Position numbers and translations under genes: made by a program. A stretch of 64,000 nucleotides of DNA, taken from NCBI RefSeq assembly GCF_011682235.2, contig NZ_CP076718.1, forward strand, positions 3,272,400 to 3,336,399, in the 5' to 3' direction. The stretch comes from Rhodocaloribacter litoris. GTDB lineage: Bacteria > Bacteroidota > Rhodothermia > Rhodothermales > ISCAR-4553. The notes below the pieces were generated by a model that was not told where the DNA came from, did no database searches, and saw only the letters and a list, made by a program, of their open reading frames with translations. Positions 1-64,000 of this stretch are shown here, piece after piece; positions within the stretch are counted from its first letter, which is position 1, and every line of letters begins with the position of its first letter.

Positions 1-229
1 GCACAACGTGCAGGTCAACGCCATCGCACCCGGCTACTTCCGCACCGACAACACGAAGGCGCTGCAGGAGGACCCGGTTCGTTCCCGCGAGATCAGCAGC
101 CGGATTCCCGCCGGGCGGTGGGGAGAGCCGGACGACCTCGCCGGCGCCGTCGTCTTTCTGGCCGCCCCGGCCAGCGATTACGTGAACGGCCACATCCTCG
201 TCGTCGATGGCGGCTGGACGGCCCGGTGA
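1..229 (+). CDS. kduD: SDR-family dehydrogenase, KduD-like (C-terminal part; start outside window)
   Basis: This is the last 75 or so residues of a short-chain dehydrogenase/reductase; the frame is open to the left edge. The visible part has the family's '[13 protein letters not shown]' segment after the catalytic region, then '[30 protein letters not shown]' (as separate short motifs [10 protein letters not shown] and VVFLAAPAS), and it ends in the usual 'VVDGGW' closing motif. The TDNT variant together with the adjacent kduI supports 2-dehydro-3-deoxy-D-gluconate 5-dehydrogenase (KduD), which reduces the product of KduI to KDG in the cytosol. The catalytic Ser-Tyr-Lys residues lie outside the window, so the exact substrate rests on the neighbour and cannot be read here. 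It lies 57 bp upstream of kduI, same strand, probably one transcript. Confidence 0.8.
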
Positions 230-286
230 CGGCAAGGGGCGGTGTGGTCCCTTCTCTTGAGATGACTGCGAACGAATACCGGAACC

Positions 287-1114
287 ATGATGCATTACCT
301 GCCTGATCTCGAACGCTTCCGCCGCATGAACACCGAGGAATTGCGTGCCCATTTTCTCGTGTCCGGCCTGTTTCGGCCCGGGCACGTGACGCTGCGCTAC
401 ATCGACCTGGACCGGCTGGTGCTCGGCGGTGCGGTGCCGGTGGAAGAGGCGCTGCCGCTGGAGGCCGTCGACGCGCTGGCGGCGGCCTATTTCGCCGAGC
501 GGCGCGAGGTGGGCATCCTCAACGTCGGCGGCAGCGGTCGCATCACGGTGGACGGCACACGGTATGCCATGGCGCCCCGCGACGGGTTGTACGTGGGCCG
601 CGGCAGCCGGGAGGTGCGCTTCGAAAGCGATGACCCGTCCCACCCGGCGCGGTTCTACCTGGTCAGCTATCCGGCCCATGCGGCCTACCCGACGACTCCC
701 ATCCGCCAGCAGGACGTGGAGCGGGTGGAGCTGGGAACGGACGAAAAGGCCAACCGGCGTCACCTGTACAAGTACATCCATCCGGGTGGGGTGCGGAGTG
801 CCCAGCTCGTCATGGGCATCACCGCGTTGCAGCCCGGCAACGTCTGGAACACGATGCCGGCCCATACGCACGCCCGGCGGACGGAGGTGTACCTGTATTT
901 CGACCTGGCCCCCGACGACGTCGTCTTCCACTTCATGGGCGCGCCGCAGGAGACGCGCAGCCTCGTCGTGCGCAACGAGGAAGCGGCGCTCTCGCCCGGG
1001 TGGTCCATCCACGCCGGAGCCGGCACCGGCGCCTACACGTTCTGCTGGGCCATGGGCGGCGAAAACCAGGACTTCGCCGACATGCAGTTCGTCGACATGA
1101 AGGATCTGCGTTGA
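287..1114 (+). CDS. kduI: 4-deoxy-L-threo-5-hexosulose-uronate ketol-isomerase (KduI)
   Basis: This cytosolic isomerase converts 5-keto-4-deoxyuronate, the rearranged unsaturated uronate released from pectin oligomers, to 3-deoxy-D-glycero-2,5-hexodiulosonate, the KduD substrate. The 275 residues match the usual family length. The cupin-type metal site is visible: HTH at 193-195 with Glu200, and His242 in 'GWSIHAG'. The C-terminus 'GGENQDFADMQFVDM' is typical of the family. Two ATGs lie in tandem at 287 and 290; either could start the protein. It sits between kduD and the receptor genes, and a candidate promoter of its own downstream neighbour begins about 60 bp after its stop, so it probably belongs to the kduD transcript. 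Confidence 0.95.
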   Translation: MMHYLPDLERFRRMNTEELRAHFLVSGLFRPGHVTLRYIDLDRLVLGGAVPVEEALPLEAVDALAAAYFAERREVGILNVGGSGRITVDGTRYAMAPRDGLYVGRGSREVRFESDDPSHPARFYLVSYPAHAAYPTTPIRQQDVERVELGTDEKANRRHLYKYIHPGGVRSAQLVMGITALQPGNVWNTMPAHTHARRTEVYLYFDLAPDDVVFHFMGAPQETRSLVVRNEEAALSPGWSIHAGAGTGAYTFCWAMGGENQDFADMQFVDMKDLR

Positions 1115-1172
1115 CGGGAAGCGGACCCGCTTCCGGGGCAGAGACTTTTTTGAAGAGGCCCGGGAGATTGTC

Positions 1173-1203
1173 TTGACTTTGTTTGAAGGTTAAGATAGTT
1201 TAA
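1173..1203 (+). promoter_or_regulatory. Candidate promoter of the TonB receptor cluster
   Basis: TTGACT lies at 1173-1178 and TAGTTT at 1196-1201. The spacing (TTG, 20 bases, TAnnTT) fits the Bacteroidota-type -33/-7 promoter as well as a 17-base sigma-70-like spacer. It is in the 195 bp gap between kduI and the receptor gene, in an AT-rich patch unlike its surroundings. The downstream element overlaps the dyad operator at 1200-1223. No transcript data exist here; this is a sequence match. Confidence 0.55.
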
Positions 1204-1223
1204 CCGGTGAAGTTACCGGTTAA
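1200..1223. promoter_or_regulatory. Perfect 9+9 bp dyad, likely operator
   Basis: TTAACCGGT (1200-1208) and its exact reverse complement ACCGGTTAA (1215-1223) are separated by six bases. Each arm also contains the self-palindromic ACCGGT. The dyad begins in the last two bases of the putative -7 element, a placement expected for a repressor that blocks RNA polymerase. Location upstream of a pectin-uptake receptor suggests a uronate- or oligogalacturonide-responsive regulator, but no regulator gene is in the window and the protein family is unknown. Confidence 0.6.
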
Positions 1224-1309
1224 GTCCCGGAGCAGAGACGGGAAACAGGGTGGGGTCTTCCGGGCGCGGGCGCCTTTCCCGGCATCCGGTTCACCGGGAC
1301 GTAGATGGA

Positions 1310-4267
1310 ATGAACGGCATGGCACGCGCATTCGAACAACGCCTGCACGCGCCGGCACGGCAGCCGGAAGCGCTTGTATTCCCGAAGCGCTGGCGCATCG
1401 GTGTCCGGAAGCTTGGTCTGGGGATGGTTCTGGCCTTTCTTCCCGTGGCGACGGTCCTGGCGCAGAACGTCGGTCGTATCGCCGGAACGGTGACGGATGC
1501 GTCCACCGGGGAGCCGCTGCCCGGCGTCAACGTGGTCGTGGAGGGGACGAGCCGGGGTGCCGCCACGGACGTCGACGGCACCTACTACATCCTGAACGTG
1601 CCGCCCGGGCGCTACGACCTGCGGGCCAGCATGGTCGGTTACGAGGCGGCCGTCGTGACGGATGTCATCGTCCATGCAAACCGGACTACCACGGTCGACT
1701 TCGTGCTCACCGATGCGGCCATCGGGGCCGGGGAGGTGGTCGTCACCGCCGAGCGCCCGGACGTGGAGCGGGACAAGACGTCCACCAGCTATGTGGTGCG
1801 CCCCGAAGAGGTGCAGGCCCTGCCCGGCATCCGCGACATCGGCGACGTGCTCCGGCTGAGCTCCGACGTCGTCGACGGGCACTTCCGCGGCGGGCGGCTG
1901 GGCGAGGAGTTCTATTCGGTGCAGGGCATGGGGATCATGAACCCGCTGGACAATTCGGCGGCCTTCATGCCCATCATGAGCGCCGTCGAGGAGGTCGAGG
2001 TCATCACGAGCGGGTTCGGGGCGCAGTACGGGAACGCGCAGTCCGGAGTGGTGCGGATCTCGATGAAAGAGGGGGATCGGACGGCCTGGCGCACCCAGGT
2101 CGAGGCCCGGGTGCGGCCGCCCGGACGCAAGCACTTCGGCCCCAGTGTCTTCGATCCGGACGACCAGCCCTACCTCCGCCTGTTGCTGGTCGAGGGGGAC
2201 ATCTGGCTGCGTGGGGATCCCGGCTCCGACGATCCGCAGCCGTTCTACGGGGCCATGGCCTCCGGTCTGACGAGCTACTTCGCCGGCGACACCCTGGCCC
2301 AGCTCGCCATGGCCCGCGCCCTCTACGAACAGACGCGCCGGGATGCCGGCCGGACGTACGGGCAGAACCTCGACCATTCGGTCGAACTGGCCACGGGCGG
2401 CCCCATCAACGACCGGATGCGCATGTTCGTAGCCCTGCGCACGCTCGACCGGTATCCCTTCCTGCCGACGGAACGGCCCGACACCGAGCAGCAGGTGATG
2501 GGCAACCTCGTCACGGACCTGTGGGACGGCGCGGCGCTCCGGGTGAGCGGGGGCCTGCTGCACGAGCGGGAAAGTGTCTTCCCGAGCCGGAACAGCGTCG
2601 GAGGCTACCAGCAATGGCTGTGGGACCGCGTCGTCGGCCTGCGCTACCGCAAGCGCACCAACGTGCAACTGGGGGCGCGCCTGACGCACGCGCTGAGTCC
2701 GAGCACCTACTACGAAGTGCAGCTCAGCACGCTGCAGACCAGCGACGAGGTGGGCTCGACGCCCGTGCCACACACCCTCCCGGATACGGTGAACATCAAC
2801 TGGTTCGTGGGGACGCTCGCCTTCCCGAACAACAATTCGCCGGACGGGCTCGACTATCAGATCGGCAACCACACGTTTTCCAACGAGAAGAGCCGGACCA
2901 TCTCGTTCGACGGCTCCATCACGAGCCAGGTCACGGAGGCGCATCTGGTCAACGGGGGCGTGCAGGTCAACGCCTATTCGATCGACGTCGCCAACATGCT
3001 CAACGTGCGCACGAGCCGTCTTGCGGAGGACTATACGGCCCGGCCGTTCGAAGCCGCCGTCTACCTGCAGGACAAGATGGAGTTCGAAGGGCTGATCGCC
3101 AACGTGGGCCTGCGCCTCGACCTGTGGTACTCCGGGATGGAGTACTACACGGACCTGTATACGCCGTTCGGCTCGCCCGACTCGACCGGCGTGTTCGATC
3201 CGGAGGCCGGCACCCGCAGCAAGGCGCCCGTGCACGTGCGCGTGCAGCCCCGGGTGGGCATCTCGTTCCCCGTCACGGCGAGCACCGTCTTTCACCTGAA
3301 CTACGGGGCGTTCATGCAGCGGCCCTCGTTCCAGTACATCGTCTCCCGGCGGATCGGGCAGGTGGACCGCCGCCCCGACATCCTGGGCAACCCGGCGCTG
3401 AAGCCCGAGACGACCAACAGCTACGACATCGGGGTGTTGCAGGGCCTCGGGGCCGGCTTCACGCTGGACGTGAGCGGGTACTACAAGGACGTCAAAAACC
3501 TGGTCGAGCAGGCCCAGTTCACCGATGAGCGGGCCGGCTATCAGGTGGCCTCCTTCTTCAACCTGGATTATGCCGACATCCGGGGCTTCCGCATCGCCCT
3601 GAACAAGCGGCGGGGGGCCCTGCAGGGGTCGCTGAACTACCAGTACAGCTATGCCACCGGCAAGAGCCCGAACGCCACGGCGGCCTCGCCGCTCTTCAGC
3701 CGGGACACCCTGGGCGTCGTCACGAGCGACCTGACGAACGTGCCGACGCGCGACATCATCCTGGACTTCGACCGCACGCACAACCTCATCGTGTCGCTGA
3801 CCTACCTGACGGGGGACCAGGCCGGGCCCAAGATCGGGAACGTCCGTCCCTTCGCCAACATGTCCTTCTCGGTCTATTCGACGGCCCGGAGCGGCCGGCC
3901 GTACACGTCGCCGACGGACATCCGGCTGATCAACACGAAGCGGACGCCGGCCGAGTACAACACCGACGTGAGCATCTCGAAGCATTTTCCCCGCTTTTTC
4001 GGGGCGTCGGCCACGTTCTACTTCGAGATCTTCAACCTCTTCAACAACGCCATCCTGAACTACAACTACCTGTTCCGCCGGCCGACGGCGACGAATCCGA
4101 ACCTGGCGTTGCAGTACTACGAGACGTACGGCATCGAGGACCCGGACAACGGGGTGCGCTACTGGTGGGACAAGGGGCGGCAGGGGCCCTTTGCGGTGGA
4201 TCAGTCTTTCCTCATCTACAGCAACGAGCCCCGCTCCTACAGTCTGGGCGTGCGGGTGACGTTTTAG
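1310..4267 (+). CDS. TonB-dependent receptor with N-terminal carboxypeptidase-regulatory-like domain
   Basis: Outer-membrane ligand-gated porin of about 985 residues. A hydrophobic signal core (LGLGMVLAFLPVATVLA) ends before 'QNVGRIAGTV', where a CarboxypepD_reg-like beta domain begins (GTVTDASTGEPLPGVNVVVEG). The plug follows, with 'SAVEEVEVITSGFGAQYGNA' (in short: EEVEVITSG and GAQYGNAQSG), then a long barrel ending in 'LGVRVTF' with the terminal aromatic residue of outer-membrane proteins. ATG 1310 is chosen; ATG 1319 is equally possible and ATG 1250 would add residues overlapping the operator region. The position inside a pectin locus suggests import of pectic oligosaccharides. It lacks an adjacent SusD; the next gene is an FN3-like surface protein. 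The substrate is inferred from context only. Confidence 0.9.
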   Translation: MNGMARAFEQRLHAPARQPEALVFPKRWRIGVRKLGLGMVLAFLPVATVLAQNVGRIAGTVTDASTGEPLPGVNVVVEGTSRGAATDVDGTYYILNVPPGRYDLRASMVGYEAAVVTDVIVHANRTTTVDFVLTDAAIGAGEVVVTAERPDVERDKTSTSYVVRPEEVQALPGIRDIGDVLRLSSDVVDGHFRGGRLGEEFYSVQGMGIMNPLDNSAAFMPIMSAVEEVEVITSGFGAQYGNAQSGVVRISMKEGDRTAWRTQVEARVRPPGRKHFGPSVFDPDDQPYLRLLLVEGDIWLRGDPGSDDPQPFYGAMASGLTSYFAGDTLAQLAMARALYEQTRRDAGRTYGQNLDHSVELATGGPINDRMRMFVALRTLDRYPFLPTERPDTEQQVMGNLVTDLWDGAALRVSGGLLHERESVFPSRNSVGGYQQWLWDRVVGLRYRKRTNVQLGARLTHALSPSTYYEVQLSTLQTSDEVGSTPVPHTLPDTVNINWFVGTLAFPNNNSPDGLDYQIGNHTFSNEKSRTISFDGSITSQVTEAHLVNGGVQVNAYSIDVANMLNVRTSRLAEDYTARPFEAAVYLQDKMEFEGLIANVGLRLDLWYSGMEYYTDLYTPFGSPDSTGVFDPEAGTRSKAPVHVRVQPRVGISFPVTASTVFHLNYGAFMQRPSFQYIVSRRIGQVDRRPDILGNPALKPETTNSYDIGVLQGLGAGFTLDVSGYYKDVKNLVEQAQFTDERAGYQVASFFNLDYADIRGFRIALNKRRGALQGSLNYQYSYATGKSPNATAASPLFSRDTLGVVTSDLTNVPTRDIILDFDRTHNLIVSLTYLTGDQAGPKIGNVRPFANMSFSVYSTARSGRPYTSPTDIRLINTKRTPAEYNTDVSISKHFPRFFGASATFYFEIFNLFNNAILNYNYLFRRPTATNPNLALQYYETYGIEDPDNGVRYWWDKGRQGPFAVDQSFLIYSNEPRSYSLGVRVTF

Positions 4268-4291
4268 CTCGGGCAATCCGTGAGAGTACGC

Positions 4292-6508
4292 ATGAGAAGG
4301 TTCGTTTTGATGCTGGGGATGCTGGTCGTGCTGGCCGGCCCGGCCCGTGCGCAGCAGCGCGCGTGGCAGGTGCATACCCGGGGACTGCTGCATCAGACCG
4401 TCTTCAACACCGGCGAGCTGGGCCGCCCCTACAGCGCCGGCGGGACGGTGCCGGAGGGGCGCCCGTCGATGGAGTGGCCGCCCCACTCCCGGCTGATCCT
4501 GGACCGCCGCAACTACCCGGGGCAGCACAACTCGTTCGGCAGCGGCGTCTGGCTGGCGGCCACGAGGCCGGACGGGACGCGCCAGTACGCGTTCTGCGGG
4601 GCGGTCTCGAACACGGACGGCGAGCCGGTGCCCGTCGTCGGGGTCTACAGCACGCCCGTCGAGATACGCCGCATCGAGAACTTCCCGGTGCTCGAGGACG
4701 GCTCGCTGAATCCCGCCTTCGACCCGGACGAAGCGGAGGAGATCATCATCGCCGTCTGGGACACGCCGCTGGGCATCCGCGTCACGCGGACGAGCCGGGC
4801 CTGGAGCTATCCGGGCTATGACAGCTTCATCATCTACGAGTATGCCTTCGAGAACCGGTCCGGGCAGGTGCTCGAAGACGTCTTCATCACGTTTGCCAAC
4901 ACGTTCGCCCCGTCGATGTTCGGCTACCAGCGGATCCACGGGGACTGGACGGAGGCCTCGTTTCGGGGGCAGCCGCCGGCGGGGCTCGGGGATCATTTCG
5001 CCCGGTTCGATCTGAAGCGCTGGATGACCTACAACCACGAGCGCAACGGGCTGCCCGATCCCGACTTCTTCGATGCGTGGTCCGTGCCGGGCGGGCGGGG
5101 CGGCCTGAACTCGCCGCAGGCGGTGGGGCTGATGGTGCTCCACTACGACTACGAGCACCTCGCCACCCGGGATCAGACCCGCCAGGTTTTCCTCGTCCCG
5201 GCCGACAGTGCGGGCATGTGGGATCGCAACGGCAAGGCCAAGCAGCCCTTCCTGCTGCGCTATGAGAATGGCAACCTCTACGAGGGCAAGATCGCCACGT
5301 GGATGGATCCCCGGCTGCGCCGCAAGACGGGCATCTGGCAGAGTCCCCAGGACTCGACGCGGTTCAGCGAGCAGTTCGACCCCGACCTCTGGTCCTACTG
5401 GAAGGGGCGCACGAGCACGTCGAACAACCTTTCGTGGTGGCAGCCCGTGGCCCGGGCCTACGGGTTCTTTCCCTACTACATGGAGCCGGGTAGCACGGTC
5501 CGGTTTGCGGTGGCGGAAGTGGTGGGCTACGGCCCCGGCGGGCCGGGCGACCACGTCTATACCGACCTCGGGGGCACCGTGCGTGCCGGTGCCGATGCGG
5601 GGGCGCTCTTCAGCCCGGTCCCCAGCTGGTACGACGTCCTCGAATACCCGCACCTGGGCAGCGACGGAACCATCGGGAGCACCTACCTGCGGGATCATCC
5701 GCTGCCGTGGTACGTGACGCCCCCGGTCGTGTCGATCCGGGATGTGGCGGACCGGGCCATCGAGATGTACACGGGGCGGCTCCTCGTCAAGCACGACACG
5801 GTGCAGTATGAGCCGCTCGACGCGCCGCCCACGGGGCGGTACAACACCGTGCCCATCCCCGTCCCCGCCCCGGCCATCCGGATCGAGAACACGAGCGCGG
5901 CGGCCAACCGGATCGTGTGGGGGCCCCAGGTCGAATCGTTCTCGACGCCCCGTCTGCGGGCTCCGCTGGATCATTACGAGGTGCTCCGGGCGCCGCATCC
6001 GCTGGGACCCTGGACCGTCATCGCGCGGGTGACGCCGGGCGACCCGCAGTACTTCCAGGACGGCGAGTACCGCGTGCTCGACCCCGAGAGCAACCTGGGG
6101 GACGAGGTGGCCTATGCCGTGCGCTCGGTGGACGTGGAGGGGGGCAAGAGCGGCTGGACCAACCTGACCGTGCACGAGACGCAGGCCCCGCCGGCCGAGC
6201 GCCTGGGCAAGGTCTACGTGGTGCCGAACCCCCTGGTCGTCACGAGCGGCCTCTCCGGCGCGGACCGCGGCGGCGACATCGCGGACCGGATCCAGTTCAT
6301 GGGCCTCACGAGCCGGTGCACGATCCGCATCTTCTCCTATACCGGCCAGCTCATCCAGACGATCGAGCACGACCGGGCCTCCTTCGGCAATCCCTGGTAC
6401 CAGCTTTCCTTCAACAACCAGGTCATCGCCTCGGGCATCTACTACTTCGTCGTGGAGGATCACGCCACGGGGGAAAGGGCGACCGGCAAGTTTGTCGTCA
6501 TTCACTGA
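4292..6508 (+). CDS. Large secreted surface protein with FN3-like and C-terminal sorting-like domains
   Basis: I do not recognise the main body. About 738 residues: signal peptide (RRFVLMLGMLVVLAGPARA, cleaved before QQR), a long aromatic-rich region of unknown fold, an FN3-like segment near residues 530-620 (LDHYEVLRAPHPLGPW...VAYAVRSVD), then 'GKVYVVPNPLVV' and 'IRIFSYTGQLIQTIEHD', which resemble the FlgD-like / T9SS C-terminal beta sandwich and end in 'GKFVVIH'. ATG 4292 is preferred over GTG 4280 because it begins directly at the basic start of the signal peptide. It starts 24 bp after the receptor stop and ends just before the PorV-like gene, so it is very likely co-transcribed. A role as the receptor's surface partner, in place of SusD, is an inference. 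Confidence 0.75.
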   Translation: MRRFVLMLGMLVVLAGPARAQQRAWQVHTRGLLHQTVFNTGELGRPYSAGGTVPEGRPSMEWPPHSRLILDRRNYPGQHNSFGSGVWLAATRPDGTRQYAFCGAVSNTDGEPVPVVGVYSTPVEIRRIENFPVLEDGSLNPAFDPDEAEEIIIAVWDTPLGIRVTRTSRAWSYPGYDSFIIYEYAFENRSGQVLEDVFITFANTFAPSMFGYQRIHGDWTEASFRGQPPAGLGDHFARFDLKRWMTYNHERNGLPDPDFFDAWSVPGGRGGLNSPQAVGLMVLHYDYEHLATRDQTRQVFLVPADSAGMWDRNGKAKQPFLLRYENGNLYEGKIATWMDPRLRRKTGIWQSPQDSTRFSEQFDPDLWSYWKGRTSTSNNLSWWQPVARAYGFFPYYMEPGSTVRFAVAEVVGYGPGGPGDHVYTDLGGTVRAGADAGALFSPVPSWYDVLEYPHLGSDGTIGSTYLRDHPLPWYVTPPVVSIRDVADRAIEMYTGRLLVKHDTVQYEPLDAPPTGRYNTVPIPVPAPAIRIENTSAAANRIVWGPQVESFSTPRLRAPLDHYEVLRAPHPLGPWTVIARVTPGDPQYFQDGEYRVLDPESNLGDEVAYAVRSVDVEGGKSGWTNLTVHETQAPPAERLGKVYVVPNPLVVTSGLSGADRGGDIADRIQFMGLTSRCTIRIFSYTGQLIQTIEHDRASFGNPWYQLSFNNQVIASGIYYFVVEDHATGERATGKFVVIH

Positions 6509-6513
6509 TAGCT

Positions 6514-7563
6514 ATGGGCAGAACGGCGATGTGCACGAAAATGAAAGCCCTTCTGGGAGTCGTCGCGCTCCTCTTGCCGTGTGCGGGAACGGGGATGGCC
6601 CAGAAGGTGGGCAGCACCTCGATGCAGTTTCTGAAGGTCCTGCCTTCGGCCCGAGCGGCCGCCCTGGGCGAGGCCTACAGCGTCTGGGCCGCCGGGGCAG
6701 AGGCGGTCTTCTGGAACCCGGCCGGCCTGGCCCGCTCGCAGCGGCATGAGGTTTCGCTGACCTATACGGACTGGCTGTTCGATGCCCGGCAGGGGGCCTT
6801 CTCCTACGCACACCACCTCGGCTCACTGGGGGCCGTCGGGTTCCAGGTGCAGTACGTGGATTTCGGGGTGTTCGAGGAGACGACGAACGAGCGGCCCCAC
6901 ATCAGCAACCCCGATCAGCCCGGCATGACGGGGCGGACGTTCCGGCCTTTCAGCTACGTGGTCGGCCTCACCTATGCCCGCCACCTCACCGACCGCTTCG
7001 CCCTCGGCTTCGGGGCGAAATACGCCCACGAGTCGCTCTTCGACGGGGGAGCCGTGCGGGCTCAGATCCGGCAGAACGTGTTCGACGAAGTGGATACCCG
7101 GGCCTCGGCGGTCCTGTTCGACTTCGGCATCCGGTATGAGACGGGCTTCCGGTCGGTGCAGATCGCTTCGGCCGTGCAGAACTTCGGCCCCGACGTGCGC
7201 TATGCGGTCGAGTCGTATCCCGTTCCGCTGCTGTTTCGGGTGGGGATCGCGGCCGACCTGGTCGGGCCGGACGGGCTGCTGGCCGGGGGACGGGAGGACA
7301 GCCAGATCCGGGCCGCATTCGACCTCTTTCATCCCAACGACTATGCGCAGCAGATGCATTTCGGGATGGAATACGAGTTCATGCACCTGCTCTCCCTGCG
7401 GGCGGGATACAAGTTTTTCTACGACGCGGACGGGCTGACGCTCGGGGCCGGGCTGCGGTACGCGCTGGGGGCCGCCGGCGTGGCGATCGACTACAGCTAC
7501 GGCTCGATGGGGGATTACCTGAGCGGGGTTCAACGTTTCAGTTTGATGATCGTGATTCCATGA
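6514..7563 (+). CDS. PorV/PorQ-family outer-membrane protein
   Basis: About 349 residues with a signal peptide (LLGVVALLLPCAGTGMA before QKVG). The N-terminal hallmark of the PorV/UPF0164 family is clear: 'FLKVLPSARAAALGEAY', then 'AEAVFWNPAGLA'. The rest is alternating-hydrophobicity beta strands of a FadL-like barrel, ending in 'FSLMIVIP'. PorV in characterised T9SS species shuttles cargo at the outer membrane; many paralogues in this phylum have no known role. ATG 6514 lies five bases after the upstream stop; ATG 6541 (MKALLG) is an alternative start. The last codon overlaps the next gene by ATGA. Its place between a TonB receptor and another barrel suggests a dedicated assembly or transport role, not the general T9SS shuttle. 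Confidence 0.85.
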   Translation: MGRTAMCTKMKALLGVVALLLPCAGTGMAQKVGSTSMQFLKVLPSARAAALGEAYSVWAAGAEAVFWNPAGLARSQRHEVSLTYTDWLFDARQGAFSYAHHLGSLGAVGFQVQYVDFGVFEETTNERPHISNPDQPGMTGRTFRPFSYVVGLTYARHLTDRFALGFGAKYAHESLFDGGAVRAQIRQNVFDEVDTRASAVLFDFGIRYETGFRSVQIASAVQNFGPDVRYAVESYPVPLLFRVGIAADLVGPDGLLAGGREDSQIRAAFDLFHPNDYAQQMHFGMEYEFMHLLSLRAGYKFFYDADGLTLGAGLRYALGAAGVAIDYSYGSMGDYLSGVQRFSLMIVIP

Positions 7564-9050
7564 ACCGAGACCGGCATTACTGGATTCTGACGGCGGTTGC
7601 CTGTCTGGCGTGCCTGGCCTGGCCGGCCGCGACGGTGCGGGCGCAGGGATACGGAGGGCCGCTGACGGTGCAGGGATTGCACCAGCAGCACAACCCGTCC
7701 GCCGCCTCCCGCGCGTTCGGCGGGGTGACGATCGGGGCCGGAGGCGATCTGGGCCTGATGTTCGCCCACCCGGCGGCGCTGCACGGAGTGCAGGGGTTGC
7801 AGGTTTCGGTGGCCGGTTACCACCGCACCCGGGATCTGCGCCAGGAGCAGCACTATGCTCCCGTGCGCTACTATCCCAACCTGAGCCTGCTGCTCGAAAA
7901 CCGGACGGATGCGATCCCCGACCCGGATCCGGAGCTGGTCGGTTTCACGCCGGCGGACTCCGTGCAGCGGCCTTACGACGACCTCTCCCCGAACTGGTCC
8001 CGGGATCGGACGGACAGCCGCCCGCTGCATGTGCTGCTGGCCGTTCCCTTCTCGCTGGGCGGTCTGCGGCTGGCCGCGGGGCTCGGTACGATCCAGTATG
8101 CGAACCTGGATCACTACTACCAGAACAACAACGTCCTCGACCCGGCCGTGCTCGCACAGCGGCCCCTGCCCACCCTGCGCCCCACGGACGACAACCCGGT
8201 GACGGTCGACTGGTACCAGGCGATCCGATCCCGCCAGGGGACGATCGACGGCTACGGCGGGGCGCTGGCCGCGCACCTGCCACGCCTCAACCTCTCACTC
8301 GGCGCCGGCGCGCTGCGCCTGCGCGGCGAGAGCGACGACTTCGAGCAGCGCCGTGAACGGGGGCGGCTCACGTTCCTGGCCAACGAGTTCCGGGCCGATT
8401 CGAGCGGGGGGCAGGTCACCCGCATGGGGACGTCCCGCTTCTCGGCCACCGAGTGGAGCTTCAGCGCGGAGCTCTCCGGCCGGTATGCCAGCCTGGGGAT
8501 TACCCTGCATCCCCCCACGGCCTTCACACGGGAGTACACGCAGGCCGTCGAGGCCGACACCGCCGGGAGCTTCCACACCTGGACCGTCGACGGGGAGGAT
8601 CGCTTCCGGTTGCCCTGGCGGGGCACGGTGGGCGTGTCGCTCCGGCCGCGCGAGCAGTTGCGCGTCGGCTTCGAGTACGTGTTCCGCCCGTACGCCCGGG
8701 CGACGTACACCCCGGCGGCGGGCGAGGCGACGACGCCCTGGCTCTCGGCCCGCCTGTTCCGTTTCGGTATCGCGTATGAGCCGGCGGACTGGCTGGTCTT
8801 CCGCGGGGGGATGCGGAGCGAGGCCGACGTGTTCGAACCCGAAGGCAGCGCGCTCGTCGGGGAGCCCGTCACCTACCGGGTTTTCTCCGTCGGCTTCGGG
8901 CTCTCCTTCCGGGGCATCCGGTGGGACGTCACGTACGAAGGCGGCCGCATGAAGTACGAAGACATCTGGGGCAGTGCCCTCAGCAAGAACACCGACGTGC
9001 GGCACGTCCTGGCGACGAACCTCTCGTTCACGCTTCCGGTCTCTCGATAG
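7560..9050 (+). CDS. Outer-membrane beta-barrel protein of unknown function (FadL/OmpP1-like)
   Basis: The 496-residue product has a signal peptide (AVACLACLAWPAATVRA before QGYGG), an N-terminal stretch resembling the PorV/FadL start (SAASRAFGG, GLMFAHPAALHGV), many amphipathic strands and a barrel-like C-terminus (LATNLSFTLPVSR). It overlaps the PorV-like gene by four bases (ATGA), indicating translational coupling. It closes the four-gene receptor cluster; a new ribosome-binding site and gene start follow 70 bp later. No specific family beyond 'outer-membrane transport-like barrel' can be assigned from the sequence. Confidence 0.75.
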   Translation: MNRDRHYWILTAVACLACLAWPAATVRAQGYGGPLTVQGLHQQHNPSAASRAFGGVTIGAGGDLGLMFAHPAALHGVQGLQVSVAGYHRTRDLRQEQHYAPVRYYPNLSLLLENRTDAIPDPDPELVGFTPADSVQRPYDDLSPNWSRDRTDSRPLHVLLAVPFSLGGLRLAAGLGTIQYANLDHYYQNNNVLDPAVLAQRPLPTLRPTDDNPVTVDWYQAIRSRQGTIDGYGGALAAHLPRLNLSLGAGALRLRGESDDFEQRRERGRLTFLANEFRADSSGGQVTRMGTSRFSATEWSFSAELSGRYASLGITLHPPTAFTREYTQAVEADTAGSFHTWTVDGEDRFRLPWRGTVGVSLRPREQLRVGFEYVFRPYARATYTPAAGEATTPWLSARLFRFGIAYEPADWLVFRGGMRSEADVFEPEGSALVGEPVTYRVFSVGFGLSFRGIRWDVTYEGGRMKYEDIWGSALSKNTDVRHVLATNLSFTLPVSR

Positions 9051-9108
9051 CCGGCCTGTGCGGCCCGTCGCCGGACCTCACCCATACGCACACCACAAAC
9101 GATAACGC

Positions 9109-9114
9109 AGGAGG
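9109..9114 (+). promoter_or_regulatory. Strong Shine-Dalgarno site (AGGAGG)
   Basis: A full AGGAGG lies six bases before ATG 9121 and fixes the start of the first tandem T9SS protein. Most genes in this window lack such a site, so these two surface proteins (the next has GGGAGG at 10735-10740) look built for high translation. Confidence 0.7.
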
Positions 9115-9120
9115 TGCAAC

Positions 9121-10695
9121 ATGAGAAAGACGGTTACGACGCGGTCGGTAGGGGCCGCACTACTCGGCATGTTCATGGGGGTCCTGCTCGCGGCGCCGGT
9201 CCGGGCCCAGTCGGAGGGGGACTATCGCACGCGGGACAGCGGCAACTGGAGCAACGCGCAGATCTGGGAGCGCTTCAACGGGTCCGCCTGGGTGGCCGTT
9301 GCGACGCCGCCCTCCGGGAGCGAGGTGATCACCGTGCGGGAGGCGGACTCGGTCTACGTGGACGTCGAGACCACGCTCACCGGGCATCTCGTCAACCAGG
9401 GCATCGTGGACACGGACAGCCTGCTGACCATCGGCGACGGCGGGGTCTACGAGCACGCCCGTGACGAAGGCAAGATCCCCCGGGTGATCTGGGCCGAAGG
9501 CTCCACGTTGCTCATGACCGGGGTCGTTGCCACGGCACCGGCGGACCGGAACCAGAACTACTACCACGTCACCTTCAACACGCCGGGCCTGCTCTCCAAC
9601 CTCAACATGGCCCTCGACGAAGCCACCATCGGGGGAGACATTCGCGTGCTCGACACCGGCCTGGCCCGGTGGTACCTGACCACCGCCTCCCCCAACGACA
9701 CCTCCACCGTGACGATCATGGGCAACGTCTACGTGGAGAACGGGGCCTTCTCGGTGCATGGGACCAGCAATGCCGGGACCACCTTCATCGTGCATCACTA
9801 CGGCAACATCGAGGTGACGGGCGGCAACTTCTCCATCAGCCGCGGCTCGCAGGGCCTCGGCACGACGACCTGGTACCTCTACGAGGGCGATTTCTTCATG
9901 GCGAACGCCACGACGCAGAGCTCCACGATCACCCCGGGCGGGGCGAAGTTCGTCTTTGCCCGGCAGGGTCGCCAGACACTCACACTCGAGAACGTGGAGT
10001 TCTCGGCCCTGCCCATCGAGGTCAGCAGCGGCACGACCCTGGACATGGGCCTGAGCAAGCTGGGCGGAAGCGGCGACTTCACCCTGAAGGAAGGCGCCGG
10101 GCTCGCCACGGCCCTGCCGGGCGGCGTCGCCGAGATCTTCACGGACGTCGCCGGGGTGGTCACGCTCGAGGATAACGCCAGTTTCGAGTTCAACGGCACG
10201 GAGGCGCAGGTGACCAGCACGGCGATGCCGGCGGTCGTGCAGGACCTGGTGATCGACAACGCGGCGGGGGTGACGCTCTCGCAGGAGACGACGATCAACG
10301 GGGTGCTGGTGCTGCGAGCCGGTGTCTTCGACAACACGATTCCCTTCACACTCGGGAGCGGGGCCTCGATTTCGTTCGAGGGGGGCAGCCTGCTGATCCC
10401 GGTCGCCAGCGAGGTGGAAGGAGAGCTGCCCCGGGTGTTCTTCGTGGACCAGAATTACCCCAACCCCTTCAGCACCTCGACGGTGATTCGCTACGGCCTG
10501 CCCGTGGCCTCGGAGGTGACGGTGCGGGTGTACGACCTGCTGGGCCGGGAGGTGCGGACGGTGCATGAAGGCAGCAAGCCGGCCGGCGTGCACGAGGTGG
10601 TTCTGGAGGCCCGTGAACTCGGCGCCGGCCTGTATCTCTACCGGGTCGAGTCGGCTGGCCGTTCCGTTTCGCGGCAGATGGTCGTGATCCGTTGA
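9121..10695 (+). CDS. T9SS-secreted surface protein with C-terminal sorting domain (first of tandem pair)
   Basis: The 524-residue protein has a signal peptide (LLGMFMGVLLAAPVRA before QSEGDY), then a module starting 'GDYRTRDSGNWSNAQIWERF' (GNWS...W motif) found at the start of many T9SS cell-surface proteins, followed by glycine- and threonine-rich beta-helix-like sequence. Residues about 435-524 form the type A sorting domain: 'NYPNPFSTSTVIRYGLP', 'VRVYDLLGREV', 'AGLYLYRVES', 'MVVIR'. The domain directs export through T9SS and surface anchoring. Residues about 354-431 are almost identical at DNA level to the next gene. Function is unknown; adhesion or matrix binding is a guess from architecture. 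Confidence 0.85.
   Translation: MRKTVTTRSVGAALLGMFMGVLLAAPVRAQSEGDYRTRDSGNWSNAQIWERFNGSAWVAVATPPSGSEVITVREADSVYVDVETTLTGHLVNQGIVDTDSLLTIGDGGVYEHARDEGKIPRVIWAEGSTLLMTGVVATAPADRNQNYYHVTFNTPGLLSNLNMALDEATIGGDIRVLDTGLARWYLTTASPNDTSTVTIMGNVYVENGAFSVHGTSNAGTTFIVHHYGNIEVTGGNFSISRGSQGLGTTTWYLYEGDFFMANATTQSSTITPGGAKFVFARQGRQTLTLENVEFSALPIEVSSGTTLDMGLSKLGGSGDFTLKEGAGLATALPGGVAEIFTDVAGVVTLEDNASFEFNGTEAQVTSTAMPAVVQDLVIDNAAGVTLSQETTINGVLVLRAGVFDNTIPFTLGSGASISFEGGSLLIPVASEVEGELPRVFFVDQNYPNPFSTSTVIRYGLPVASEVTVRVYDLLGREVRTVHEGSKPAGVHEVVLEARELGAGLYLYRVESAGRSVSRQMVVIR
10181..10414 (+). repeat. 234 bp near-perfect repeat, copy 1
   Basis: This stretch matches 12493-12726 in the next gene at 233 of 234 positions; the single difference is G at 10383 against A at 12695, a silent change in a Gly codon. 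Both copies lie in the same frame, just before the sorting domain. Flanking sequence of the two genes is clearly diverged, so the identity is confined to this segment. Confidence 0.95.
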
Positions 10696-10745
10696 AAAAC
10701 CACCGCCTACGCAAGAACCGGATGGATACACACAGGGAGGACGTC

Positions 10746-13007
10746 ATGAGAATCGTATTGACTATCGCTACTGCTCTATGGCTGCTGAGTCCCGGTCTGG
10801 CCAACCGGGCCCAGGCCCAGCAAGCCGGGGACTATCGCGCCGTGGCAAACGGCACCTGGAGCGCCGCCGCCACCTGGGAAACCTTCGACGGGACGAACTG
10901 GGTGGCCGCCGCCACGGCGCCAACCGGCTCGGAGACGATCACCATCGCCGGGGACGACACCGTCCGCGTCGACGCGGCCGTGACCGTGACCGGCTACGTC
11001 CGGGTGGCCGAGGAGGGCGTGCTGCTCGTCGACGGGGGCTCGTTGCAGTTCGCCGACGGAAGCACCTACGAACACGCCCGCGACGGCGGGGATCTGCCGT
11101 CGGCCGAATGGGCGGCCGGCTCCACCTACCTGCTGACGGGCACCGAGCAGGACGCACCGGGGAACCGCAACCAGAACTTCCACCACCTCACCATCAACAC
11201 GCCCGCGCTGGGGCGCAACCGGGACCTCGGCCTCAACGGTGTCACCATCGGCGGGGACATCCGGGTCATCAGCACGGGCAGCAACCGGTGGCAGTTGACC
11301 TCGGCGTCCGCCGGCGACTCGTCGGTCGTGACGATCCTCGGCGACGTTTACGTCGAGGACGGCCAGTTCGCCGTGCAGGGGACCGGCAACGCCCTCACCA
11401 CCTTCATCGTGCATCACTACGGCAACATCGTCGTCACCGGGGGCAACTTCTCCGCCGCACGGGGCTCGCAGGGCAGCGGCTCCGGCACGACCACCTGGTA
11501 CCTCTACGGGGGTAACTTCACCCTGTCGAACGCCGCCACGCAGAACTCGAACCCCACTCCGGGCAACGCCCGCTTCGTCTTCGCCGCAAACGGGACGCAG
11601 CAACTGGCTTTCGAGAACGTCGACTATGCCGGCGGGCAGGTTCATTTCGAGGTGGCGGACTCCACCATGCTGGAGATCGGAGACGGGTTTGCCCTGAACG
11701 GCTGGCTCATCAACCGCGGAGAGGTGACCCCGCTCGGGACGCTGACGGTCATGGATGGCGCCGTCTACGAGCACGCCCGCAACGGAGGAACCGTCCCTTC
11801 GGCGACGTGGATGGAGGGCTCGACGGCCCTGTTCACCGGCATCACGACGGACGCCCCCGAAAACCGCGGGCAGGATTACCATCACCTCACGCTCGACACG
11901 CCGGACCTGGCCTCGAACCGGGACCTGGGCCTCGACGGGCACACGATCGGCGGCAACCTGTCGGTCCTCAGTTCCGGCAGCGCCCGCTGGCGCCTGGTGG
12001 GCGGAAGCTCCGGCACGGTGGTGATCAAGGGCGACCTGATCGTGCGCGACGCAAGCTTCGAGACGCAGGGTACCAGCAGCCCCACCGACGTGGTGGTCGA
12101 GCACTACGGAAACGTGGACGTCGACGGCGGTGAGTTCTCCATCAGCCGGGGCTCGCAGGGCAGCGGTACCGGCACGACCCTCTGGTACCTCTACGGAGGG
12201 AACTTCACGATGGCAAACGCCCGGACGCGGAACTCGAACCCCACCCCGGGCAATGCCCGCTTCATCTTCGCCGGGGGCGGGACACAGCACCTGACCCTGG
12301 GCGCGGACAACCAGATCGACGACCTGTCGGTGGAGGTGTCGGACTCGACGACCCTCGACGTGGGTACGAGCGAGATCGGAGGAGCCGGCGTGTTCATCCT
12401 GCAATCCGGAGCCACGCTGGCCACGGCACACCCGGACGGGGTGGCCGGATCGATCCAGACGAGCGGCCCCGTGACCCTGCCCGACGACGCCCGTTTCGAG
12501 TTCAACGGCACGGAGGCGCAGGTGACCAGCACGGCGATGCCGGCGGTCGTGCAGGACCTGGTGATCGACAACGCGGCGGGGGTGACGCTCTCGCAGGAGA
12601 CGACGATCAACGGGGTGCTGGTGCTGCGAGCCGGTGTCTTCGACAACACGATTCCCTTCACACTCGGGAGCGGGGCCTCGATTTCGTTCGAGGGAGGCAG
12701 CCTGCTGATCCCGGTCGCCAGCGAGGAAGAGGCGGACCTCCCGTCGGAGTTCGCCCTGTATCCGAACTACCCCAACCCCTTCAGCACCTCGACCCTGATC
12801 CGCTTCGACCTGAAGGAAGCGGCGCACGTGACCCTCACGGTCTATGACGTCACGGGGCGGGAGGTGGCTGAACTGATGAACGATCAACGGGGGCCGGGTC
12901 GCTATCAGGTCGAATGGAACGCGGCCGGCCTGTCCAGCGGCGTCTATTTCTACCGGATCCGTGCCGGCTCGTGGCAGGAGACGCGGAGCCTGCTGCTGGC
13001 CCGATAG
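10746..13007 (+). CDS. T9SS-secreted surface protein with duplicated module (second of tandem pair)
   Basis: About 753 residues from ATG 10746, which has GGGAGG five bases upstream; an in-frame ATG at 10692 would add a hydrophilic leader and is less likely. Signal peptide (RIVLTIATALWLLSPGLA). Two tandem copies of one module follow (about residues 28-300 and 312-550), each with 'YEHARDGG/NGG', 'HHYGN/EHYGN', 'RGSQGSG', 'WYLYGGNFT' and 'NSNPTPGNARF'. The upstream paralogue has one copy. The end (NYPNPFSTSTLIRFDL, VYDVTGREVAEL, GVYFYRIRAG) is a T9SS type A sorting domain. The gene starts 50 bp after its paralogue, in the same orientation. Function unknown; a repeat-built surface protein, possibly binding pectin or neighbouring cells. 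Confidence 0.85.
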   Translation: MRIVLTIATALWLLSPGLANRAQAQQAGDYRAVANGTWSAAATWETFDGTNWVAAATAPTGSETITIAGDDTVRVDAAVTVTGYVRVAEEGVLLVDGGSLQFADGSTYEHARDGGDLPSAEWAAGSTYLLTGTEQDAPGNRNQNFHHLTINTPALGRNRDLGLNGVTIGGDIRVISTGSNRWQLTSASAGDSSVVTILGDVYVEDGQFAVQGTGNALTTFIVHHYGNIVVTGGNFSAARGSQGSGSGTTTWYLYGGNFTLSNAATQNSNPTPGNARFVFAANGTQQLAFENVDYAGGQVHFEVADSTMLEIGDGFALNGWLINRGEVTPLGTLTVMDGAVYEHARNGGTVPSATWMEGSTALFTGITTDAPENRGQDYHHLTLDTPDLASNRDLGLDGHTIGGNLSVLSSGSARWRLVGGSSGTVVIKGDLIVRDASFETQGTSSPTDVVVEHYGNVDVDGGEFSISRGSQGSGTGTTLWYLYGGNFTMANARTRNSNPTPGNARFIFAGGGTQHLTLGADNQIDDLSVEVSDSTTLDVGTSEIGGAGVFILQSGATLATAHPDGVAGSIQTSGPVTLPDDARFEFNGTEAQVTSTAMPAVVQDLVIDNAAGVTLSQETTINGVLVLRAGVFDNTIPFTLGSGASISFEGGSLLIPVASEEEADLPSEFALYPNYPNPFSTSTLIRFDLKEAAHVTLTVYDVTGREVAELMNDQRGPGRYQVEWNAAGLSSGVYFYRIRAGSWQETRSLLLAR
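12493..12726 (+). repeat. 234 bp near-perfect repeat, copy 2
   Basis: Second copy of the segment at 10181-10414, offset by exactly 2312 bp, in the same reading frame and with one silent mismatch (12695). It encodes the region linking the repeated modules to the sorting domain. Confidence 0.95.
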
Positions 13008-13041
13008 GCCGGCCCGGTTCCGGTACCATGCCGGCCAGGGT

Positions 13042-13127
13042 GCCTGCTGCGATCGTATGGGTCCCCCGGTCGCAGCAGGCGCCGCCGGCTTATTGCCCGG
13101 TGCTTTACGCCTCCCGTAAGGCGCCGG
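13042..13127 (+). other. Two adjacent hairpins between a T9SS gene and uxaC
   Basis: First hairpin: 13042-13052 pairs perfectly with 13070-13080 (11 bp, GCCTGCTGCGA arm). Second hairpin: 13097-13109 pairs with 13115-13127 (13 bp with two G-U pairs, five-base loop). Neither is followed by a T-run. They could be the 3' end of the upstream message or a structured 5' leader of uxaC, which starts 43 bases later. Confidence 0.45.
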
Positions 13128-13169
13128 AAGGTGTGTCATGCCTGTCCCTTTTCTCTGAAGACTTGATCC

Positions 13170-14642
13170 GTGGAACCGCTCGAACTGCATCCCGACCGTT
13201 TTTTCGACCCGGACCCGTCGATCCGCCGGATCGCCCGCACGCTCTACGAGGAGGTGCGCGACCTGCCGCTCGTCTGCCCGCACGGGCACGTCCCGCCCGA
13301 ACTGCTCGACCACAACGAGCCCTTCCCCGAGCCGACCTCGCTGCTGATCATCCCGGACCACTACATCTTCCGGATGCTCTACGCGCAGGGGGTGCCGCTC
13401 GAAGACCTGGGCATCCCCACGCGCGACGGCACGCCGGTCGAGACCGACCCGCGGGCCATCTGGCAGCGGTTTGCCGCACGCTACCACCTCTTTCTCGGCA
13501 CGCCGACGCGGGCCTGGCTCGACCACGTCTTCTACGAGGTCTTCGGGCTGCGCGTCAAGCTGTCGGCCGAGACGGCGATGCACGTCTATGACCGCATCCT
13601 GGAGCAGCTGCAGGATCCGTCGTTTCGGCCGCGGGCGCTCTTCGAACGGTTCAACATCGAGGTGCTCACGACGACCGACGGGGCGGCCGACGCGCTCGTG
13701 CACCACCGCAACCTGCGGGCGTCGGGATGGGGCGGGCGGGTGATCCCGTGTTTCCGGCCGGACGCGGTCTTTCGCCTGGCCGCGCCCTCGTGGCGGGCGG
13801 AGGTGGCGCGCCTGGCCGAGGCGGCGGGGATGGACATCGCCGGGTACGCGGACTTCATCCGCGCGCTGGAGGTGCGGCGGGCCTTTTTCAAGGAGATGGG
13901 GGCGACGTCGACGGATCACGCGGTGCTGGAGCCGTACACGGAGCGGCTGTCCGAGGCGGAGGCGTCGCGGCTGTTCGAGCGGGGGCTCCGGGGGCGTGCC
14001 ACGGCAGAGGACCAGCGCCGGTTCGAGGCGCACCTGCTCATGGAGATGGCGCGCATGAGCGTCGAGGACGGGCTGGTGATGCAGTTGCACGCGGGAGCGT
14101 TTCGGGACCACAACGAGGCGGTGTATCGCCGGTTCGGGCCGGACAAGGGCGGAGACATCCCGGTGGCGACGGAGTACACGCGCAACCTCCGGGCGCTGCT
14201 GAACGCCTACGGGACGGACCCGCGCTTCACGCTGGTGGTGTTCACGCTGGACGAGAGCACGTATGCGCGGGAGCTGGCGCCGATGGCAGGTCATTACCCG
14301 GCGATGCGGCTCGGACCGGCGTGGTGGTTTTTCGACAGCATCGAGGGGATCCGGCGCTACCGGGAGTGGACGACGGAGACGGCGGGGGTGTACAACACGG
14401 CCGGGTTCAACGACGACACGCGGGCGTTTCTGTCGATACCGGCGCGCCATGATCTGTGCCGCCGGGTGGATGCGAACTACGTGGCGGGCCTGGTGGCGCG
14501 TCATCAGGTGGACCTGTCGGATGCCCGCCGGATGGTTCGTGCGATGGCGTACGATCTGGCGCGGGAGACGTACCGGCTGGGCGATGCCGCGCCGGCGCCG
14601 GCTCCGTCGCGGGACGGTGCGGCCGGCGCACGCGATGACTGA
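13170..14642 (+). CDS. uxaC: Uronate isomerase (glucuronate/galacturonate isomerase)
   Basis: This cytosolic enzyme isomerises D-galacturonate to D-tagaturonate and D-glucuronate to D-fructuronate, the entry step for saturated uronates. The 490 residues agree with the family. Visible motifs: 'VCPHGHVPPELL' (metal-binding HxH near the N-terminus), 'TTDGAADAL', 'QLHAGAFRDHN', and the C-terminal 'AGFNDDTRAFLSIPARHDLCRR'. Translation starts at GTG 13170, which is where homology begins. The stop overlaps the pectate lyase start region (ATG 14635), so the two are translationally linked. The next-step enzymes (uxaB/uxuB, uxaA/uxuA) are not in the window. Confidence 0.95.
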   Translation: MEPLELHPDRFFDPDPSIRRIARTLYEEVRDLPLVCPHGHVPPELLDHNEPFPEPTSLLIIPDHYIFRMLYAQGVPLEDLGIPTRDGTPVETDPRAIWQRFAARYHLFLGTPTRAWLDHVFYEVFGLRVKLSAETAMHVYDRILEQLQDPSFRPRALFERFNIEVLTTTDGAADALVHHRNLRASGWGGRVIPCFRPDAVFRLAAPSWRAEVARLAEAAGMDIAGYADFIRALEVRRAFFKEMGATSTDHAVLEPYTERLSEAEASRLFERGLRGRATAEDQRRFEAHLLMEMARMSVEDGLVMQLHAGAFRDHNEAVYRRFGPDKGGDIPVATEYTRNLRALLNAYGTDPRFTLVVFTLDESTYARELAPMAGHYPAMRLGPAWWFFDSIEGIRRYREWTTETAGVYNTAGFNDDTRAFLSIPARHDLCRRVDANYVAGLVARHQVDLSDARRMVRAMAYDLARETYRLGDAAPAPAPSRDGAAGARDD

Positions 14643-16713
14643 ACGGGGATTCCGGGCGATGCGGTGGCAAGGCACCATACGGCTCCTGGCGGCGGCGTGG
14701 TTGCTGGCCGGGTGGGCCCTGCCGGGGGCGGCTCAGGAGGGGCCGCGCCGGCTCCCGGCCTTTCCCGGCGCCGAGGGCTTCGGGGCCTTCACCGCCGGCG
14801 GGCGGGGCGGTGCCGTCTACCGGGTGACGACGCTGGCCGACTACGACGAGGACGAGCCGCCGGTGCCGGGCAGCCTGCGGGCCGCCGTTGAGGCCGAAGG
14901 GCCGCGTACCATCGTCTTCCGCGTCGCCGGGTACATCGCCCTGAAACGCCCCCTCGAGATCCATCACCCGCACCTGACCCTGGCCGCCCAGACGGCGCCC
15001 GGAGAGGGCATCACGCTGAAGAACTACGGCGTGGAGGTCTATGCCTCCGACGTCATCCTGCGCTACCTGCGCGTGCGCCCCGGCGACACGGCCCACCGCG
15101 AGCAGGACGCCATCAACGTCCGGGGGCGCAACGTCATCATCGACCATTGCTCGGTGAGCTGGTCCACCGACGAGGCGCTGAGCGTCATCGGCGCGGCCGA
15201 CGACGTCACCATCCAGTGGTGCCTGATCGCCGAGAGCCTCAACCGCTCCGTTCACCACAAGGGGGCGCACGGTTACGGCAGCCTCCTGACGGCCACCGGG
15301 GACGTCTCCATCCATCACACCGTCTATGCCCTGCACGAGAGCCGCAACCCGCGCCCGAAGGACGTGCGGCTCGACTTCCGCCACAACCTGATCTACGGCT
15401 ACGGCAACGAGGCCGGTTACAACGGCGAGGACGTCACGCGGATGAACTACGTGGGGAACGTCGTGTGGCCGCTGGCGCATAGCCATGACCCCGCCTGCGG
15501 CTTCCGCATCGGCGGGCGGCAGACCCGCGTGTTCGTGGACGGCAACCGGCTGGGCTACGGGCCGTCGGTGCGACGCGATGAGGCCCTGCTGTGCACGACG
15601 CGGGACCTGCGCGGGGAGGACGTGCTGGCGGCGGTGACGGTGGACGTGCCGTTCCCCGCCCCCTCGGTGACGCCGGACCCCGCCGCGACGCTGCCGGCGC
15701 GGTTGCTCGCCGGGGCCGGGGCCGTTCTGCCCGCCCGCGACGCCGTCGACCGGCGTGTGATGGAGCTGATCCGGGACGGCCGGGGGCGCATCATCGACAC
15801 GCAGGACGAGGTGGGGGGATGGCCCCCGCTCGCGACGGCCGCGCCGCCGCCGGACGAGGACGCCGACGGCATGCCCGACCCCTGGGAACGGCTCCACGGC
15901 CTCGACCCCCGCGACGGCACCGACCACGCCGCCGATGCCGACGCCGACGGCTACACCAACCTCGAAGAATACCTCAACGCGACCGACCCGCGCGATCCGT
16001 TCCCCTGGGTGCCCCCGCCGGTGCTCGACCCGCCGCCCGGCACCGCCTTCACCGACTCCGCCCTGACCGTCGTCGTGCGCCCGCCGGAGCCGGGGTGGCC
16101 CGTGCACGTCACCCTCGACGGGCGCGAGCCGACCGCCGCCGATCCCCGCTACGAGGCGCCGCTCCGCCTCACCGGCAGCGCGCACGTGCGGGCGAAGGTC
16201 GTCCGGGACGGCCTCGTCACGACGGCGGCCTACGGGGCGTACGAGCGCCTGCCCTGGCTGCCGGCGGTGCCGCCGCCGCCGGCCACCGCACCCGGCCTGC
16301 GTTACGCCTATTACGAGACCGACGACTGGGACGACGGGCCGCCGCCCGAGGCCCTGACGCCCCGCGACACCGGCCGCGTGGACACCCCGGACCTGTCCGT
16401 CGCCCGGCGCTCTCACCACTTCGGCCTGCTCTTCGACGGCTACCTCCGCGTGCCGGAGGACGGCGTCTACACGTTCTTCCTCGAAGACGATTACCACAGC
16501 CGCCTCTTCATCGACGGGCGCCTCGTCACGTCCGGCACGGCACCGGGGCAGCCGGGCGGGCAGGTGGCGCTCCGGGCCGGCCTGCACCGTTTCCACCTGC
16601 GCATCCTCCAGGAAGGCGGCTATCCGGCGTCTCGTCTCCGCTGGGCCGGTCCCGGCTTCGGACCCGCCCCGATCCCGGCCGGCGTCTTCGTCCATGAACC
16701 CGAACGCCCATGA
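14635..16713 (+). CDS. Secreted multidomain pectate lyase (PL1-like) with PA14 domain
   Basis: Cleaves polygalacturonan by beta-elimination, giving unsaturated oligomers. About 692 residues from ATG 14635 (ATG 14659 also possible): signal peptide (LLAAAWLLAGWALPGAAQ), then a parallel beta-helix domain with 'FPGAEGFGAFTAGGRGG', 'GSLRAAVEAEGPRTIVF', 'DAINVRGRNVIIDHCSVSW' pieces typical of pectate lyases (about 45-400). After it come an EF-hand/thrombospondin-type-3-like calcium stretch (DEDADGMPDPWE, DADADGYTNLEEYL, about 405-445), a chitobiase-C-terminal-like domain (VHVTLDGREPT, about 462-540) and a PA14 domain (LRYAYYETDDW, GYLRVPEDGVYTFFLEDD, about 552-690). No T9SS sorting domain is visible, unlike other secreted proteins here. 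It overlaps uxaC and the next gene by ATGA. Confidence 0.9.
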   Translation: MTERGFRAMRWQGTIRLLAAAWLLAGWALPGAAQEGPRRLPAFPGAEGFGAFTAGGRGGAVYRVTTLADYDEDEPPVPGSLRAAVEAEGPRTIVFRVAGYIALKRPLEIHHPHLTLAAQTAPGEGITLKNYGVEVYASDVILRYLRVRPGDTAHREQDAINVRGRNVIIDHCSVSWSTDEALSVIGAADDVTIQWCLIAESLNRSVHHKGAHGYGSLLTATGDVSIHHTVYALHESRNPRPKDVRLDFRHNLIYGYGNEAGYNGEDVTRMNYVGNVVWPLAHSHDPACGFRIGGRQTRVFVDGNRLGYGPSVRRDEALLCTTRDLRGEDVLAAVTVDVPFPAPSVTPDPAATLPARLLAGAGAVLPARDAVDRRVMELIRDGRGRIIDTQDEVGGWPPLATAAPPPDEDADGMPDPWERLHGLDPRDGTDHAADADADGYTNLEEYLNATDPRDPFPWVPPPVLDPPPGTAFTDSALTVVVRPPEPGWPVHVTLDGREPTAADPRYEAPLRLTGSAHVRAKVVRDGLVTTAAYGAYERLPWLPAVPPPPATAPGLRYAYYETDDWDDGPPPEALTPRDTGRVDTPDLSVARRSHHFGLLFDGYLRVPEDGVYTFFLEDDYHSRLFIDGRLVTSGTAPGQPGGQVALRAGLHRFHLRILQEGGYPASRLRWAGPGFGPAPIPAGVFVHEPERP

Positions 16714-17927
16714 TCCCGCCTGCCATGAACCGTTTCATCCTGCTCCTGATCTGCGTCCTCGTCCTCCCGGCCCGTGCCCAGGACGCCCCGGACCCCTCGC
16801 CCGTCGAGGAGGCCGGCCGCTGGGCCGTGCGCATGGCCGAATCCTTCATGGCCCGGCGCCCCATCGTCCGCGAGCGCTGGGACTATGAGACCGGCACCGT
16901 CCTGCGCGGCATCGAAGAGCTGTGGAAAAAGACGGGCGATGCCCGCTATTTCGACTACATCAAGCAGAACGTGGACGCCTACGTCCGGCCCGACGGCTCC
17001 ATCGAGACGTACCGGTTCGAAGACTTCAACCTGGACAACATCAACACGGGCAAGCTGCTCTTCCTGCTGCACGAGCGCACCGGCGACCCGCGCTACCGGA
17101 AGGCGGCCGACACCCTGTTCGCCCAGCTCCGGCACCAGCCGACCACGAGCGAGGGCGGCTACTGGCACAAGAAGCGGTATCCCTACCAGATGTGGCTCGA
17201 CGGCCTGTACATGGCCGAGCCGTTCGCCGCGCGCTACCTGCTCACCTGGGGCGACCCCGCCACGGTGGACGAAGGCCTGCGGCACGTGGCCCTGCAATAC
17301 GCCCTGGCGGCCCGCTACCTGCGCGACCCGGCTACCGGCCTGTTCTACCACGGCTGGGACGAAAAGCGGGTGCAGATCTGGGCCGATTCGCTCACCGGGC
17401 GCTCCCCCCACTTCTGGGGCCGCGCCGTCGGGTGGTATGCCATGGCCCTCGTCGACGTGCTCGACGTCTTCCCGAAGGACCACCCGGACTACGGCACGAT
17501 CCTCGGCATCTTCCGCGACCTGGCCGAAGCCGTGCGCCGGGTGCAGGATCCCGTCACGGGCGTGTGGTACCAGATCCTGGACCTGCCCGCGCGGGAAGGC
17601 AACTACCGGGAAGCCTCGGCCAGCAGCATGTTCGTGTATGCACTGGCCAAAGGCGTGCGCATGGGGTACCTGGATGCTTCCTACCTGGCGGCGGCCCGCC
17701 GCGGTTTCCGGGGGCTGGTCGAGGAGTTCGTCTCCGTCGAGGACGGCCACGTCAACCTGAACCGGATCGTCAAGGTCGGTGGTCTCGGCGGGGATACGCT
17801 CCGCGACGGCTCCTTCGAATACTACATGAGCGAGCCGGTGGTGACGAACGATCCCAAGGGCGTCGGACCCTTCATCCTGGCCGGGGTGGAGATCGAGGCC
17901 ACGGCCGGCCTGTCTTTAACACCTTGA
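16710..17927 (+). CDS. GH105 unsaturated rhamnogalacturonyl/galacturonyl hydrolase
   Basis: Removes the 4,5-unsaturated galacturonate from the non-reducing end of oligomers made by pectate or rhamnogalacturonan lyases, feeding KduI. The 405 residues form an alpha/alpha-barrel protein of YteR/RhiN type. The catalytic Asp is expected in 'MWLDGLYMAEP' (Asp164), a signature of GH105; 'FWGRAVGWYAMALVDVL' and 'GTYREAS'-like 'GNYREASASSMFVYAL' also fit. A signal peptide (RFILLLICVLVLPARA) suggests the periplasm. ATG 16710 overlaps the lyase stop (ATGA); ATG 16725 would give a more usual signal peptide start. Which oligomer is preferred cannot be read from sequence. Confidence 0.93.
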   Translation: MIPPAMNRFILLLICVLVLPARAQDAPDPSPVEEAGRWAVRMAESFMARRPIVRERWDYETGTVLRGIEELWKKTGDARYFDYIKQNVDAYVRPDGSIETYRFEDFNLDNINTGKLLFLLHERTGDPRYRKAADTLFAQLRHQPTTSEGGYWHKKRYPYQMWLDGLYMAEPFAARYLLTWGDPATVDEGLRHVALQYALAARYLRDPATGLFYHGWDEKRVQIWADSLTGRSPHFWGRAVGWYAMALVDVLDVFPKDHPDYGTILGIFRDLAEAVRRVQDPVTGVWYQILDLPAREGNYREASASSMFVYALAKGVRMGYLDASYLAAARRGFRGLVEEFVSVEDGHVNLNRIVKVGGLGGDTLRDGSFEYYMSEPVVTNDPKGVGPFILAGVEIEATAGLSLTP

Positions 17928-17930
17928 TGG

Positions 17931-17938
17931 AAGGAGGG
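17931..17938 (+). promoter_or_regulatory. Shine-Dalgarno site (AAGGAGGG) of the DUF4861 gene
   Basis: A near-complete anti-16S match starts three bases after the GH105 stop and four bases before ATG 17943, fixing that start and showing the gene is translated from the same message. Confidence 0.65.
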
Positions 17939-17942
17939 TACG

Positions 17943-19139
17943 ATGCGGCTTTCGTTGACGCCGGGGTGGATCGATTCGTGGCTGCTGGCGCTGGCGCTGG
18001 CTTGTAGTGCGGTGGCACAGCCCGCGGCCGTCACGGTGCGGGTCGAGAACCCGCTGGCCGAGGCCCGGCCGGACGAGGTCGTCGCGGTGTCGTGGGCGGC
18101 GCTGCGGGAGCGCCTGCCGGGGCTGGCGGCCGGGCAGGTGCGCGTGCGAGAAGCCGCCACCGGCCGGGAGATGACGGTGCAGGTCGTCGATGAGGACGGC
18201 GACGGGGCGCCCGATGCGCTGCTCTGGCTGGTGCACCTGTGGCCGGAGGAGGTGCGGCACTACGCGGTGGAAGCCGCGGCCCCGGAGCAGACGCCGGTGG
18301 CACGGGCCTACGCCCGCCACGACGAGGAGCGCGACGACGTGGCCTGGGAGAGCGACCGCATCGCCTTCCGGGCCTACGGGCAGGGGCTGTGGCAGGCCTC
18401 CGCCTACGAGCCGCTCGTCAGCAACGGCATCGACGTCTGGCCCAAGCGCGTCCGCGATCTCGTCCTCGAACGGTGGTACGCCCTGGGCCATGACGCCTAC
18501 CACGTCGACCGGGGGGAAGGGGCCGACTTCTTTTCCGTGGGGCCCTCGCTCGGTGGCGGCGGGACGGCCGTCTGGCACGCGGGTCGCATGTACCCGGCCC
18601 GCAACTTCGCCGCCTACCGGATCCTGGCCCGGGGACCGATCCGCGCCATCGTCGAACTGGTGTACGAACCCTGGGACGCCGGCGGGATGACCGTCTCGGA
18701 GGTGAAGCGCATCACCATCGACGCCGGGCAGCACCTGTTCCGTGCCGAGAGCGTGTATGCGGCCGAAGGGGCCGACTCGCTGTCGTTCGTCGTCGGGTTC
18801 GTCAAGCGACCGGAAGGGGTCGTCGGGGCCATGCGCCGGGAAGGGGACTGGGCCTGGCTGAGCACCTGGGGACCGGTCGAGCGCAAGAACGGCGGGCATG
18901 GCCACCTCGGCACCGCCGTCCTGATGCCGGCGGCGCGGCTGGCGGGCGTGCACGAGACGGAGGATCACTACCTGGCACAGGCCCGCGCCCGGTCCGGCGA
19001 GCCCGCCGTCCATTACGTCGGCGCCGGGTGGACGGCCTCCGGCGACTTCGACCGGGTGGAGGACTGGTGGGCCTACCTCGACGCCTTCGGCCGCCGGCTG
19101 GCCGCCCCGCTTCGTATCACCCTGCTGCCTTCGGAATGA
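17943..19139 (+). CDS. DUF4861 family secreted protein
   Basis: A 398-residue protein with a signal peptide (SWLLALALACSAVA before QPAAV) and the overall sequence of the DUF4861 family: a short beta domain (TVRVENPLAEARPDEVV...QVRVREAATGREMTVQVVDEDGDGAPD in short pieces), then 'WESDRIAFRAYGQGLW', 'GIDVWPKRVRDLVLE', 'YHVDRGEGADFFSVG' and 'LGTAVLMP'. The family is common beside pectin and alginate lyases in Bacteroidota, but I know of no activity to assign with confidence. Conserved His, Asp and Arg clusters suggest an enzyme, perhaps a lyase or hydrolase acting on unsaturated uronide oligomers. The stop overlaps the next start (ATGATG), so it is embedded in the pectin operon. Confidence 0.75.
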   Translation: MRLSLTPGWIDSWLLALALACSAVAQPAAVTVRVENPLAEARPDEVVAVSWAALRERLPGLAAGQVRVREAATGREMTVQVVDEDGDGAPDALLWLVHLWPEEVRHYAVEAAAPEQTPVARAYARHDEERDDVAWESDRIAFRAYGQGLWQASAYEPLVSNGIDVWPKRVRDLVLERWYALGHDAYHVDRGEGADFFSVGPSLGGGGTAVWHAGRMYPARNFAAYRILARGPIRAIVELVYEPWDAGGMTVSEVKRITIDAGQHLFRAESVYAAEGADSLSFVVGFVKRPEGVVGAMRREGDWAWLSTWGPVERKNGGHGHLGTAVLMPAARLAGVHETEDHYLAQARARSGEPAVHYVGAGWTASGDFDRVEDWWAYLDAFGRRLAAPLRITLLPSE

Positions 19140-20971
19140 TGAATGCACTGCGTGGATGGCCCCTCCTGCTGCGCTGGGGCCTGCTCGCCGGGCTTCTGCT
19201 CGGGCTCGGAGGCCCGCCGCGGCCCATCACCGTCTTTCTGGCCGGCGACTCGACGATGGCCGAGAAGCGGGCGGATCGCCGCCCGGAAACCGGCTGGGGA
19301 GAGGCCCTGCCGGCCTTCTTCGACACGACGCAGGTGCGGGTGGAGAACCATGCCCGGAACGGGCGCAGCACCCGGACCTTCATCGAGGAAGGGCGGTGGC
19401 AGGCTCTGATCGAGCGGGTGCAGCCCGGCGACTACGTCTTCATCCAGTTCGGCCACAACGACCAGTCCGAGGCCAAGCCGGATCGCTACACCCCGCCGGA
19501 GGCGTTTCGGGGTAACCTGATCCGGTTCGTCCGGGACGTGCGGGCGCGGGGCGGCGAGCCGGTGCTCGTGACGCCGGTCGTGCGCCGTCGTTTCGATGCG
19601 GAAGGGCGGTTCTACGACGTGCACGGCGTCTACCCGGACCTGGTGCGGAGTGTGGCCGTGACCTACGGCGTGCCGCTGGTGGACCTGCACCGGGCCAGCG
19701 CCGGCCTGCTGCGGGAGCTGGGGCCGGAAGGGTCGAAGCGCCTGTTCCTGCACCTGAAGCCGGGGGCGCATCCGAACTACCCGGACGGGCTGGAAGACGA
19801 CACCCACTTTTCCCCGGCCGGGGCGCGGGCCATGGCAGAGCGGGTCGTGCAGGAGGTCCGGGCGCTCGGCCTGCCCCTGGCGGCGCACCTGCGCACGCCG
19901 CCGCCCCCGCCGCCCCTGCACGACGCCGTCGTGGATGCACGGCACGCCGGCCCGCCCGGCGCCTTCGTCGACGGCGTGCCGGTCTATGCCACGCTCGGCG
20001 ACGCCCTGGCGGCGGTGCCGGTCGACAACGACCGGCCCTTCGTGATCTTCATCCGGCCCGGGCGGTACCGCGAGAAGCTCACCATAGACCGCCCCCACGT
20101 CCACCTCGTCGGCGCGCAGCGGGACGCGACGGTCCTCACCTTCGACGCCTCGGCGGACACGCCGGCCCCCGGCGGCGGCACGTATGGCACCGAGGGCAGC
20201 TTCACCCTCCGCGTGACGGCCCCCGGCTTCCGCGCCGCGAACCTCACCATCGAGAACGCCTTCGACTATCCCGCCAACGCGGCCCTACCCGACGACGACC
20301 CCGCTCGTGTGCGGAACCCGCAGGCCGTCGCCCTCATGACCGCCGGCGACAGCGACCGGGCCGTCTTCGAAGACTGCGTCATCTCCGGCTACCAGGACAC
20401 CCTCTTCCACGACGCCGGCCGCGCTTACTTTCACCGGTGCCGCATCGAAGGCCACGTCGACTTCATCTTCGGCGCGGGGCAGGCCGTTTTCGAGGACTGC
20501 GACATCGTCTCGCGCAACCGCCCCGGGAAGGACCCGACGGGGTACGTCACGGCGCCGAGCACGCCGGTGGCCCATCCCTACGGCTTCCTGTTCCTGCGAA
20601 GCCGCTTCCTCAAGGCGTCGCCGGACGTGCCGCCGGCCTCCGTGCGGCTGGGGCGTCCCTGGCACCCGTCCGCCGACCCGCACGTCAACGGCAGCGCCGT
20701 CTTCATCGGCTGCTTCATGGACGACCACCTCGGGCCGGACGGCTATGCCCCCATCTCCAGCCGGAACGCCGAAGGCGAGCGGATCTGGTTCGATCTGGAG
20801 CCCGGATCGCGTTTCTTCGAGTACGGGAGCTACGGCCCGGGTGCCGTCACCGGCCCGCGCCGCCCGGCGTTGACCGGGGCCGCGGCGGCCTGGTACACGC
20901 CGCGTCAGGTGCTCGGCGGGTGGGACCCGCACGGGCCCGGGGCGCCGGTCAGGTCAGTACCTGGCAGGTGA
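19136..20971 (+). CDS. CE12-type rhamnogalacturonan acetylesterase fused to CE8 pectin methylesterase
   Basis: One 611-residue chain carries two esterases. Residues about 30-255 are an SGNH hydrolase of CE12 type: catalytic Ser39 in 'AGDSTMAE', Gly in 'ARNGRSTRT', Asn in 'FGHNDQ', and the Asp-His pair in 'DDTHFSPAG'. Residues about 262-600 are a CE8 pectinesterase beta-helix: 'NPQAVAL', 'GYQDTLFHD', 'HVDFIFGAG' and 'LGRPWHP' carry the expected Gln, two Asp and Arg. The pair would remove acetyl and methyl groups from pectin so that lyases can act. ATG 19136 or 19139 is chosen, overlapping the DUF4861 stop; an upstream in-frame ATG lies inside that gene. A hydrophobic N-terminus suggests export. 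The 3' end overlaps ilvA tail-to-tail by 23 bp. Confidence 0.92.
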   Translation: MMNALRGWPLLLRWGLLAGLLLGLGGPPRPITVFLAGDSTMAEKRADRRPETGWGEALPAFFDTTQVRVENHARNGRSTRTFIEEGRWQALIERVQPGDYVFIQFGHNDQSEAKPDRYTPPEAFRGNLIRFVRDVRARGGEPVLVTPVVRRRFDAEGRFYDVHGVYPDLVRSVAVTYGVPLVDLHRASAGLLRELGPEGSKRLFLHLKPGAHPNYPDGLEDDTHFSPAGARAMAERVVQEVRALGLPLAAHLRTPPPPPPLHDAVVDARHAGPPGAFVDGVPVYATLGDALAAVPVDNDRPFVIFIRPGRYREKLTIDRPHVHLVGAQRDATVLTFDASADTPAPGGGTYGTEGSFTLRVTAPGFRAANLTIENAFDYPANAALPDDDPARVRNPQAVALMTAGDSDRAVFEDCVISGYQDTLFHDAGRAYFHRCRIEGHVDFIFGAGQAVFEDCDIVSRNRPGKDPTGYVTAPSTPVAHPYGFLFLRSRFLKASPDVPPASVRLGRPWHPSADPHVNGSAVFIGCFMDDHLGPDGYAPISSRNAEGERIWFDLEPGSRFFEYGSYGPGAVTGPRRPALTGAAAAWYTPRQVLGGWDPHGPGAPVRSVPGR

Positions 20972-22181
20972 GGTGGCGCTCGGCCAGGGCCTGCCGGATG
21001 GCGTCGATGTGCTCCCGTCCGGGCGTGCGGAAGGTGATGGTGATGCGGACGTGCCCGATGGGGACAGCCGTGGTGAAGCGGTCGTGCTCGACCGACTCGA
21101 TGTTGGCCTGCAGGCCGGCCAGGATGTCGAGCAGGAGCTGGAGGCTTCCGGGCTTGTCGGGCATGTCCACGGCAATGCGGGCACGCAGGCCCGTGTGCAG
21201 GAGGCCCCGCTCGATGATCTGCGTCAGCAGGCCCAGGTCTACGTTGCCGCCGCTGAGGATGACGGCGACGCGCCGGCCGGGGCACGTCACGGCGCCGGCA
21301 AGGAGAGCCGCCAGCCCGACGGCACCGGCCGGCTCGACGAGCAGCTTGGCCCGTTGCAGGAGCAGGTAGAGGGCATAGGCCGTGTCGCTGTCGGGCACCG
21401 TTACTACCTCGTCCACGTAGGCCTGCGCCAGCGCGAACGTCAGCCGGCCGGGCGTCTTGACGGCGATCCCGTCGGCGATCGTCGAGAGGCTGGTGGCCGG
21501 GACGAGGTGGCCGGCCTCGAGGGAGCGTTTCAGGGCGGGGGCTCCTTCGGCTTCCACCCCCACGATCCGTACGGAGGGGCGCAGGTGCTTCAGGGCCACG
21601 GCCACGCCGCCGATGAGCCCGCCGCCGCCCACGGGACAGAGCACCACGTCCACGTCGGGCAGGTCGTCGTAGAGTTCGAGGCCGAGCGTGCCCTGCCCGG
21701 CGATGATGTCTTCGTCGTCGAAGGCGGGGATGTACGTCTTGCCGTGTTCCTCGCAGAAGGCGCGGGCCGCCTCGTACGCCTCGTCGTACGTCCGGCCCAC
21801 CAGGCGCACCTCGGCGCCGTAGGCCCGTGTCGCCTGGATCTTGGCCGGCGGCGCGAAGACCGGCATGAAGACGGTGCTGGCGATGCCGTGTGCGGCGGCC
21901 GAGAAGGCCACCCCCTGCGCGTGGTTGCCCGCCGAGGCACAGACGACACCGCGGGTCCGCTCGCCGGGGGTGAGCCGGCTGATCCGGTAATAGGCGCCGC
22001 GCAGTTTGAAAGAGCCTGTGCGCTGGAGGTTTTCGAGCTTGAGGAACACGTCGCTGCCCGTCATCTCCGAGAACGTCTTCGAGCGGATCAGCGGCGTGTG
22101 CCGGGCGACGGCCCGCACCGTCTCCCGGGCCGCCACGAGGTCCTCGAAGACCGGGCGCAGGGACGGAGGGACGTCAGGCAT
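20949..22181 (-). CDS. ilvA: Threonine ammonia-lyase with C-terminal ACT domain
   Basis: PLP enzyme that deaminates L-threonine to 2-oxobutanoate, the first step of isoleucine synthesis or threonine catabolism. The 410 residues fit the medium form with one ACT-like domain. The PLP lysine is in 'GSFKLRGAYYR'; 'SAGNHAQGVAF', 'PVGGGGLIGG' (phosphate loop) and 'ILSGGNVDL' are all present. The C-terminal segment (ARIAVDMPDKPGSLQLLLDI, VRITITFRTPG) is the ACT domain, which points to amino-acid feedback. The start overlaps folD by 8 bp, so it is the second gene of a two-gene operon; its end overlaps the CE12-CE8 gene by 23 bp convergently. Confidence 0.95.
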   Translation of the reverse strand: MPDVPPSLRPVFEDLVAARETVRAVARHTPLIRSKTFSEMTGSDVFLKLENLQRTGSFKLRGAYYRISRLTPGERTRGVVCASAGNHAQGVAFSAAAHGIASTVFMPVFAPPAKIQATRAYGAEVRLVGRTYDEAYEAARAFCEEHGKTYIPAFDDEDIIAGQGTLGLELYDDLPDVDVVLCPVGGGGLIGGVAVALKHLRPSVRIVGVEAEGAPALKRSLEAGHLVPATSLSTIADGIAVKTPGRLTFALAQAYVDEVVTVPDSDTAYALYLLLQRAKLLVEPAGAVGLAALLAGAVTCPGRRVAVILSGGNVDLGLLTQIIERGLLHTGLRARIAVDMPDKPGSLQLLLDILAGLQANIESVEHDRFTTAVPIGHVRITITFRTPGREHIDAIRQALAERHLTCQVLT

Positions 22182-23049
22182 CGGAGCGGCGGGCAGCAGC
22201 CAGCGTGTTCTTCAGCAGCATGGCGATGGTCATCGGGCCGACGCCGCCCGGCACCGGCGTGATCCATCCGGCTTTCTCCTGCACCGCCTCGAAGTCGACG
22301 TCGCCCACGAGCCGGTAGCCGCGCGGGCGTGTGGCGTCCTCCACCCGGTTGATGCCCACGTCGATGACGACGGCACCGGGCTTGACCATCTCGGCCGTGA
22401 CGAAACGGGCCCGCCCGATGGCGGCGATGAGCAGGTCGGCCTCCCGCGTCAGCGCCGGCAGGTCTCGCGTCCGGCTGTGGCAGACCGTGACGGTGGCATC
22501 GACGCCCTTCTGGAGGAGCAGGTTGGCCATCGGCTTGCCCACGATGTTCGAGCGGCCCAGCACCACGGCCCGCCGCCCCCGCGTCTCGATGCCGTGCCGG
22601 CGGATCATCTCCATGATCCCGGCCGGCGTGCAGGGCAGAAAGCGCGGCTCCCCGATGACGAGCTTCCCGACATTGACCGGGTGGAAGCAGTCCACGTCCT
22701 TTTCCGGCGCGACGGCCAGGATCACCTTCTGCTCGTCGATGTGGCCGGGCAGGGGGAGCTGGACCAGGATGCCGTCGACGCCGTCGTCGCGGTTCAGCTC
22801 GTCGATGACGCGCAGCAGCTCGGCCTCCGGGATGGAGGCGTCGAAGTGCAGGGTCTGGGCGTCGATGCCGGCTTCCAGGGCGGCTTTCTGCTTGCCGCGC
22901 ACGTACGAGGCCGAGGCCGGGTTGTCGCCCACGAGGACGACGCGCAGGCAGGGGGGGCGGTGGCCGGCGGCCGTCCAGGCCTCCACGTCGGCGCGGACCT
23001 CTGCCCGCACCCCGGCTGCCAGCGCCTTTCCGTCGATCAACTGTGCCAC
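22174..23049 (-). CDS. folD: Bifunctional methylene-THF dehydrogenase / methenyl-THF cyclohydrolase
   Basis: Cytosolic one-carbon enzyme that interconverts 5,10-methylene- and 10-formyl-tetrahydrofolate. Start chosen at GTG 23049, giving 291 residues that begin 'VAQLIDGKALAAGVRAEV', the normal FolD N-terminus; a longer frame back to TTG 23115 adds residues without family match. Motifs: 'SYVRGKQKA' (catalytic Lys-containing region), 'VQLPLPGHID', 'DVDCFHPVNVG', 'PCTPAGIMEMI', 'VVLGRSNIVGKPMANLLL' pieces, and 'PVPGGVGPMTIAMLL'. It lies upstream of and overlaps ilvA by 8 bp. Confidence 0.95.
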   Translation of the reverse strand: MAQLIDGKALAAGVRAEVRADVEAWTAAGHRPPCLRVVLVGDNPASASYVRGKQKAALEAGIDAQTLHFDASIPEAELLRVIDELNRDDGVDGILVQLPLPGHIDEQKVILAVAPEKDVDCFHPVNVGKLVIGEPRFLPCTPAGIMEMIRRHGIETRGRRAVVLGRSNIVGKPMANLLLQKGVDATVTVCHSRTRDLPALTREADLLIAAIGRARFVTAEMVKPGAVVIDVGINRVEDATRPRGYRLVGDVDFEAVQEKAGWITPVPGGVGPMTIAMLLKNTLAAARRSDA

Positions 23050-23143
23050 GGGTTTCCAGCCGATGGTTGAAGGGTCGTGGCGAAGGTAAGCAGCGCAGAC
23101 TGAAATGTTTATCAAAGCCGCTCGAAATCGTGACGGGCCGTGG

Positions 23144-23180
23144 CAAAAGAAAACGCCCCGCCGCTGGAGGCGACGGGGCG
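23144..23180 (-). terminator. Rho-independent terminator of the four-helix-bundle gene
   Basis: An 11 bp GC-rich stem with one mismatch (23154-23164 with 23170-23180, five-base loop) is followed on the minus strand by a T-rich run (complement of 23144-23153). It lies 20 bp beyond the stop of the gene at 23200 and before folD, so it separates the two transcripts. Confidence 0.8.
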
Positions 23181-23199
23181 AAGCCGGAGCGTGTGCGGC

Positions 23200-23580
23200 T
23201 CAGAGCTGCCCGCATCGGGTACGCAAGAGGGTGATCAGGCGTTCGACCCGGTCCCTGCGGGTGGTGAGGATGCGGTGCTCGTCCGGCGAGAGGTTTTCAC
23301 AGGCCCGGGCCACCTCCAGCCAGAGGGCCAGCCGGCGGCAGGCCTCGAGGGCCTCGTTCAGGTGCATGTGGAAGAGTGTGGCATCGTGCCGGTGGGTCCA
23401 GGCGTCTCCGATGGCTTCGGGAATGGCTTCGGCGTGGCGACGCAGCTGGTCGGCGATCATGTTGCGCCCTCCGCCCGGAAAGCGGCGGGTGAGCCAGAAC
23501 AGGTCGGAGGCCAGATCCCAGGCCCGGCGATAGGCACGCAGGTTACGGTGTGAAGACAGCGTGGATACTAGCAGGTTCAT
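23200..23580 (-). CDS. Four-helix-bundle protein (23S rRNA-IVS family-like)
   Basis: A 126-residue, mostly helical protein of the 'four helix bundle / S23' family. Family features are 'NLRAYRRAWDLASDLFWLTRRFP' (in parts: YRRAWDLA, LTRRFPGG) and 'MIADQLRRHAEAIPEAIGDAW', matching the usual 'QIRRSSRSVCANIAEG' region. Members are encoded alone or inside intervening sequences of 23S rRNA genes; their role is unclear, with nucleic-acid binding suspected. Start ATG 23580 is chosen; TTG 23592 would add four residues. Here it is a solitary gene with its own terminator and not near an rRNA gene. Confidence 0.8.
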   Translation of the reverse strand: MNLLVSTLSSHRNLRAYRRAWDLASDLFWLTRRFPGGGRNMIADQLRRHAEAIPEAIGDAWTHRHDATLFHMHLNEALEACRRLALWLEVARACENLSPDEHRILTTRRDRVERLITLLRTRCGQL

Positions 23581-23592
23581 AAGGGGGATCAA

Positions 23593-23876
23593 GCGGTTGA
23601 ACGAACAACGGGCGTCTCATATTTAAAACACATCCTTGACCCGGATATAACCTCATGATGGAAAAAAAATTGTGATTGTTGCACGCGAGGTTCACATTCC
23701 GGAGACGGGCGCGTTCCGGCATCCCCGGGCAGCCTGGTGCGAACAGCGGTTCGCCCTGCGGCGTTGCACGAGGACCGCCCTGTTGTTCCGGGGCCGGGTG
23801 CCGGCACGTGTGAAGCTTGTTTCGGCCGTGTTCCCGTGTCCCGCATCCTTCCTCTGCAGCCTGATGGCCCGTCGTC
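23593..23876. other. AT-rich divergent intergenic region between the four-helix-bundle gene and lptC
   Basis: This 284 bp gap separates divergent genes, so it should hold promoters for both. The part at 23610-23690 is clearly AT-rich for this genome, with a run of eight A at about 23664-23671. No confident -33/-7 pair, riboswitch or coding frame was found. Confidence 0.4.
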
Positions 23877-24455
23877 ATGAGAAGCCTTTCCCTCATAGCG
23901 CTGGTCGTGATCTGCCTGCCCGTTTTCGGCGGGATGGGCTGTGAGCGCCGGGTGCCGTCGCCGGTTTCCCCGCAGGTGCTGCAGGGGGATGTGCCGGACC
24001 GCGAGAGCTGGAACACCCGGTTTTACGTGAGCGAGGACGGGCGGCCCCGGGTGGAGATCGAGGCGGCCTACATGGCCGAGTACGAGCGGGAGGACAGCAC
24101 CTATATGCTCCTGCGCGGCCTGCCCGACAGCGGGGCGGCCCGTGTGACGGTCCGTCTCTTCGATGAGCGGGGCGAGCCGTCGGCCACCCTCACCGCCGCC
24201 CGGGTGTATTATTATGACCGTGAACAACGCTTCGAGGCACACGGCGATGTGCGCGTCGTCACCCGTACGGGACGCCGGCTGGAGACCGAAGACCTGTTCT
24301 GGGATGAGCGTGAGCGCATCGTGCGCACGCCGGGCTTCGTACGGATCACGACGGAGAAAGAACAGTTGCAGGGCTACGAACTGGAGGCGGACGAGGACCT
24401 GGCCACCTACCGGCTCCGGCGCGTGACGGGAAGACGAACCGTGGAGGACGCGTGA
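23877..24455 (+). CDS. lptC: LPS export protein LptC
   Basis: Inner-membrane-anchored periplasmic protein that passes lipopolysaccharide from the LptBFG transporter to LptA. The 192 residues match. An N-terminal hydrophobic segment ends in a possible lipobox (FGGMGC, Cys22 region), so it may be lipid-anchored rather than membrane-spanning as in E. coli. The LptC/OstA beta-jellyroll pattern appears in 'LTAARVYYYDREQRFEAHGDVRV', 'LETEDLFWDERERIVRTPGFVRI' (short pieces) and 'LQGYELEADEDL'. GTG of the next gene overlaps the stop by four bases (GTGA). It is the first gene of an Lpt operon. Confidence 0.88.
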   Translation: MRSLSLIALVVICLPVFGGMGCERRVPSPVSPQVLQGDVPDRESWNTRFYVSEDGRPRVEIEAAYMAEYEREDSTYMLLRGLPDSGAARVTVRLFDERGEPSATLTAARVYYYDREQRFEAHGDVRVVTRTGRRLETEDLFWDERERIVRTPGFVRITTEKEQLQGYELEADEDLATYRLRRVTGRRTVEDA

Positions 24456-25996
24456 GACGACGCACACAGCCGATACGACGGAGCGTGCGGGTGCTCCCGG
24501 TGGGCCTGGCGGCCCTGCTGTACCTCGTGCCGGTGACCGCCCGTGCCCAGGCCGCCGATACCACCGGTGCCGTGAAGGAGGTCGAACTCGTGCATGCCGA
24601 TGAACTGCGCAAGACGTCGGCCGATACGCTCAACCTCATCGGCGACGTGCACCTGCGGCAGGGGGACACCGTGCTCCGCGCCCACCGCGCCATCGAGCTC
24701 ATCGGGCGAGACGAATACCTCTTTCTGGGCGAGGTCTTCATCATCGAGCGGGGGGATACCCTGCAGGCCGGGCAGGTCCGCTACGACCGGCGAAGCAAAG
24801 TCGGCTATGCCACCGGGGCCGTGCGCCTCTCCGACGGCGAGGTGATCGTTCGGGCACCCTCCGGCCGCTATTTCACCGAAGAGAAGCGGGCCGTCTTCGA
24901 CGACGGGGTCACGCTCGTCGACAGCGCCACCGTGCTCACGAGCCGGAGCGGCGTCTACTGGTCCGACGAGAAGCGGGCCGAGTTCGCCGGCGAGGTGAAG
25001 CTCTCCGGCGACCGCACCTACCTCGAAGCCGACTCCGTCACGTATTACCGCGAGACGGAGGTCGCCGTCGCCCGGGGCAACGTGTTCATCGAGCGCCTGG
25101 GCACGCGCGACGCCGCGGGGGCCGACTCGACCACCCGTACCTTCCTGTTTGGCGCATGGGCCTACAACGACAACCGTGCCGCCGTCAGCCGCATCCGGGG
25201 ACGCCCGCTGCTGGTGCAGCTCCGGGCGGATTCCACCGGGGCCCCGGCCGACACCCTGCTCATCCGGGCCGGGCGCATGGAAGCCGTCCGGGAAGACTCG
25301 CTCCAGCGGCTCATTGCCGTCGACAGCGTGGAGATCTGGCAGCGCGACTTCGCCGCCGTCGCCGACTCGGTCGTCTACGAGCGGCGCCGGACGCCGGAGG
25401 GCATCCTTCGTGAGGAAAGCCGTCTCTTCGGCCGGCCCTCGGCGTGGTTCCAGCAGGCCCAGGCGACGGGCGACACCCTCCGGGTGACGGGGCGCGAGGA
25501 CGCCGTCGATACCCTCTTCATCCGGGGCCGCGCCTTCGTCACCCGGCAAGACACCACCCTCGACCGCCTCTCGCAGCTTCGCGGGCGCGCCATGACCGGC
25601 CTCTTCGAACGCGACACGCTCCGCACCCTCCTCGTCGGTCCCAACGCCGAGGCCATCCACTTTCTCCGCGACGAAGAGACCGGCCGGCCCGACGGGGCCG
25701 TTCAGGCTTCCGCCGACCGCATCGTCTTCCACCTCCGAGGCGATGGCGAGGTGCAGGACATCCGGTTCTACCGCGGCGTGCAGGGGACCTATTACGACGA
25801 GGCCCTGGTGCCGCAGCCCTTCCGGCTCGAAGGGTTCCGCTGGGAACCCGAACGGCGACCCCGGAAGGAAGGGTTGCTGTCGCCCGGGCGCCTCGAACGG
25901 CTCACGCGGTGGACCGAACGCCTGCATGCCGCCGTGCCGGTGCAGCCGCCCTCCGGCGAGGCAGGGGCCGCGCCGCGCCGGCCACCGGAACGATGA
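24452..25996 (+). CDS. OstA-like (LptA/LptD N-domain-like) LPS transport protein
   Basis: A 514-residue exported protein (signal peptide VLPVGLAALLYLVPVTARA before QAAD) built of repeated OstA/LptA beta-jellyroll units: 'LNLIGDVHLRQGDTVLRAHRAI' style repeats, 'LFLGEVFIIERGDTLQAGQVRYD', 'TGAVRLSDGEVIVRAPSGRYF', 'VYWSDEKRAEFAGEVKLSGD'. It corresponds to the large OstA-like proteins of Bacteroidota, thought to form the periplasmic bridge for LPS. The C-terminal third is more divergent and lacks an LptD barrel. GTG 24452 start is translationally coupled to lptC. Confidence 0.85.
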   Translation: MRRRTQPIRRSVRVLPVGLAALLYLVPVTARAQAADTTGAVKEVELVHADELRKTSADTLNLIGDVHLRQGDTVLRAHRAIELIGRDEYLFLGEVFIIERGDTLQAGQVRYDRRSKVGYATGAVRLSDGEVIVRAPSGRYFTEEKRAVFDDGVTLVDSATVLTSRSGVYWSDEKRAEFAGEVKLSGDRTYLEADSVTYYRETEVAVARGNVFIERLGTRDAAGADSTTRTFLFGAWAYNDNRAAVSRIRGRPLLVQLRADSTGAPADTLLIRAGRMEAVREDSLQRLIAVDSVEIWQRDFAAVADSVVYERRRTPEGILREESRLFGRPSAWFQQAQATGDTLRVTGREDAVDTLFIRGRAFVTRQDTTLDRLSQLRGRAMTGLFERDTLRTLLVGPNAEAIHFLRDEETGRPDGAVQASADRIVFHLRGDGEVQDIRFYRGVQGTYYDEALVPQPFRLEGFRWEPERRPRKEGLLSPGRLERLTRWTERLHAAVPVQPPSGEAGAAPRRPPER

Positions 25997-26050
25997 GAAG
26001 GGGAGAAGGCGTAGAGGGAGACGCAACGTTGCAACGAACGGACCGACGAC

Positions 26051-27097
26051 ATGTCTCTCGGTGAGATCGAACAGGCGCTGGCGCTGCTGAAGGCAGGCAA
26101 GCCGGCCGAGGCCGTTCCCCTGCTGGAAGGGCTCGTGCGGCGGATGCCGGCCGATGTCCTGGCGCACGTCCTGCTGGCCCAGGCCTATGAGGCCGCCGGG
26201 AAGGGGGCGCAGGCGATGGGCGTCTGGCGGCGGCTCCACGAGATCGTACCCGGCGGGGCCGTCTCGCCGGAAGAACCGCCGCTGGCGGGGAGCCGGGCCG
26301 GGCCCGAACGGACGATGCCGGAGGACCCGGCCGGGAGGCACGACGGCACGGGCAACGGCGACGTGCTGACCCTGCGCGCCGTCGACCTCGTCAAGCGATA
26401 CAAGAAGCGGACCGTCGTGCAGGACGTGAGCCTGACCGTCCGCAAGGGCGAGATCGTCGGGCTGCTCGGGCCCAACGGCGCCGGCAAGACGACGACCTTC
26501 TACATGATCGTCGGCCTCGAGCGTCCGGACGGGGGGCGGGTGCTGCTCGGGGGGAAAGACATCACCCGCCTGCCAATGTATGAGCGGGCGCGCCGGGGCA
26601 TCGGCTATCTAGCCCAGGAGGCGTCCGTCTTCACCCAGCTCACCGTCGAAGACAACCTGCACGCCGTGCTCGAGTACCAGCCGATGACCCGCGCCGAACG
26701 GCAGGCCCGCGTCGACGAGCTGATCGCCGAGTTCGGGCTGGAGACGGTTCGTCGCTCCCGGGGCTACATGCTCTCGGGCGGGGAACGCCGGCGCACCGAG
26801 ATCGCCCGGGCCCTGGCCACCCGGCCCAGCTTCTTCCTCCTGGACGAACCCTTTGCCGGCGTGGACCCCATCGCCGTCGAAGACATCCAGTCCATCGTGG
26901 CCGGGCTGAAGGAGCGCGGCATCGGCGTGCTCATCACCGACCACAACGTGCACGAGACGCTGGCCATCACGGACCGGGCCTACCTGCTCTATGAGGGCAA
27001 GATCCTCAAACAGGGCACGGCCGAAGCCCTGGCCGCCGACCCCGAGGTGCGCAAACGCTACCTCGGCGAGAAGTTCACCCTGGAACGCTACCGTTGA
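26051..27097 (+). CDS. lptB: LptB, LPS-transport ATPase, with N-terminal TPR-like extension
   Basis: Cytosolic ATPase of the LPS exporter. From about residue 105 it is a full LptB: Walker A 'GPNGAGKTT' (from residue 140), Q-loop region 'YLAQEASVF', signature '[15 protein letters not shown]', Walker B '[16 protein letters not shown]' and the switch His in '[10 protein letters not shown]'. The first 70 or so residues are extra: '[25 protein letters not shown]' and '[21 protein letters not shown]' read as one to two TPR-type helical hairpins, joined by a Pro/Gly-rich linker (about 70-105). Normal LptB is about 240 residues; this is 348. The frame is continuous and the start ATG 26051 is the only convincing one in the extension, but an internal start near the ABC domain cannot be excluded. 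Confidence 0.92.
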
Positions 27098-27192
27098 GGG
27101 GAAACGCTTCGGATGAGGGCCGCCGGGAGACCACGGCCGGCAGAAAGACTTCGGGCGATCTGAGATCGCCTGTGGACGGGGCGCCGTTCGGA

Positions 27193-27423
27193 TCACAGCA
27201 CGAGGCGGGCCAGGTCCACGAGCGTCTGGTGCCCGACGCCCAGGCGCCGTGCAGCGTAGCTGAGGGCGAAGAGGCGGGCATCTTCGAGGACGCGGTCGAG
27301 GTTCGCCTGCTCGTCGGCAAGGGCTCGCTGTAGCCGTTCGAGGTAGTGCTCCGGCGTTTCGAGCCGGTCCGGCACGCGCGGGCGTGCGGGGCGTTCGGGG
27401 GGCAGAATCGGGGCGGGTTCCAT
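27193..27423 (-). CDS. Small hypothetical protein (76 aa)
   Basis: I do not recognise this gene. The frame encodes a Pro-rich start (EPAPILPPERPARPRVPDRL) then a helical, charged segment (TPEHYLERLQRALADEQANLDRVLEDARLF) and 'LSYAARRLGVGHQTLVDLARLVL'. The amphipathic helix pattern looks like a real small coiled-coil protein. No clear ribosome-binding site was seen. It sits between convergent lptB and divergent tyrS, with an own start ATG 27423. Overlapping frames on the other strand are less convincing. It could be a chance frame in GC-rich DNA. Confidence 0.45.
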   Translation of the reverse strand: MEPAPILPPERPARPRVPDRLETPEHYLERLQRALADEQANLDRVLEDARLFALSYAARRLGVGHQTLVDLARLVL

Positions 27424-27681
27424 AGGATCGGGGGTCTGGAGGCGGAAGGTTCAGGGGACGGCGCGAGCCGGGACGAAAGATCCGTGCGGCGCACCGGAGC
27501 ACGTTACGGGCTGGACGGCGAAAGCGCAAATATGCCGTGAAACCTCCACCGGAAGGGGTTCCCGGCCTTTCCATCCATCGTCCGTTGCCGTTTTATCCGG
27601 ATCCCGGACGACGGGCCGTGAATACAACGCGGACATCCGGTGCGCCGGGCATCGGCATCCTTGCAACCAGTCTGATCCGAC

Positions 27682-28998
27682 ATGGAGACGAAGACCGAAC
27701 GCGCGACCGCTTCCACCGGCACCCGAACGAACCTGTATGACGAATACGCCTGGCGCGGCATGGTCTACCATGCCACCCCCGAGCTGCCCGAGGTGCTCGC
27801 GTGCGAGAAGGTGACGGCCTATATCGGATTCGACCCCACGGCGCGCAGCCTGCACGTGGGGTCGCTGTTGCCCATCATGGCGCTGGCCCGGCTGCAACGC
27901 TTCGGCCACACGCCCATCGCCGTCGTCGGCGGCGGAACGGGGCTCATCGGCGATCCCAGCGGCAAGAGCCAGGAGCGCCCGCTGCTTACGCGCGCGCAGG
28001 TGGCCGAAAACCTGGAAGGCATCCGAAACCAGCTCGCCCACTTTCTCGACTTTGATGCGGTCTCGAATCCGGCCCGCATCGTCAACAACCTGGACTGGCT
28101 CGGGGCGCTCTCGCTGGTCGACTTTCTCCGCGACGTGGGCAAGTACTTCACCGTCAACTATATGCTGGCGAAGGAGTCCGTCAAGCGCCGCATCGCCTCC
28201 GAGGACGGCATTTCGTACACCGAGTTCACCTACATGCTCCTGCAGGCGTACGACTATTACGTTCTCCACGAGCGGTACGGGTGCACGTTGCAGATGGGCG
28301 GCAGCGACCAGTGGGGCAACATTCTGGCCGGTACGGATCTGATCCGCCGCGTCGCGGGGGCAAAGGCGCATGGCCTCGTCTTCCCGCTGGTGACCACCGC
28401 CGGCGGCACCAAGTTCGGCAAGACCGAGGCCGGCACCGTCTGGCTCGATCCGGAGCTGACCTCGCCCTACCGGTTCTATCAGTTCTGGCTCAACACCGAC
28501 GACCAGGACGTGGTCACCTATCTGAAGTATTTCACCTGGCTGCCCCCGGAGGAGGTCGACGCGCTGGCGACGCTCGTGGAGACGGCCCCCGAACGCCGGG
28601 AAGCCCAGCGGACGCTGGCCCGCGAGGTGACCCGCACCGTCCACGGCGAGACGGCACTGGCCCGCGCCGAACGGGCCTCGGCCGTGCTCTTCGGCGGCGA
28701 ACTGGGTGACCTCTCGCTCGATGAGCTGCGCGACATCTTCGAGGACGTGCCGTCGGCCGAGCTGCCGCGCGCGGCCTTCGAAGGCGAAGGCCTGGGGGTG
28801 GTCGACCTCTTTGCCGAGAGCGGGCTCGCTTCGTCGAAGGGCGAGGCGCGGCGGCTCGTGCGCAGCGGAGGCGCCTACGTCAACAACGTTCGCGTGCCGG
28901 ACGAGCAGCACCGCGTCACGCTCGAAGCGGCCGTCGAAGGGCAGGCCCTCGTGCTGCGCAAAGGACGGAAGCACTACCAGCTGGTATGGCTACGGTGA
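27682..28998 (+). CDS. tyrS: Tyrosyl-tRNA synthetase
   Basis: Charges tRNA-Tyr. The 438 residues carry the class I signature as 'SLHVGSLLP' (HIGH equivalent HVGS) and 'KFGKTEAG' (KMSKS equivalent), the tyrosine-binding 'YDYYVL' and '[11 protein letters not shown]', and a C-terminal S4 RNA-binding domain ([19 protein letters not shown], around residues 370-430). KFGKT is the form seen in the TyrS type 1 group, as in E. coli. ATG 27682 gives about 25 extra N-terminal residues compared with the minimum; homology begins near '[11 protein letters not shown]'. It is followed by a short GC hairpin (29014-29030) that may end the transcript. Confidence 0.97.
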
Positions 28999-29013
28999 CA
29001 CCCCCTCGCGGGG

Positions 29014-29030
29014 CCGGAAACGCTTTCCGG
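29014..29030 (+). terminator. Hairpin downstream of tyrS, possible terminator
   Basis: CCGGAAA pairs perfectly with TTTCCGG around a three-base loop, 16 bp after the tyrS stop. A T-containing stretch follows only after eight bases, so termination activity is uncertain. It also abuts the candidate promoter of the DAHP synthase gene. Confidence 0.35.
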
Positions 29031-29055
29031 GAAAGCTTTATGTTTTGTACATTTG
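29024..29055 (+). promoter_or_regulatory. Bacteroidota-type promoter of the DAHP synthase gene
   Basis: TTTC at 29024-29027, 20 bases, then TACATTTG at 29048-29055, an exact match to the TAnnTTTG -7 consensus of Bacteroidota primary sigma factors with a one-base deviation from TTTG at -33. The gene starts at 29141, giving a leader of about 80 bases. Confidence 0.6.
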
Positions 29056-29140
29056 TGGCGCCGCTTCCCGTGCCGTATACTCGGAGGCCGGAGGCGGGGC
29101 ATCCCGGCTTCACGCCCGAAAACAAAGCAGGGAGTACCCT

Positions 29141-30178
29141 ATGGTTGTCGTGATGGAAGTGGGGGCTTCGGAGGCCCAGATTCAGTCCGTCATCGAGCAT
29201 CTGAACCGCTACGGGTTCGACGTGCACCGGTCGAGCGGGGTGCAGCAGACCGTCCTCGGCGCCATCGGGGTCAAGCCCGACTTCGACGTGCGCCACATCA
29301 AGGTGCTCGACGGTGTGGCGGATGTCTATCGCGTCACCGAACCGTACAAGTTTGCCAGCCGGGCCTGGAAGCAGGAGAACACGCGGATCGACGTCCGGGG
29401 GGTAACCATCGGCGGGGACGAGGTGGTGGTGATGGCCGGGCCGTGCTCGGTCGAGGGAGAGGAGCAGATGGAGGTGACCGCCGCGCACGTGGCCGCCCAC
29501 GGTGCGACGTTCCTCCGGGGGGGCGCCTTCAAGCCGCGTTCCTCACCGTACTCGTTTCAGGGGCTGGGGGAAGAGGGCCTGCGCATCCTGCGCGGGGCCG
29601 CCGACCGGCACGGCCTGCGGGTGATCACCGAGGTGATGGAGACGGCCCAGATCGAGCTGATCTATCCCTACACGGACGTCTTTCAGATCGGGGCGCGCAA
29701 CATGCAGAACTTCTCCCTGCTCAAGGAGATCGGCAAGACGGACAAGCCCGTCTTTCTCAAGCGCGGCCTCTCCGCTACGATCAGCGAGTGGCTCATGAGC
29801 GCCGAATACGTGATGTCGCAGGGGAACCCCCACGTCATCCTGTGCGAGCGGGGCATCCGCACCTTCGAGACCTACACGCGCAACACGCTCGACCTCTCGG
29901 CGGTGCCGGTGGTGAAGGCCAAGAGCCACCTGCCCATCGTCGTCGATCCGAGTCACGGGACCGGCATCCGGAACAAGGTGATCCCGATGGCCCGGGCCGC
30001 CGTGGCCGCCGGGGCGGACGGGCTCATGGTGGAGGTGCACCCGGATCCGCCCAATGCCCGCAGCGACGGGCCCCAGTCGCTCTACTTCGATCAGTTCGTC
30101 GAACTGATGCAGCAGGTCCGGCGTATTGCCGAAGCCCTCGACCGGACCGTCCGTGCGCCGGAGCGGGTCTCGGTCTGA
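29141..30178 (+). CDS. aroF: 3-deoxy-7-phosphoheptulonate (DAHP) synthase, type I-beta
   Basis: Condenses phosphoenolpyruvate and erythrose 4-phosphate, the first step of the shikimate pathway. The 345 residues have an N-terminal ferredoxin-like regulatory domain (VVVMEVGASEAQIQSVIEHL, GFDVHRSSGVQQTVLGAIG), as in the Thermotoga enzyme, and a KDO8PS/DAHPS barrel with 'MAGPCSVEGEEQ', 'LRGGAFKPRSSPYSFQG', 'QIGARNMQNF', 'LKRGLSATISEW' and 'DPSHGTGIR'. The regulatory domain suggests feedback by aromatic amino acids. ATG 29141 has GGGAG upstream; longer in-frame starts run back into tyrS and are rejected. It is monocistronic judging by promoter and spacing. Confidence 0.96.
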   Translation: MVVVMEVGASEAQIQSVIEHLNRYGFDVHRSSGVQQTVLGAIGVKPDFDVRHIKVLDGVADVYRVTEPYKFASRAWKQENTRIDVRGVTIGGDEVVVMAGPCSVEGEEQMEVTAAHVAAHGATFLRGGAFKPRSSPYSFQGLGEEGLRILRGAADRHGLRVITEVMETAQIELIYPYTDVFQIGARNMQNFSLLKEIGKTDKPVFLKRGLSATISEWLMSAEYVMSQGNPHVILCERGIRTFETYTRNTLDLSAVPVVKAKSHLPIVVDPSHGTGIRNKVIPMARAAVAAGADGLMVEVHPDPPNARSDGPQSLYFDQFVELMQQVRRIAEALDRTVRAPERVSV

Positions 30179-30366
30179 AGCGGCGCGGGAAACGTCTCCC
30201 GGCTGTGGGCGGTCTATGGGGAGTCCGCCCGGAAAAATTGAGAAGGGAATAGTATTTGTCCCCGGCGAAGCGGCAGGTGTTGCTCCGGCAACGTGCCGGG
30301 GATATGGCTCGCCGGGCAACGGGTATGGGTATGAACAAGCATAAACAATCGAAAGGATAACGTGCC

Positions 30367-32202
<1,836 letters not shown>

Positions 32203-32219
32203 GCCGGTCTGGGTGCGGT

Positions 32220-33296
32220 ATGATCGATCTCGACAAGCTGGAACGAATCAAGGCGCGCTGGCACGAAGTGACCGCCCTCATGGCGCAGCCCGAGGTGGCG
32301 ACCGATCCGGCCCGGATGGCGGCGCTGGGGCGCGAGCACGTCGAACTCCGGGAGGTCGTCGAGGCGATCGAGCGGTATGAGGCCCTGCTGCGGGAGCGGG
32401 ACGACCTGCGCGGCCTGATCGAGGCCGGCGAGGATGCCGAGCTGGTTCGGATGGCCCGGGCCGAGCTGGAGGACCTGGAGGAACGGTTGCCCGAGGTGGA
32501 GGAGGACCTGCGCTTCCGGCTCATCCCGAAGGACCCGGAAGATGCCCGGAACGCCATCGTCGAGATCCGGGCCGGCACGGGCGGCGACGAGGCGGCCCTC
32601 TTCGCCGGCGACCTCTTCCGCATGTACGCGCGCTTCGCCGAACAGCGCGGCTGGAAGCTGGAGGTGCTCGACAGCTCGCCCGGCGCCGTCGGCGGGTTCA
32701 AAGAGATCATCTTCAGCCTCAGCGGGCCCGACGCCTACGGCACGATGAAGTATGAGAGCGGTGTGCACCGGGTGCAGCGCGTGCCCGTGACCGAGTCCGG
32801 CGGTCGCATCCACACCTCGGCGGCGACCGTGGCCGTGCTGCCGGAGGCGGAAGAGGTGGATGTGCAGATCAACCCGGCCGATCTCAAGATCGACGTCTAC
32901 CGCTCCAGCGGGCCGGGCGGGCAGAGCGTCAATACCACCGACTCGGCCGTGCGCATCACCCACCTGCCCACCGGCCTGGTCGTCACCTGCCAGGACGAAA
33001 AGAGCCAGCACAAGAACAAGGAGAAGGCCCTGCGGGTGCTGCGGGCCCGGCTCTACGAGCAGGAACGGGCACGGCGGGAGGCCGAACGCAGCGCCGCCCG
33101 CCGGTCCATGGTCTCCACCGGCGACCGCTCCGCCAAGATCCGCACCTACAACTGGCCGCAGGGCCGCGTCACCGACCACCGCCTCGAAGGCGACGACAAG
33201 AACCACGCCCTCGAACAGGTCATCGACGGCGACCTCGACGACATCATCCGCGCCCTGCGCACCGCCGAGCACGCCGAACGCCTGGCCCGCCTCTGA
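32220..33296 (+). CDS. prfA: Peptide chain release factor 1
   Basis: Terminates translation at UAA and UAG. The 358 residues include the codon-recognition '[14 protein letters not shown]' (PVT, the RF1-type tripeptide; RF2 would show SPF), the GGQ motif in '[17 protein letters not shown]' and '[13 protein letters not shown]'. ATG 32220 is chosen; the open frame extends back into glmS. No programmed frameshift, as expected for RF1. It is close behind glmS and likely co-transcribed. Confidence 0.97.
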
Positions 33297-33384
33297 AACG
33301 GCTTCGTGGATATCTTGCAAAGCCGGATACCGGGCTGGTTTCGCTGCGTTATACGGCCTAACTTATCCCGCTACGGCAATCCCT

Positions 33385-33409
33385 GCTCTTACCCGCAGGC
33401 GGTAAGGGC
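33385..33409 (+). promoter_or_regulatory. Hairpin in the rpsF leader, possible S6:S18 autoregulatory site
   Basis: GCTCTTACC (33385-33393) pairs with GGTAAGGGC (33401-33409) with one G-U, leaving a seven-base loop, 30 bases before rpsF. In several phyla an RNA structure in the rpsF leader binds the S6:S18 complex to limit synthesis. Position fits; I cannot confirm the conserved CCG-bulge geometry. Confidence 0.35.
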
Positions 33410-33439
33410 GCACCGTCCAACCATCCACAGGGAAGGCTC

Positions 33440-33793
33440 ATGGCCAGTCGAAAGAACACGTACGAACTCACGTACATCATCAACGCCGCCATCAGCGACG
33501 ACCAGATCAAGCAACTGGTTCAGCGCGTCAACAAGTACATCGAGGAGCACGGCGGCAAGATCCTCGAGGTGGACGAGTGGGGCAACCGCCGGCTCGCCTA
33601 TCCGATCAACAAGAAGCGCAACGGTTACTACGTCAACCTCTACTTCGAGGCCGAAGGCGATCTGATCGGCCGCCTCGAACGCGCCCTCGAGATCGACGAC
33701 AACATCCTGCGCTATCTGACCCTGCGCATGGACGCCCGGATGCTCCGTCACTACGAGGCGCGGAAAAAGGCCGCCGCCCAGGCCCAGGACTGA
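33440..33793 (+). CDS. rpsF: 30S ribosomal protein bS6
   Basis: Component of the small-subunit platform that pairs with bS18. The 117 residues show 'YELTYIINAAISDDQIKQLV', 'EEHGGKILEVDEWGNRRLAYPINKK', 'GYYVNLYFEAEGDLIGRLERAL' (in short, GNRRLAYPI is the hallmark) and an Ala-rich tail. First gene of rpsF-rpsR-rplI, the conserved order minus the single-strand-binding gene found in some phyla. Confidence 0.97.
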   Translation: MASRKNTYELTYIINAAISDDQIKQLVQRVNKYIEEHGGKILEVDEWGNRRLAYPINKKRNGYYVNLYFEAEGDLIGRLERALEIDDNILRYLTLRMDARMLRHYEARKKAAAQAQD

Positions 33794-33842
33794 CGACCCG
33801 CGTTGCCTTGCGAACCACCACCTTCTTTGATCGAGAGAGACC

Positions 33843-34052
33843 ATGGCAGACAACAAGCCCCAGGACACCGAACCGGCCTACGTCGACTACAAGGACGTCG
33901 AGTTGCTCAAGCGGTATCTGAACGAGCAGGGTAAGATCCTGCCCCGGCGTATTACCGGCGTCTCGGCCCGGTTTCAGCGGCAGCTTACCCGGGCCGTCAA
34001 GCGGGCGCGGCATCTGGCCCTGATTCCGTTTGTGGCCGACGCGGTGCGCTGA
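33843..34052 (+). CDS. rpsR: 30S ribosomal protein bS18
   Basis: Small-subunit protein bound to bS6. The 69 residues include '[24 protein letters not shown]' pieces, '[28 protein letters not shown]', the family core. It lies 49 bp after rpsF and 73 bp before rplI. Length is slightly below the 75-80 usual; the acidic N-terminus is short. Confidence 0.97.
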
Positions 34053-34125
34053 GCCGCACCGGTCCCCGGTCCACCCCGGTTCACGCCGAGGCGTGCCCCG
34101 GCGCGCCTCCACAGCAGAGAGAGTC

Positions 34126-34587
34126 ATGAAAGTTCTTTTGCTTCAAGATGTTGAAAACCTCGGCAACGAGGGCGACATCGTGACCGTCAAGGACGGTTAT
34201 GGACGCAACTACCTGATCCCACGGGGACTGGCCCGCCTGGCCACGCCGAGCCTGGTCAAGGCCTGGAAGGAGGAGCGCCGGCAGGCCGCCCGCAAGCTGA
34301 TGCAGCAGAAGGCGGACGCCGAGAACCTGGCCGCCCAGCTGGCCGAGATGGAGGTCGTCGTCCCGGCAAAAGTGGGTGAGGAGAACCGCATCTTCGGCAC
34401 CGTCACCGCGCAGCAGGTGGCCGACGGCCTGGCGAAGCAGGGCGTGCAGGTGGATCGCCGGCGGATCACCCTGGACGAGGACATCCGCCTCATCGGCGTC
34501 TACACCGCCACGCTCAAGCTCCATCCGGAGGTGACGGCAACGGTGAAGATCCGCGTCGTGCCGGAGGAGACGGAAGCCGAGGCCTGA
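34126..34587 (+). CDS. rplI: 50S ribosomal protein bL9
   Basis: Large-subunit protein at the base of the L1 stalk. The 153 residues start with the hallmark 'MKVLLLQDVENLGNEGDIVTVKDGYGRNYLIPRGLA' (seen as KVLLLQDVENLG and GYGRNYLIPRGLA), then the long helix (KEERRQAARKLMQQKADAE) and C-terminal domain with 'LHPEVTATVKIRVVPE'. ATG 34126 is the true start; upstream in-frame codons belong to the gap. It ends the ribosomal operon and is followed by a strong terminator. Confidence 0.97.
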   Translation: MKVLLLQDVENLGNEGDIVTVKDGYGRNYLIPRGLARLATPSLVKAWKEERRQAARKLMQQKADAENLAAQLAEMEVVVPAKVGEENRIFGTVTAQQVADGLAKQGVQVDRRRITLDEDIRLIGVYTATLKLHPEVTATVKIRVVPEETEAEA

Positions 34588-34615
34588 CCCCCTCCGGCCC
34601 GTGGCAACAATTTGC

Positions 34616-34651
34616 AAGGGTGCTCGTTTCCGGCGTGAGACGAGCACCCTT
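34616..34651 (+). terminator. Terminator after rplI
   Basis: A perfect 12 bp stem (34616-34627 with 34640-34651; core AGGGTGCTCGT) with a 12-base loop lies 29 bp after the rplI stop. The trailing sequence is only moderately T-rich (TCGTCGTTTG), so efficiency is uncertain, but position and stem strength favour termination. Confidence 0.65.
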
Positions 34652-34723
34652 CGTCGTTTGAGACGGGCGTAACGTTCGGGAGGGGTCCTGTTCTAACAAA
34701 GGCAAAGTGAATAGCCCTTTTTG

Positions 34724-36784
34724 ATGATGTCAGCCGTTCGCATCCGGAAGCGGTTGCCGGCGTTGCTGCTCCTCGCCGTGTGCATGGGCGGGGGGACGGT
34801 GGCGGCGGCCCAGGAGATCGGTCGTCCGTCCGACTACGTTGCCTGGCAGGCGCGGGCCGTCCCGCAGGGGGTGGCGCCGGGGGGCCAGGTGCAGCTCCTG
34901 CTCTCGGCCCGGATTGCCGACGGCTGGAAGATGTATGCGATGGACTCGCCGCCGCCCAGCCAGGGCGTGCAGGTGCATCTGGAGGAACCGCCTCCCGGTT
35001 TCACGCTGAGCGGGGCCCTGACGCAGTCTCCCCCGGCGGAGGCCTTCGATCCCTACTTCAAAACGAACGTCCGGTTCTTCAAAGAAAAGGCCCGGTTTGC
35101 GGCCGTCTATCGCGTGGGCGGAGACGTCTCGCCCGGTACGTATGAGCTGAGCGGGCGTGCCCGGTACCAGATCTGCAACGACGAGCTCGGTGTTTGCCTG
35201 CCGCCGGCCCCGGCCCCCTTCACGGTGGCGGTGGTCGTCGATCCGGGCTGCGACCCGGCCCGTGCGGGGGCGGGCGAGTGCCCGGTGGAGATGATCATCG
35301 AGGGCGATGGGTTCGATGCGACCGGGCTGGAGGCGCCGCGCGATCTCCGCCGGGGTACGCCCGGCGTGCCCGGGGCGGCCTCGCCCGGAAACGACGTTGC
35401 GCCGACCGACCTGGAGGCGGCGACGGCCGGGGGGCTCTGGACGTTTCTCCTGCTCGCGTTCGGTGCGGGGCTGGCGGCGCTGCTCACCCCGTGCGTCTTC
35501 CCGATGATTCCGCTCACGATCTCGTACTTTACGAAACATGCGGGCCGGCGTAGCGAGGCCCTCCGTATGGCGAGCGTCTACGGCGCCTCCATCGTCCTCA
35601 CGTTTACGGGGCTCGGCGTGATCATGGCCGTGGTGGTGGGAGCGGCCGGGGCGCAGACGATTGCCGCCAACCCGTGGGTCAACCTGTTCATCGCGCTGGT
35701 GCTTGTCGCCTTCGGCCTGTCGCTGCTGGGGCTCTATGAACTGCGCCTGCCCGCCGGCCTGCTCAACTACGTGAACCGGCAGAGCCATACGCGCCGCGGC
35801 TACGTGGGCGTCCTTTTCATGGGGCTGACGCTGACGCTCGTTTCCTTCTCGTGCACGGCCCCGTTCGTCGGCGGGCTGCTGGCCGCGGCTGCCGGCGGGA
35901 CGTGGGTCTATCCGCTGCTCGGCATGTTTGCCTTCAGCCTGGCTTTCGCCCTGCCGTTCGTGCTGCTGGCGCTTTTCCCGAAGGCCCTGGGCGCCCTGCC
36001 CCGCTCCGGAAGCTGGATGAATGCCGTCAAAGTGACGCTGGGTTTCGTCGAGCTGGCGGCGGCCCTCAAGTTCCTCTCGAACGCCGATCTGGTGTGGGGG
36101 TGGGGGATCCTTTCCCGCCCGCTCGCCATCGCCCTCACCACCGTCCTCTTCTTCCTGGCCGGGCTCTATCTGATCGGGGTGCTCCGGCTGGCCCATGAAC
36201 CGGCTCCCGAGACGGTGGGGGTGGGCCGGCTGCTGGCTGCCGTAGCCTGCTTCGGGCTGTCGCTCTACCTGCTGCCCGGCCTCTTCGGGGCCCCGCTCAA
36301 CCGTCTCGATGCTTTCCTGCCGCCGCGCCAGGGTACCGACGTGAGCCTGGCGGCTGCCCTGCGCGGGCGGGCCGAACCCGGTGGAACCGGCGAGGAAGCC
36401 TGGTTCGTGAACGACCTCGAAGGAGCCCTCGCGCGGGCCCGGCGGGAAAACAAACCGGTCTTCATCGACTTTACCGGCTATACGTGCACCAATTGCCGGG
36501 AGATGGAGGCCACCGTCTTTCCTCATCCCGATGTCGCCAAACGATTCGAGCGCGACTATGTGCTGCTGCGCCTCTATACCGACGACCTGAACAGCGGCGA
36601 GCGGTGGCTCAACTACCAGCTCAGACTCACCGGCACCGTCGCCCTGCCGACCTATGCCGTTGTCGATCCCGTCTCGGAGAAGCTGCTGGTCCGCAAAAGC
36701 GGGCTCCTCAAGGTCGAGGCCTTCCTGGCCCTGCTCGAAAACGGCACGGCCCGGTTCCGCCAGATGCATCTCGCGGCCGGCTGA
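34724..36784 (+). CDS. dsbD: Thiol:disulfide interchange protein DsbD
   Basis: Inner-membrane protein that carries reducing power from cytosolic thioredoxin to periplasmic partners. About 686 residues in the canonical three parts: signal peptide and periplasmic alpha-type domain (GWKMYAMDSPPPSQGV; paired Cys in 'YQICNDELGVCLPP'), a membrane core of about eight segments with the redox Cys in 'LTPCVFPMIPLT' and 'FSCTAPFVGG', and a C-terminal thioredoxin-like domain with CxxC in 'YTCTNCREME'. ATG 34724 or 34727 start; TTG 34721 also in frame. It is monocistronic and downstream of the rplI terminator. Confidence 0.94.
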   Translation: MMSAVRIRKRLPALLLLAVCMGGGTVAAAQEIGRPSDYVAWQARAVPQGVAPGGQVQLLLSARIADGWKMYAMDSPPPSQGVQVHLEEPPPGFTLSGALTQSPPAEAFDPYFKTNVRFFKEKARFAAVYRVGGDVSPGTYELSGRARYQICNDELGVCLPPAPAPFTVAVVVDPGCDPARAGAGECPVEMIIEGDGFDATGLEAPRDLRRGTPGVPGAASPGNDVAPTDLEAATAGGLWTFLLLAFGAGLAALLTPCVFPMIPLTISYFTKHAGRRSEALRMASVYGASIVLTFTGLGVIMAVVVGAAGAQTIAANPWVNLFIALVLVAFGLSLLGLYELRLPAGLLNYVNRQSHTRRGYVGVLFMGLTLTLVSFSCTAPFVGGLLAAAAGGTWVYPLLGMFAFSLAFALPFVLLALFPKALGALPRSGSWMNAVKVTLGFVELAAALKFLSNADLVWGWGILSRPLAIALTTVLFFLAGLYLIGVLRLAHEPAPETVGVGRLLAAVACFGLSLYLLPGLFGAPLNRLDAFLPPRQGTDVSLAAALRGRAEPGGTGEEAWFVNDLEGALARARRENKPVFIDFTGYTCTNCREMEATVFPHPDVAKRFERDYVLLRLYTDDLNSGERWLNYQLRLTGTVALPTYAVVDPVSEKLLVRKSGLLKVEAFLALLENGTARFRQMHLAAG

Positions 36785-37267
36785 GCATACGGCGGCGGGG
36801 CAGGGCGCACAAAATCCCCGTGCACGATTCACGGGTGGGAGCGTCCGGGATGTGTACGAGACCGGCCGGTTGACATCGACCCGCCGTTCGGCGCTACGGT
36901 CGTACGGAGCCTGCACAAAGGACCGCTGACCTGCGCTATACGGGTTGCGCTTTCTCTGTAAACACAGGATATTGCCCGGGTCAGGTATCTATTGCCCGGT
37001 GCATGTTTTGCAGGGCGCGTTGTGAGACGGGAGCTTTGTCGCGCCTCGCACGGCGAGCTATCGTGACCATGCTGGTGAAGTCGACGTCATTTCGGGCTCG
37101 CCGCGCTGCCAGGTACCTGTATCTCTTCGGCAAAGAGACCGGAATGTTCGCCTCTTTTGCGTGCCGTTGCTTTCCGTAGAAAGATGCGCGGGTGGCACCT
37201 GCACGGGTGGGTGGGAGAGTCCGTCCGCAGTGAGACAGGCCCATCCCGTTGACAAGAGGACAGATCG
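36785..37267 (+). other. 483 bp intergenic region with promoter-like and direct-repeat elements
   Basis: No convincing gene; short minus-strand frames here lack family features. At 36945-36950 TTGCGC and at 36968-36973 GATATT, 17 bases apart, form a sigma-70-like pair reading towards the T9SS gene. TATTGCCCGG occurs at 36970-36979 and again at 36990-36999, exactly 20 bp apart, overlapping and following the -10 element. The leader to ATG 37268 would be nearly 290 bases long. Confidence 0.45.
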
Positions 37268-39622
37268 ATGAGCAACGCTACGGAGCATGCATGTACCGGT
37301 CGTCGATGCCGGATGAACTGGCGGCGGTTGGTTTTACCAGTGATGGGGTGGGTTCTGATGCTGGGCATCGAGGATGCCCTGGCGCAGCGGGGCATGCGGG
37401 TCGAGGAGCGGTCCGAGCCGGAACGTCCCCCCATGGTCGCCTGGATCAACGGATATAGCCCGGACCGTCCCGTCCGGGGCATCTTCTACGACATCCGTCC
37501 GGTGGCCGGGAAGGCGGTGGACCCGGCATGGGAAAACCTGACCCACGAACCCATCAGGCCATTGAAGCTGTTTCACGGCACGGCCGACCGGCAACCGCTG
37601 GCGGTGGCCCCGCCGGTGCCGGCCGGGACCGCGGTTCCGGGGGCCCGGGCTGCGGCCGCGGTCATCTCGTTCGAGACCCAGGACTACGACGACAACATCA
37701 CGACGACGGGCGGTTCGGCCTTCATCCCGCCGGATCCGCATGGTGCCGCCGGCCCCGCCGATGTGGTGGTCGTCAACAACGCCTCCATCGCCTCCTACGA
37801 CAAGACGACGGGCAGCGTCTCGGGGGTGGCCCTGCAGAGCCTGAAGACGTTCTTCGGCTCGGCAACCTTCACGTTCGATCCCAAAGTGGTCTACGATCAC
37901 TTCGATGACCGCTTCGTGCTCGTGACGCTGGAACGGGAGGATACCGAGAGCGGAGCGGCTTCGAACGAATCCCGCATCCTGCTGGCCGCCTCGCCCGTGG
38001 GAACGCCCGCCGGCACGTGGACGGCGGTTTCCATCGACGCCAAGTTGACGATCGGCGCCGACGAGAGCTGGTGCGACTACCCCGGCCTCGCCGCCGACGA
38101 AGAAGCCGTCTACGTTACCTGCAACTACTTCACCTTTGGAAGCTCGCCCACGCACAAGGGCCAGCGCCTCTGGACCGTGGACAAGGCCAAGTTCTACGCC
38201 GGCACCCTCACCGGTTCGGATGTCTTTACGTACGACCCGGCCACGGCCGCCGGTCCGTCGTTTCACGACGTTACGATGATGCCGGCCCGGCTCCACAGCG
38301 ACCCCGATCCGGGCGGCAGCACCGGCACCTGGCTCGTGGGGTACAACGGGCTTACCGGAGGTGGGACGGAGTTTTACCAGGTGATCCGTGTCGACAGCCC
38401 CCTGGGGGGCGGAAGCGCCTCCTTCACCGGCACGTTCGTCTCCCTGGGCGACGTGGATGCCACGGCGACGGGCTTTCCGAATGCTCCCCAGTCCGGTACG
38501 GCCACGCGGATCGAGACGAACGACCGTCGCCTGCTCGACGCCGTCTGGCGGGACGGTGCCCTCTGGGGAGTGACGACCCTGATCCCGACCTCGGGCGCCG
38601 ATGCCGGGCACGAGACGGCCTACTTCGCCCGGATCGATACGGGCACCCTGAGCAAGACCCTCGACGGCTTCGTCGGCGGGGAGCAGCTGGGCACGGAGAC
38701 CTACACCTTTTTTCCCTCCATCGACGTCAACGCCGACTGTGCGGTCATGGGGTTCGCGGCCTCGAACGCCTCGATCTTCGCCGGGGCCTATTACGTGGGG
38801 ATCAACGTCGGCACCGGCGCTACGGGAAGCCCCCTGACGCTGCGGGTCGGCGACGATTACTACATCCGCACCTTCAGCGGCTCGAGTAACCGGTGGGGAG
38901 ATTATACGAGCACCGTGCTCGACTTCGACGATGAAGCCAGCTTCTGGGTCTTCAACCAGTATGCCCAGGTCCGCAGCGGCGTCCCCGACGGCAACGGCCA
39001 CGACGGGCGCTGGGGGCAACGTGCCGCCGAGGACGCCTGCGGAAGCGTGCTGCCCGTGGACCTGGGGGCGTTGCACGCCCTGGCCGCGGGGCAAAGCGTG
39101 ACGCTCACCTGGCGTACCTTCGGTGAGACGAACAACGCCGGGTTTGAGGTCGAGATGCGCCCGGCGACCGATCCCGGTGCAGCATGGCAGGTACGTGGCT
39201 TCGTGCCGGGGGCCGGCACCACACGGGAAACCCGAACCTATACGTACCGCCTGGACGACGTTCCGCCCGGCCCCCAGGTCTTCCGGCTCAAACAGCTCGA
39301 CTTCGACGGAACCTTCTCCTACAGCCCCACGGTCGAGGTGTTCGTCGACCTGCCGGACGGCTTTGCGCTCTCGGAGGCCTCTCCGAATCCGTTCAGGGGG
39401 CAAACCCGCTTTACCCTGATCGTCCGGGCGGCGCAGCACGTGACCGTGCGCGTCTTCGACGTGCTGGGTCGTGAGGTGGCGCGGCTGCATGACGGGCCGC
39501 TGGCGCCGGAGACGCCCCACGTCTTCACCTTCGACGCGACCCGCCTGCCCGGCGGGCTGTATTTCTATCGCGCCGACGGCGAGACCTTCAGCACGGTCAG
39601 GACGGTGGTGCGGGTCCGGTAG
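37268..39622 (+). CDS. T9SS-secreted protein with C-terminal sorting domain
   Basis: A 784-residue protein of unknown function. Hydrophobic signal segment (LVLPVMGWVLMLGIEDALA); ATG 37313 (MNWRRL) would give a more usual signal peptide, but ATG 37268 is kept because a weak purine-rich site precedes it. The body contains 'DPHGAAGPADVVVVNNASIASYD', 'FDPKVVYDHFDDRFVLVTL' and 'SWCDYPGLAADEEAVYVTCNYF' (short pieces), a pattern of bacterial secreted proteins with a beta-propeller-like repeat. About residues 600-690 resemble an FN3-like domain, and the last 85 residues are a type A sorting domain (SEASPNPFRGQTRFTLIV, VRVFDVLGREVARL, GGLYFYRADG). Single-gene transcript. Confidence 0.82.
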   Translation: MSNATEHACTGRRCRMNWRRLVLPVMGWVLMLGIEDALAQRGMRVEERSEPERPPMVAWINGYSPDRPVRGIFYDIRPVAGKAVDPAWENLTHEPIRPLKLFHGTADRQPLAVAPPVPAGTAVPGARAAAAVISFETQDYDDNITTTGGSAFIPPDPHGAAGPADVVVVNNASIASYDKTTGSVSGVALQSLKTFFGSATFTFDPKVVYDHFDDRFVLVTLEREDTESGAASNESRILLAASPVGTPAGTWTAVSIDAKLTIGADESWCDYPGLAADEEAVYVTCNYFTFGSSPTHKGQRLWTVDKAKFYAGTLTGSDVFTYDPATAAGPSFHDVTMMPARLHSDPDPGGSTGTWLVGYNGLTGGGTEFYQVIRVDSPLGGGSASFTGTFVSLGDVDATATGFPNAPQSGTATRIETNDRRLLDAVWRDGALWGVTTLIPTSGADAGHETAYFARIDTGTLSKTLDGFVGGEQLGTETYTFFPSIDVNADCAVMGFAASNASIFAGAYYVGINVGTGATGSPLTLRVGDDYYIRTFSGSSNRWGDYTSTVLDFDDEASFWVFNQYAQVRSGVPDGNGHDGRWGQRAAEDACGSVLPVDLGALHALAAGQSVTLTWRTFGETNNAGFEVEMRPATDPGAAWQVRGFVPGAGTTRETRTYTYRLDDVPPGPQVFRLKQLDFDGTFSYSPTVEVFVDLPDGFALSEASPNPFRGQTRFTLIVRAAQHVTVRVFDVLGREVARLHDGPLAPETPHVFTFDATRLPGGLYFYRADGETFSTVRTVVRVR

Positions 39623-39643
39623 GACTTTTTCCGGGAAGAAGTC
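39623..39643. terminator. Hairpin between convergent genes, likely bidirectional terminator
   Basis: GACTTTTTC (39623-39631) pairs with GAAGAAGTC (39635-39643) with one G-U and a three-base loop, exactly filling the gap between two tail-to-tail genes. The A/T-rich arms would supply T-runs in either direction. Confidence 0.45.
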
Positions 39644-40130
39644 AATCGAAGAGGTAGCGGGCGCCGAGGCCGCCGCCGAGGTCGCCGTCCGTGGCGGGCA
39701 GGAGGCTCAGGCGCGGGGTGAGTTGCACGAAGAGCTCGAACCGCTCGATGAAGAGTCCGAGCCCCACCTGGCCGCTGAGACCGACGACGACCTCGTCGTC
39801 CCGGAACCGGGGCCGGTCCAGGATGCCGATGAAGGCGCCGGGGCCGAAGAAGACGTGGAACTCCCGTTCCCGCCCGAGCGGGCGCGCGTTGAGCAGGTGG
39901 ACGTTGAGGAAGAAGAAGTCGTCCAGATCCCACGCGGCGAGAAAGTCGTAGGAAACGCTCCGGGAGCGATAGAGCTTGAGTGTGATGCCGCTGGGCTCGC
40001 CGATCTGGCCGCCCAGCCCGAAGGAGCCGGGGGCCGGCTGGGCGTGGGTGGCCGGGGTGCCGAGGAGGAGACAGAGGACCGGCAGGACCGGAAGGAGCCG
40101 TCGAGGGGAGCAGGACATAGGCACGTGCAT
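39642..40130 (-). CDS. Small outer-membrane beta-barrel protein
   Basis: About 162 residues from ATG 40130 (ATG 40118 also possible). Signal peptide (RRLLPVLPVLCLLLGTPATHA before QPAPG), then alternating beta strands: 'FGLGGQIGEPSGITLKLY', 'VSYDFLAAWDLDDFFFLNVHLL', 'FHVFFGPGAFIGIL', 'VVVGLSGQVGLGLFIERFELFVQLTPRLSLLP' in short pieces, ending in 'GLGARYLFD' with a terminal barrel strand. It resembles small DUF3996-type barrels. Function unknown. The long frame extending to 40643 is rejected because it has no signal peptide at its start. Confidence 0.72.
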   Translation of the reverse strand: MHVPMSCSPRRLLPVLPVLCLLLGTPATHAQPAPGSFGLGGQIGEPSGITLKLYRSRSVSYDFLAAWDLDDFFFLNVHLLNARPLGREREFHVFFGPGAFIGILDRPRFRDDEVVVGLSGQVGLGLFIERFELFVQLTPRLSLLPATDGDLGGGLGARYLFD

Positions 40131-40189
40131 CGGGTTAAATTCGAAGGAAAGGGGCGGCACACGACGCCCGGGATCGGTCCCGGGTCGCG

Positions 40190-40573
40190 CTACGGGGTGT
40201 TCACGCTGAGCCACGCCATGGCGTCCTCGTAGCTGGCGAACGATCGTATGTTCAACCCGCGGTTCTGGGCGCACGTCGAGAGAAAGGCGACATGGTCGAA
40301 GAACCTGCCAGCCGGCACGAGCACGGCCACCTGCCGGCGGGTGGGCAGGGCCGGGTTGGGCCAGGCCATGTGCACGGCCAGTTCGTAGGCGTCCATGACC
40401 GACAGGGCACAGTTCATCTCCCGCAGGTCCAGCAGGATCTTGAAGCGCCGGTCGTAGTCCGGCGAGCCGGTAAGCCGTTGCAGGAGCTGCTTCGAACGCG
40501 GAAGGTCCAGCGTTCCCCGGGACGTCAGCACGATCAGTTCCTGGGCTGGATAGATGAAGATCTGCGTTTCCAT
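40190..40573 (-). CDS. STAS/SpoIIAA-like domain protein
   Basis: A 127-residue cytosolic protein starting 'METQIFIYPAQELIVLTSRGTLDLP' (short pieces: IFIYPAQELIVL, GTLDLPRSK), followed by 'FKILLDLREMNCALSVMDAYELAV' and 'VAVLVPAGRFFDHVAFLSTCAQ', the alternating beta/alpha pattern of SpoIIAA-like proteins, with a final 'SYEDAMAWL' helix typical of that family. Such domains act in signalling or lipid binding; the role here is unknown. ATG 40573 is chosen over a longer unconserved frame to 40711. It is 59 bp upstream of the barrel gene and probably co-transcribed. Confidence 0.65.
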   Translation of the reverse strand: METQIFIYPAQELIVLTSRGTLDLPRSKQLLQRLTGSPDYDRRFKILLDLREMNCALSVMDAYELAVHMAWPNPALPTRRQVAVLVPAGRFFDHVAFLSTCAQNRGLNIRSFASYEDAMAWLSVNTP

Positions 40574-40610
40574 CGAGGCCTGTTCCCGACAGGCATGGTA
40601 CCGGTTGGGG

Positions 40611-40638
40611 GAAGCCCGGCCCTTCAGACCGGGCGTAC
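40611..40638 (+). repeat. Possible remnant right end of another IS200/IS605-type element
   Basis: GGGGGAAGCCCGG, a loop containing CCCTTCAGA and CCGGGC form a six-bp stem (614-619 with 629-634 of this block, that is 40614-40619 and 40629-40634). GAAGCCC-hairpins with a CTTCAG loop are typical of the right ends / guide-RNA ends of TnpB elements. No tnpB frame lies upstream on this strand, so if real it is a solitary remnant, 38 bp from the STAS gene start. Confidence 0.3.
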
Positions 40639-40787
40639 GGCACGAAAAGCTCTGGAGAGAGGAAGCCGGCCGGGGTGTCGCGGGGCCGGCAATCCCGGTG
40701 CGCCAGATCACATCGAAGTCCGATCCGGTTCGGCGGTTCCCGGGGTTGTTGAATGAAAAGAAAAGACGATTGAATCGGGACAGGGTC

Positions 40788-40930
40788 TTGACACTCCCAC
40801 GGCTCTGGGCACGTGAGATTCTTGCTTCATCGACAGTCGCCTTCGCTAACCGAGGCTAGCGCCGGTCTTACACCGTCTCCACAAGCTTTGCCGAACGAAA
40901 GGACGCGTAACGCGTCCGGTTCGGCTACGG
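40788..40930 (-). ncRNA. Putative omega RNA (reRNA) of TnpB
   Basis: In TnpB elements a guide RNA scaffold comes from the end of tnpB and the right end, and the guide is the flanking DNA. Here the tnpB stop (40827-40829) is followed by the hairpin 40794-40817 and TGTCAA, so the scaffold would end at 40788 and the guide would be copied from about 40768-40787 (minus strand). The 5' limit is not visible; 40930 is an estimate. Confidence 0.45.
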
Positions 40931-42047
40931 TCTGCCCGACCGCCAGAACGTTCTGTGCCGCGTTTATATCGCGGTCATGTTCCTCCCCGCAGCGAGGGCA
41001 CACCCATTTCCTCACATCGAGAGGGAGGGTTTCCATTGTGTAGTTACAACCCGAGCAGGTCTTGGAAGAGGGATACCACCGGTCGATTCGCACCAGCTGC
41101 TTGCAGTACAACGCCGCCTTGTACTCCAGCATCCCGACGAACGCGCTCCAACCGGCATCGCTGATGGCCCGGGCAAGGCTGTGGTTCTTGACCATGCCCC
41201 GGACGCAGAGCGATTCGGTGTAGATGGTGTCGTACCGGCGCACGAGCCGCGTCGAAAGCTGGTGCAGGAAATCCTGCCGCTGGTTCCTGACCTTCGCGTG
41301 CAGCTTCGCCACCTTCCGGCGCTGCTTGTGCCAGTTGGCGGATCCCTTCTGTTTGCGAGCGAGCCTTTTCTGCTCCAGAGCAAGACGATCCTGTGCACGC
41401 TTGAGGTGCTTTGGCCGTGTTACACGGCCCTTATTCCCGCTACGCCAGCCATCCGACGTGACGACCACATCCTTCAAGCCGAGGTCGATACCAACGCTGC
41501 GTTTGGTTCTCGGCAGCGGCTGATAATCCACCTCAACGACGAAGCTGATGTAGTACGTCCCGTCGGGCTCCTGAACCACCGTCAAGCTCGAAGGATCGCT
41601 CGGGAGCGGGCGGCTCCACCGAATCTTGAGCGGGGTACTCATCCTGGCGAGCTTCACGACGGGCTGCCCCGGCACTCCGCTGTCTCTGAGCGAGAAGCCG
41701 CGCCGGGTGTACGTGGCGCTCTGCCGGTGCTTCTTTGCCTTGAAGCGAGGAAACCGGGCGGTGCCCCGGAAGAACGCCGTGTAGGCTTTATCGAGATGTC
41801 GAAGGACCTGCTGAAGCGGAACGCTGGAGACTTCGCGAAGCCACGCATGATCGGGTTGCCGTTTTAGCTGTGTCAGCCGGCGATCCGTCTCAGCGTAGCC
41901 GATCTTCTCGCCTCGCTCGCGGAACGCATCGCGCTTCATTGCCAGCGCCCAGTTGTAGACGTACCGAACGCACCCGAACTGCCGGGCGAGCATCTGCCGC
42001 TGCTCGGCGTTGGGATGGAAGCGGTATCGGTAACGTAGGGTGGGCAT
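40827..42047 (-). CDS. tnpB: RNA-guided endonuclease TnpB (OrfB transposase family)
   Basis: A 406-residue TnpB that appears intact. N-terminal OrfB helix-turn-helix region (YRYRFHPNAEQRQMLARQFG, RYVYNWAL), RuvC-like nuclease with Asp188 in 'SVGIDLGLKD', Glu278 in 'YTESLCVRGM' and Asp360 in 'HDRDINAAQN', and a zinc finger with Cys331, Cys334 (CSGC), Cys350 and Cys353 (CPRC). All catalytic and zinc residues are present, so it should be an active RNA-guided nuclease that recognises the TTGAT-like motif next to the target. Start ATG 42047 is followed by the usual 'RYRYRF'. There is no tnpA beside it. Confidence 0.93.
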   Translation of the reverse strand: MPTLRYRYRFHPNAEQRQMLARQFGCVRYVYNWALAMKRDAFRERGEKIGYAETDRRLTQLKRQPDHAWLREVSSVPLQQVLRHLDKAYTAFFRGTARFPRFKAKKHRQSATYTRRGFSLRDSGVPGQPVVKLARMSTPLKIRWSRPLPSDPSSLTVVQEPDGTYYISFVVEVDYQPLPRTKRSVGIDLGLKDVVVTSDGWRSGNKGRVTRPKHLKRAQDRLALEQKRLARKQKGSANWHKQRRKVAKLHAKVRNQRQDFLHQLSTRLVRRYDTIYTESLCVRGMVKNHSLARAISDAGWSAFVGMLEYKAALYCKQLVRIDRWYPSSKTCSGCNYTMETLPLDVRKWVCPRCGEEHDRDINAAQNVLAVGQTVAEPDALRVLSFGKACGDGVRPALASVSEGDCR

Positions 42048-42278
42048 GTGGGCGTTGAATCTTTACGAGACATTCAGTGTCGTTGCGAAAGTTCCTGCTC
42101 TCAGACAGGAAGTTGTGCTTTGAGTTGAGGCGCATTCCTCCCACGTTGGGCCGCGTTACGCGGCCTTTAAAGCACGTGGGCTTCCTGCGCTCGCGGGTAT
42201 CAACTCTTTATCGTGAAAAAGTGACGGTTCCGTTCCGGCCGGACGGGTCGCATCGGGACGGGGCGGCGGCACGCCTGC

Positions 42279-42306
42279 TCCCGGCAGGAGGGGCCGGGGA
42301 TTTTTT
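42279..42306 (+). terminator. Rho-independent terminator upstream of the KAP gene
   Basis: CCCGGC (42280-42285) pairs with GCCGGG (42293-42298), followed by GA and six T (42301-42306). It reads on the + strand, 40 bp before the KAP NTPase frame, with only the antisense IS element upstream. It may be the tail of a gene now lost to the insertion, or insulate the KAP gene. Confidence 0.5.
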
Positions 42307-42348
42307 GCGGCGGCACTTTGGATTGGAATCGTTCGGCCGATACCTGCG

Positions 42349-44568
42349 ATGTTCCATTCCATGAGGGAACGATCGGACGGACCCGTCACATGCGCGCCCG
42401 GTCGCCAGAGCATGATGCAAGAAGTCAACCCGGAATATTCCACGCCGACGTTTGCCGCCGATGCGCCGATCGACGATCCGGCGCTGGATCGTTTTGAACG
42501 CTGGCCGTTTGCCGAACGTGTGGCCAAGATTCTTGCTTCGCGGCAGGATCCGAGCAGCCTGGTCCTCGGGCTCTATGGCGCCTGGGGCGAAGGGAAGACC
42601 ACCGTGCTGCGCTTCATCGACCGGGCTCTCAAGGACTACCCGCACGTCGTCTGCGTCTGGTTCAACCCGTGGCGTTTTCGGGACGAGGGGCACCTCATCC
42701 GGAGCTTCTTCAATGCCCTGGCCGACGCCGTGGACGCCTCCCTGGGACCGCGTCACGAGAAGGTGGGTCCCCGGCTGCAGGACTATGCGGCGATGCTGGT
42801 GCCGCAGGCGCAGGGGACCGGCCTGATGAACGGCTCCGGCGACGGCGGGCGTACCTACCGGGAAGCCAACGTGGCCGTCGAGCTGAAGAAGGTGCGGGCC
42901 TGGATCGGCGACCTGCTGCAGGCCCTCGGCCGCCGCGTCGTCGTCTTCGTCGACGACATGGACCGGCTGGACCGCGAAACCGTGCAGGCCGTCTTCCGGC
43001 TGGTCAAACTCTCAGCCGACTTCGACAACACCATCTACGTCCTCTCTTTCGATCCCAAGGTCGTGGCGACGTCCCTGCAGGCCTCGGGCTATGGCCGGAC
43101 CGGCTACGACTTCCTCGAAAAGATCATCTCCGTACCGCTTCAGCTTCCGCCGGCCAGTCCCTCCTCGCTCCTCGACCTGGCCTACGACGGCGTCAACGAG
43201 GCGGTGCGCGTGGCCGAGATCGACCTGACCCAGCGGCAGGTCGACGAGTTCGTCCATCGTTTTCGTTATGGCTTCGAGCCCCGGCTTCAGACGCCGCGCA
43301 TCGTGAACCAGTATGCCAACGCCCTGCTTTTCGCCCTGCCCATTCTGAAGGGCGAGGTGCATCCGGTCGATCAGATGCTCGTCGAGGGGTTGCGTATCTT
43401 CTACCCGGGACTCTACGAGCACATCAAGGAAAACCCGGATCTGTACCTCGGGCGCAGCGGAAGCCGGGACAAGGCCCAGCTACGCCAGGAGGCAGCCGAG
43501 CGCGAGCGCCCGCTCGAACGCCTCAACCGCCGCGAGCGGGAAGCCGCCCGCCGGCTGATCGCAGCTCTTTTTCCCCAGACGACGGGGGCCCGGCAGGATC
43601 AGACCCGGTGGGATCGGGAGCAGCGTGTTGCCTCGGAACGCTACTTCGAGCGGTACTTCCAGTATGCGATCTCCTCGCACGACCTGCCCGACCGGGAACT
43701 GAGTGCCTTTCTGGAACAGGCCGGGGACTGGTCGAGCGAGGAGGTGCACGCGCAGGTGCTGGCCCTGCTCGAGAAGGTGGATCCGAAGACCGTTGTGCGC
43801 AAGGTGGGCCTGCGGGTGGACGAGGTGCATCCGAAGGCGGCCTTCAAGCTGGCCCGGGTCCTGGCCAGGCTGGGGACCCGTTTCCCCGACACGCGCGAGG
43901 GCATGGTGGGTCCGTCCCTTTCCGCCGAGGCGGCCTATCTGGTAGCACAGTTGCTGGCCACCCTGCCCGAAGCCCAGCGTTTCGAGGGGGCCGCCGCCGT
44001 GCTCGGCGAGGCCGAACCGCTCTGGTTCGCGCTGCTGTGCATGTCCCGCCTGGTCGGCGACGAGGTCCGGGACGATGACGCCTGGCTGGGCGATGAGCAG
44101 GCGATGGAGCTGGTCAGAATGCTGGGCACGCGGATCCGTGAACGGGCCGCGCAGGGGCCGCTCCACCTCGACGAGCCGGAGCATGCCGTGGCGCTCTATA
44201 CCACCTGGGCCGCCGGGTGCGGAGAGGCGGAGACGCAGGCCTACCTGGCCCGACGCTTCGCCGAGGAACCCACCGAGGCCCTGGCTCTCCTGAAGGCCAG
44301 CCTCCCGAAGATATGGCACCACGGCGGCAACGCCCGGCCCGGCAACTTCGAACGGGCCGAGTACGAGACCCTCGCCTGCTTCGTGGAGCCGGAGACCGTC
44401 TATGCCGCACTCGATCGGTGTTGTGCCGGCAGCCTCGACACGGTCCGGCGCAGCCACCTGAACGACCCCGACCTGTCTCTGGAAGAACGGGTGATGTACC
44501 AGTTCGCGCTGCTTCATCACCAGCACCGCCCGCGGCAGGACGACGCCCCGGCCGGCGCAGCCGCCTGA
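42349..44568 (+). CDS. KAP family P-loop NTPase
   Basis: A 739-residue protein whose first half is a KAP NTPase: 'FAERVAKILASRQDP', Walker A 'YGAWGEGKTTVLRFI' (from Gly77), 'VWFNPWRFRDEGHLI' (the family's FNPW motif) and Walker B 'VVVFVDDMDRLDRETV' (about 196-208), then 'TIYVLSFDPKVVA'. KAP proteins often have two membrane segments between Walker A and B; none is seen here, so this one looks soluble. The C-terminal half (about 400-739) is helical, Leu/Glu-rich and unrecognised. Some KAP proteins act in phage exclusion (PifA), others at membranes. It stands alone next to an IS element. Start uncertain: ATG 42349, 42361, 42412 and 42415 are all in frame. Confidence 0.85.
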   Translation: MFHSMRERSDGPVTCAPGRQSMMQEVNPEYSTPTFAADAPIDDPALDRFERWPFAERVAKILASRQDPSSLVLGLYGAWGEGKTTVLRFIDRALKDYPHVVCVWFNPWRFRDEGHLIRSFFNALADAVDASLGPRHEKVGPRLQDYAAMLVPQAQGTGLMNGSGDGGRTYREANVAVELKKVRAWIGDLLQALGRRVVVFVDDMDRLDRETVQAVFRLVKLSADFDNTIYVLSFDPKVVATSLQASGYGRTGYDFLEKIISVPLQLPPASPSSLLDLAYDGVNEAVRVAEIDLTQRQVDEFVHRFRYGFEPRLQTPRIVNQYANALLFALPILKGEVHPVDQMLVEGLRIFYPGLYEHIKENPDLYLGRSGSRDKAQLRQEAAERERPLERLNRREREAARRLIAALFPQTTGARQDQTRWDREQRVASERYFERYFQYAISSHDLPDRELSAFLEQAGDWSSEEVHAQVLALLEKVDPKTVVRKVGLRVDEVHPKAAFKLARVLARLGTRFPDTREGMVGPSLSAEAAYLVAQLLATLPEAQRFEGAAAVLGEAEPLWFALLCMSRLVGDEVRDDDAWLGDEQAMELVRMLGTRIRERAAQGPLHLDEPEHAVALYTTWAAGCGEAETQAYLARRFAEEPTEALALLKASLPKIWHHGGNARPGNFERAEYETLACFVEPETVYAALDRCCAGSLDTVRRSHLNDPDLSLEERVMYQFALLHHQHRPRQDDAPAGAAA

Positions 44569-44681
44569 CACGGGTTTCGTGGGTGCGCGTCCGCCGGGCC
44601 GGCCGTGCGGTGGTGGGGGCGCAAAGGCTGCGATACCGCGGCCGAAACGGCCCGGGCATGCGTGCCGTTCGTTCAGGAGCC

Positions 44682-44786
44682 TCAGGCGTTGAACACGAAG
44701 GCCAGAGCCAGCAGGAACAGCGACCAGCCGATGGCAAAGGCGGAAGCAAGGGTCGCGTGGCGCGACCCGTTCGAGGTCACTTTCAT
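44682..44786 (-). CDS. Putative 34-residue single-pass membrane protein
   Basis: A short frame reads 'MKVTSNGSRHATLASAFAIG' then 'WSLFLLALAFVFNA' and stops. It has a basic, polar N-terminus and one hydrophobic helix of about 20 residues ending in Asn-Ala. Upstream on the same strand is a promoter-like pair, TTG (complement of 44853-44855), 20 bases, TAGGTTGG (complement of 44825-44832), giving a leader of about 35 bases. No clear Shine-Dalgarno. It lies downstream of pilB in the same orientation but with its own candidate promoter. I do not recognise it; it could be a chance frame. Confidence 0.4.
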   Translation of the reverse strand: MKVTSNGSRHATLASAFAIGWSLFLLALAFVFNA

Positions 44787-44824
44787 GGTGGAAGCCGGTG
44801 GGGAATCGCGTCAGGGAGACGGCG

Positions 44825-44855
44825 CCAACCTAGTCTGTCATCTTCGGGATAACAA
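44825..44855 (-). promoter_or_regulatory. Candidate promoter for the 34-residue microprotein
   Basis: On the minus strand: TTG, 20 bases, TAGGTTGG, one base off the TAnnTTTG consensus. It is in an AT-richer gap after pilB and points at the short membrane frame. Confidence 0.35.
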
Positions 44856-44907
44856 TGGGAAAAAGACGGGTTTGGATATGGGAATTTTTCCCGCCGGAGG
44901 CGGTGGT

Positions 44908-46830
44908 TCAGCGGTGCGTGAAGATGACGCGTAGCACCTCCTCAACCGACGTTTTGCCGGCCTGAATCAGCTTGCGGGCGGCTTCCTGCTGGGTGATCAT
45001 GCCTTCCTTGAGGGCCTGTCGGCGGATGGCGCCCTCGTCGATGGCTTCCCCGGCGGTAATGATGAGATGCCGGATTGCCTCGGAGACGGGGAGCAGTTCC
45101 GCGATGGCCTGGCGGCCCCGGTAGCCGGCCCCGAAGCAGGTGCTGCACTGGGGCTTTTCGCCGGGTTTGAAGAAGGTGGTGGCGGCGATCTCCTCCGGGG
45201 TGAAGCCGAGCCGTTCCAGCAACACCGGGTCGGGGTGTTCGTCGGGCACCTTGCATTCCGGGCAGAGGATCCGCAGCAGTCGCTGCGCCACGACCAGGTG
45301 AATCGCGTACGCGATCAGAAACGGCTCCACCCCCATCTTGTAGAGCCGGCTGACCGCACTCGGGGCGTCGTTCGTGTGCAGCGTCGAAAACGTCAGGTGC
45401 CCCGTGTTGGCCAGCTTGATCGCCAGCTCGGCCGTGGCCCGGTCGCGCATCTCCCCCACCATGACGATGTCCGGGTCGTGCCGCAGGATCGCCCGCAGCG
45501 CCTCGTCCAGGGTCAGGTTGTGGCTGAGCTTGATCTGCCGCACCTTGGGCAGCACGTATTCGACCGGATCCTCGACCGAGAGCACGTTGCGGTCCGGGGT
45601 GGCCACCTGGTTCAGCAGGGCATTCAGCGTGGTGCTCTTGCCCGAGCCGGTCGGGCCGGTCAGGATGACCATGCCGTAAGGCTGCCGGATGGCCCATTCC
45701 AGGGTGGCGCAGGCCGGCTCGTCCAGGCCCAGCAGGCTCAGGTCCTGAATCACCTTGCGGTCGTCGAGGACGCGGATGACGATGCTCTCGGAGCGCAGGT
45801 CCAGGCGGGCGTTGACGACCGGCAGGACGGAGACGCGGAAGCGGATGAGGGCGCCGTCGACCTGGCGCTGGATGAAGCCGTCCTGTGCCCGGTCCCGCAC
45901 GAAGCGGTCGACGCCCACGGCGTTGTCCTTGACGACGGCGATGAAAGCCTCCGGGTGCACGCGCTCTTCGACGTGCCATTGATGAAGAACGCCGTCGATG
46001 CGAAACAGGATCTCGATGTGGCGCCGGCTGTTCGGCACGATGTGGATGTCGGAAGCACCCTGCCGGACCGCCTCGACGAGCACGGTCTCGAACAGGTGAA
46101 TGAGGGCCGAGCGGTTGATCTCGGCCTCGAGCGTCTCCTCATCGATCCGATGCTCGTCGTCCGGTGCCTGGCTGTAGTCGAGGGCCAGTTCGTGTCGTTC
46201 GAGCGAGGCCGTGTAGCGGGTGCGACCGGCCAGCAGGGCCGAGACGAGCGTCTCGGAGGCGTACCGGAGTTCGTAGCCCCGGAGGTTGAGGGATTCGAGG
46301 AAGCGGTGAACGGCCGGGTTGGTCGGGTCGTGCGTGGCGAAGATCAGCGGGCGCTGCCCGTTGCGGGCCGTATAGTCGATGCCGGCGGGCAGGAGGCGCA
46401 GCTCGGCCATGCGGGCCCACTGTGCGTCGGTGAACTGCTTGGCGTGGGTCTGAAGAAAGGCAAGGATCTCGACCTTGGTCAGTTCGAGCGGCTTGAAGTC
46501 GTAGACGGCTGCCGCCTGGGCAAAGATCGTCTCGCGGTCCAGGTCGGAAACCTCGAGCAGGAAGCGCCACAGCGGGGTCCGGTTGTTGGCGCGCCCGGCT
46601 TTCCACCGGTACCATGCCTGTTCCACCTGTTCGATCCGGATCAGCTCCTCGTAGAGCAGCTTGATCACCACCCGGTCTTCGAGCAGGTGCGGTGAGAAAG
46701 GGTCCGTACCGGCGGCATCACGCGGTGGAGGCGCCGGCGTTTCGGCGGCCGGCCGGGCCGGGGGATGGGGCCGCGTAGCCCGCTTGCGGCGAAGACGATG
46801 GGCGAGGATCCGTGGGGTTCGGGAAGGCAT
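44908..46830 (-). CDS. pilB: Type IV pilus assembly / type II secretion ATPase (PilB/GspE)
   Basis: Cytosolic hexameric ATPase that drives pilus extension. About 640 residues from ATG 46830: an N-terminal GspE/MshEN-like region (VVIKLLYEELIRIEQVEQAW, FDLELTKVEIL-like 'FKPLELTKVEILAF'), then the ATPase with 'ASDIHIVPNSRRHIEILFRIDG', Walker A 'GPTGSGKSTTLNALL', Asp box 'SVEDPVEYVLP', Walker B 'DPDIVMVGEMRD', His box 'TFSTLHTND', and a four-Cys zinc site (CPEC, CSTC). The longer frame to 46986 adds Pro/Arg-rich sequence and is rejected. No other pilus gene is nearby, so the gene is isolated from its machinery. Confidence 0.93.
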   Translation of the reverse strand: MPSRTPRILAHRLRRKRATRPHPPARPAAETPAPPPRDAAGTDPFSPHLLEDRVVIKLLYEELIRIEQVEQAWYRWKAGRANNRTPLWRFLLEVSDLDRETIFAQAAAVYDFKPLELTKVEILAFLQTHAKQFTDAQWARMAELRLLPAGIDYTARNGQRPLIFATHDPTNPAVHRFLESLNLRGYELRYASETLVSALLAGRTRYTASLERHELALDYSQAPDDEHRIDEETLEAEINRSALIHLFETVLVEAVRQGASDIHIVPNSRRHIEILFRIDGVLHQWHVEERVHPEAFIAVVKDNAVGVDRFVRDRAQDGFIQRQVDGALIRFRVSVLPVVNARLDLRSESIVIRVLDDRKVIQDLSLLGLDEPACATLEWAIRQPYGMVILTGPTGSGKSTTLNALLNQVATPDRNVLSVEDPVEYVLPKVRQIKLSHNLTLDEALRAILRHDPDIVMVGEMRDRATAELAIKLANTGHLTFSTLHTNDAPSAVSRLYKMGVEPFLIAYAIHLVVAQRLLRILCPECKVPDEHPDPVLLERLGFTPEEIAATTFFKPGEKPQCSTCFGAGYRGRQAIAELLPVSEAIRHLIITAGEAIDEGAIRRQALKEGMITQQEAARKLIQAGKTSVEEVLRVIFTHR

Positions 46831-47203
46831 GGACGAGAAGGTTGAGGGGGCGGGACGGAGAAGACCGCTTTCGCTGCATGATGCCGGCCCCGGCCCGGCT
46901 ACGGGAGCTACGGCGGGGCGGGATGCCGGGCGGTGCGGTGCGTGTCGTGGTTTGAAGTTCCCTGTTCGCGGCACGTCCGGCGTCATGCCGGCGGAATGAC
47001 ACGGGGAAGATATCGGCCTGTTTGATCCCGGCTAAAGCCTCGGGGAGGCCTCCCGGTTCGCGTCGCGTTTTTCGAGGGTGCCGGGTCCGTGCCGGATACG
47101 AAGTTCGAGACCGGGAAACCTGGCAACTTTTCCCCACGTACGGGCAGATCGCGATCCGCTTCATGCTTCCCCCGTCCACACCTCCACCCCTCATTTGTAT
47201 CCC
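46831..47203. other. 373 bp divergent intergenic region
   Basis: This gap lies between the starts of pilB (-) and the PLP enzyme (+). It contains a perfect 12 bp palindrome GGGAGGCCTCCC (47043-47054) and several small GC hairpins, plus a GAAACCTGGCAAC stretch at about 47115-47127 reminiscent of SAM riboswitches, but the rest of that motif is missing. No promoter was identified with confidence. Confidence 0.35.
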
Positions 47204-48370
47204 ATGCCTTCCATCGACACGAAACTCATTCACGCCGGAGAACCGAAGCCGCGCATCCGTGGTGCCGTGGCGATGCCCATTTTCCAGACGGCCATGTATG
47301 AATATGGCGGCGAGGGTGCGCCGGACGAGCTGATGTACGTCCGTTACAACAACACGCCGAACCACGCCGCGCTCGCGCACAAGCTGGCGGCCCTCGAAGA
47401 GACGGAGGCTGCCCTGGTGACGGGCAGCGGCATGGCCGCCATCTCGGCGGCGCTGCTGGCGGTGCTCCGGCCCGGCGATCACCTTCTGGCGCAGCACGGG
47501 CTTTACGGCGGCACCTTCGGGCTGGTGACGCGGGAACTACCGGCTCTGGGCATCGAGGTGAGCTTCGTCGACGCGGCGGCGCCGGATACCTGGGCCGCCG
47601 CCCTGCGCCCGAACACCCGCGCCTTCTACGTCGAGGCCATCTCCAACCCGCTCATGGAGGTGGGCGCCCTCGATGCGGTGGCGGGCTTTGCCGGGGCGCA
47701 CGGCCTCGTCTCGCTCATCGACAACACGTTTACCACCCCGGTCAACTTCCGGCCGGCGACGCTGGGTTTTGACCTCGTACTCCACAGCGCGACCAAGTAC
47801 CTCAACGGTCATTCGGACCTGGTGGCCGGCGTAGTGGCGGGCCGGGCAGATCTGGTCGAGCGGGCCGGGGCGAAGCTCCGGCACCTCGGGGGAGCGCTCG
47901 ATCCCCACGCCTGTTTCCTGTTGCATCGGGGCCTGAAGACGCTCGCACTCCGGATGCAGCGGCACAACGAGAGCGCGCTTCGGCTGGCCCGTTTCCTCGA
48001 GGCCCATCCGCTGATCGAGCGGGTGCACTATCCCGGCCTCGCCTCCAGCCCGCACCACGAACGGGCGAGTCGGCTGTTTGCGGGTTTCGGCGGGATGATC
48101 AGCTTCGAGCCGGCCGGCGGGCTGGCGGCGGCCGACCGGCTCCTGCAACACCTGCGCCTGCCCGTCGTGGCGCCGAGCCTGGGGGGCGTCGAGACGCTCG
48201 TCACGCGCCCGGCCATCACCTCGCACGCCGGGCTCACGCCCGAGGAGCGGGCGCGCCTGGGCATCCACGACCACCTCATTCGCCTCTCGGTCGGCATCGA
48301 AGGGCCGGACGACCTCCTGGCCGACTTCGAGCAGGCCCTGGCCGCGCTGGAGGTCGAGGCGGCGGGATGA
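47204..48370 (+). CDS. Trans-sulfuration family PLP enzyme (cystathionine gamma-synthase/lyase or methionine gamma-lyase type)
   Basis: Cytosolic PLP enzyme of the Cys/Met metabolism family, 388 residues. It starts 'MPSIDTKLIHAGEPKPRIRGAV' (short: TKLIHAGEP), has the phosphate-binding 'SGMAAISAALLA', the Asp-containing 'LIDNTFTTP', the PLP lysine in 'HSATKYLNGHSDLVAG', and 'APSLGGVETLVTRPA' with 'RLSVGIEGPDDLLADFEQAL' at the end. Reaction could be cystathionine beta/gamma-lyase, cystathionine gamma-synthase or methionine gamma-lyase; sequence alone does not separate these here. The N-terminal 'YEYGGEGAPDELMYVRYNNTPNH' (short: MYVRYNNTPNH) differs from the usual 'YSRSGNPT', hinting at an unusual substrate. 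Start ATG 47204; no Shine-Dalgarno. Confidence 0.88.
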   Translation: MPSIDTKLIHAGEPKPRIRGAVAMPIFQTAMYEYGGEGAPDELMYVRYNNTPNHAALAHKLAALEETEAALVTGSGMAAISAALLAVLRPGDHLLAQHGLYGGTFGLVTRELPALGIEVSFVDAAAPDTWAAALRPNTRAFYVEAISNPLMEVGALDAVAGFAGAHGLVSLIDNTFTTPVNFRPATLGFDLVLHSATKYLNGHSDLVAGVVAGRADLVERAGAKLRHLGGALDPHACFLLHRGLKTLALRMQRHNESALRLARFLEAHPLIERVHYPGLASSPHHERASRLFAGFGGMISFEPAGGLAAADRLLQHLRLPVVAPSLGGVETLVTRPAITSHAGLTPEERARLGIHDHLIRLSVGIEGPDDLLADFEQALAALEVEAAG

Positions 48371-48410
48371 GGCGTGCCGGCCGGGACGGCGGCGCTCACC
48401 CGCCGGCCGG

Positions 48411-49439
48411 TCAACGGATCTCGGAGCGCCGGACGAGGGGGGCGTGGCGCAGTTCGGCCAGGGTGCGGGCGCCGGTGCAGAACATAGCGATCTTGAGTTC
48501 GTGCACAAGGCGGGCCGCGTGCCGGGCCACGGCGTCGGCGTTTTCGAGGGCGGGTTGCAGGAAGGGGGCGGCGATCCCCGCCAGGTCGGCGCCCAGGGCG
48601 ATGGCCTTGGCGACGTCGAGGCCGGAGCGGATGCCGCCGCTGCCGATGACGGTCACGCCGGGGACGGTGCGGACCTGCCGGATCGCCTCGGGCGTGGGGA
48701 GGCCCCAGTCGCCGAAGAGGGTACCGAGGTTTTCGTCGTCGGCGCGGGCGCTTTCGATGCGGGCCCAGCTTGTGCCGCCCCGCCCGGCCACGTCGAGGAT
48801 ACGCAGGCCCCGCGCCGCCAGCCGCTCGGCCGTCGCCCGCGAGAGGCCGGCGCCGACCTCCTTGACCACGACCGGCACGGGCAGGCGCGCCGCCACCGCC
48901 GCCATCTTGTCCAGCAGCCCGGTGAAGTTCGTTTGCCCTTCGGGCTGAAGCACCTCCTGGAGCGGGTTCAGATGGAAGATGAGGGCATCGGCGTCGATCA
49001 TGCGGACGGCCTCGGCGCATTCGTCCACCCCGAAGCCGTAGTTGAGCTGGACGGCCCCCAGGTTGGCGAGCAGGGGCACCGACGGCGCCAGGTCGCGCAC
49101 CTCGAATGTGGCGCGCTGCGACGGGTCCTCGAGGGCCTTGCGCTGCGAGCCCAGGGCCAGCGCGATGCCGGCCTGCTCGGCCCCGGCCGCCAGGTTGCGG
49201 TTGATCACGGCGGCCGCCTCCGTGCCGCCCGTCATCGACGAGATCAGGAGCGGCGCCGCGAGCGGTTTGCCCAGGAACGTGGTGCGCGTGTCGATCCCCG
49301 CGAAGTCGATCTCCGGCAGGGCTTCGTGGACGAAGACGTAGTCGTCGAAGAAGTTGCGCGCCTCCTGCATCCGTGGATCGAGTGCGAGGTGGAGGTGCTC
49401 GGCCTTGCGGTCGCGTTTGTCGGGTCGGCGGGGGGTCAT
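48411..49439 (-). CDS. fni: Type 2 isopentenyl-diphosphate delta-isomerase
   Basis: FMN-dependent enzyme that interconverts isopentenyl and dimethylallyl diphosphate for isoprenoid synthesis. The 342 residues include 'RKAEHLHLAL' (binding start 'KxxHL'), 'PLLISSMTGG', 'GSQRKAL', 'LLANLGAVQL', 'DALIFHLNPLQEVLQPEGQTNF' in short pieces (HLNPLQE), 'VVKEVGAG', 'DVAGRGGTSWARIE' and 'VIGSGGIRSGLDVAKAIALGAD' (FMN phosphate site). It starts four bp after the porQ stop and would be co-transcribed with it. It ends 41 bp from the convergent PLP enzyme gene, in a gap with a CCGGCCGG inverted pair. Confidence 0.95.
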   Translation of the reverse strand: MTPRRPDKRDRKAEHLHLALDPRMQEARNFFDDYVFVHEALPEIDFAGIDTRTTFLGKPLAAPLLISSMTGGTEAAAVINRNLAAGAEQAGIALALGSQRKALEDPSQRATFEVRDLAPSVPLLANLGAVQLNYGFGVDECAEAVRMIDADALIFHLNPLQEVLQPEGQTNFTGLLDKMAAVAARLPVPVVVKEVGAGLSRATAERLAARGLRILDVAGRGGTSWARIESARADDENLGTLFGDWGLPTPEAIRQVRTVPGVTVIGSGGIRSGLDVAKAIALGADLAGIAAPFLQPALENADAVARHAARLVHELKIAMFCTGARTLAELRHAPLVRRSEIR

Positions 49440-49443
49440 GCCG

Positions 49444-50427
49444 TCAGAGGCGGGTGCGGACGGTGAACTGGTGCAGGCCGCCGAGCGAGGACCAGGAGTT
49501 GAAGGCGTAATCGACCCGGACGCGGGTGATCTTCAGACCCACGCCGATGCCGAAGCCGGCCAGGTCCAGCCGGCTTTTCAGCTTGAGGTCTTCGTGCCGC
49601 CGGTGGTTGTAGCCGAAGCGGAGGTTGAACGCCTCGCTGAACTGAAACTCGCCGCCGAAGGCGAGGTAGCGCAGCACATTGCTCACGGCGGAGGCGTTTT
49701 CGGGGCCGTCGCCCAGGTCGTGGAGGTTGTAGCCCATCACGGTGATGAGCAGGGGCAGGTGGCGCAGCCGCTTCGTGAAGCCCAGGCGCAGGTCGAGGGG
49801 CAGTTCGTCGCGGGTCAGGGTGCCCAGGGAGGAGAGCGTCACGCCCAGGTTGTTCACCGAGGCGCTGAGCGTCAGGTTCTGTTCGGCGAGGAGGTAGAGC
49901 ACGCCGAGGTCCACCGCCAGGGCCGAGGCGTTGTAGGCGGCGATGCTGCTGTAGACGGCATGGATGCCGGCGCCATAGCGCAGGCGCTCGCCGTAGGTGC
50001 GGGCGGCGCCCAGGGTGAGGGCCACGTCCGAGGCGCCGAAGGTGCCCTGGCGCTCGCCATGCTCGTCGGCCCGGTCGAGGCGGCCCCAGGAGAGGAAGCG
50101 CAGGCCGAGCCCGAAGGTGCCGAGCCCTTCGTAGTGCCGGCTGTAGGCGGCGAAGCCGGCGTTCAGGTCGGCCAGGTGGTTCAGGTAGGAGAGCGAGAGC
50201 ATCCCGTGCATCTGCTCGTTGAGCAGGGCCGGGTTGTAGAACAGGGCGTTGGCGTCGTCGCCGTAGACGGCCGCGTAGGAGCCGCCGAGGGCCGCCGCCC
50301 GGGCCGAGGGCTCGAGCCGGAGGAACGAGAAGCCGGTCACGTCGCCCGGCTGGGCCGTCGCAGCAAGCGGCACGACGAGGAAAAGGAGCAGGCAACGCAG
50401 GCGCATCGGGAAACGGAATGAACGCAT
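49444..50427 (-). CDS. porQ: PorQ-like type IX secretion outer-membrane protein
   Basis: About 327 residues from ATG 50427 (ATG 50406 or 50457 also in frame). Signal peptide (RLRCLLLFLVVPLAATA before QPGD), then the PorV/PorQ signature 'FLRLEPSARAAALGGSYAAV' and 'NALFYNPALLNEQ', beta strands throughout and a final 'LHQFTVRTRL'. The spacing and length fit PorQ, which anchors the A-LPS attachment complex of T9SS together with PorU and PorZ. It is distinct from the PorV-like protein at 6514-7563. Upstream of fni in the same transcript; divergent from secA. Confidence 0.85.
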   Translation of the reverse strand: MRSFRFPMRLRCLLLFLVVPLAATAQPGDVTGFSFLRLEPSARAAALGGSYAAVYGDDANALFYNPALLNEQMHGMLSLSYLNHLADLNAGFAAYSRHYEGLGTFGLGLRFLSWGRLDRADEHGERQGTFGASDVALTLGAARTYGERLRYGAGIHAVYSSIAAYNASALAVDLGVLYLLAEQNLTLSASVNNLGVTLSSLGTLTRDELPLDLRLGFTKRLRHLPLLITVMGYNLHDLGDGPENASAVSNVLRYLAFGGEFQFSEAFNLRFGYNHRRHEDLKLKSRLDLAGFGIGVGLKITRVRVDYAFNSWSSLGGLHQFTVRTRL

Positions 50428-50899
50428 CGGCGACGGGAAGCGGGCGGGTTCCGGCATGATACACCCGCGAGGAGGACCAGACCCAACCGGGAGGTCGGCC
50501 TGCCCGGGCAACGGCGGAGCTTTGTACGGCCGGCCGGTCGGTTGGTTCTTCCGGGAGGGCAGGGCGTTTCACCCGGCGGAAGAAGATACGTTCGGAAGGC
50601 CGGGCGCGCAGGGCAAAAAGGCGGAGAGGGGGCGGCCGGGCGGCGGAAGAAGGCGGCGCGAAGAAGCGAAAACGGTGGGAACGGAACGAAACGGCCGGGC
50701 GTGAGAGCATCGGCGTGTTGCGGCCTGCGTGGAAAGCCCGGACGTTCCGGGGAGGCCCGGTGCCGGTCGGGCCGTCGGTCCGGTTGGCACATTTTTCGTT
50801 CGTGCCCTCTCCGGTCGGATCGCCGGGCAGGCCGCGACACAATGGCAGAAGAGGCTCTCCGGCAAGGCCTTTTCCTTTCTTTCATTTCCGACACCCATC
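50428..50899. other. 472 bp divergent intergenic region between porQ and secA
   Basis: Both flanking genes start here, so promoters for each are expected. The sequence is GC- and purine-rich on the + strand with several G-runs and no convincing coding frame; the frames that cross it lack signal or family features. A TTGGCA at about 50781 is followed by a T-run but no good -7 element. Nothing definite was found. Confidence 0.3.
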
Positions 50900-53800
50900 A
50901 TGCTGAACGTCATAAAGAAGCTCTTCGGCGACAGCAACGAGCGAAAACTCCGGAAGCTGTGGCCGATCGTGGAACGGATCAACGAGGAGTTCGAGAAGCT
51001 GAAGGATCTCTCGGACGAGGAACTGCGGGCCAAGACCGATGCATTCCGGCAGCGGATCCGCGAGGCCGTCGCCGATATCGAGGCCGAGCAGGAAGCCATC
51101 CGGCGCCGCCTGCGTGGTGTGGTGGAGGTCGAGCACGTGGGCGGCAACGGCCAGGCCCCCGTGCCCGAGCGGCTGACCCCCGAGGAGCGGCAGGAGCTCT
51201 ACGACCAGCTCGACGAGCTCGAAGAACAGTGGCTGGAGACGGTCGAGGACGTGCTCGAAGAGCTGCTGCCCGAGGCGTTTGCCGTCGTCAAGGAGGCCTG
51301 CCGCCGGATGGTGGGCAAGACGTGGGAGGCCGGCGGGCAGACCATCACCTGGGACATGGTGCCCTACGACGTGCAGCTCCTCGGCGGCATCGTGCTGCAT
51401 CAGGGCAACATCGCCGAGATGAAGACGGGCGAGGGGAAGACGCTCGTGGCCGTGGCGCCGCTCTATCTGAATGCCCTCGTCGGGCGCGGGGCCCATCTGG
51501 TCACCGTCAACCCCTACCTGGCCGAGCGGGACGCCGAGTGGATGGGGCCCATCTACCGCTTCCTCGGCCTGACCGTCGACGTCATCGACCGCTACGAGCC
51601 GCACACCCCCGAGCGCAAGGCCGCCTACCGGGCCGACGTCACCTATGGCACCAACAACGAATTCGGCTTCGACTACCTCCGCGACAACTCGTTCGTGATC
51701 GACCCCGACCAGCTCATGCAGCGTGGGCATCACTACGCCATCGTCGACGAGGTGGACTCCGTCCTCATCGACGAGGCCCGCACGCCGCTGATCATCTCGG
51801 GGCCGGTGCCGCAGGCCGAAACGAACCGCTTCGAGGAACTCAAGCCCGCCGTCGAGAAGCTCGTCTACGCCCAGCAGCGGCTCGTCGGCAGCCTGGTCAC
51901 CGAGGCGGAGCGGCTCCTCAATGAGGCCGACCGGGCCCTCGAAGCCGGCGACAACAAGCGGGCGAAGGAACTGGAGGACGACGCCGGACTGGCCCTGCTG
52001 CGGGCCTGGCGCGGCTTCCCCAAGAACAAGAAGCTCCGCAAGCTCCTGACCGAGCCCCGCTTCGAACAGCTCCGGCAGAAGACCGAGTTCTTCTACCTGC
52101 AGGACAACGCCAAGAACATGCCTTTCGTCGACGAATACCTGTATTTCGCGCTCGACGAAAAGCAACGCTCCATCGAGATGACCGAGAAGGGGCGTGAGTA
52201 TGTCTCGCAGGCCGCCGGCATGGACGTGAACCTCTTCGTCCTGCCCGACGTCGGGGAGGAAGTGGCCCGCATCGAACGAACGTACGAGGAGAAGCTCCGG
52301 GCGCTCGAAGAAAGCCTGGCCGCCGACGAAAGCCTCTCTGAGGAGAAGCGGCAGAACAAGCTGGAGAACGACCGCCGCCTGCTCCGGAAGGAGATGGAGG
52401 AGGAGAAACGGCAACTCTACACGACCTACGCGGAGCGGGCCGAGCGGCTCCACGCCATCGAACAGCTCCTGCGCGCCTACACGATGTATGAGAAGGACGT
52501 CGAATACATCGTGCAGGACGGCAAGGTGATGATCGTCGACGAGCACACCGGGCGCGTACTCCCCGGCCGGCGCTATTCGGAAGGGTTGCACCAGGCCATC
52601 GAGGCCAAGGAGGGGGTCAAGGTGCAGGCCGCCACGCAGACCTACGCGACGATCACGCTGCAGAACTACTTCCGCATGTACCACAAGCTGGCCGGCATGA
52701 CCGGCACGGCCGAGACCGAGGCGGAAGAGTTCTTCAAGATCTACGGGATGGACGTGGTCGTCGTGCCGACGAACAAGCCCGTCGCCCGGAAGGACCTCGA
52801 CGACCTGGTCTTCCGCACGAAGCGGGAGAAATATGCGGCGGTCATCGAGAAGATCAAGGAATACCATAAGAAGGGGCAGCCGGTGCTGGTAGGCACCACC
52901 ACGGTGGAGGTCTCCGAGACGCTCAGCCGGCTGCTGCAGCGCGAGGGCATCCGGCACAACGTGCTCAACGCCCGCCGGGACCGGGCCAAGGAGGAGTCGC
53001 TCATCGTCGCCGAGGCCGGGCGCAAGGGCGCCGTCACGATTGCCACCAACATGGCCGGTCGCGGCACCGACATCAAGCTGGGGCCCGGAGTGCGCGAGCT
53101 CGGCGGCCTGGCCATCATCGGCACCGAGCGTCACGAGAGCCGCCGCATCGACCTGCAGCTGCGCGGGCGCTCCGGCCGCCAGGGCGATCCCGGTGAGAGC
53201 CAGTTCTACGTCTCGCTCGACGACGACCTGATGCGCCTCTTCGGCTCCGACCGCGTTGCCCGCGTCATGGACCGGCTCAAGCTCGAAGAGGGAGCCGTCA
53301 TCACCCATCCCTGGGTGAACAAGAGCATCGAGCGGGCCCAGAAAAAGGTGGAGCAGAACAACTTCGCCATCCGCAAGCGCCAGCTCGAATACGACGACGT
53401 GCTCAACGCGCAGCGGGCCGTCATCTATGACCGCCGCATGCACGCCCTCAAGGGCGAGCGCCTGCGCGGAGACCTGCAGGACATGCTCCGCGAGGTCGTC
53501 CAGCGCATCGTCGGAAAGCACTACGACGAGGGCAACCTCGACGAGATGCGCGAGGAGCTGCTGCGCACCATCGCCCTGGACTTCGAGATCGACCGGGAGG
53601 AGTTCAGCCGCCTCGGGGAAGACGGGGTCGTCGAACGGGTCTACCAGGCCGCCCTCGACTTCTACGAGCACAAGCGTAACATGCTGGCCGAGCCCTTCTA
53701 CGCCAGCATGCGCCAGGTCATGGAGAGCGACCACGAAAACAAGCCCGAGCGCGTCTACGTCGACTTCACCGACGGCAAGCGCCTCATGCGGGCCGTCGTC

Positions 53801-54304
53801 CGGGTCGAGGACGCCCTGGCGACGCGCGGGCAGGAGATCAACGACGCCCTCGAACGCGTGGCGATGCTCTCTTTCATCGACATGTACTGGACCGAGCACC
53901 TGCGCAACCTCGACGAGCTGAAGGAAGGCATCGGCCTGCGCGCTTTCGGCCAGCGCGACCCGCTCATCGAGTACAAGATGGAGGCCTTCAAGCTCTTCAC
54001 CCAGTTGATCGAGAACATCGACAACGAGATGGTCTCCTTCGTCTTCCGGGCCGGCCCGCTCGTCGACGGGCAGGCGGCCCGCCGCGGGCAGCCCACCCAG
54101 CAGCGCCGCCTCGATCCGCGCCGGGCCCGGTCCTCGCACGTCACCCGCGAGTCGTACGGCGTCGCCGCCGGGCAGGACAGTGCCGCCGGGCGCGATCCCA
54201 CGGCCAAGCAGCAGCCCGTCGTCCTCGAAGAGAAGGTGGGCCGCAACGACCCGTGCCCCTGCGGCAGCGGCAAGAAGTACAAACACTGCCACGGACGGGC
54301 GTAA
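50900..54304 (+). CDS. secA: Preprotein translocase ATPase SecA
   Basis: Cytosolic and membrane-peripheral motor for the SecYEG channel. From ATG 50900 the protein has 1134 residues, longer than the 840-900 of Proteobacteria because of two insertions seen in Bacteroidota: an acidic helical one near residues 55-120 ('[22 protein letters not shown]' in short: [30 protein letters not shown]) and a coiled-coil one near 440-560 ([22 protein letters not shown]). Motifs: '[13 protein letters not shown]' (Walker A), '[19 protein letters not shown]' (DEAD), '[11 protein letters not shown]', '[14 protein letters not shown]', and the zinc tail '[17 protein letters not shown]'. Preceding codons lack homology. 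Confidence 0.97.
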
Positions 54305-54408
54305 GGGTGGATTGGCCTCGTCATGGTGCTGTTCTCAAACTCCGGGGAGCCCCGCCCTATTCGTTGCGTTTGAGCCGGTGAAGATCACCTGCAAAACCAG
54401 AAGCTGCC

Positions 54409-54630
54409 ATGTCACAGATCGAAATCGATCAGGCCAAAAGCCGCCTTGAGGAGCTCATAGAACAGGCCGCACGCGGCGAAGAAATCGTAATCACCAGAAA
54501 TGACCGGCCCGTTGCCCGGCTGCTGGCCGTTGTGCCGGGGCGACGTCGTGAATTCGGCAGTGCAAAAGGGAAAATCTGGATGAGCGAGGATTTCGATGAG
54601 CCCCTTGAGGACTTCCGGGATTACATGTGA
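54409..54630 (+). CDS. Type II antitoxin, Phd/YefM family
   Basis: A 73-residue DNA-binding antitoxin: 'SRLEELIEQAARGEEIVITRNDRPVARLLAV' (short: GEEIVITRNDRPVARL) is the Phd/YefM core; the C-terminus 'FDEPLEDFRDYM' is the toxin-binding tail. It would neutralise the downstream VapC and repress the operon. The stop overlaps the toxin start. Base composition is lower in GC than neighbours, consistent with acquisition. Confidence 0.9.
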   Translation: MSQIEIDQAKSRLEELIEQAARGEEIVITRNDRPVARLLAVVPGRRREFGSAKGKIWMSEDFDEPLEDFRDYM

Positions 54631-55016
54631 TGCGGCTCTTGCTCGACACGCATAGCTTCCTCTGGTTTATCGGTGGCGACGAGCGGCTCTCGGCAAGGGC
54701 ACGTGAGGTCATTGCCGATATCGAAAATGAAGCCTATCTGAGTGTGGCGAGTCTCTGGGAGATGGCGATCAAGATCAACCTGGGTAAGTTGAGGTTGCCT
54801 AGACCCTTCGGCGTGTTTGTTCCGGAGCAGATCATGCTCAATGAGATCAAGATCCTGCACGTCGAATTGCCGCATATATCAAGGTATATCGAGCTCCCAT
54901 TGTACCATCGAGACCCCTTCGACCGGCTGCTGGCAGCGCAGGCTTACGTCGAGGGGATGACGGTGGTTAGCAAGGATGAAGTATTTGCCCGCTACGAGGT
55001 TGATCTTTTGTGGTGA
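54630..55016 (+). CDS. vapC: VapC-type PIN-domain ribonuclease toxin
   Basis: A 128-residue PIN-domain toxin that cleaves RNA when the antitoxin is lost. Acidic residues of the active site are visible: Asp in 'LLLDTHSFLWF', Glu in 'SVASLWEMAIK' and Asp in 'HRDPFDRLLAAQA'. 'VVSKDEVFARYEV' closes the domain. ATG 54630 overlaps the antitoxin stop (TGATG), with GTG 54627 as an alternative. The PIN subfamily is the one paired with Phd-type antitoxins. Confidence 0.9.
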   Translation: MRLLLDTHSFLWFIGGDERLSARAREVIADIENEAYLSVASLWEMAIKINLGKLRLPRPFGVFVPEQIMLNEIKILHVELPHISRYIELPLYHRDPFDRLLAAQAYVEGMTVVSKDEVFARYEVDLLW

Positions 55017-55154
55017 AGGGGCCAGACCGATGTCGAAACACAAGGTGCTGGGTGAGCGCTTCGAATGTGCTGCGTCTGGATTTGTCGTTGTACTCCGACG
55101 CTAATGTGCCAAAAGGCGTTATCTGAAAACAACCCCTAAACCGGTAGTCAGGTC

Positions 55155-56870
55155 GTGCTTCGTACGCTCTACATCCGGGACTACGCACTGATCGAGGAGC
55201 TCGAGGTCGAGTTCGACAGCGGCCTCAACGTGATCACCGGCGAGACGGGGGCCGGCAAGTCGATCCTCGTCGGTGCCCTGAAGATGATCCTCGGCGAGCG
55301 GGCTTCGACGGACGTGATCCGTACCGGCGCCCGCAAGGCCGTCATCGAGGGCGTCTTCGACGAGACGGATACGCCGGTGCTGCGGGCGATGCTCGAGGCG
55401 AACGAGATCGACGTGCAGCCCCGGATGATCCTGCGCCGCGAGATCACCCCGAGCCAGAGCCGGGCTTTCATCAACGACACGCCGGCCACGGCCACGCTCC
55501 TGCGCGACGTGGCCGCCCGCCTGATCGACCTGCACGGCCAGCACGAGCACCAGTCGCTCCTGCGCACGGAGACGCACCTGGAGCTGCTCGACAACTTCGG
55601 CGGTCTGGGTGGGCTCGTGGCGGGCTACCGGCGGCAGTACGACCAGGTTGCCCGGTTACTGCAGGAACGGGACGAACTCGTCCGGCGCGAGCGGGAGCTC
55701 CGGCAACAGCAGGAACTCTACGGCTACCAGATCGAAGAGATCGACCGGGTGGCGCCGCAGGAAGGTGAGGAGGATGCCCTGGAGGCCGAGCGCCGCATCC
55801 TGGAGAACGCCGAACACCTCTACGAAGGAACGGCCCGGCTCTACGAGATGCTCTACGAGTCCGACGCCGCCGTGCACGACCAGCTCGTCGTGGCCCGGAA
55901 CGAGTTGCAGGACCTGGCCCGCATCGACCGGGATTTCGAGGAAGCGCTCGAAGAGATCCGCTCGGCGCAGATCATCGTCTCGGAGGTTGCCAAGTTTCTG
56001 CAGGACTACAATGCCCGGATCGAGTTCAACCCCGAACGGCTCGAAGACATCCGGGCGCGCCTCGGCGAGCTGGAGCTGCTCAAGCGCCGCTACGGCGGGA
56101 CGCTCGAGGCCGTGCTGGCTTACCGCCGCGAGATCGGGGCACAGTATGAACTGGCCAGCAACTTCGAGGGGGCTATCGCACGGCTGACGCAGCAGGTGGA
56201 CGAGGCGCAGGCGGGGCTGACGGAGGCGGCGAGGCGCCTCTCGTCGAAACGGCGCGAGGTGGCCGGGCGCATCGAACAGGCCATCGTTGCCGAGCTGGCT
56301 CGCCTGGGGATGCCGCACTGCCACTTCGAGGTCCGCTTCGAGCGCGAAGCCGATCCCGGAGGCTGGATCCGTTTCGCCGACCGCGAACGCTATACCGCCT
56401 TCCCCCACGGGATGGACCGCGTCGAGTTTTACCTGACGACCAACCTGGGCGAGGCGCCGAGGCCGCTCGTGAAGGTGGCCTCCGGCGGGGAGGTCAGCCG
56501 CATCATGCTCGCACTCAAGACCATCCTGGCCAAGAGCGACCGCCTGCCCATCCTCGTCTTCGACGAGATCGACGTGGGCGTCTCCGGGGCGGTGGCGCAC
56601 AAGGTCGGCCAGAGCCTGCACGACCTGGCACGCTACCACCAGATCATCACCATCACCCACCTGCCCCAGATCGCCGCCCTGGGCGACGTGCACTTCGTCG
56701 TCGAAAAGCACGTCGAGGGCGGGCGCACCAAGACCCGGATTCGCCGGCTCCCCGAAGAAGAACGGGCCGAGGCGGTGGCAACCCTGCTCAGCGGTTCCGA
56801 AATTACCGAAGCCTCGCTGGAGAGTGCCCGTGAATTGATCGTCGCCGGACGGCGGGACGTGCAACCCTGA
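55155..56870 (+). CDS. recN: DNA repair protein RecN
   Basis: SMC-like ATPase of double-strand-break repair. The 571 residues have Walker A 'ITGETGAGKSILVGAL', the N-terminal 'IRDYALIEELEVEF', a central coiled coil (RERELRQQQELYGYQIEEID, ELEARLAEL-like 'EDIRARLGELELLKRRY'), the signature 'KVASGGEVSRIMLALK', Walker B 'LPILVFDEIDVGVSG' and 'ITITHLPQIAALGD'. Starts at GTG 55155, where homology begins, after a 138 bp gap following VapC. No LexA-like site was recognised in that gap. Confidence 0.96.
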   Translation: MLRTLYIRDYALIEELEVEFDSGLNVITGETGAGKSILVGALKMILGERASTDVIRTGARKAVIEGVFDETDTPVLRAMLEANEIDVQPRMILRREITPSQSRAFINDTPATATLLRDVAARLIDLHGQHEHQSLLRTETHLELLDNFGGLGGLVAGYRRQYDQVARLLQERDELVRRERELRQQQELYGYQIEEIDRVAPQEGEEDALEAERRILENAEHLYEGTARLYEMLYESDAAVHDQLVVARNELQDLARIDRDFEEALEEIRSAQIIVSEVAKFLQDYNARIEFNPERLEDIRARLGELELLKRRYGGTLEAVLAYRREIGAQYELASNFEGAIARLTQQVDEAQAGLTEAARRLSSKRREVAGRIEQAIVAELARLGMPHCHFEVRFEREADPGGWIRFADRERYTAFPHGMDRVEFYLTTNLGEAPRPLVKVASGGEVSRIMLALKTILAKSDRLPILVFDEIDVGVSGAVAHKVGQSLHDLARYHQIITITHLPQIAALGDVHFVVEKHVEGGRTKTRIRRLPEEERAEAVATLLSGSEITEASLESARELIVAGRRDVQP

Positions 56871-57027
56871 GCCCGCCGGTGAACCCCGGCGCGGACCGCG
56901 GCCGTCCGGAGCACCGGGACGGCCCGCGCGAGCCGGTCAAGAGGCATCCCCGTTCCTCGCGGCATGGGACCGCACCCGATCCTTATATTCTCGCAACCCA
57001 TTCGACGATTCAAACCCCACATTACCC

Positions 57028-59286
57028 ATGATTACCGACCAAGCTGCCGATCTGCTGAAGCGTGCCGAGCAAGGCATCATGGAATACCTGAACGAGGCCC
57101 GCGCCGCCGGGCGCATCGACGAGGTGCTCTACAACACCGCCGTCGCCAACACGGTGCCCAACCTGAAAGCCTGGCTGGCGGACCCCAACATCGACCGCAT
57201 CTCCAAAAACCTGAAAGAAGGGATCTACCGGACCATCGAGGCGGAGAAGTGGGAGGACCTGGTCAACGCCTACCGGCAGAACCTGCGCTTCGGCACGGGC
57301 GGCATCCGGGGCATGATGGCCTTCGACCGGGAATCCATCCGGATGATGTATGAGCACGGCATCGACGTGCCGATCCTGAAGGGGCCCAACACCATCAACG
57401 AGATCGTCTTCCTGAAGACGTCCGTGGGCGTGGCGCAGTTCGGGAAGGACCAGGACCCGGCCTTCGAGCGCATCGTCATCGGCTACGACAGCCGCGTGCG
57501 CGGGCAGGACTTCGCCCGCATGATCGCCGAGCTGTTCCTGGCCTACGGCTACACCGTCTACTTCTTCGACGAGCCCTGCCCGTATCCGGAAGTCACCTTC
57601 GCCATCCCGCACCTGAAGGCGGACGTGGGCATCCTCATCTCGGCCAGCCACAACGACTACCGCTACAACGGCTACAAGCTCTCCTCGGCCAACGGCTCGC
57701 AGTTCGACCCGAAGGAGCGCAACGAGATGTACAACGACTACATCGCCACGGCCACCACCGACGGCATCAAGCTGCTGCCCTTCGACCAGGCGCCGGCCGA
57801 CAAGCTGTACTTCCTCGGCGGGGCCGAGCCCGTGGAGGGCTTCGACTACGGCGGGCGGGAGGCCAACCTGATCAACATCCACGCCCGGCACCAGGCGCAC
57901 GTCAAGACGTTCCTCATGACGCCCGACCTGGCCGAGCGGCAGGCCGCCTCCGACGACCCCCTCCAGATCGCCTACTGCGCGTTCCACGGCGCCGGGCGCA
58001 AGGCCGTCCCGCGCCTGCTGGCCGACGTGGGGCTGACGCATGTGCGGGCCATCCACCACAACGGCCTCAACGACCTCAATGGCCTGTTCCCCTCGTTCAA
58101 GAGCGACCCGGGCGAGGAGCAGCAGCCGGACCCCGGCGACCCCCGCGCCGCCGAGATCGCCGTGGGCGCCTTCAAGGCCGAATACGGCGAGGAGGCCTGG
58201 GAAGAGATCGACATCCTCATCGGCACCGACCCGGACGCCGACCGCTGCGGCGTGGTGGTGAAGGTGCCCGAAAACCAGCGGCACGTCTACGGCGGCAAGG
58301 ACTACTACCTGATGCCGGCCGACGACCTGTGGACGCTGCTCATCTGGTACCGCCTCTACCGCGAGATTGAAAAACACGGGGCGGTGCAGGAGCCCGAGAA
58401 ACGCTTCCTCACGCTCTCGCACACCACCTCCGAGGCCATCGCGGCGCTGGCGCGCAAGCACGGCATCGGCGTGGTCAAGACGTGGGTGGGCTTCGCGGCC
58501 CTCTCGGCGGCCACGCGCGACGTGTGGGAAGGCAAACACGATCTCATCGCCGGCCTCGTGGAGGGGCGCAACGATGAGTTCGTCGACCTCTGCCACCCGT
58601 TCGTGTGCACCACCGAGGGGCTCGACGCCCGCCGGTCGTTCAACATCGGGGCGATGGAGCAGAGCAACGGCTTCTCGCTGCTGGGCGGCCCGCCGAAGGA
58701 CAAACGCTCGCTGGGCACCGGCGGCCATGTGCGCGACAAGGACGGCACCTTCGCCGCCTTCCTGATGGCCGAGGTGGCCGCCTGGGCCAAGGAGAACGGC
58801 ACCAACCTGATCGAGCTGCTCGACAAGCACGTCTACCTCGACCCGGACGTGGGCCTCTACATGACGTTCTATGAACCCGACCCGCTCGACGGTGAGTATC
58901 CGGGCATCGAGGGGGACCGCATCAAGCTGGCCATCCTGCGCCGTGCCCTCGGCCTGTTCCAGTTCGCCCTGGCCGGGGACCTGGAGATCGCCGGCATGCC
59001 GGTCAAGTCCGCCACCATCTACCGGACGGGCAAGTACGACGCCATCTACCCGGCCACCTGGCACTTCCAGTTCCCGGACGAAGGCATCCGTTTCTACTTC
59101 GACGACGAGCAGCGCAACCACCTGACGATCCGGCCCTCGGGCACGGGCAACTCGCTGCGCTTCCACATCCAGCTTCACACGTTCCCGACGGCGGACACGC
59201 TCATCGAGGACAAGCTGGCGCTGAAACAGAAAGGGGAAGCGCTCATGGACGCCCTGCGTGAAATGCTCCGCGCCCCGCGCGGCTGA
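57028..59286 (+). CDS. Phosphohexomutase (phosphoglucomutase/phosphomannomutase family), extended
   Basis: Interconverts hexose 1- and 6-phosphates. The 752 residues carry 'LRFGTGGIRGMM' (N-terminal phosphate motif), catalytic Ser in 'LISASHNDYRYNGYK', metal site 'GTDPDADRCGVVV', a sugar-binding loop region 'EQSNGFSLLGGPPKDKRSLGTGG', and the C-terminal 'RPSGTGNSLRFHIQ'. The usual size is about 550-590, so this has about 170 extra residues, spread as long loops (for example 'FDQAPADKLYFLGGAEPVEGFDYGG' and 'GDPRAAEIAVGAFKAEYGEEAW' areas, each described in short pieces). Substrate, glucose or mannose, cannot be settled. ATG 57028 starts with 'MITDQAADLLKRAEQG'. Single gene. Confidence 0.92.
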   Translation: MITDQAADLLKRAEQGIMEYLNEARAAGRIDEVLYNTAVANTVPNLKAWLADPNIDRISKNLKEGIYRTIEAEKWEDLVNAYRQNLRFGTGGIRGMMAFDRESIRMMYEHGIDVPILKGPNTINEIVFLKTSVGVAQFGKDQDPAFERIVIGYDSRVRGQDFARMIAELFLAYGYTVYFFDEPCPYPEVTFAIPHLKADVGILISASHNDYRYNGYKLSSANGSQFDPKERNEMYNDYIATATTDGIKLLPFDQAPADKLYFLGGAEPVEGFDYGGREANLINIHARHQAHVKTFLMTPDLAERQAASDDPLQIAYCAFHGAGRKAVPRLLADVGLTHVRAIHHNGLNDLNGLFPSFKSDPGEEQQPDPGDPRAAEIAVGAFKAEYGEEAWEEIDILIGTDPDADRCGVVVKVPENQRHVYGGKDYYLMPADDLWTLLIWYRLYREIEKHGAVQEPEKRFLTLSHTTSEAIAALARKHGIGVVKTWVGFAALSAATRDVWEGKHDLIAGLVEGRNDEFVDLCHPFVCTTEGLDARRSFNIGAMEQSNGFSLLGGPPKDKRSLGTGGHVRDKDGTFAAFLMAEVAAWAKENGTNLIELLDKHVYLDPDVGLYMTFYEPDPLDGEYPGIEGDRIKLAILRRALGLFQFALAGDLEIAGMPVKSATIYRTGKYDAIYPATWHFQFPDEGIRFYFDDEQRNHLTIRPSGTGNSLRFHIQLHTFPTADTLIEDKLALKQKGEALMDALREMLRAPRG

Positions 59287-59371
59287 CGACGTGCCTGAAC
59301 ACCCACCGGCCGGTTTCCCGTCGCCCGCCCGCACGGGGAGCCGGCCGGTGCTTTTTGAAGCGAGGTATCCG

Positions 59372-60133
59372 ATGGAGGCAGGCGAAGCGCTCGACGTGGC
59401 CGTGCGGCTCGTCCGGCAGGGTGGCATGATCGCGCGCGACATGATCCGCCGCGTGGACGTGCACGCCGTCAAGGCCCGGGGCGACCTGGTCACGGCCGCC
59501 GACCTGCGCGTGGAGGCCCACATCCTCGACCACCTGCGCCGGCTCTTCCCCGACCACGGCTTTTTCTCCGAGGAGAAGGGCGGGGAGCGCACGGAGGCGC
59601 CGTACGTGTGGGTGCTCGACCCCATCGACGGGACGAAACACTACGTGCGCGGCAACCCGATGTACGCCGTCTCGCTGGCGCTGACGGCCGGCGGCGAAAC
59701 GGTGGCCGGGGCGGTCTACCTGCCCGAGATGGAGCAGCTCTACGCGGCGGCGCGGGGGCAGGGGGCCACGGTCAACGGGCGGCCCATCCGGTGCTCGACC
59801 GAGGCCCGGCTCGCCGAGGCCATCCCCTGCGTCGAGATCCCGAGCCGGCACATGGATGGCCCGGATCAGGCGCGCGCCTTCGACCGGCTCCAGCGCCTGA
59901 TCCGGCACACCCAGCGCGTGCGCATCTTCGGCGTCAGCTCCATCGGCCTGTGCCTGACGGCCGCCGGCAGCTTCGACGTGTACGTCAACCTGGGCAGCGG
60001 CTGGCAGCCGCACGACGTGGCCGCCGCCCGCCTCATCCTGACCGAGGCCGGCGGCCGCTACCACGCCGAGGGCCAGCACCTCATCGCCGGCCCGCCGGCC
60101 CTCTGCGAGCAGGTGGAGCGGGTGCTGGGGTGA
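59372..60133 (+). CDS. Inositol-monophosphatase family phosphatase
   Basis: A 253-residue metal-dependent sugar phosphatase of the IMPase/FBPase/CysQ fold. 'GFFSEEKGG' supplies the acidic metal ligand, 'WVLDPIDGTKHYVRG' is the DPIDGT motif, and 'WQPHDVAAARLILTEAGG' matches the 'WDxAA' site in modified form. The substrate could be inositol phosphate, histidinol phosphate, or 3'-phosphoadenosine 5'-phosphate; the KHY after DGT instead of NF is like some histidinol-phosphatase or CysQ relatives, so this stays open. ATG 59372 is chosen; the frame extends back through unconserved Pro-rich codons. It starts 85 bp after the mutase gene and ends 7 bp before the convergent kinase. Confidence 0.87.
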   Translation: MEAGEALDVAVRLVRQGGMIARDMIRRVDVHAVKARGDLVTAADLRVEAHILDHLRRLFPDHGFFSEEKGGERTEAPYVWVLDPIDGTKHYVRGNPMYAVSLALTAGGETVAGAVYLPEMEQLYAAARGQGATVNGRPIRCSTEARLAEAIPCVEIPSRHMDGPDQARAFDRLQRLIRHTQRVRIFGVSSIGLCLTAAGSFDVYVNLGSGWQPHDVAAARLILTEAGGRYHAEGQHLIAGPPALCEQVERVLG

Positions 60134-60140
60134 GCGAGAG

Positions 60141-61199
60141 CTAGGCCGACTCCAGGATGGTCTCGGCCTGCCGGACGAGCGCCAGGTCGAACCCCCGGGT
60201 GCCGGCGGCGTGGCGCACGGTGGCGGCGGCGACGGCCTGGCCGAGCCGGAGGGCGGCGGCGAGGTTGCGTCCGGTGGTGAGGCCGAGGAGGAAGCCGGCG
60301 TGGGCCGCATCGCCCGCGCCGAGGGTGGGGCCGGTGGCGGGGCCAAGGGCAGCGGCGAGCGGTGCGATATCGATGCGTGCCGACGGCGAGCCGGGGGGCG
60401 GGACCGCCTGCCAGACCCACGCGCCGGAGCGGTCGTGCACGTGGAGGATGCCGCGGAATCCTTCCCAGCGGGACGGGTCGATCTGCTCGAACTCGCGGCG
60501 GTTCATGGAGACGTAGTCCGGCGCCAGCCCGGCTTCCAGGCAGCGGATGAGGGAAGGGACGTCGATGTCGGCCGCGATGCGGGTGGTGGGGGTGACGGTG
60601 CGGAGCGTGCGGAGGACGTCGGGGTAGAGGCCGGGGACGCCGAGGGGTACCGAGCCCGCCAGCACGACGAGCCCCTCGGGCGGCTGTCGCCGGAGCGTGC
60701 GGAGGACGTGCCGCGCTTCGGCGTCGCTCCACACGAGGCGGGGGCTGAAGTTGAGCAGGTCGGTGCCGGTGCGCTCGTCGACGAGGTGGATGCACCGGCG
60801 GTCGGCGACGAGGCCGTCGCGGGGCGGGAGGGGTTCGTAGGCCAGCGTGATCCGGCGCATCTCCTGCCGTTGCAGGGCCCGGACGAACGCCGCGCCCGGG
60901 GTGAGGTCGTCGTCGCCGGGCCCGCTCCGCGCGAGGAAGGTGGTCAGCGATACGGTCGGTGCCGAACCGTCCCGGGCATCGAGGAGGCGGTCGAGGACGC
61001 GGGCCACGTTGGTGGCCTTGCCGCCGGCATAGAGGCCCCGCAGGAGGGGCCGCATCTTGGTGTCGTGCCGGGGGATGTCGTGAAAGGTGAGGGTGCCGGC
61101 GTCCGGGTCGCGGGCGGCATAGCCGGCATGGGGGTCGTGCTCGAGCCCCCAGATCTCGTCGGCGGCGGGGGCGAACTCGAGGATCGTGATCGGGGACAC
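60141..61199 (-). CDS. PfkB-family carbohydrate kinase (1-phosphofructokinase-like)
   Basis: A 352-residue ribokinase-fold sugar kinase. 'LYAGGKATNVARVL' is the N-terminal PfkB motif (GGxxxN) and 'TLGAGDAAHAGFLLGL' is the C-terminal GAGD motif with catalytic Asp. 'LDVPSLIRCLEAG' style helices fit. The N-terminus 'SPITILEFAPAADEIWGLE' resembles the hexose-1-phosphate kinase branch (FruK/LacC). Chosen start GTG 61199; the frame to 61595 overlaps the upstream GAF gene. It is the last of a minus-strand group with the GAF reductase 11 bp upstream. Natural substrate unknown. Confidence 0.85.
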   Translation of the reverse strand: MSPITILEFAPAADEIWGLEHDPHAGYAARDPDAGTLTFHDIPRHDTKMRPLLRGLYAGGKATNVARVLDRLLDARDGSAPTVSLTTFLARSGPGDDDLTPGAAFVRALQRQEMRRITLAYEPLPPRDGLVADRRCIHLVDERTGTDLLNFSPRLVWSDAEARHVLRTLRRQPPEGLVVLAGSVPLGVPGLYPDVLRTLRTVTPTTRIAADIDVPSLIRCLEAGLAPDYVSMNRREFEQIDPSRWEGFRGILHVHDRSGAWVWQAVPPPGSPSARIDIAPLAAALGPATGPTLGAGDAAHAGFLLGLTTGRNLAAALRLGQAVAAATVRHAAGTRGFDLALVRQAETILESA

Positions 61200-61210
61200 G
61201 GAGGCGATGG

Positions 61211-61720
61211 TCAGCGGACGGGCGTGCCGGCGAACCGCCGACCGAGGCGGGCACAGAGCCGTTCGAGGTACTGCTGGTCGGTGGCGTCGAAGGCGGCGGG
61301 ATCGTCCGAGTCGACGTCGAGCACGGCCAGGAGGTCGCCCGCGGGCGTGAGGACCGGCACGACGATCTCGGAGCGGGTGGTCGACGAGCAGGCGATGTGG
61401 CCCGGGAAGGCGTCGACGTCCGGGACGAGCTGCGTGCGGCGCTCGCGGGCGGCGGCCCCGCAGACGCCCTTCGAGAACGGAATACGCAGGCATCCGTGCC
61501 CGCCCTGATAGGGGCCGATCACGAGCAGGTCGTCCGAGACGGCGCGGTAGAAGCCCGTCCAGTGGTAGTACGGAAAGGCATGGTGGAGCTCGCACGCCAC
61601 CGTCGCCATCGCGGCGATCCAGTCGGTTTCGCCGTCGAGCAGGGCGTCGATCCGGGCCAGCACGGCCTCATAGGTGGCGGCGCGGTCCGTGGTGGTTGCG
61701 ATGGTCGCGGGGTGGGTCAT
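61211..61720 (-). CDS. msrC: Free methionine-R-sulfoxide reductase (GAF domain)
   Basis: Cytosolic enzyme that reduces free methionine (R)-sulfoxide. The 169 residues form a GAF domain with 'YYHWTGFYRAV' and three conserved cysteines in 'GHGCLRIPFSKGVCGAA' and 'HIACSSTTRSEIVVPV', as in the YebR/fRMsr family, which distinguishes it from signalling GAF proteins. It lies 21 bp downstream of the DUF427 gene and 11 bp upstream of the kinase gene, probably one transcript with oxidative or light-damage repair functions. Confidence 0.92.
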   Translation of the reverse strand: MTHPATIATTTDRAATYEAVLARIDALLDGETDWIAAMATVACELHHAFPYYHWTGFYRAVSDDLLVIGPYQGGHGCLRIPFSKGVCGAAARERRTQLVPDVDAFPGHIACSSTTRSEIVVPVLTPAGDLLAVLDVDSDDPAAFDATDQQYLERLCARLGRRFAGTPVR

Positions 61721-61741
61721 CGGCTGGTCGGGGAAGCAACG

Positions 61742-62023
61742 TTATTCGGTCACCTGCACGCCGTGCCAGAAGGCGACGTGATCCTTGATCTGCGCGGCGG
61801 CGGGCTTCGGGTCGGGGTAGTACCAGGCGGCGTCCGGGTTGCGTTGCCCGTTCACGACCACGGTGTAATAGTGGGCCACGCCTTTCCAGGGGCACGTCGT
61901 CCGCGTGTCGCTCGGTTCGAAGTAGGCCCGGTCGATCGATTCCGGGGGGAAGTAATGGTTGCCTTCGACGACCACCGTGTCGTCGCTTTCGGCCAGGACA
62001 GCGCCGTTCCAGAGGGCTTTCAT
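61742..62023 (-). CDS. DUF427 domain protein
   Basis: A 93-residue small protein: 'MKALWNGAVLAESDDTVVVEGNHYFPPE', 'TTCPWKGVAHYY' and 'AAWYYPDPKPAAAQIKDHVAFW' (short pieces) match DUF427, which has Trp-Tyr rich beta structure and no known enzyme activity. Such genes often sit beside photolyases and stress genes. Cys-Pro-Trp-Lys (CPWKG) is the family hallmark. It is 70 bp downstream of phr. Confidence 0.9.
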   Translation of the reverse strand: MKALWNGAVLAESDDTVVVEGNHYFPPESIDRAYFEPSDTRTTCPWKGVAHYYTVVVNGQRNPDAAWYYPDPKPAAAQIKDHVAFWHGVQVTE

Positions 62024-62093
62024 GGGCGTGGGGGGATGGGGTGAGGGGAGTCGTTCAACGCGAGAGGGCGCGGGGGCGTTTCGGCCGGAGCCA

Positions 62094-63518
62094 TCATTTG
62101 ACGCGTTCGTAAGCGTCGAGCGCCCGCTGCCGGGCCTCGGCGTGGTTCACCATCGGCGCCGGGTACGTCTCCCCGAGCCGGACGCCCGCCTTCGCCAGCA
62201 CCGCCGCCCCGGCTTCCCAGGGGGCGTGGAGGGCCCTGTCCTGCACGTCCTTCAGTTCCGGCACCCACCGGCGGACGTAGGCTCCGTCGGGATCGTGACG
62301 GCGGCCCTGCGCGACGGGGTTGAAGATGCGGAAGAAGGGCTGGGCGTCCGCGCCCGAGCCGGCGGACCATTGCCACCCGAGGGTGTTGTTGGCCAGGTCG
62401 GCATCGACCAGCGTGTCCCAGAACCAGCGAGCGCCCTCCTGCCAGGGGATGAGCAGGTCTTTCGTCAGAAACGAGGCCACGATCATCCGCACGCGGTTGT
62501 GCATCCATCCCGTGTGCCAGAGCTGTCGCATCCCGGCATCCACGATGGGGAAGCCCGTCCGGCCCCGCTGCCAGCGGTGCAGGGCGTCGTCGTCGTCGCG
62601 CCAGGGGAAGGCGTCGAACTTCTCCTGAAGGGGCCGGTCGGTCGTGTGGGGGAAGTGGTGGAGGAGGTGGTATCCGAACTCGCGCCAGCCCAGCTCGCGG
62701 AGGAACGCTTCGCCGGCGTCCTGCTCGCCGGTCTCCGCAATCCGGTTCCGGACGGCGTGCCACACCTGCCGGGGGCTGATCTCGCCGTGGGCCAGGTGGG
62801 GTGAGAGGCGCGATGTGCCGGGGCGGTCCGGCCGGTCGCGGCCTTCGGGGTAGGCCGCCAGGGTGTCGTCGAGGAAGGCCTCGAGGCGGGCGCGGGCGCC
62901 GTCCTCACCCGGCGTCCAGGCTTCGCGCAGCCCGCCGGCCCAGTCGATCTCGGGCAGGAGGCCCAGGGCGTCGACCGGGAGCGTCTCGGGCCACGTGGCA
63001 GGGGTGTGGTCGGGGGTGAGGTCCGGGACCGGCAGGGGGGCGGAGACCTCCACGGTGGCCTTCATCTTCTTCCAGAACGGCGTGAAGACCCGGTAGGGAT
63101 CGCCGGCGTTCGTGCGGACGGCATCCGGGTCGTGCAGGAGCCGCCCGCCGAAGCGCGCCACCGTGATGCCTTCCCGTTTGAGGCTTTTCGCCAGGCGCTC
63201 GTCGCGCCGGCGGAGGGCTGGTTCGTAGCGGGCCGTCCAGTAGACGGCCGTGGCGCCGGTCTCGTCGAGCAGGGCGCGCAGGGTCTCGGCGGCGGGACCG
63301 CGGCGGAGGATCAGGCGCAGGCCCTTTCCGCGCAGAGCTTCGTCCAGGCGCCGCAGGCTGTGATGGAGCCACCACCGGCGGGCGGCCCCCGGCGGCCACG
63401 CGCCGTGCTCTTCGGGCGACCAGATAAACACCGGGAGAACGGGTCCGTCCGCGGCCGCCTGCGTCAGAGCCGGGTGGTCGCAAAGGCGGAGATCGTCGTG
63501 GAACCAGACGATGGTCAT
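62094..63518 (-). CDS. phrB: Deoxyribodipyrimidine photolyase (class I cryptochrome/photolyase)
   Basis: Repairs UV pyrimidine dimers with light. The 474 residues show the antenna-binding N-domain (VWFHDDLRLCDHPAL, PVFIWSPEEHG) and the FAD domain: 'TSRLSPHLAHGEISPRQVWHAV', 'FLRELGWREFGYHLLHH', 'GFPIVDAGMRQLWHTGWMHNR', 'RMIVASFLTKDLLIPWQEGA' and 'NNTLGWQWSAGSGADAQPFFRIFNP' in short pieces, all typical. It is the first gene of a minus-strand group (phr, DUF427, msrC, PfkB kinase) that looks like light/oxidative damage repair. Confidence 0.96.
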   Translation of the reverse strand: MTIVWFHDDLRLCDHPALTQAAADGPVLPVFIWSPEEHGAWPPGAARRWWLHHSLRRLDEALRGKGLRLILRRGPAAETLRALLDETGATAVYWTARYEPALRRRDERLAKSLKREGITVARFGGRLLHDPDAVRTNAGDPYRVFTPFWKKMKATVEVSAPLPVPDLTPDHTPATWPETLPVDALGLLPEIDWAGGLREAWTPGEDGARARLEAFLDDTLAAYPEGRDRPDRPGTSRLSPHLAHGEISPRQVWHAVRNRIAETGEQDAGEAFLRELGWREFGYHLLHHFPHTTDRPLQEKFDAFPWRDDDDALHRWQRGRTGFPIVDAGMRQLWHTGWMHNRVRMIVASFLTKDLLIPWQEGARWFWDTLVDADLANNTLGWQWSAGSGADAQPFFRIFNPVAQGRRHDPDGAYVRRWVPELKDVQDRALHAPWEAGAAVLAKAGVRLGETYPAPMVNHAEARQRALDAYERVK

Positions 63519-63586
63519 GGGCGGGTGCGGCTCAGTGGAGGGGGACGGTAGTACGCGCCAGCCCCCTCAGGTTTCACCCGGTCCGG

Positions 63587-64000
63587 TCAACCCGCGAGGC
63601 GGAAGGCGAGCACGTCGGCCAGGTGGCCGTCGCCGGGGAGGAGGTACAGCCGGTCGTCGTGGAAGGCGAGGCCTTCGCGGGTGAGCAGCAGGCCCGCCGC
63701 CGTGCGCCCGGCGTCGATGCGGTGGACGAGCCGCCACCGCACCGGGTCGATCAGGTCGATCATGCCCCGGTACGGGTTCCGGTAGCCCCCGCAGAGCAGG
63801 TGCTCGGCCACGACCTGGCAGTCCTGGTAGGCCACACCGGTGGGACTGGCGACCCGTTCGAGGAGGTTGCCCGCGTGGTCCCAGACGTAGAAGTGCTTCG
63901 AGTTCCAGTCGGTGCCGTAGAGGCGGCCCTGCCCGTCGGCGGCCACCAGGCTAACATGGTGGGGGACGACGAAGCTGTGTGCGACGCGCAGGTCGTCCGG
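63587..64000 (-). CDS. Beta-propeller-like protein (partial; start outside window)
   Basis: The frame is open to the right edge and ends at 63587 on the minus strand; at least 137 residues are visible. They read 'PDDLRVAHSFVVPHHVSLVA', 'ADGQGRLYGTDWNSKHFYVWD', 'LLERVASPTGVAYQDCQVVA', 'RGMIDLIDPVRWRLVHRIDA' and 'LAFHDDRLYLLPGDG', a repeated-blade pattern like NHL or YncE-type propellers. No active-site motif or signal is seen and the N-terminus is missing. Function unknown. The 68 bp gap to phr is small, so it may lead that transcript. Confidence 0.6.
   Translation of the reverse strand, partial: PDDLRVAHSFVVPHHVSLVAADGQGRLYGTDWNSKHFYVWDHAGNLLERVASPTGVAYQDCQVVAEHLLCGGYRNPYRGMIDLIDPVRWRLVHRIDAGRTAAGLLLTREGLAFHDDRLYLLPGDGHLADVLAFRLAG

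What the first reader, a model, noticed from the sequence alone, without database searches (positions are those of the whole stretch)
40768..42203. Intact tnpB-only element with readable ends, TAM and predicted guide
All RuvC and zinc residues are intact, TTGAT abuts the left end, the left end is a nested palindrome, and the right end closes with a hairpin and TGTCAA. The guide should be 40768-40787 (minus strand), so the nuclease would cut the empty donor joint TTGAT next to that sequence. Lack of tnpA implies dependence on another element's transposase, or domestication.
Basis: partly seen in the sequence, partly recalled or inferred. Interest (0 to 1): 0.5.

Follow-up and report, generated by a model that had tools for sequence, protein, structure and literature searches.

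The report
TnpB-only transposon with misjudged left end
The sequence is an intact, transposase-less jumping element that carries an RNA-guided DNA-cutting gene; comparison with its sister copies shows that its left end and recognition motif were misread, and that it also carries three tiny palindromes that have spread through the same genome.

Summary
The element is real: a tnpB-only (IS1341-type, IS200/IS605 group) element, one of six full-length copies plus one 401-nt deleted copy in its 4.5 Mb genome. The left end and TAM do not: all seven copies match 14 nt further out, to 42212, where the flanking motif is (T/C)TCAC (here TTCAC, 42217-42213). TTGAT (42203-42199) lies inside the element and occurs in this copy only. 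Empty sites in relatives confirm the ends for two sister copies: an AhpD-like gene, and a parS pair whose interrupted member excision would restore. No empty site was found for the window copy. The genome has 18 TnpB-domain genes and no detectable Y1 transposase; intact copies show purifying selection (dN/dS 0.13-0.20); the right-end RNA shows strong covariation. Protein and RNA thus look like known TnpB systems; activity is inferred. The inner palindrome of the 'nested' left end belongs to a dispersed 17-bp palindrome family (59 sites in this genome) that makes in-frame, net 18-nt insertions; that is the most novel item here.

The parts
40788..42212 (-). Whole tnpB-only element, 1425 nt (corrected ends)
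   Evidence: Alignment of 6 full copies and 1 deleted copy; joint verified on sister copies by empty sites
42213..42217 (-). TTCAC, insertion-site motif and inferred TAM
   Evidence: (T/C)TCAC precedes the left end in 7 of 7 copies; CTCAC present in the empty site of L003 in G001
42199..42203 (-).
   Evidence: Alignment of copies
40827..42047 (-). tnpB, 406 aa, RuvC residues and zinc finger intact
40788..40889 (-). Right-end RNA scaffold (omegaRNA/reRNA), overlapping the 3' end of tnpB
   Evidence: 8 pairs over 17 sequences, 99.3% of cells paired, covariation score 0.742 against 0.243 in shuffles, 0 of 500 as high
40768..40787 (-). Flanking DNA that would be the 20-nt guide
   Evidence: Directly outside the exact right end; guide role inferred from ISDra2 (PMC8612924, passages read)
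42094..42212 (-). Left end, imperfect hairpin CCCACG...CGTGGG with a second palindrome in its loop
   Evidence: Single-strand DNA fold -26.3 kcal/mol, z -3.97; copy L006 has the plain hairpin without the inner palindrome
42149..42165 (.). 17-bp palindrome GGCCGCGTTACGCGGCC, member of the dispersed family
41413..41429 (.). 17-bp palindrome inside tnpB; part of a net 18-nt in-frame insertion coding KGRVTR
   Evidence: Absent from copies L003, L005, L006
40901..40917 (.). 17-bp palindrome near the C-terminus of tnpB, net 18-nt insertion
   Evidence: Absent from copies L002, L003, L006

Best explanation
This is an IS1341-type element of the IS200/IS605 group: a left-end hairpin, tnpB and a right end whose transcript serves as the guide RNA of the TnpB nuclease. 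It was inserted directly 3' of TTCAC, without target duplication, by a Y1 transposase supplied in trans that is no longer in this genome. The TnpB-RNA complex would recognise (T/C)TCAC followed by the 20 nt at 40787-40768, i.e. the empty site, and cut it, so that repair from an intact copy restores the element. Shown here: ends, insertion motif, copy family, empty sites of two sister copies, absence of a detectable Y1 transposase, low dN/dS, conserved RNA structure. Inferred: cleavage, guide use, past trans-mobilisation.
For: Seven copies share exact ends. Joined flanks of copy L003 align straight across the joint to G001, G020 and G003, and with a 2-nt alignment gap at or next to the joint to G006, G023 and G013, and restore an AhpD-like reading frame. 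Joined flanks of L002 restore TGTTTCACGTGAAACA; G003 has two such sites 37 bp apart as predicted, and matches in G003 and G017 cross the joint. Catalytic residues align with ISDra2 TnpB. dN/dS is 0.13-0.20 over 10 pairs of the 5 intact copies. Right-end RNA covariation. A 401-nt copy without tnpB has the same ends, as expected for trans-mobilisation. No Y1_Tnp in G000; 34 of 114 genomes of the order have one.
Against: No empty site was found for the window copy itself; G001 keeps only one flank. No cleavage or RNA data. The low dN/dS may reflect selection before the copies entered this genome, as they differ by dS 0.22-0.50. The single-sequence fold of the right-end RNA is not striking (z -1.87). 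The two inserted palindromes may impair this TnpB. The TAM is inferred from the insertion site and was not measured.
Confidence: 0.85

Rival explanations
1. One reading: left end at 42198, TAM TTGAT, as in ISDra2.
For: TTGAT is present at 42203-42199 minus and ISDra2 TnpB uses TTGAT (PMC8612924, abstract and passages); TnpB is related to ISDra2 TnpB.
Against: Homology of the other six copies runs 14 nt beyond it and none has TTGAT there; sister empty sites break after CTCAC and TTCAC.
Confidence: 0.03
2. A domesticated tnpB kept by the host for another role (for example gene regulation).
For: No Y1 transposase in the genome; dN/dS well below 1.
Against: Both ends are intact in six full copies at unrelated sites; one copy (L004) is frameshifted; relatives have empty sites; the same-family genome G001 has one weak TnpB match only.
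Confidence: 0.08
3. A decaying relic: ends still readable, protein no longer active because of the two inserted palindromes.
For: Two 18-nt insertions in this tnpB; one sister copy is frameshifted.
Against: The KGRVTR insertion is shared by L001, L002, L004 and the group B copy L026, falls where the ISDra2 alignment has a gap, and copies with it have dN/dS like those without.
Confidence: 0.2

Closest known systems
IS1341-type elements (tnpB only, IS200/IS605 group)
   Same: Only tnpB between IS-type ends; 1425 nt and 406 aa compare with 18 reported IS1341 elements (1252-1393 or 1512-2382 bp, TnpB 362-489 aa; PMC9956272, passages)
   Different: (T/C)TCAC insertion motif; here in a genome with no detectable Y1 transposase at all; carries dispersed 17-bp palindromes
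ISDra2 TnpB of Deinococcus radiodurans
   Same: Protein aligns over residues 7-371 (phmmer E 1.2e-72), same catalytic residues, right-end RNA
   Different: TAM TTCAC instead of TTGAT; no tnpA
RPE and intragenic REP palindromes (for the three 17-bp palindromes)
   Same: Dispersed palindromes inserted in unrelated genes, also DNA repair genes (PMC3733652, PMC10969869, passages)
   Different: Net insertion only 18 nt; 1-nt loop; nested inside each other; no GTAG or CGTC tag seen by eye; no Y1/RAYT gene in the genome

Membership tests
IS1341-type, IS200/IS605 group | TnpB protein with OrfB_IS605 and zinc domains | tested here: met
   PF01385, PF07282, PF12323 and NCBIfam guided_TnpB above cut-off
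IS1341-type, IS200/IS605 group | No tnpA in the element | tested here: met
   ORF list shows no room for one; no Y1_Tnp in the genome; serine recombinases were not searched genome-wide
IS1341-type, IS200/IS605 group | Subterminal hairpins at both ends | tested here: met
   Left-end DNA fold z -3.97; right-end terminal helix conserved with compensatory changes
IS1341-type, IS200/IS605 group | Insertion 3' of a fixed short motif without target duplication | tested here: met
   7 of 7 copies after (T/C)TCAC; empty sites for L003
IS1341-type, IS200/IS605 group | Mobilisation by a Y1 transposase in trans | not testable with these tools
   Only indirect: deleted copy L007 with the same ends
ISDra2-like element with TTGAT TAM | TTGAT directly 5' of the left end | tested here: not met
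   TTGAT is internal; TTCAC abuts the end
OMEGA TnpB RNA-guided nuclease | Structured right-end RNA with the guide at its 3' end | tested here: met
   Structure only: covariation, 0 of 500 shuffles as high; the guide itself is inferred; no Rfam family at gathering score
OMEGA TnpB RNA-guided nuclease | TAM-dependent cleavage | not testable with these tools
   Needs a biochemical assay
REP/RAYT palindromes (for the 17-bp palindromes) | Unpaired GTAG or CGTC tag at one end and, for GTAG types, a Y1 transposase | tested here: not met
   No common tag by eye in 37 sites; no Y1_Tnp in the genome
RPE (for the 17-bp palindromes) | Palindrome inserted in frame in coding genes, about 150 bp | tested here: inconclusive
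   In-frame insertion met; length 18 nt, not about 150

The most novel reading that the evidence does not exclude
The 17-bp palindromes that decorate this element are an undescribed class of minimal mobile insertion: a net 18-nt, frame-neutral unit that drops into hairpin loops (left ends of tnpB elements, and other copies of itself, several layers deep) and into genes such as recQ, and spreads without a recognisable transposase, perhaps through single-stranded hairpins, with tnpB elements and a prophage-like region as its main reservoirs.
Probability: 0.35. Interest if true: 0.7.

Novelty: new member of a known kind. Interest (0 to 1): 0.42.

Why it matters
The corrected TAM and joint make the guide prediction testable and warn that a TTGAT-like word beside a tnpB end should be checked against sister copies. 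A complete genome with 18 TnpB-domain genes, no detectable Y1 transposase and low dN/dS is a clean case for asking whether TnpB nucleases can maintain elements alone. The parS copy is a natural test case, since its excision would restore a chromosome-partitioning site. The 18-nt palindromes would, if confirmed, be among the smallest dispersed insertions in coding genes.

Tried and rejected
Rejected: TTGAT as TAM (contradicted by the copies). Not obtained: a clean empty site for the window copy in G001 (only the flank from 42297 on is kept, with another gene beyond). Tried without result: Rfam on the window (no family at gathering score). The genome-contig scan listed 80 loci, nearly all actinobacterial, at 41-47% identity; own or near-own records may be left out there. 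A second palindrome seen in right ends of family f13 (GAAGCGACAGCTTC) is not dispersed: 7 of 80 genomes, at most 3 copies each. Palindromes with arms of 8 or more are not enriched in the window in general (11 found, block shuffles mean 10.35); only this sequence family is. The pattern for the family was written after seeing it in tnpB elements, so its enrichment in them (16 of the 50 listed sites, 0.26 expected) is biased upwards; 9 of the 59 sites were not listed and not counted. Homology tests of insertions (five genes): the recQ-like gene is exact (6 aa missing in G001, the only non-self hit); the vWA-type protein mostly lacks 7 aa, the glycosyltransferase and DUF4175-like protein show gaps of varying size at the site; the integrase has one relative, G008, which carries the same insertion. 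The gene names in that test are from recall of sequence, not from a database call.

Literature on short in-frame palindromes: searches gave REP and RPE papers but no 18-nt nested family in the listings; this is not proof of absence, as most subscription papers are not held. Papers read in passages only: PMC8612924, PMC9956272, PMC3733652, PMC10969869; all others only as search listings.

Full report
What is there. The minus strand of 40827-42047 codes a 406-aa TnpB with three expected Pfam domains and the NCBIfam guided_TnpB model above cut-off. It aligns with ISDra2 TnpB of solved structure (E 1.2e-72), all three RuvC acids and the zinc-finger cysteines in register (which residues these are is from recall).

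Ends. The same genome holds five more full-length copies (82-89% identical) and a 401-nt deleted copy. On the left, homology does not stop at TTGAT. It runs on to GATAAA (GAGAAA or GTGAAA in other copies), and the five bases before it are TTCAC in four copies and CTCAC in three. The element is therefore 40788-42212, 1425 nt. One nucleotide of ambiguity remains because a G stands at both edges.

Empty sites. Joined at these ends, the flanks of copy L003 match the same-family genome G001 (83% identity) and five other genomes of the order across the joint. In the pairwise alignments the joint is crossed without a gap in G001, G020 and G003; in G006, G023 and G013, which are more diverged, a 2-nt alignment gap falls at the joint or one base after it. 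The join restores one reading frame that reads like an AhpD-type protein (named from its sequence, not from a database call). The flanks of copy L002 join to TGTTTCACGTGAAACA, the 16-bp parS palindrome (parS is named from recall). A second one follows 37 bp further, and G003 has such a pair at 37 bp; matches in G003 and G017 run across the joint. The window copy itself has no such proof: G001 keeps only the flank from 42297 on and continues with another gene.

A second subfamily. Five further tnpB copies with both ends (TnpB about 52% identical) lie between TTTAT on the left and GGGGGAGGCTCAA on the right, so the insertion motif differs between subfamilies with the same layout. A sixth (L011) has a left end after CTTAT but has lost its right end.

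Transposase. There are 18 matches to the TnpB zinc domain and no Y1_Tnp match in the genome (5 of 14 control genomes positive); 34 of 114 genomes of the order have one, G001 none. The deleted copy without tnpB but with both ends is what mobilisation in trans would leave. Serine transposases were not searched for.

Selection and RNA. Over 10 pairs of the five intact group A copies dN/dS is 0.13-0.20, over 10 pairs of five group B copies 0.12-0.17; copy L004 is frameshifted. The right-end RNA region was aligned for 17 tnpB elements, eight of this genome and nine of nine other genomes of the order (L026, L012, L013 and L132 were left out as near-duplicates or for insertions, L007 for its insertions, L135 because no right end was found). 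A helix of four pairs is kept in 17 of 17 sequences through two-sided changes, and there is a terminal helix. Together 99.3% of cells pair, covariation score 0.742 against 0.243 in shuffles, 0 of 500 as high, and no slid version comes near. The structure was predicted from the same alignment, which favours it somewhat. The single-sequence fold alone is unremarkable (z -1.87).

How it probably works. As established for ISDra2 (PMC8612924, abstract and passages read), TnpB would bind the right-end RNA whose 3' end is copied from the flank, here 40787-40768, and cut an empty site carrying the TAM, here inferred as (T/C)TCAC. Cutting the empty allele and copying the element back maintains it. All of this is inference for this copy. 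With no Y1 transposase now detectable, the copies could be held by TnpB alone until a transposase arrives.

The palindromes. With two more in tnpB (40901-40917, 41413-41429) it fits GGNCGNGTNACNCGNCC: 3 in the window against 0.03 expected, all three inside this element. The genome has 59 sites, the reversed control pattern 0. Among 60 genomes searched (G000 included), G008 has 6 sites and the other 58 have 0 or 1. Of the 50 listed sites, 16 lie in tnpB elements (0.26 expected, biased by how the pattern was found). Six lie in a 5-kb stretch with a frame that reads like a phage lysozyme (named from sequence). They behave as insertions: KGRVTR is present in TnpB of L001, L002 and L004 and missing in L003, L005, L006; the group B copy L026 has it at the same place and another beside its third RuvC acid. 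The recQ-like gene of G000 has six residues (RTRHAA) that G001 lacks exactly. Net length is 18 nt in tnpB and recQ, so the frame survives; in the other genes tested the gap size varies. Several are nested, palindrome within palindrome, in left-end loops. Known relatives in kind are RPE and intragenic REPs (PMC3733652, PMC10969869, passages read), which are longer, tagged or tied to Y1 enzymes. How an 18-nt unit spreads is unexplained.

Verdict. A well-documented tnpB-only element of a known kind whose left end and TAM need correction, in an unusual genomic setting, with a side observation that may be worth more than the finding.

Noticed in passing
window 40901-40917, 41413-41429, 42149-42165; G000 genome-wide: A dispersed 17-bp palindrome family (59 sites) that makes net 18-nt in-frame insertions in tnpB and a recQ-like gene, often nested within itself.
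   Followed up: partly
L002, G000:C1:2289518-2290924: A sister tnpB element sits inside a parS site, splitting TGTTTCAC from GTGAAACA; an intact parS lies 37 bp away once the flanks are joined.
   Followed up: partly
L026, G000:C1:1568762-1569904: A group B TnpB has the palindrome-coded KGRVTR between its third RuvC acid and the conserved NAA, which may inactivate it; a second insertion shares flanking bases with group A, suggesting short-patch gene conversion.
   Followed up: partly
L007, G000:C1:2667987-2668387: A 401-nt tnpB-less derivative with both ends of the element and several nested palindromes, a MITE-like relic.
   Followed up: partly
L183, G000:C1:550549-555739: Six palindromes within 5 kb, next to a frame that reads like a phage lysozyme.
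   Followed up: no
L012 and L013 right ends: An 18-nt palindromic insertion AGGCGATGTATGATCGCC in the guide-RNA scaffold of two group B elements, of another arm sequence but the same length.
   Followed up: no
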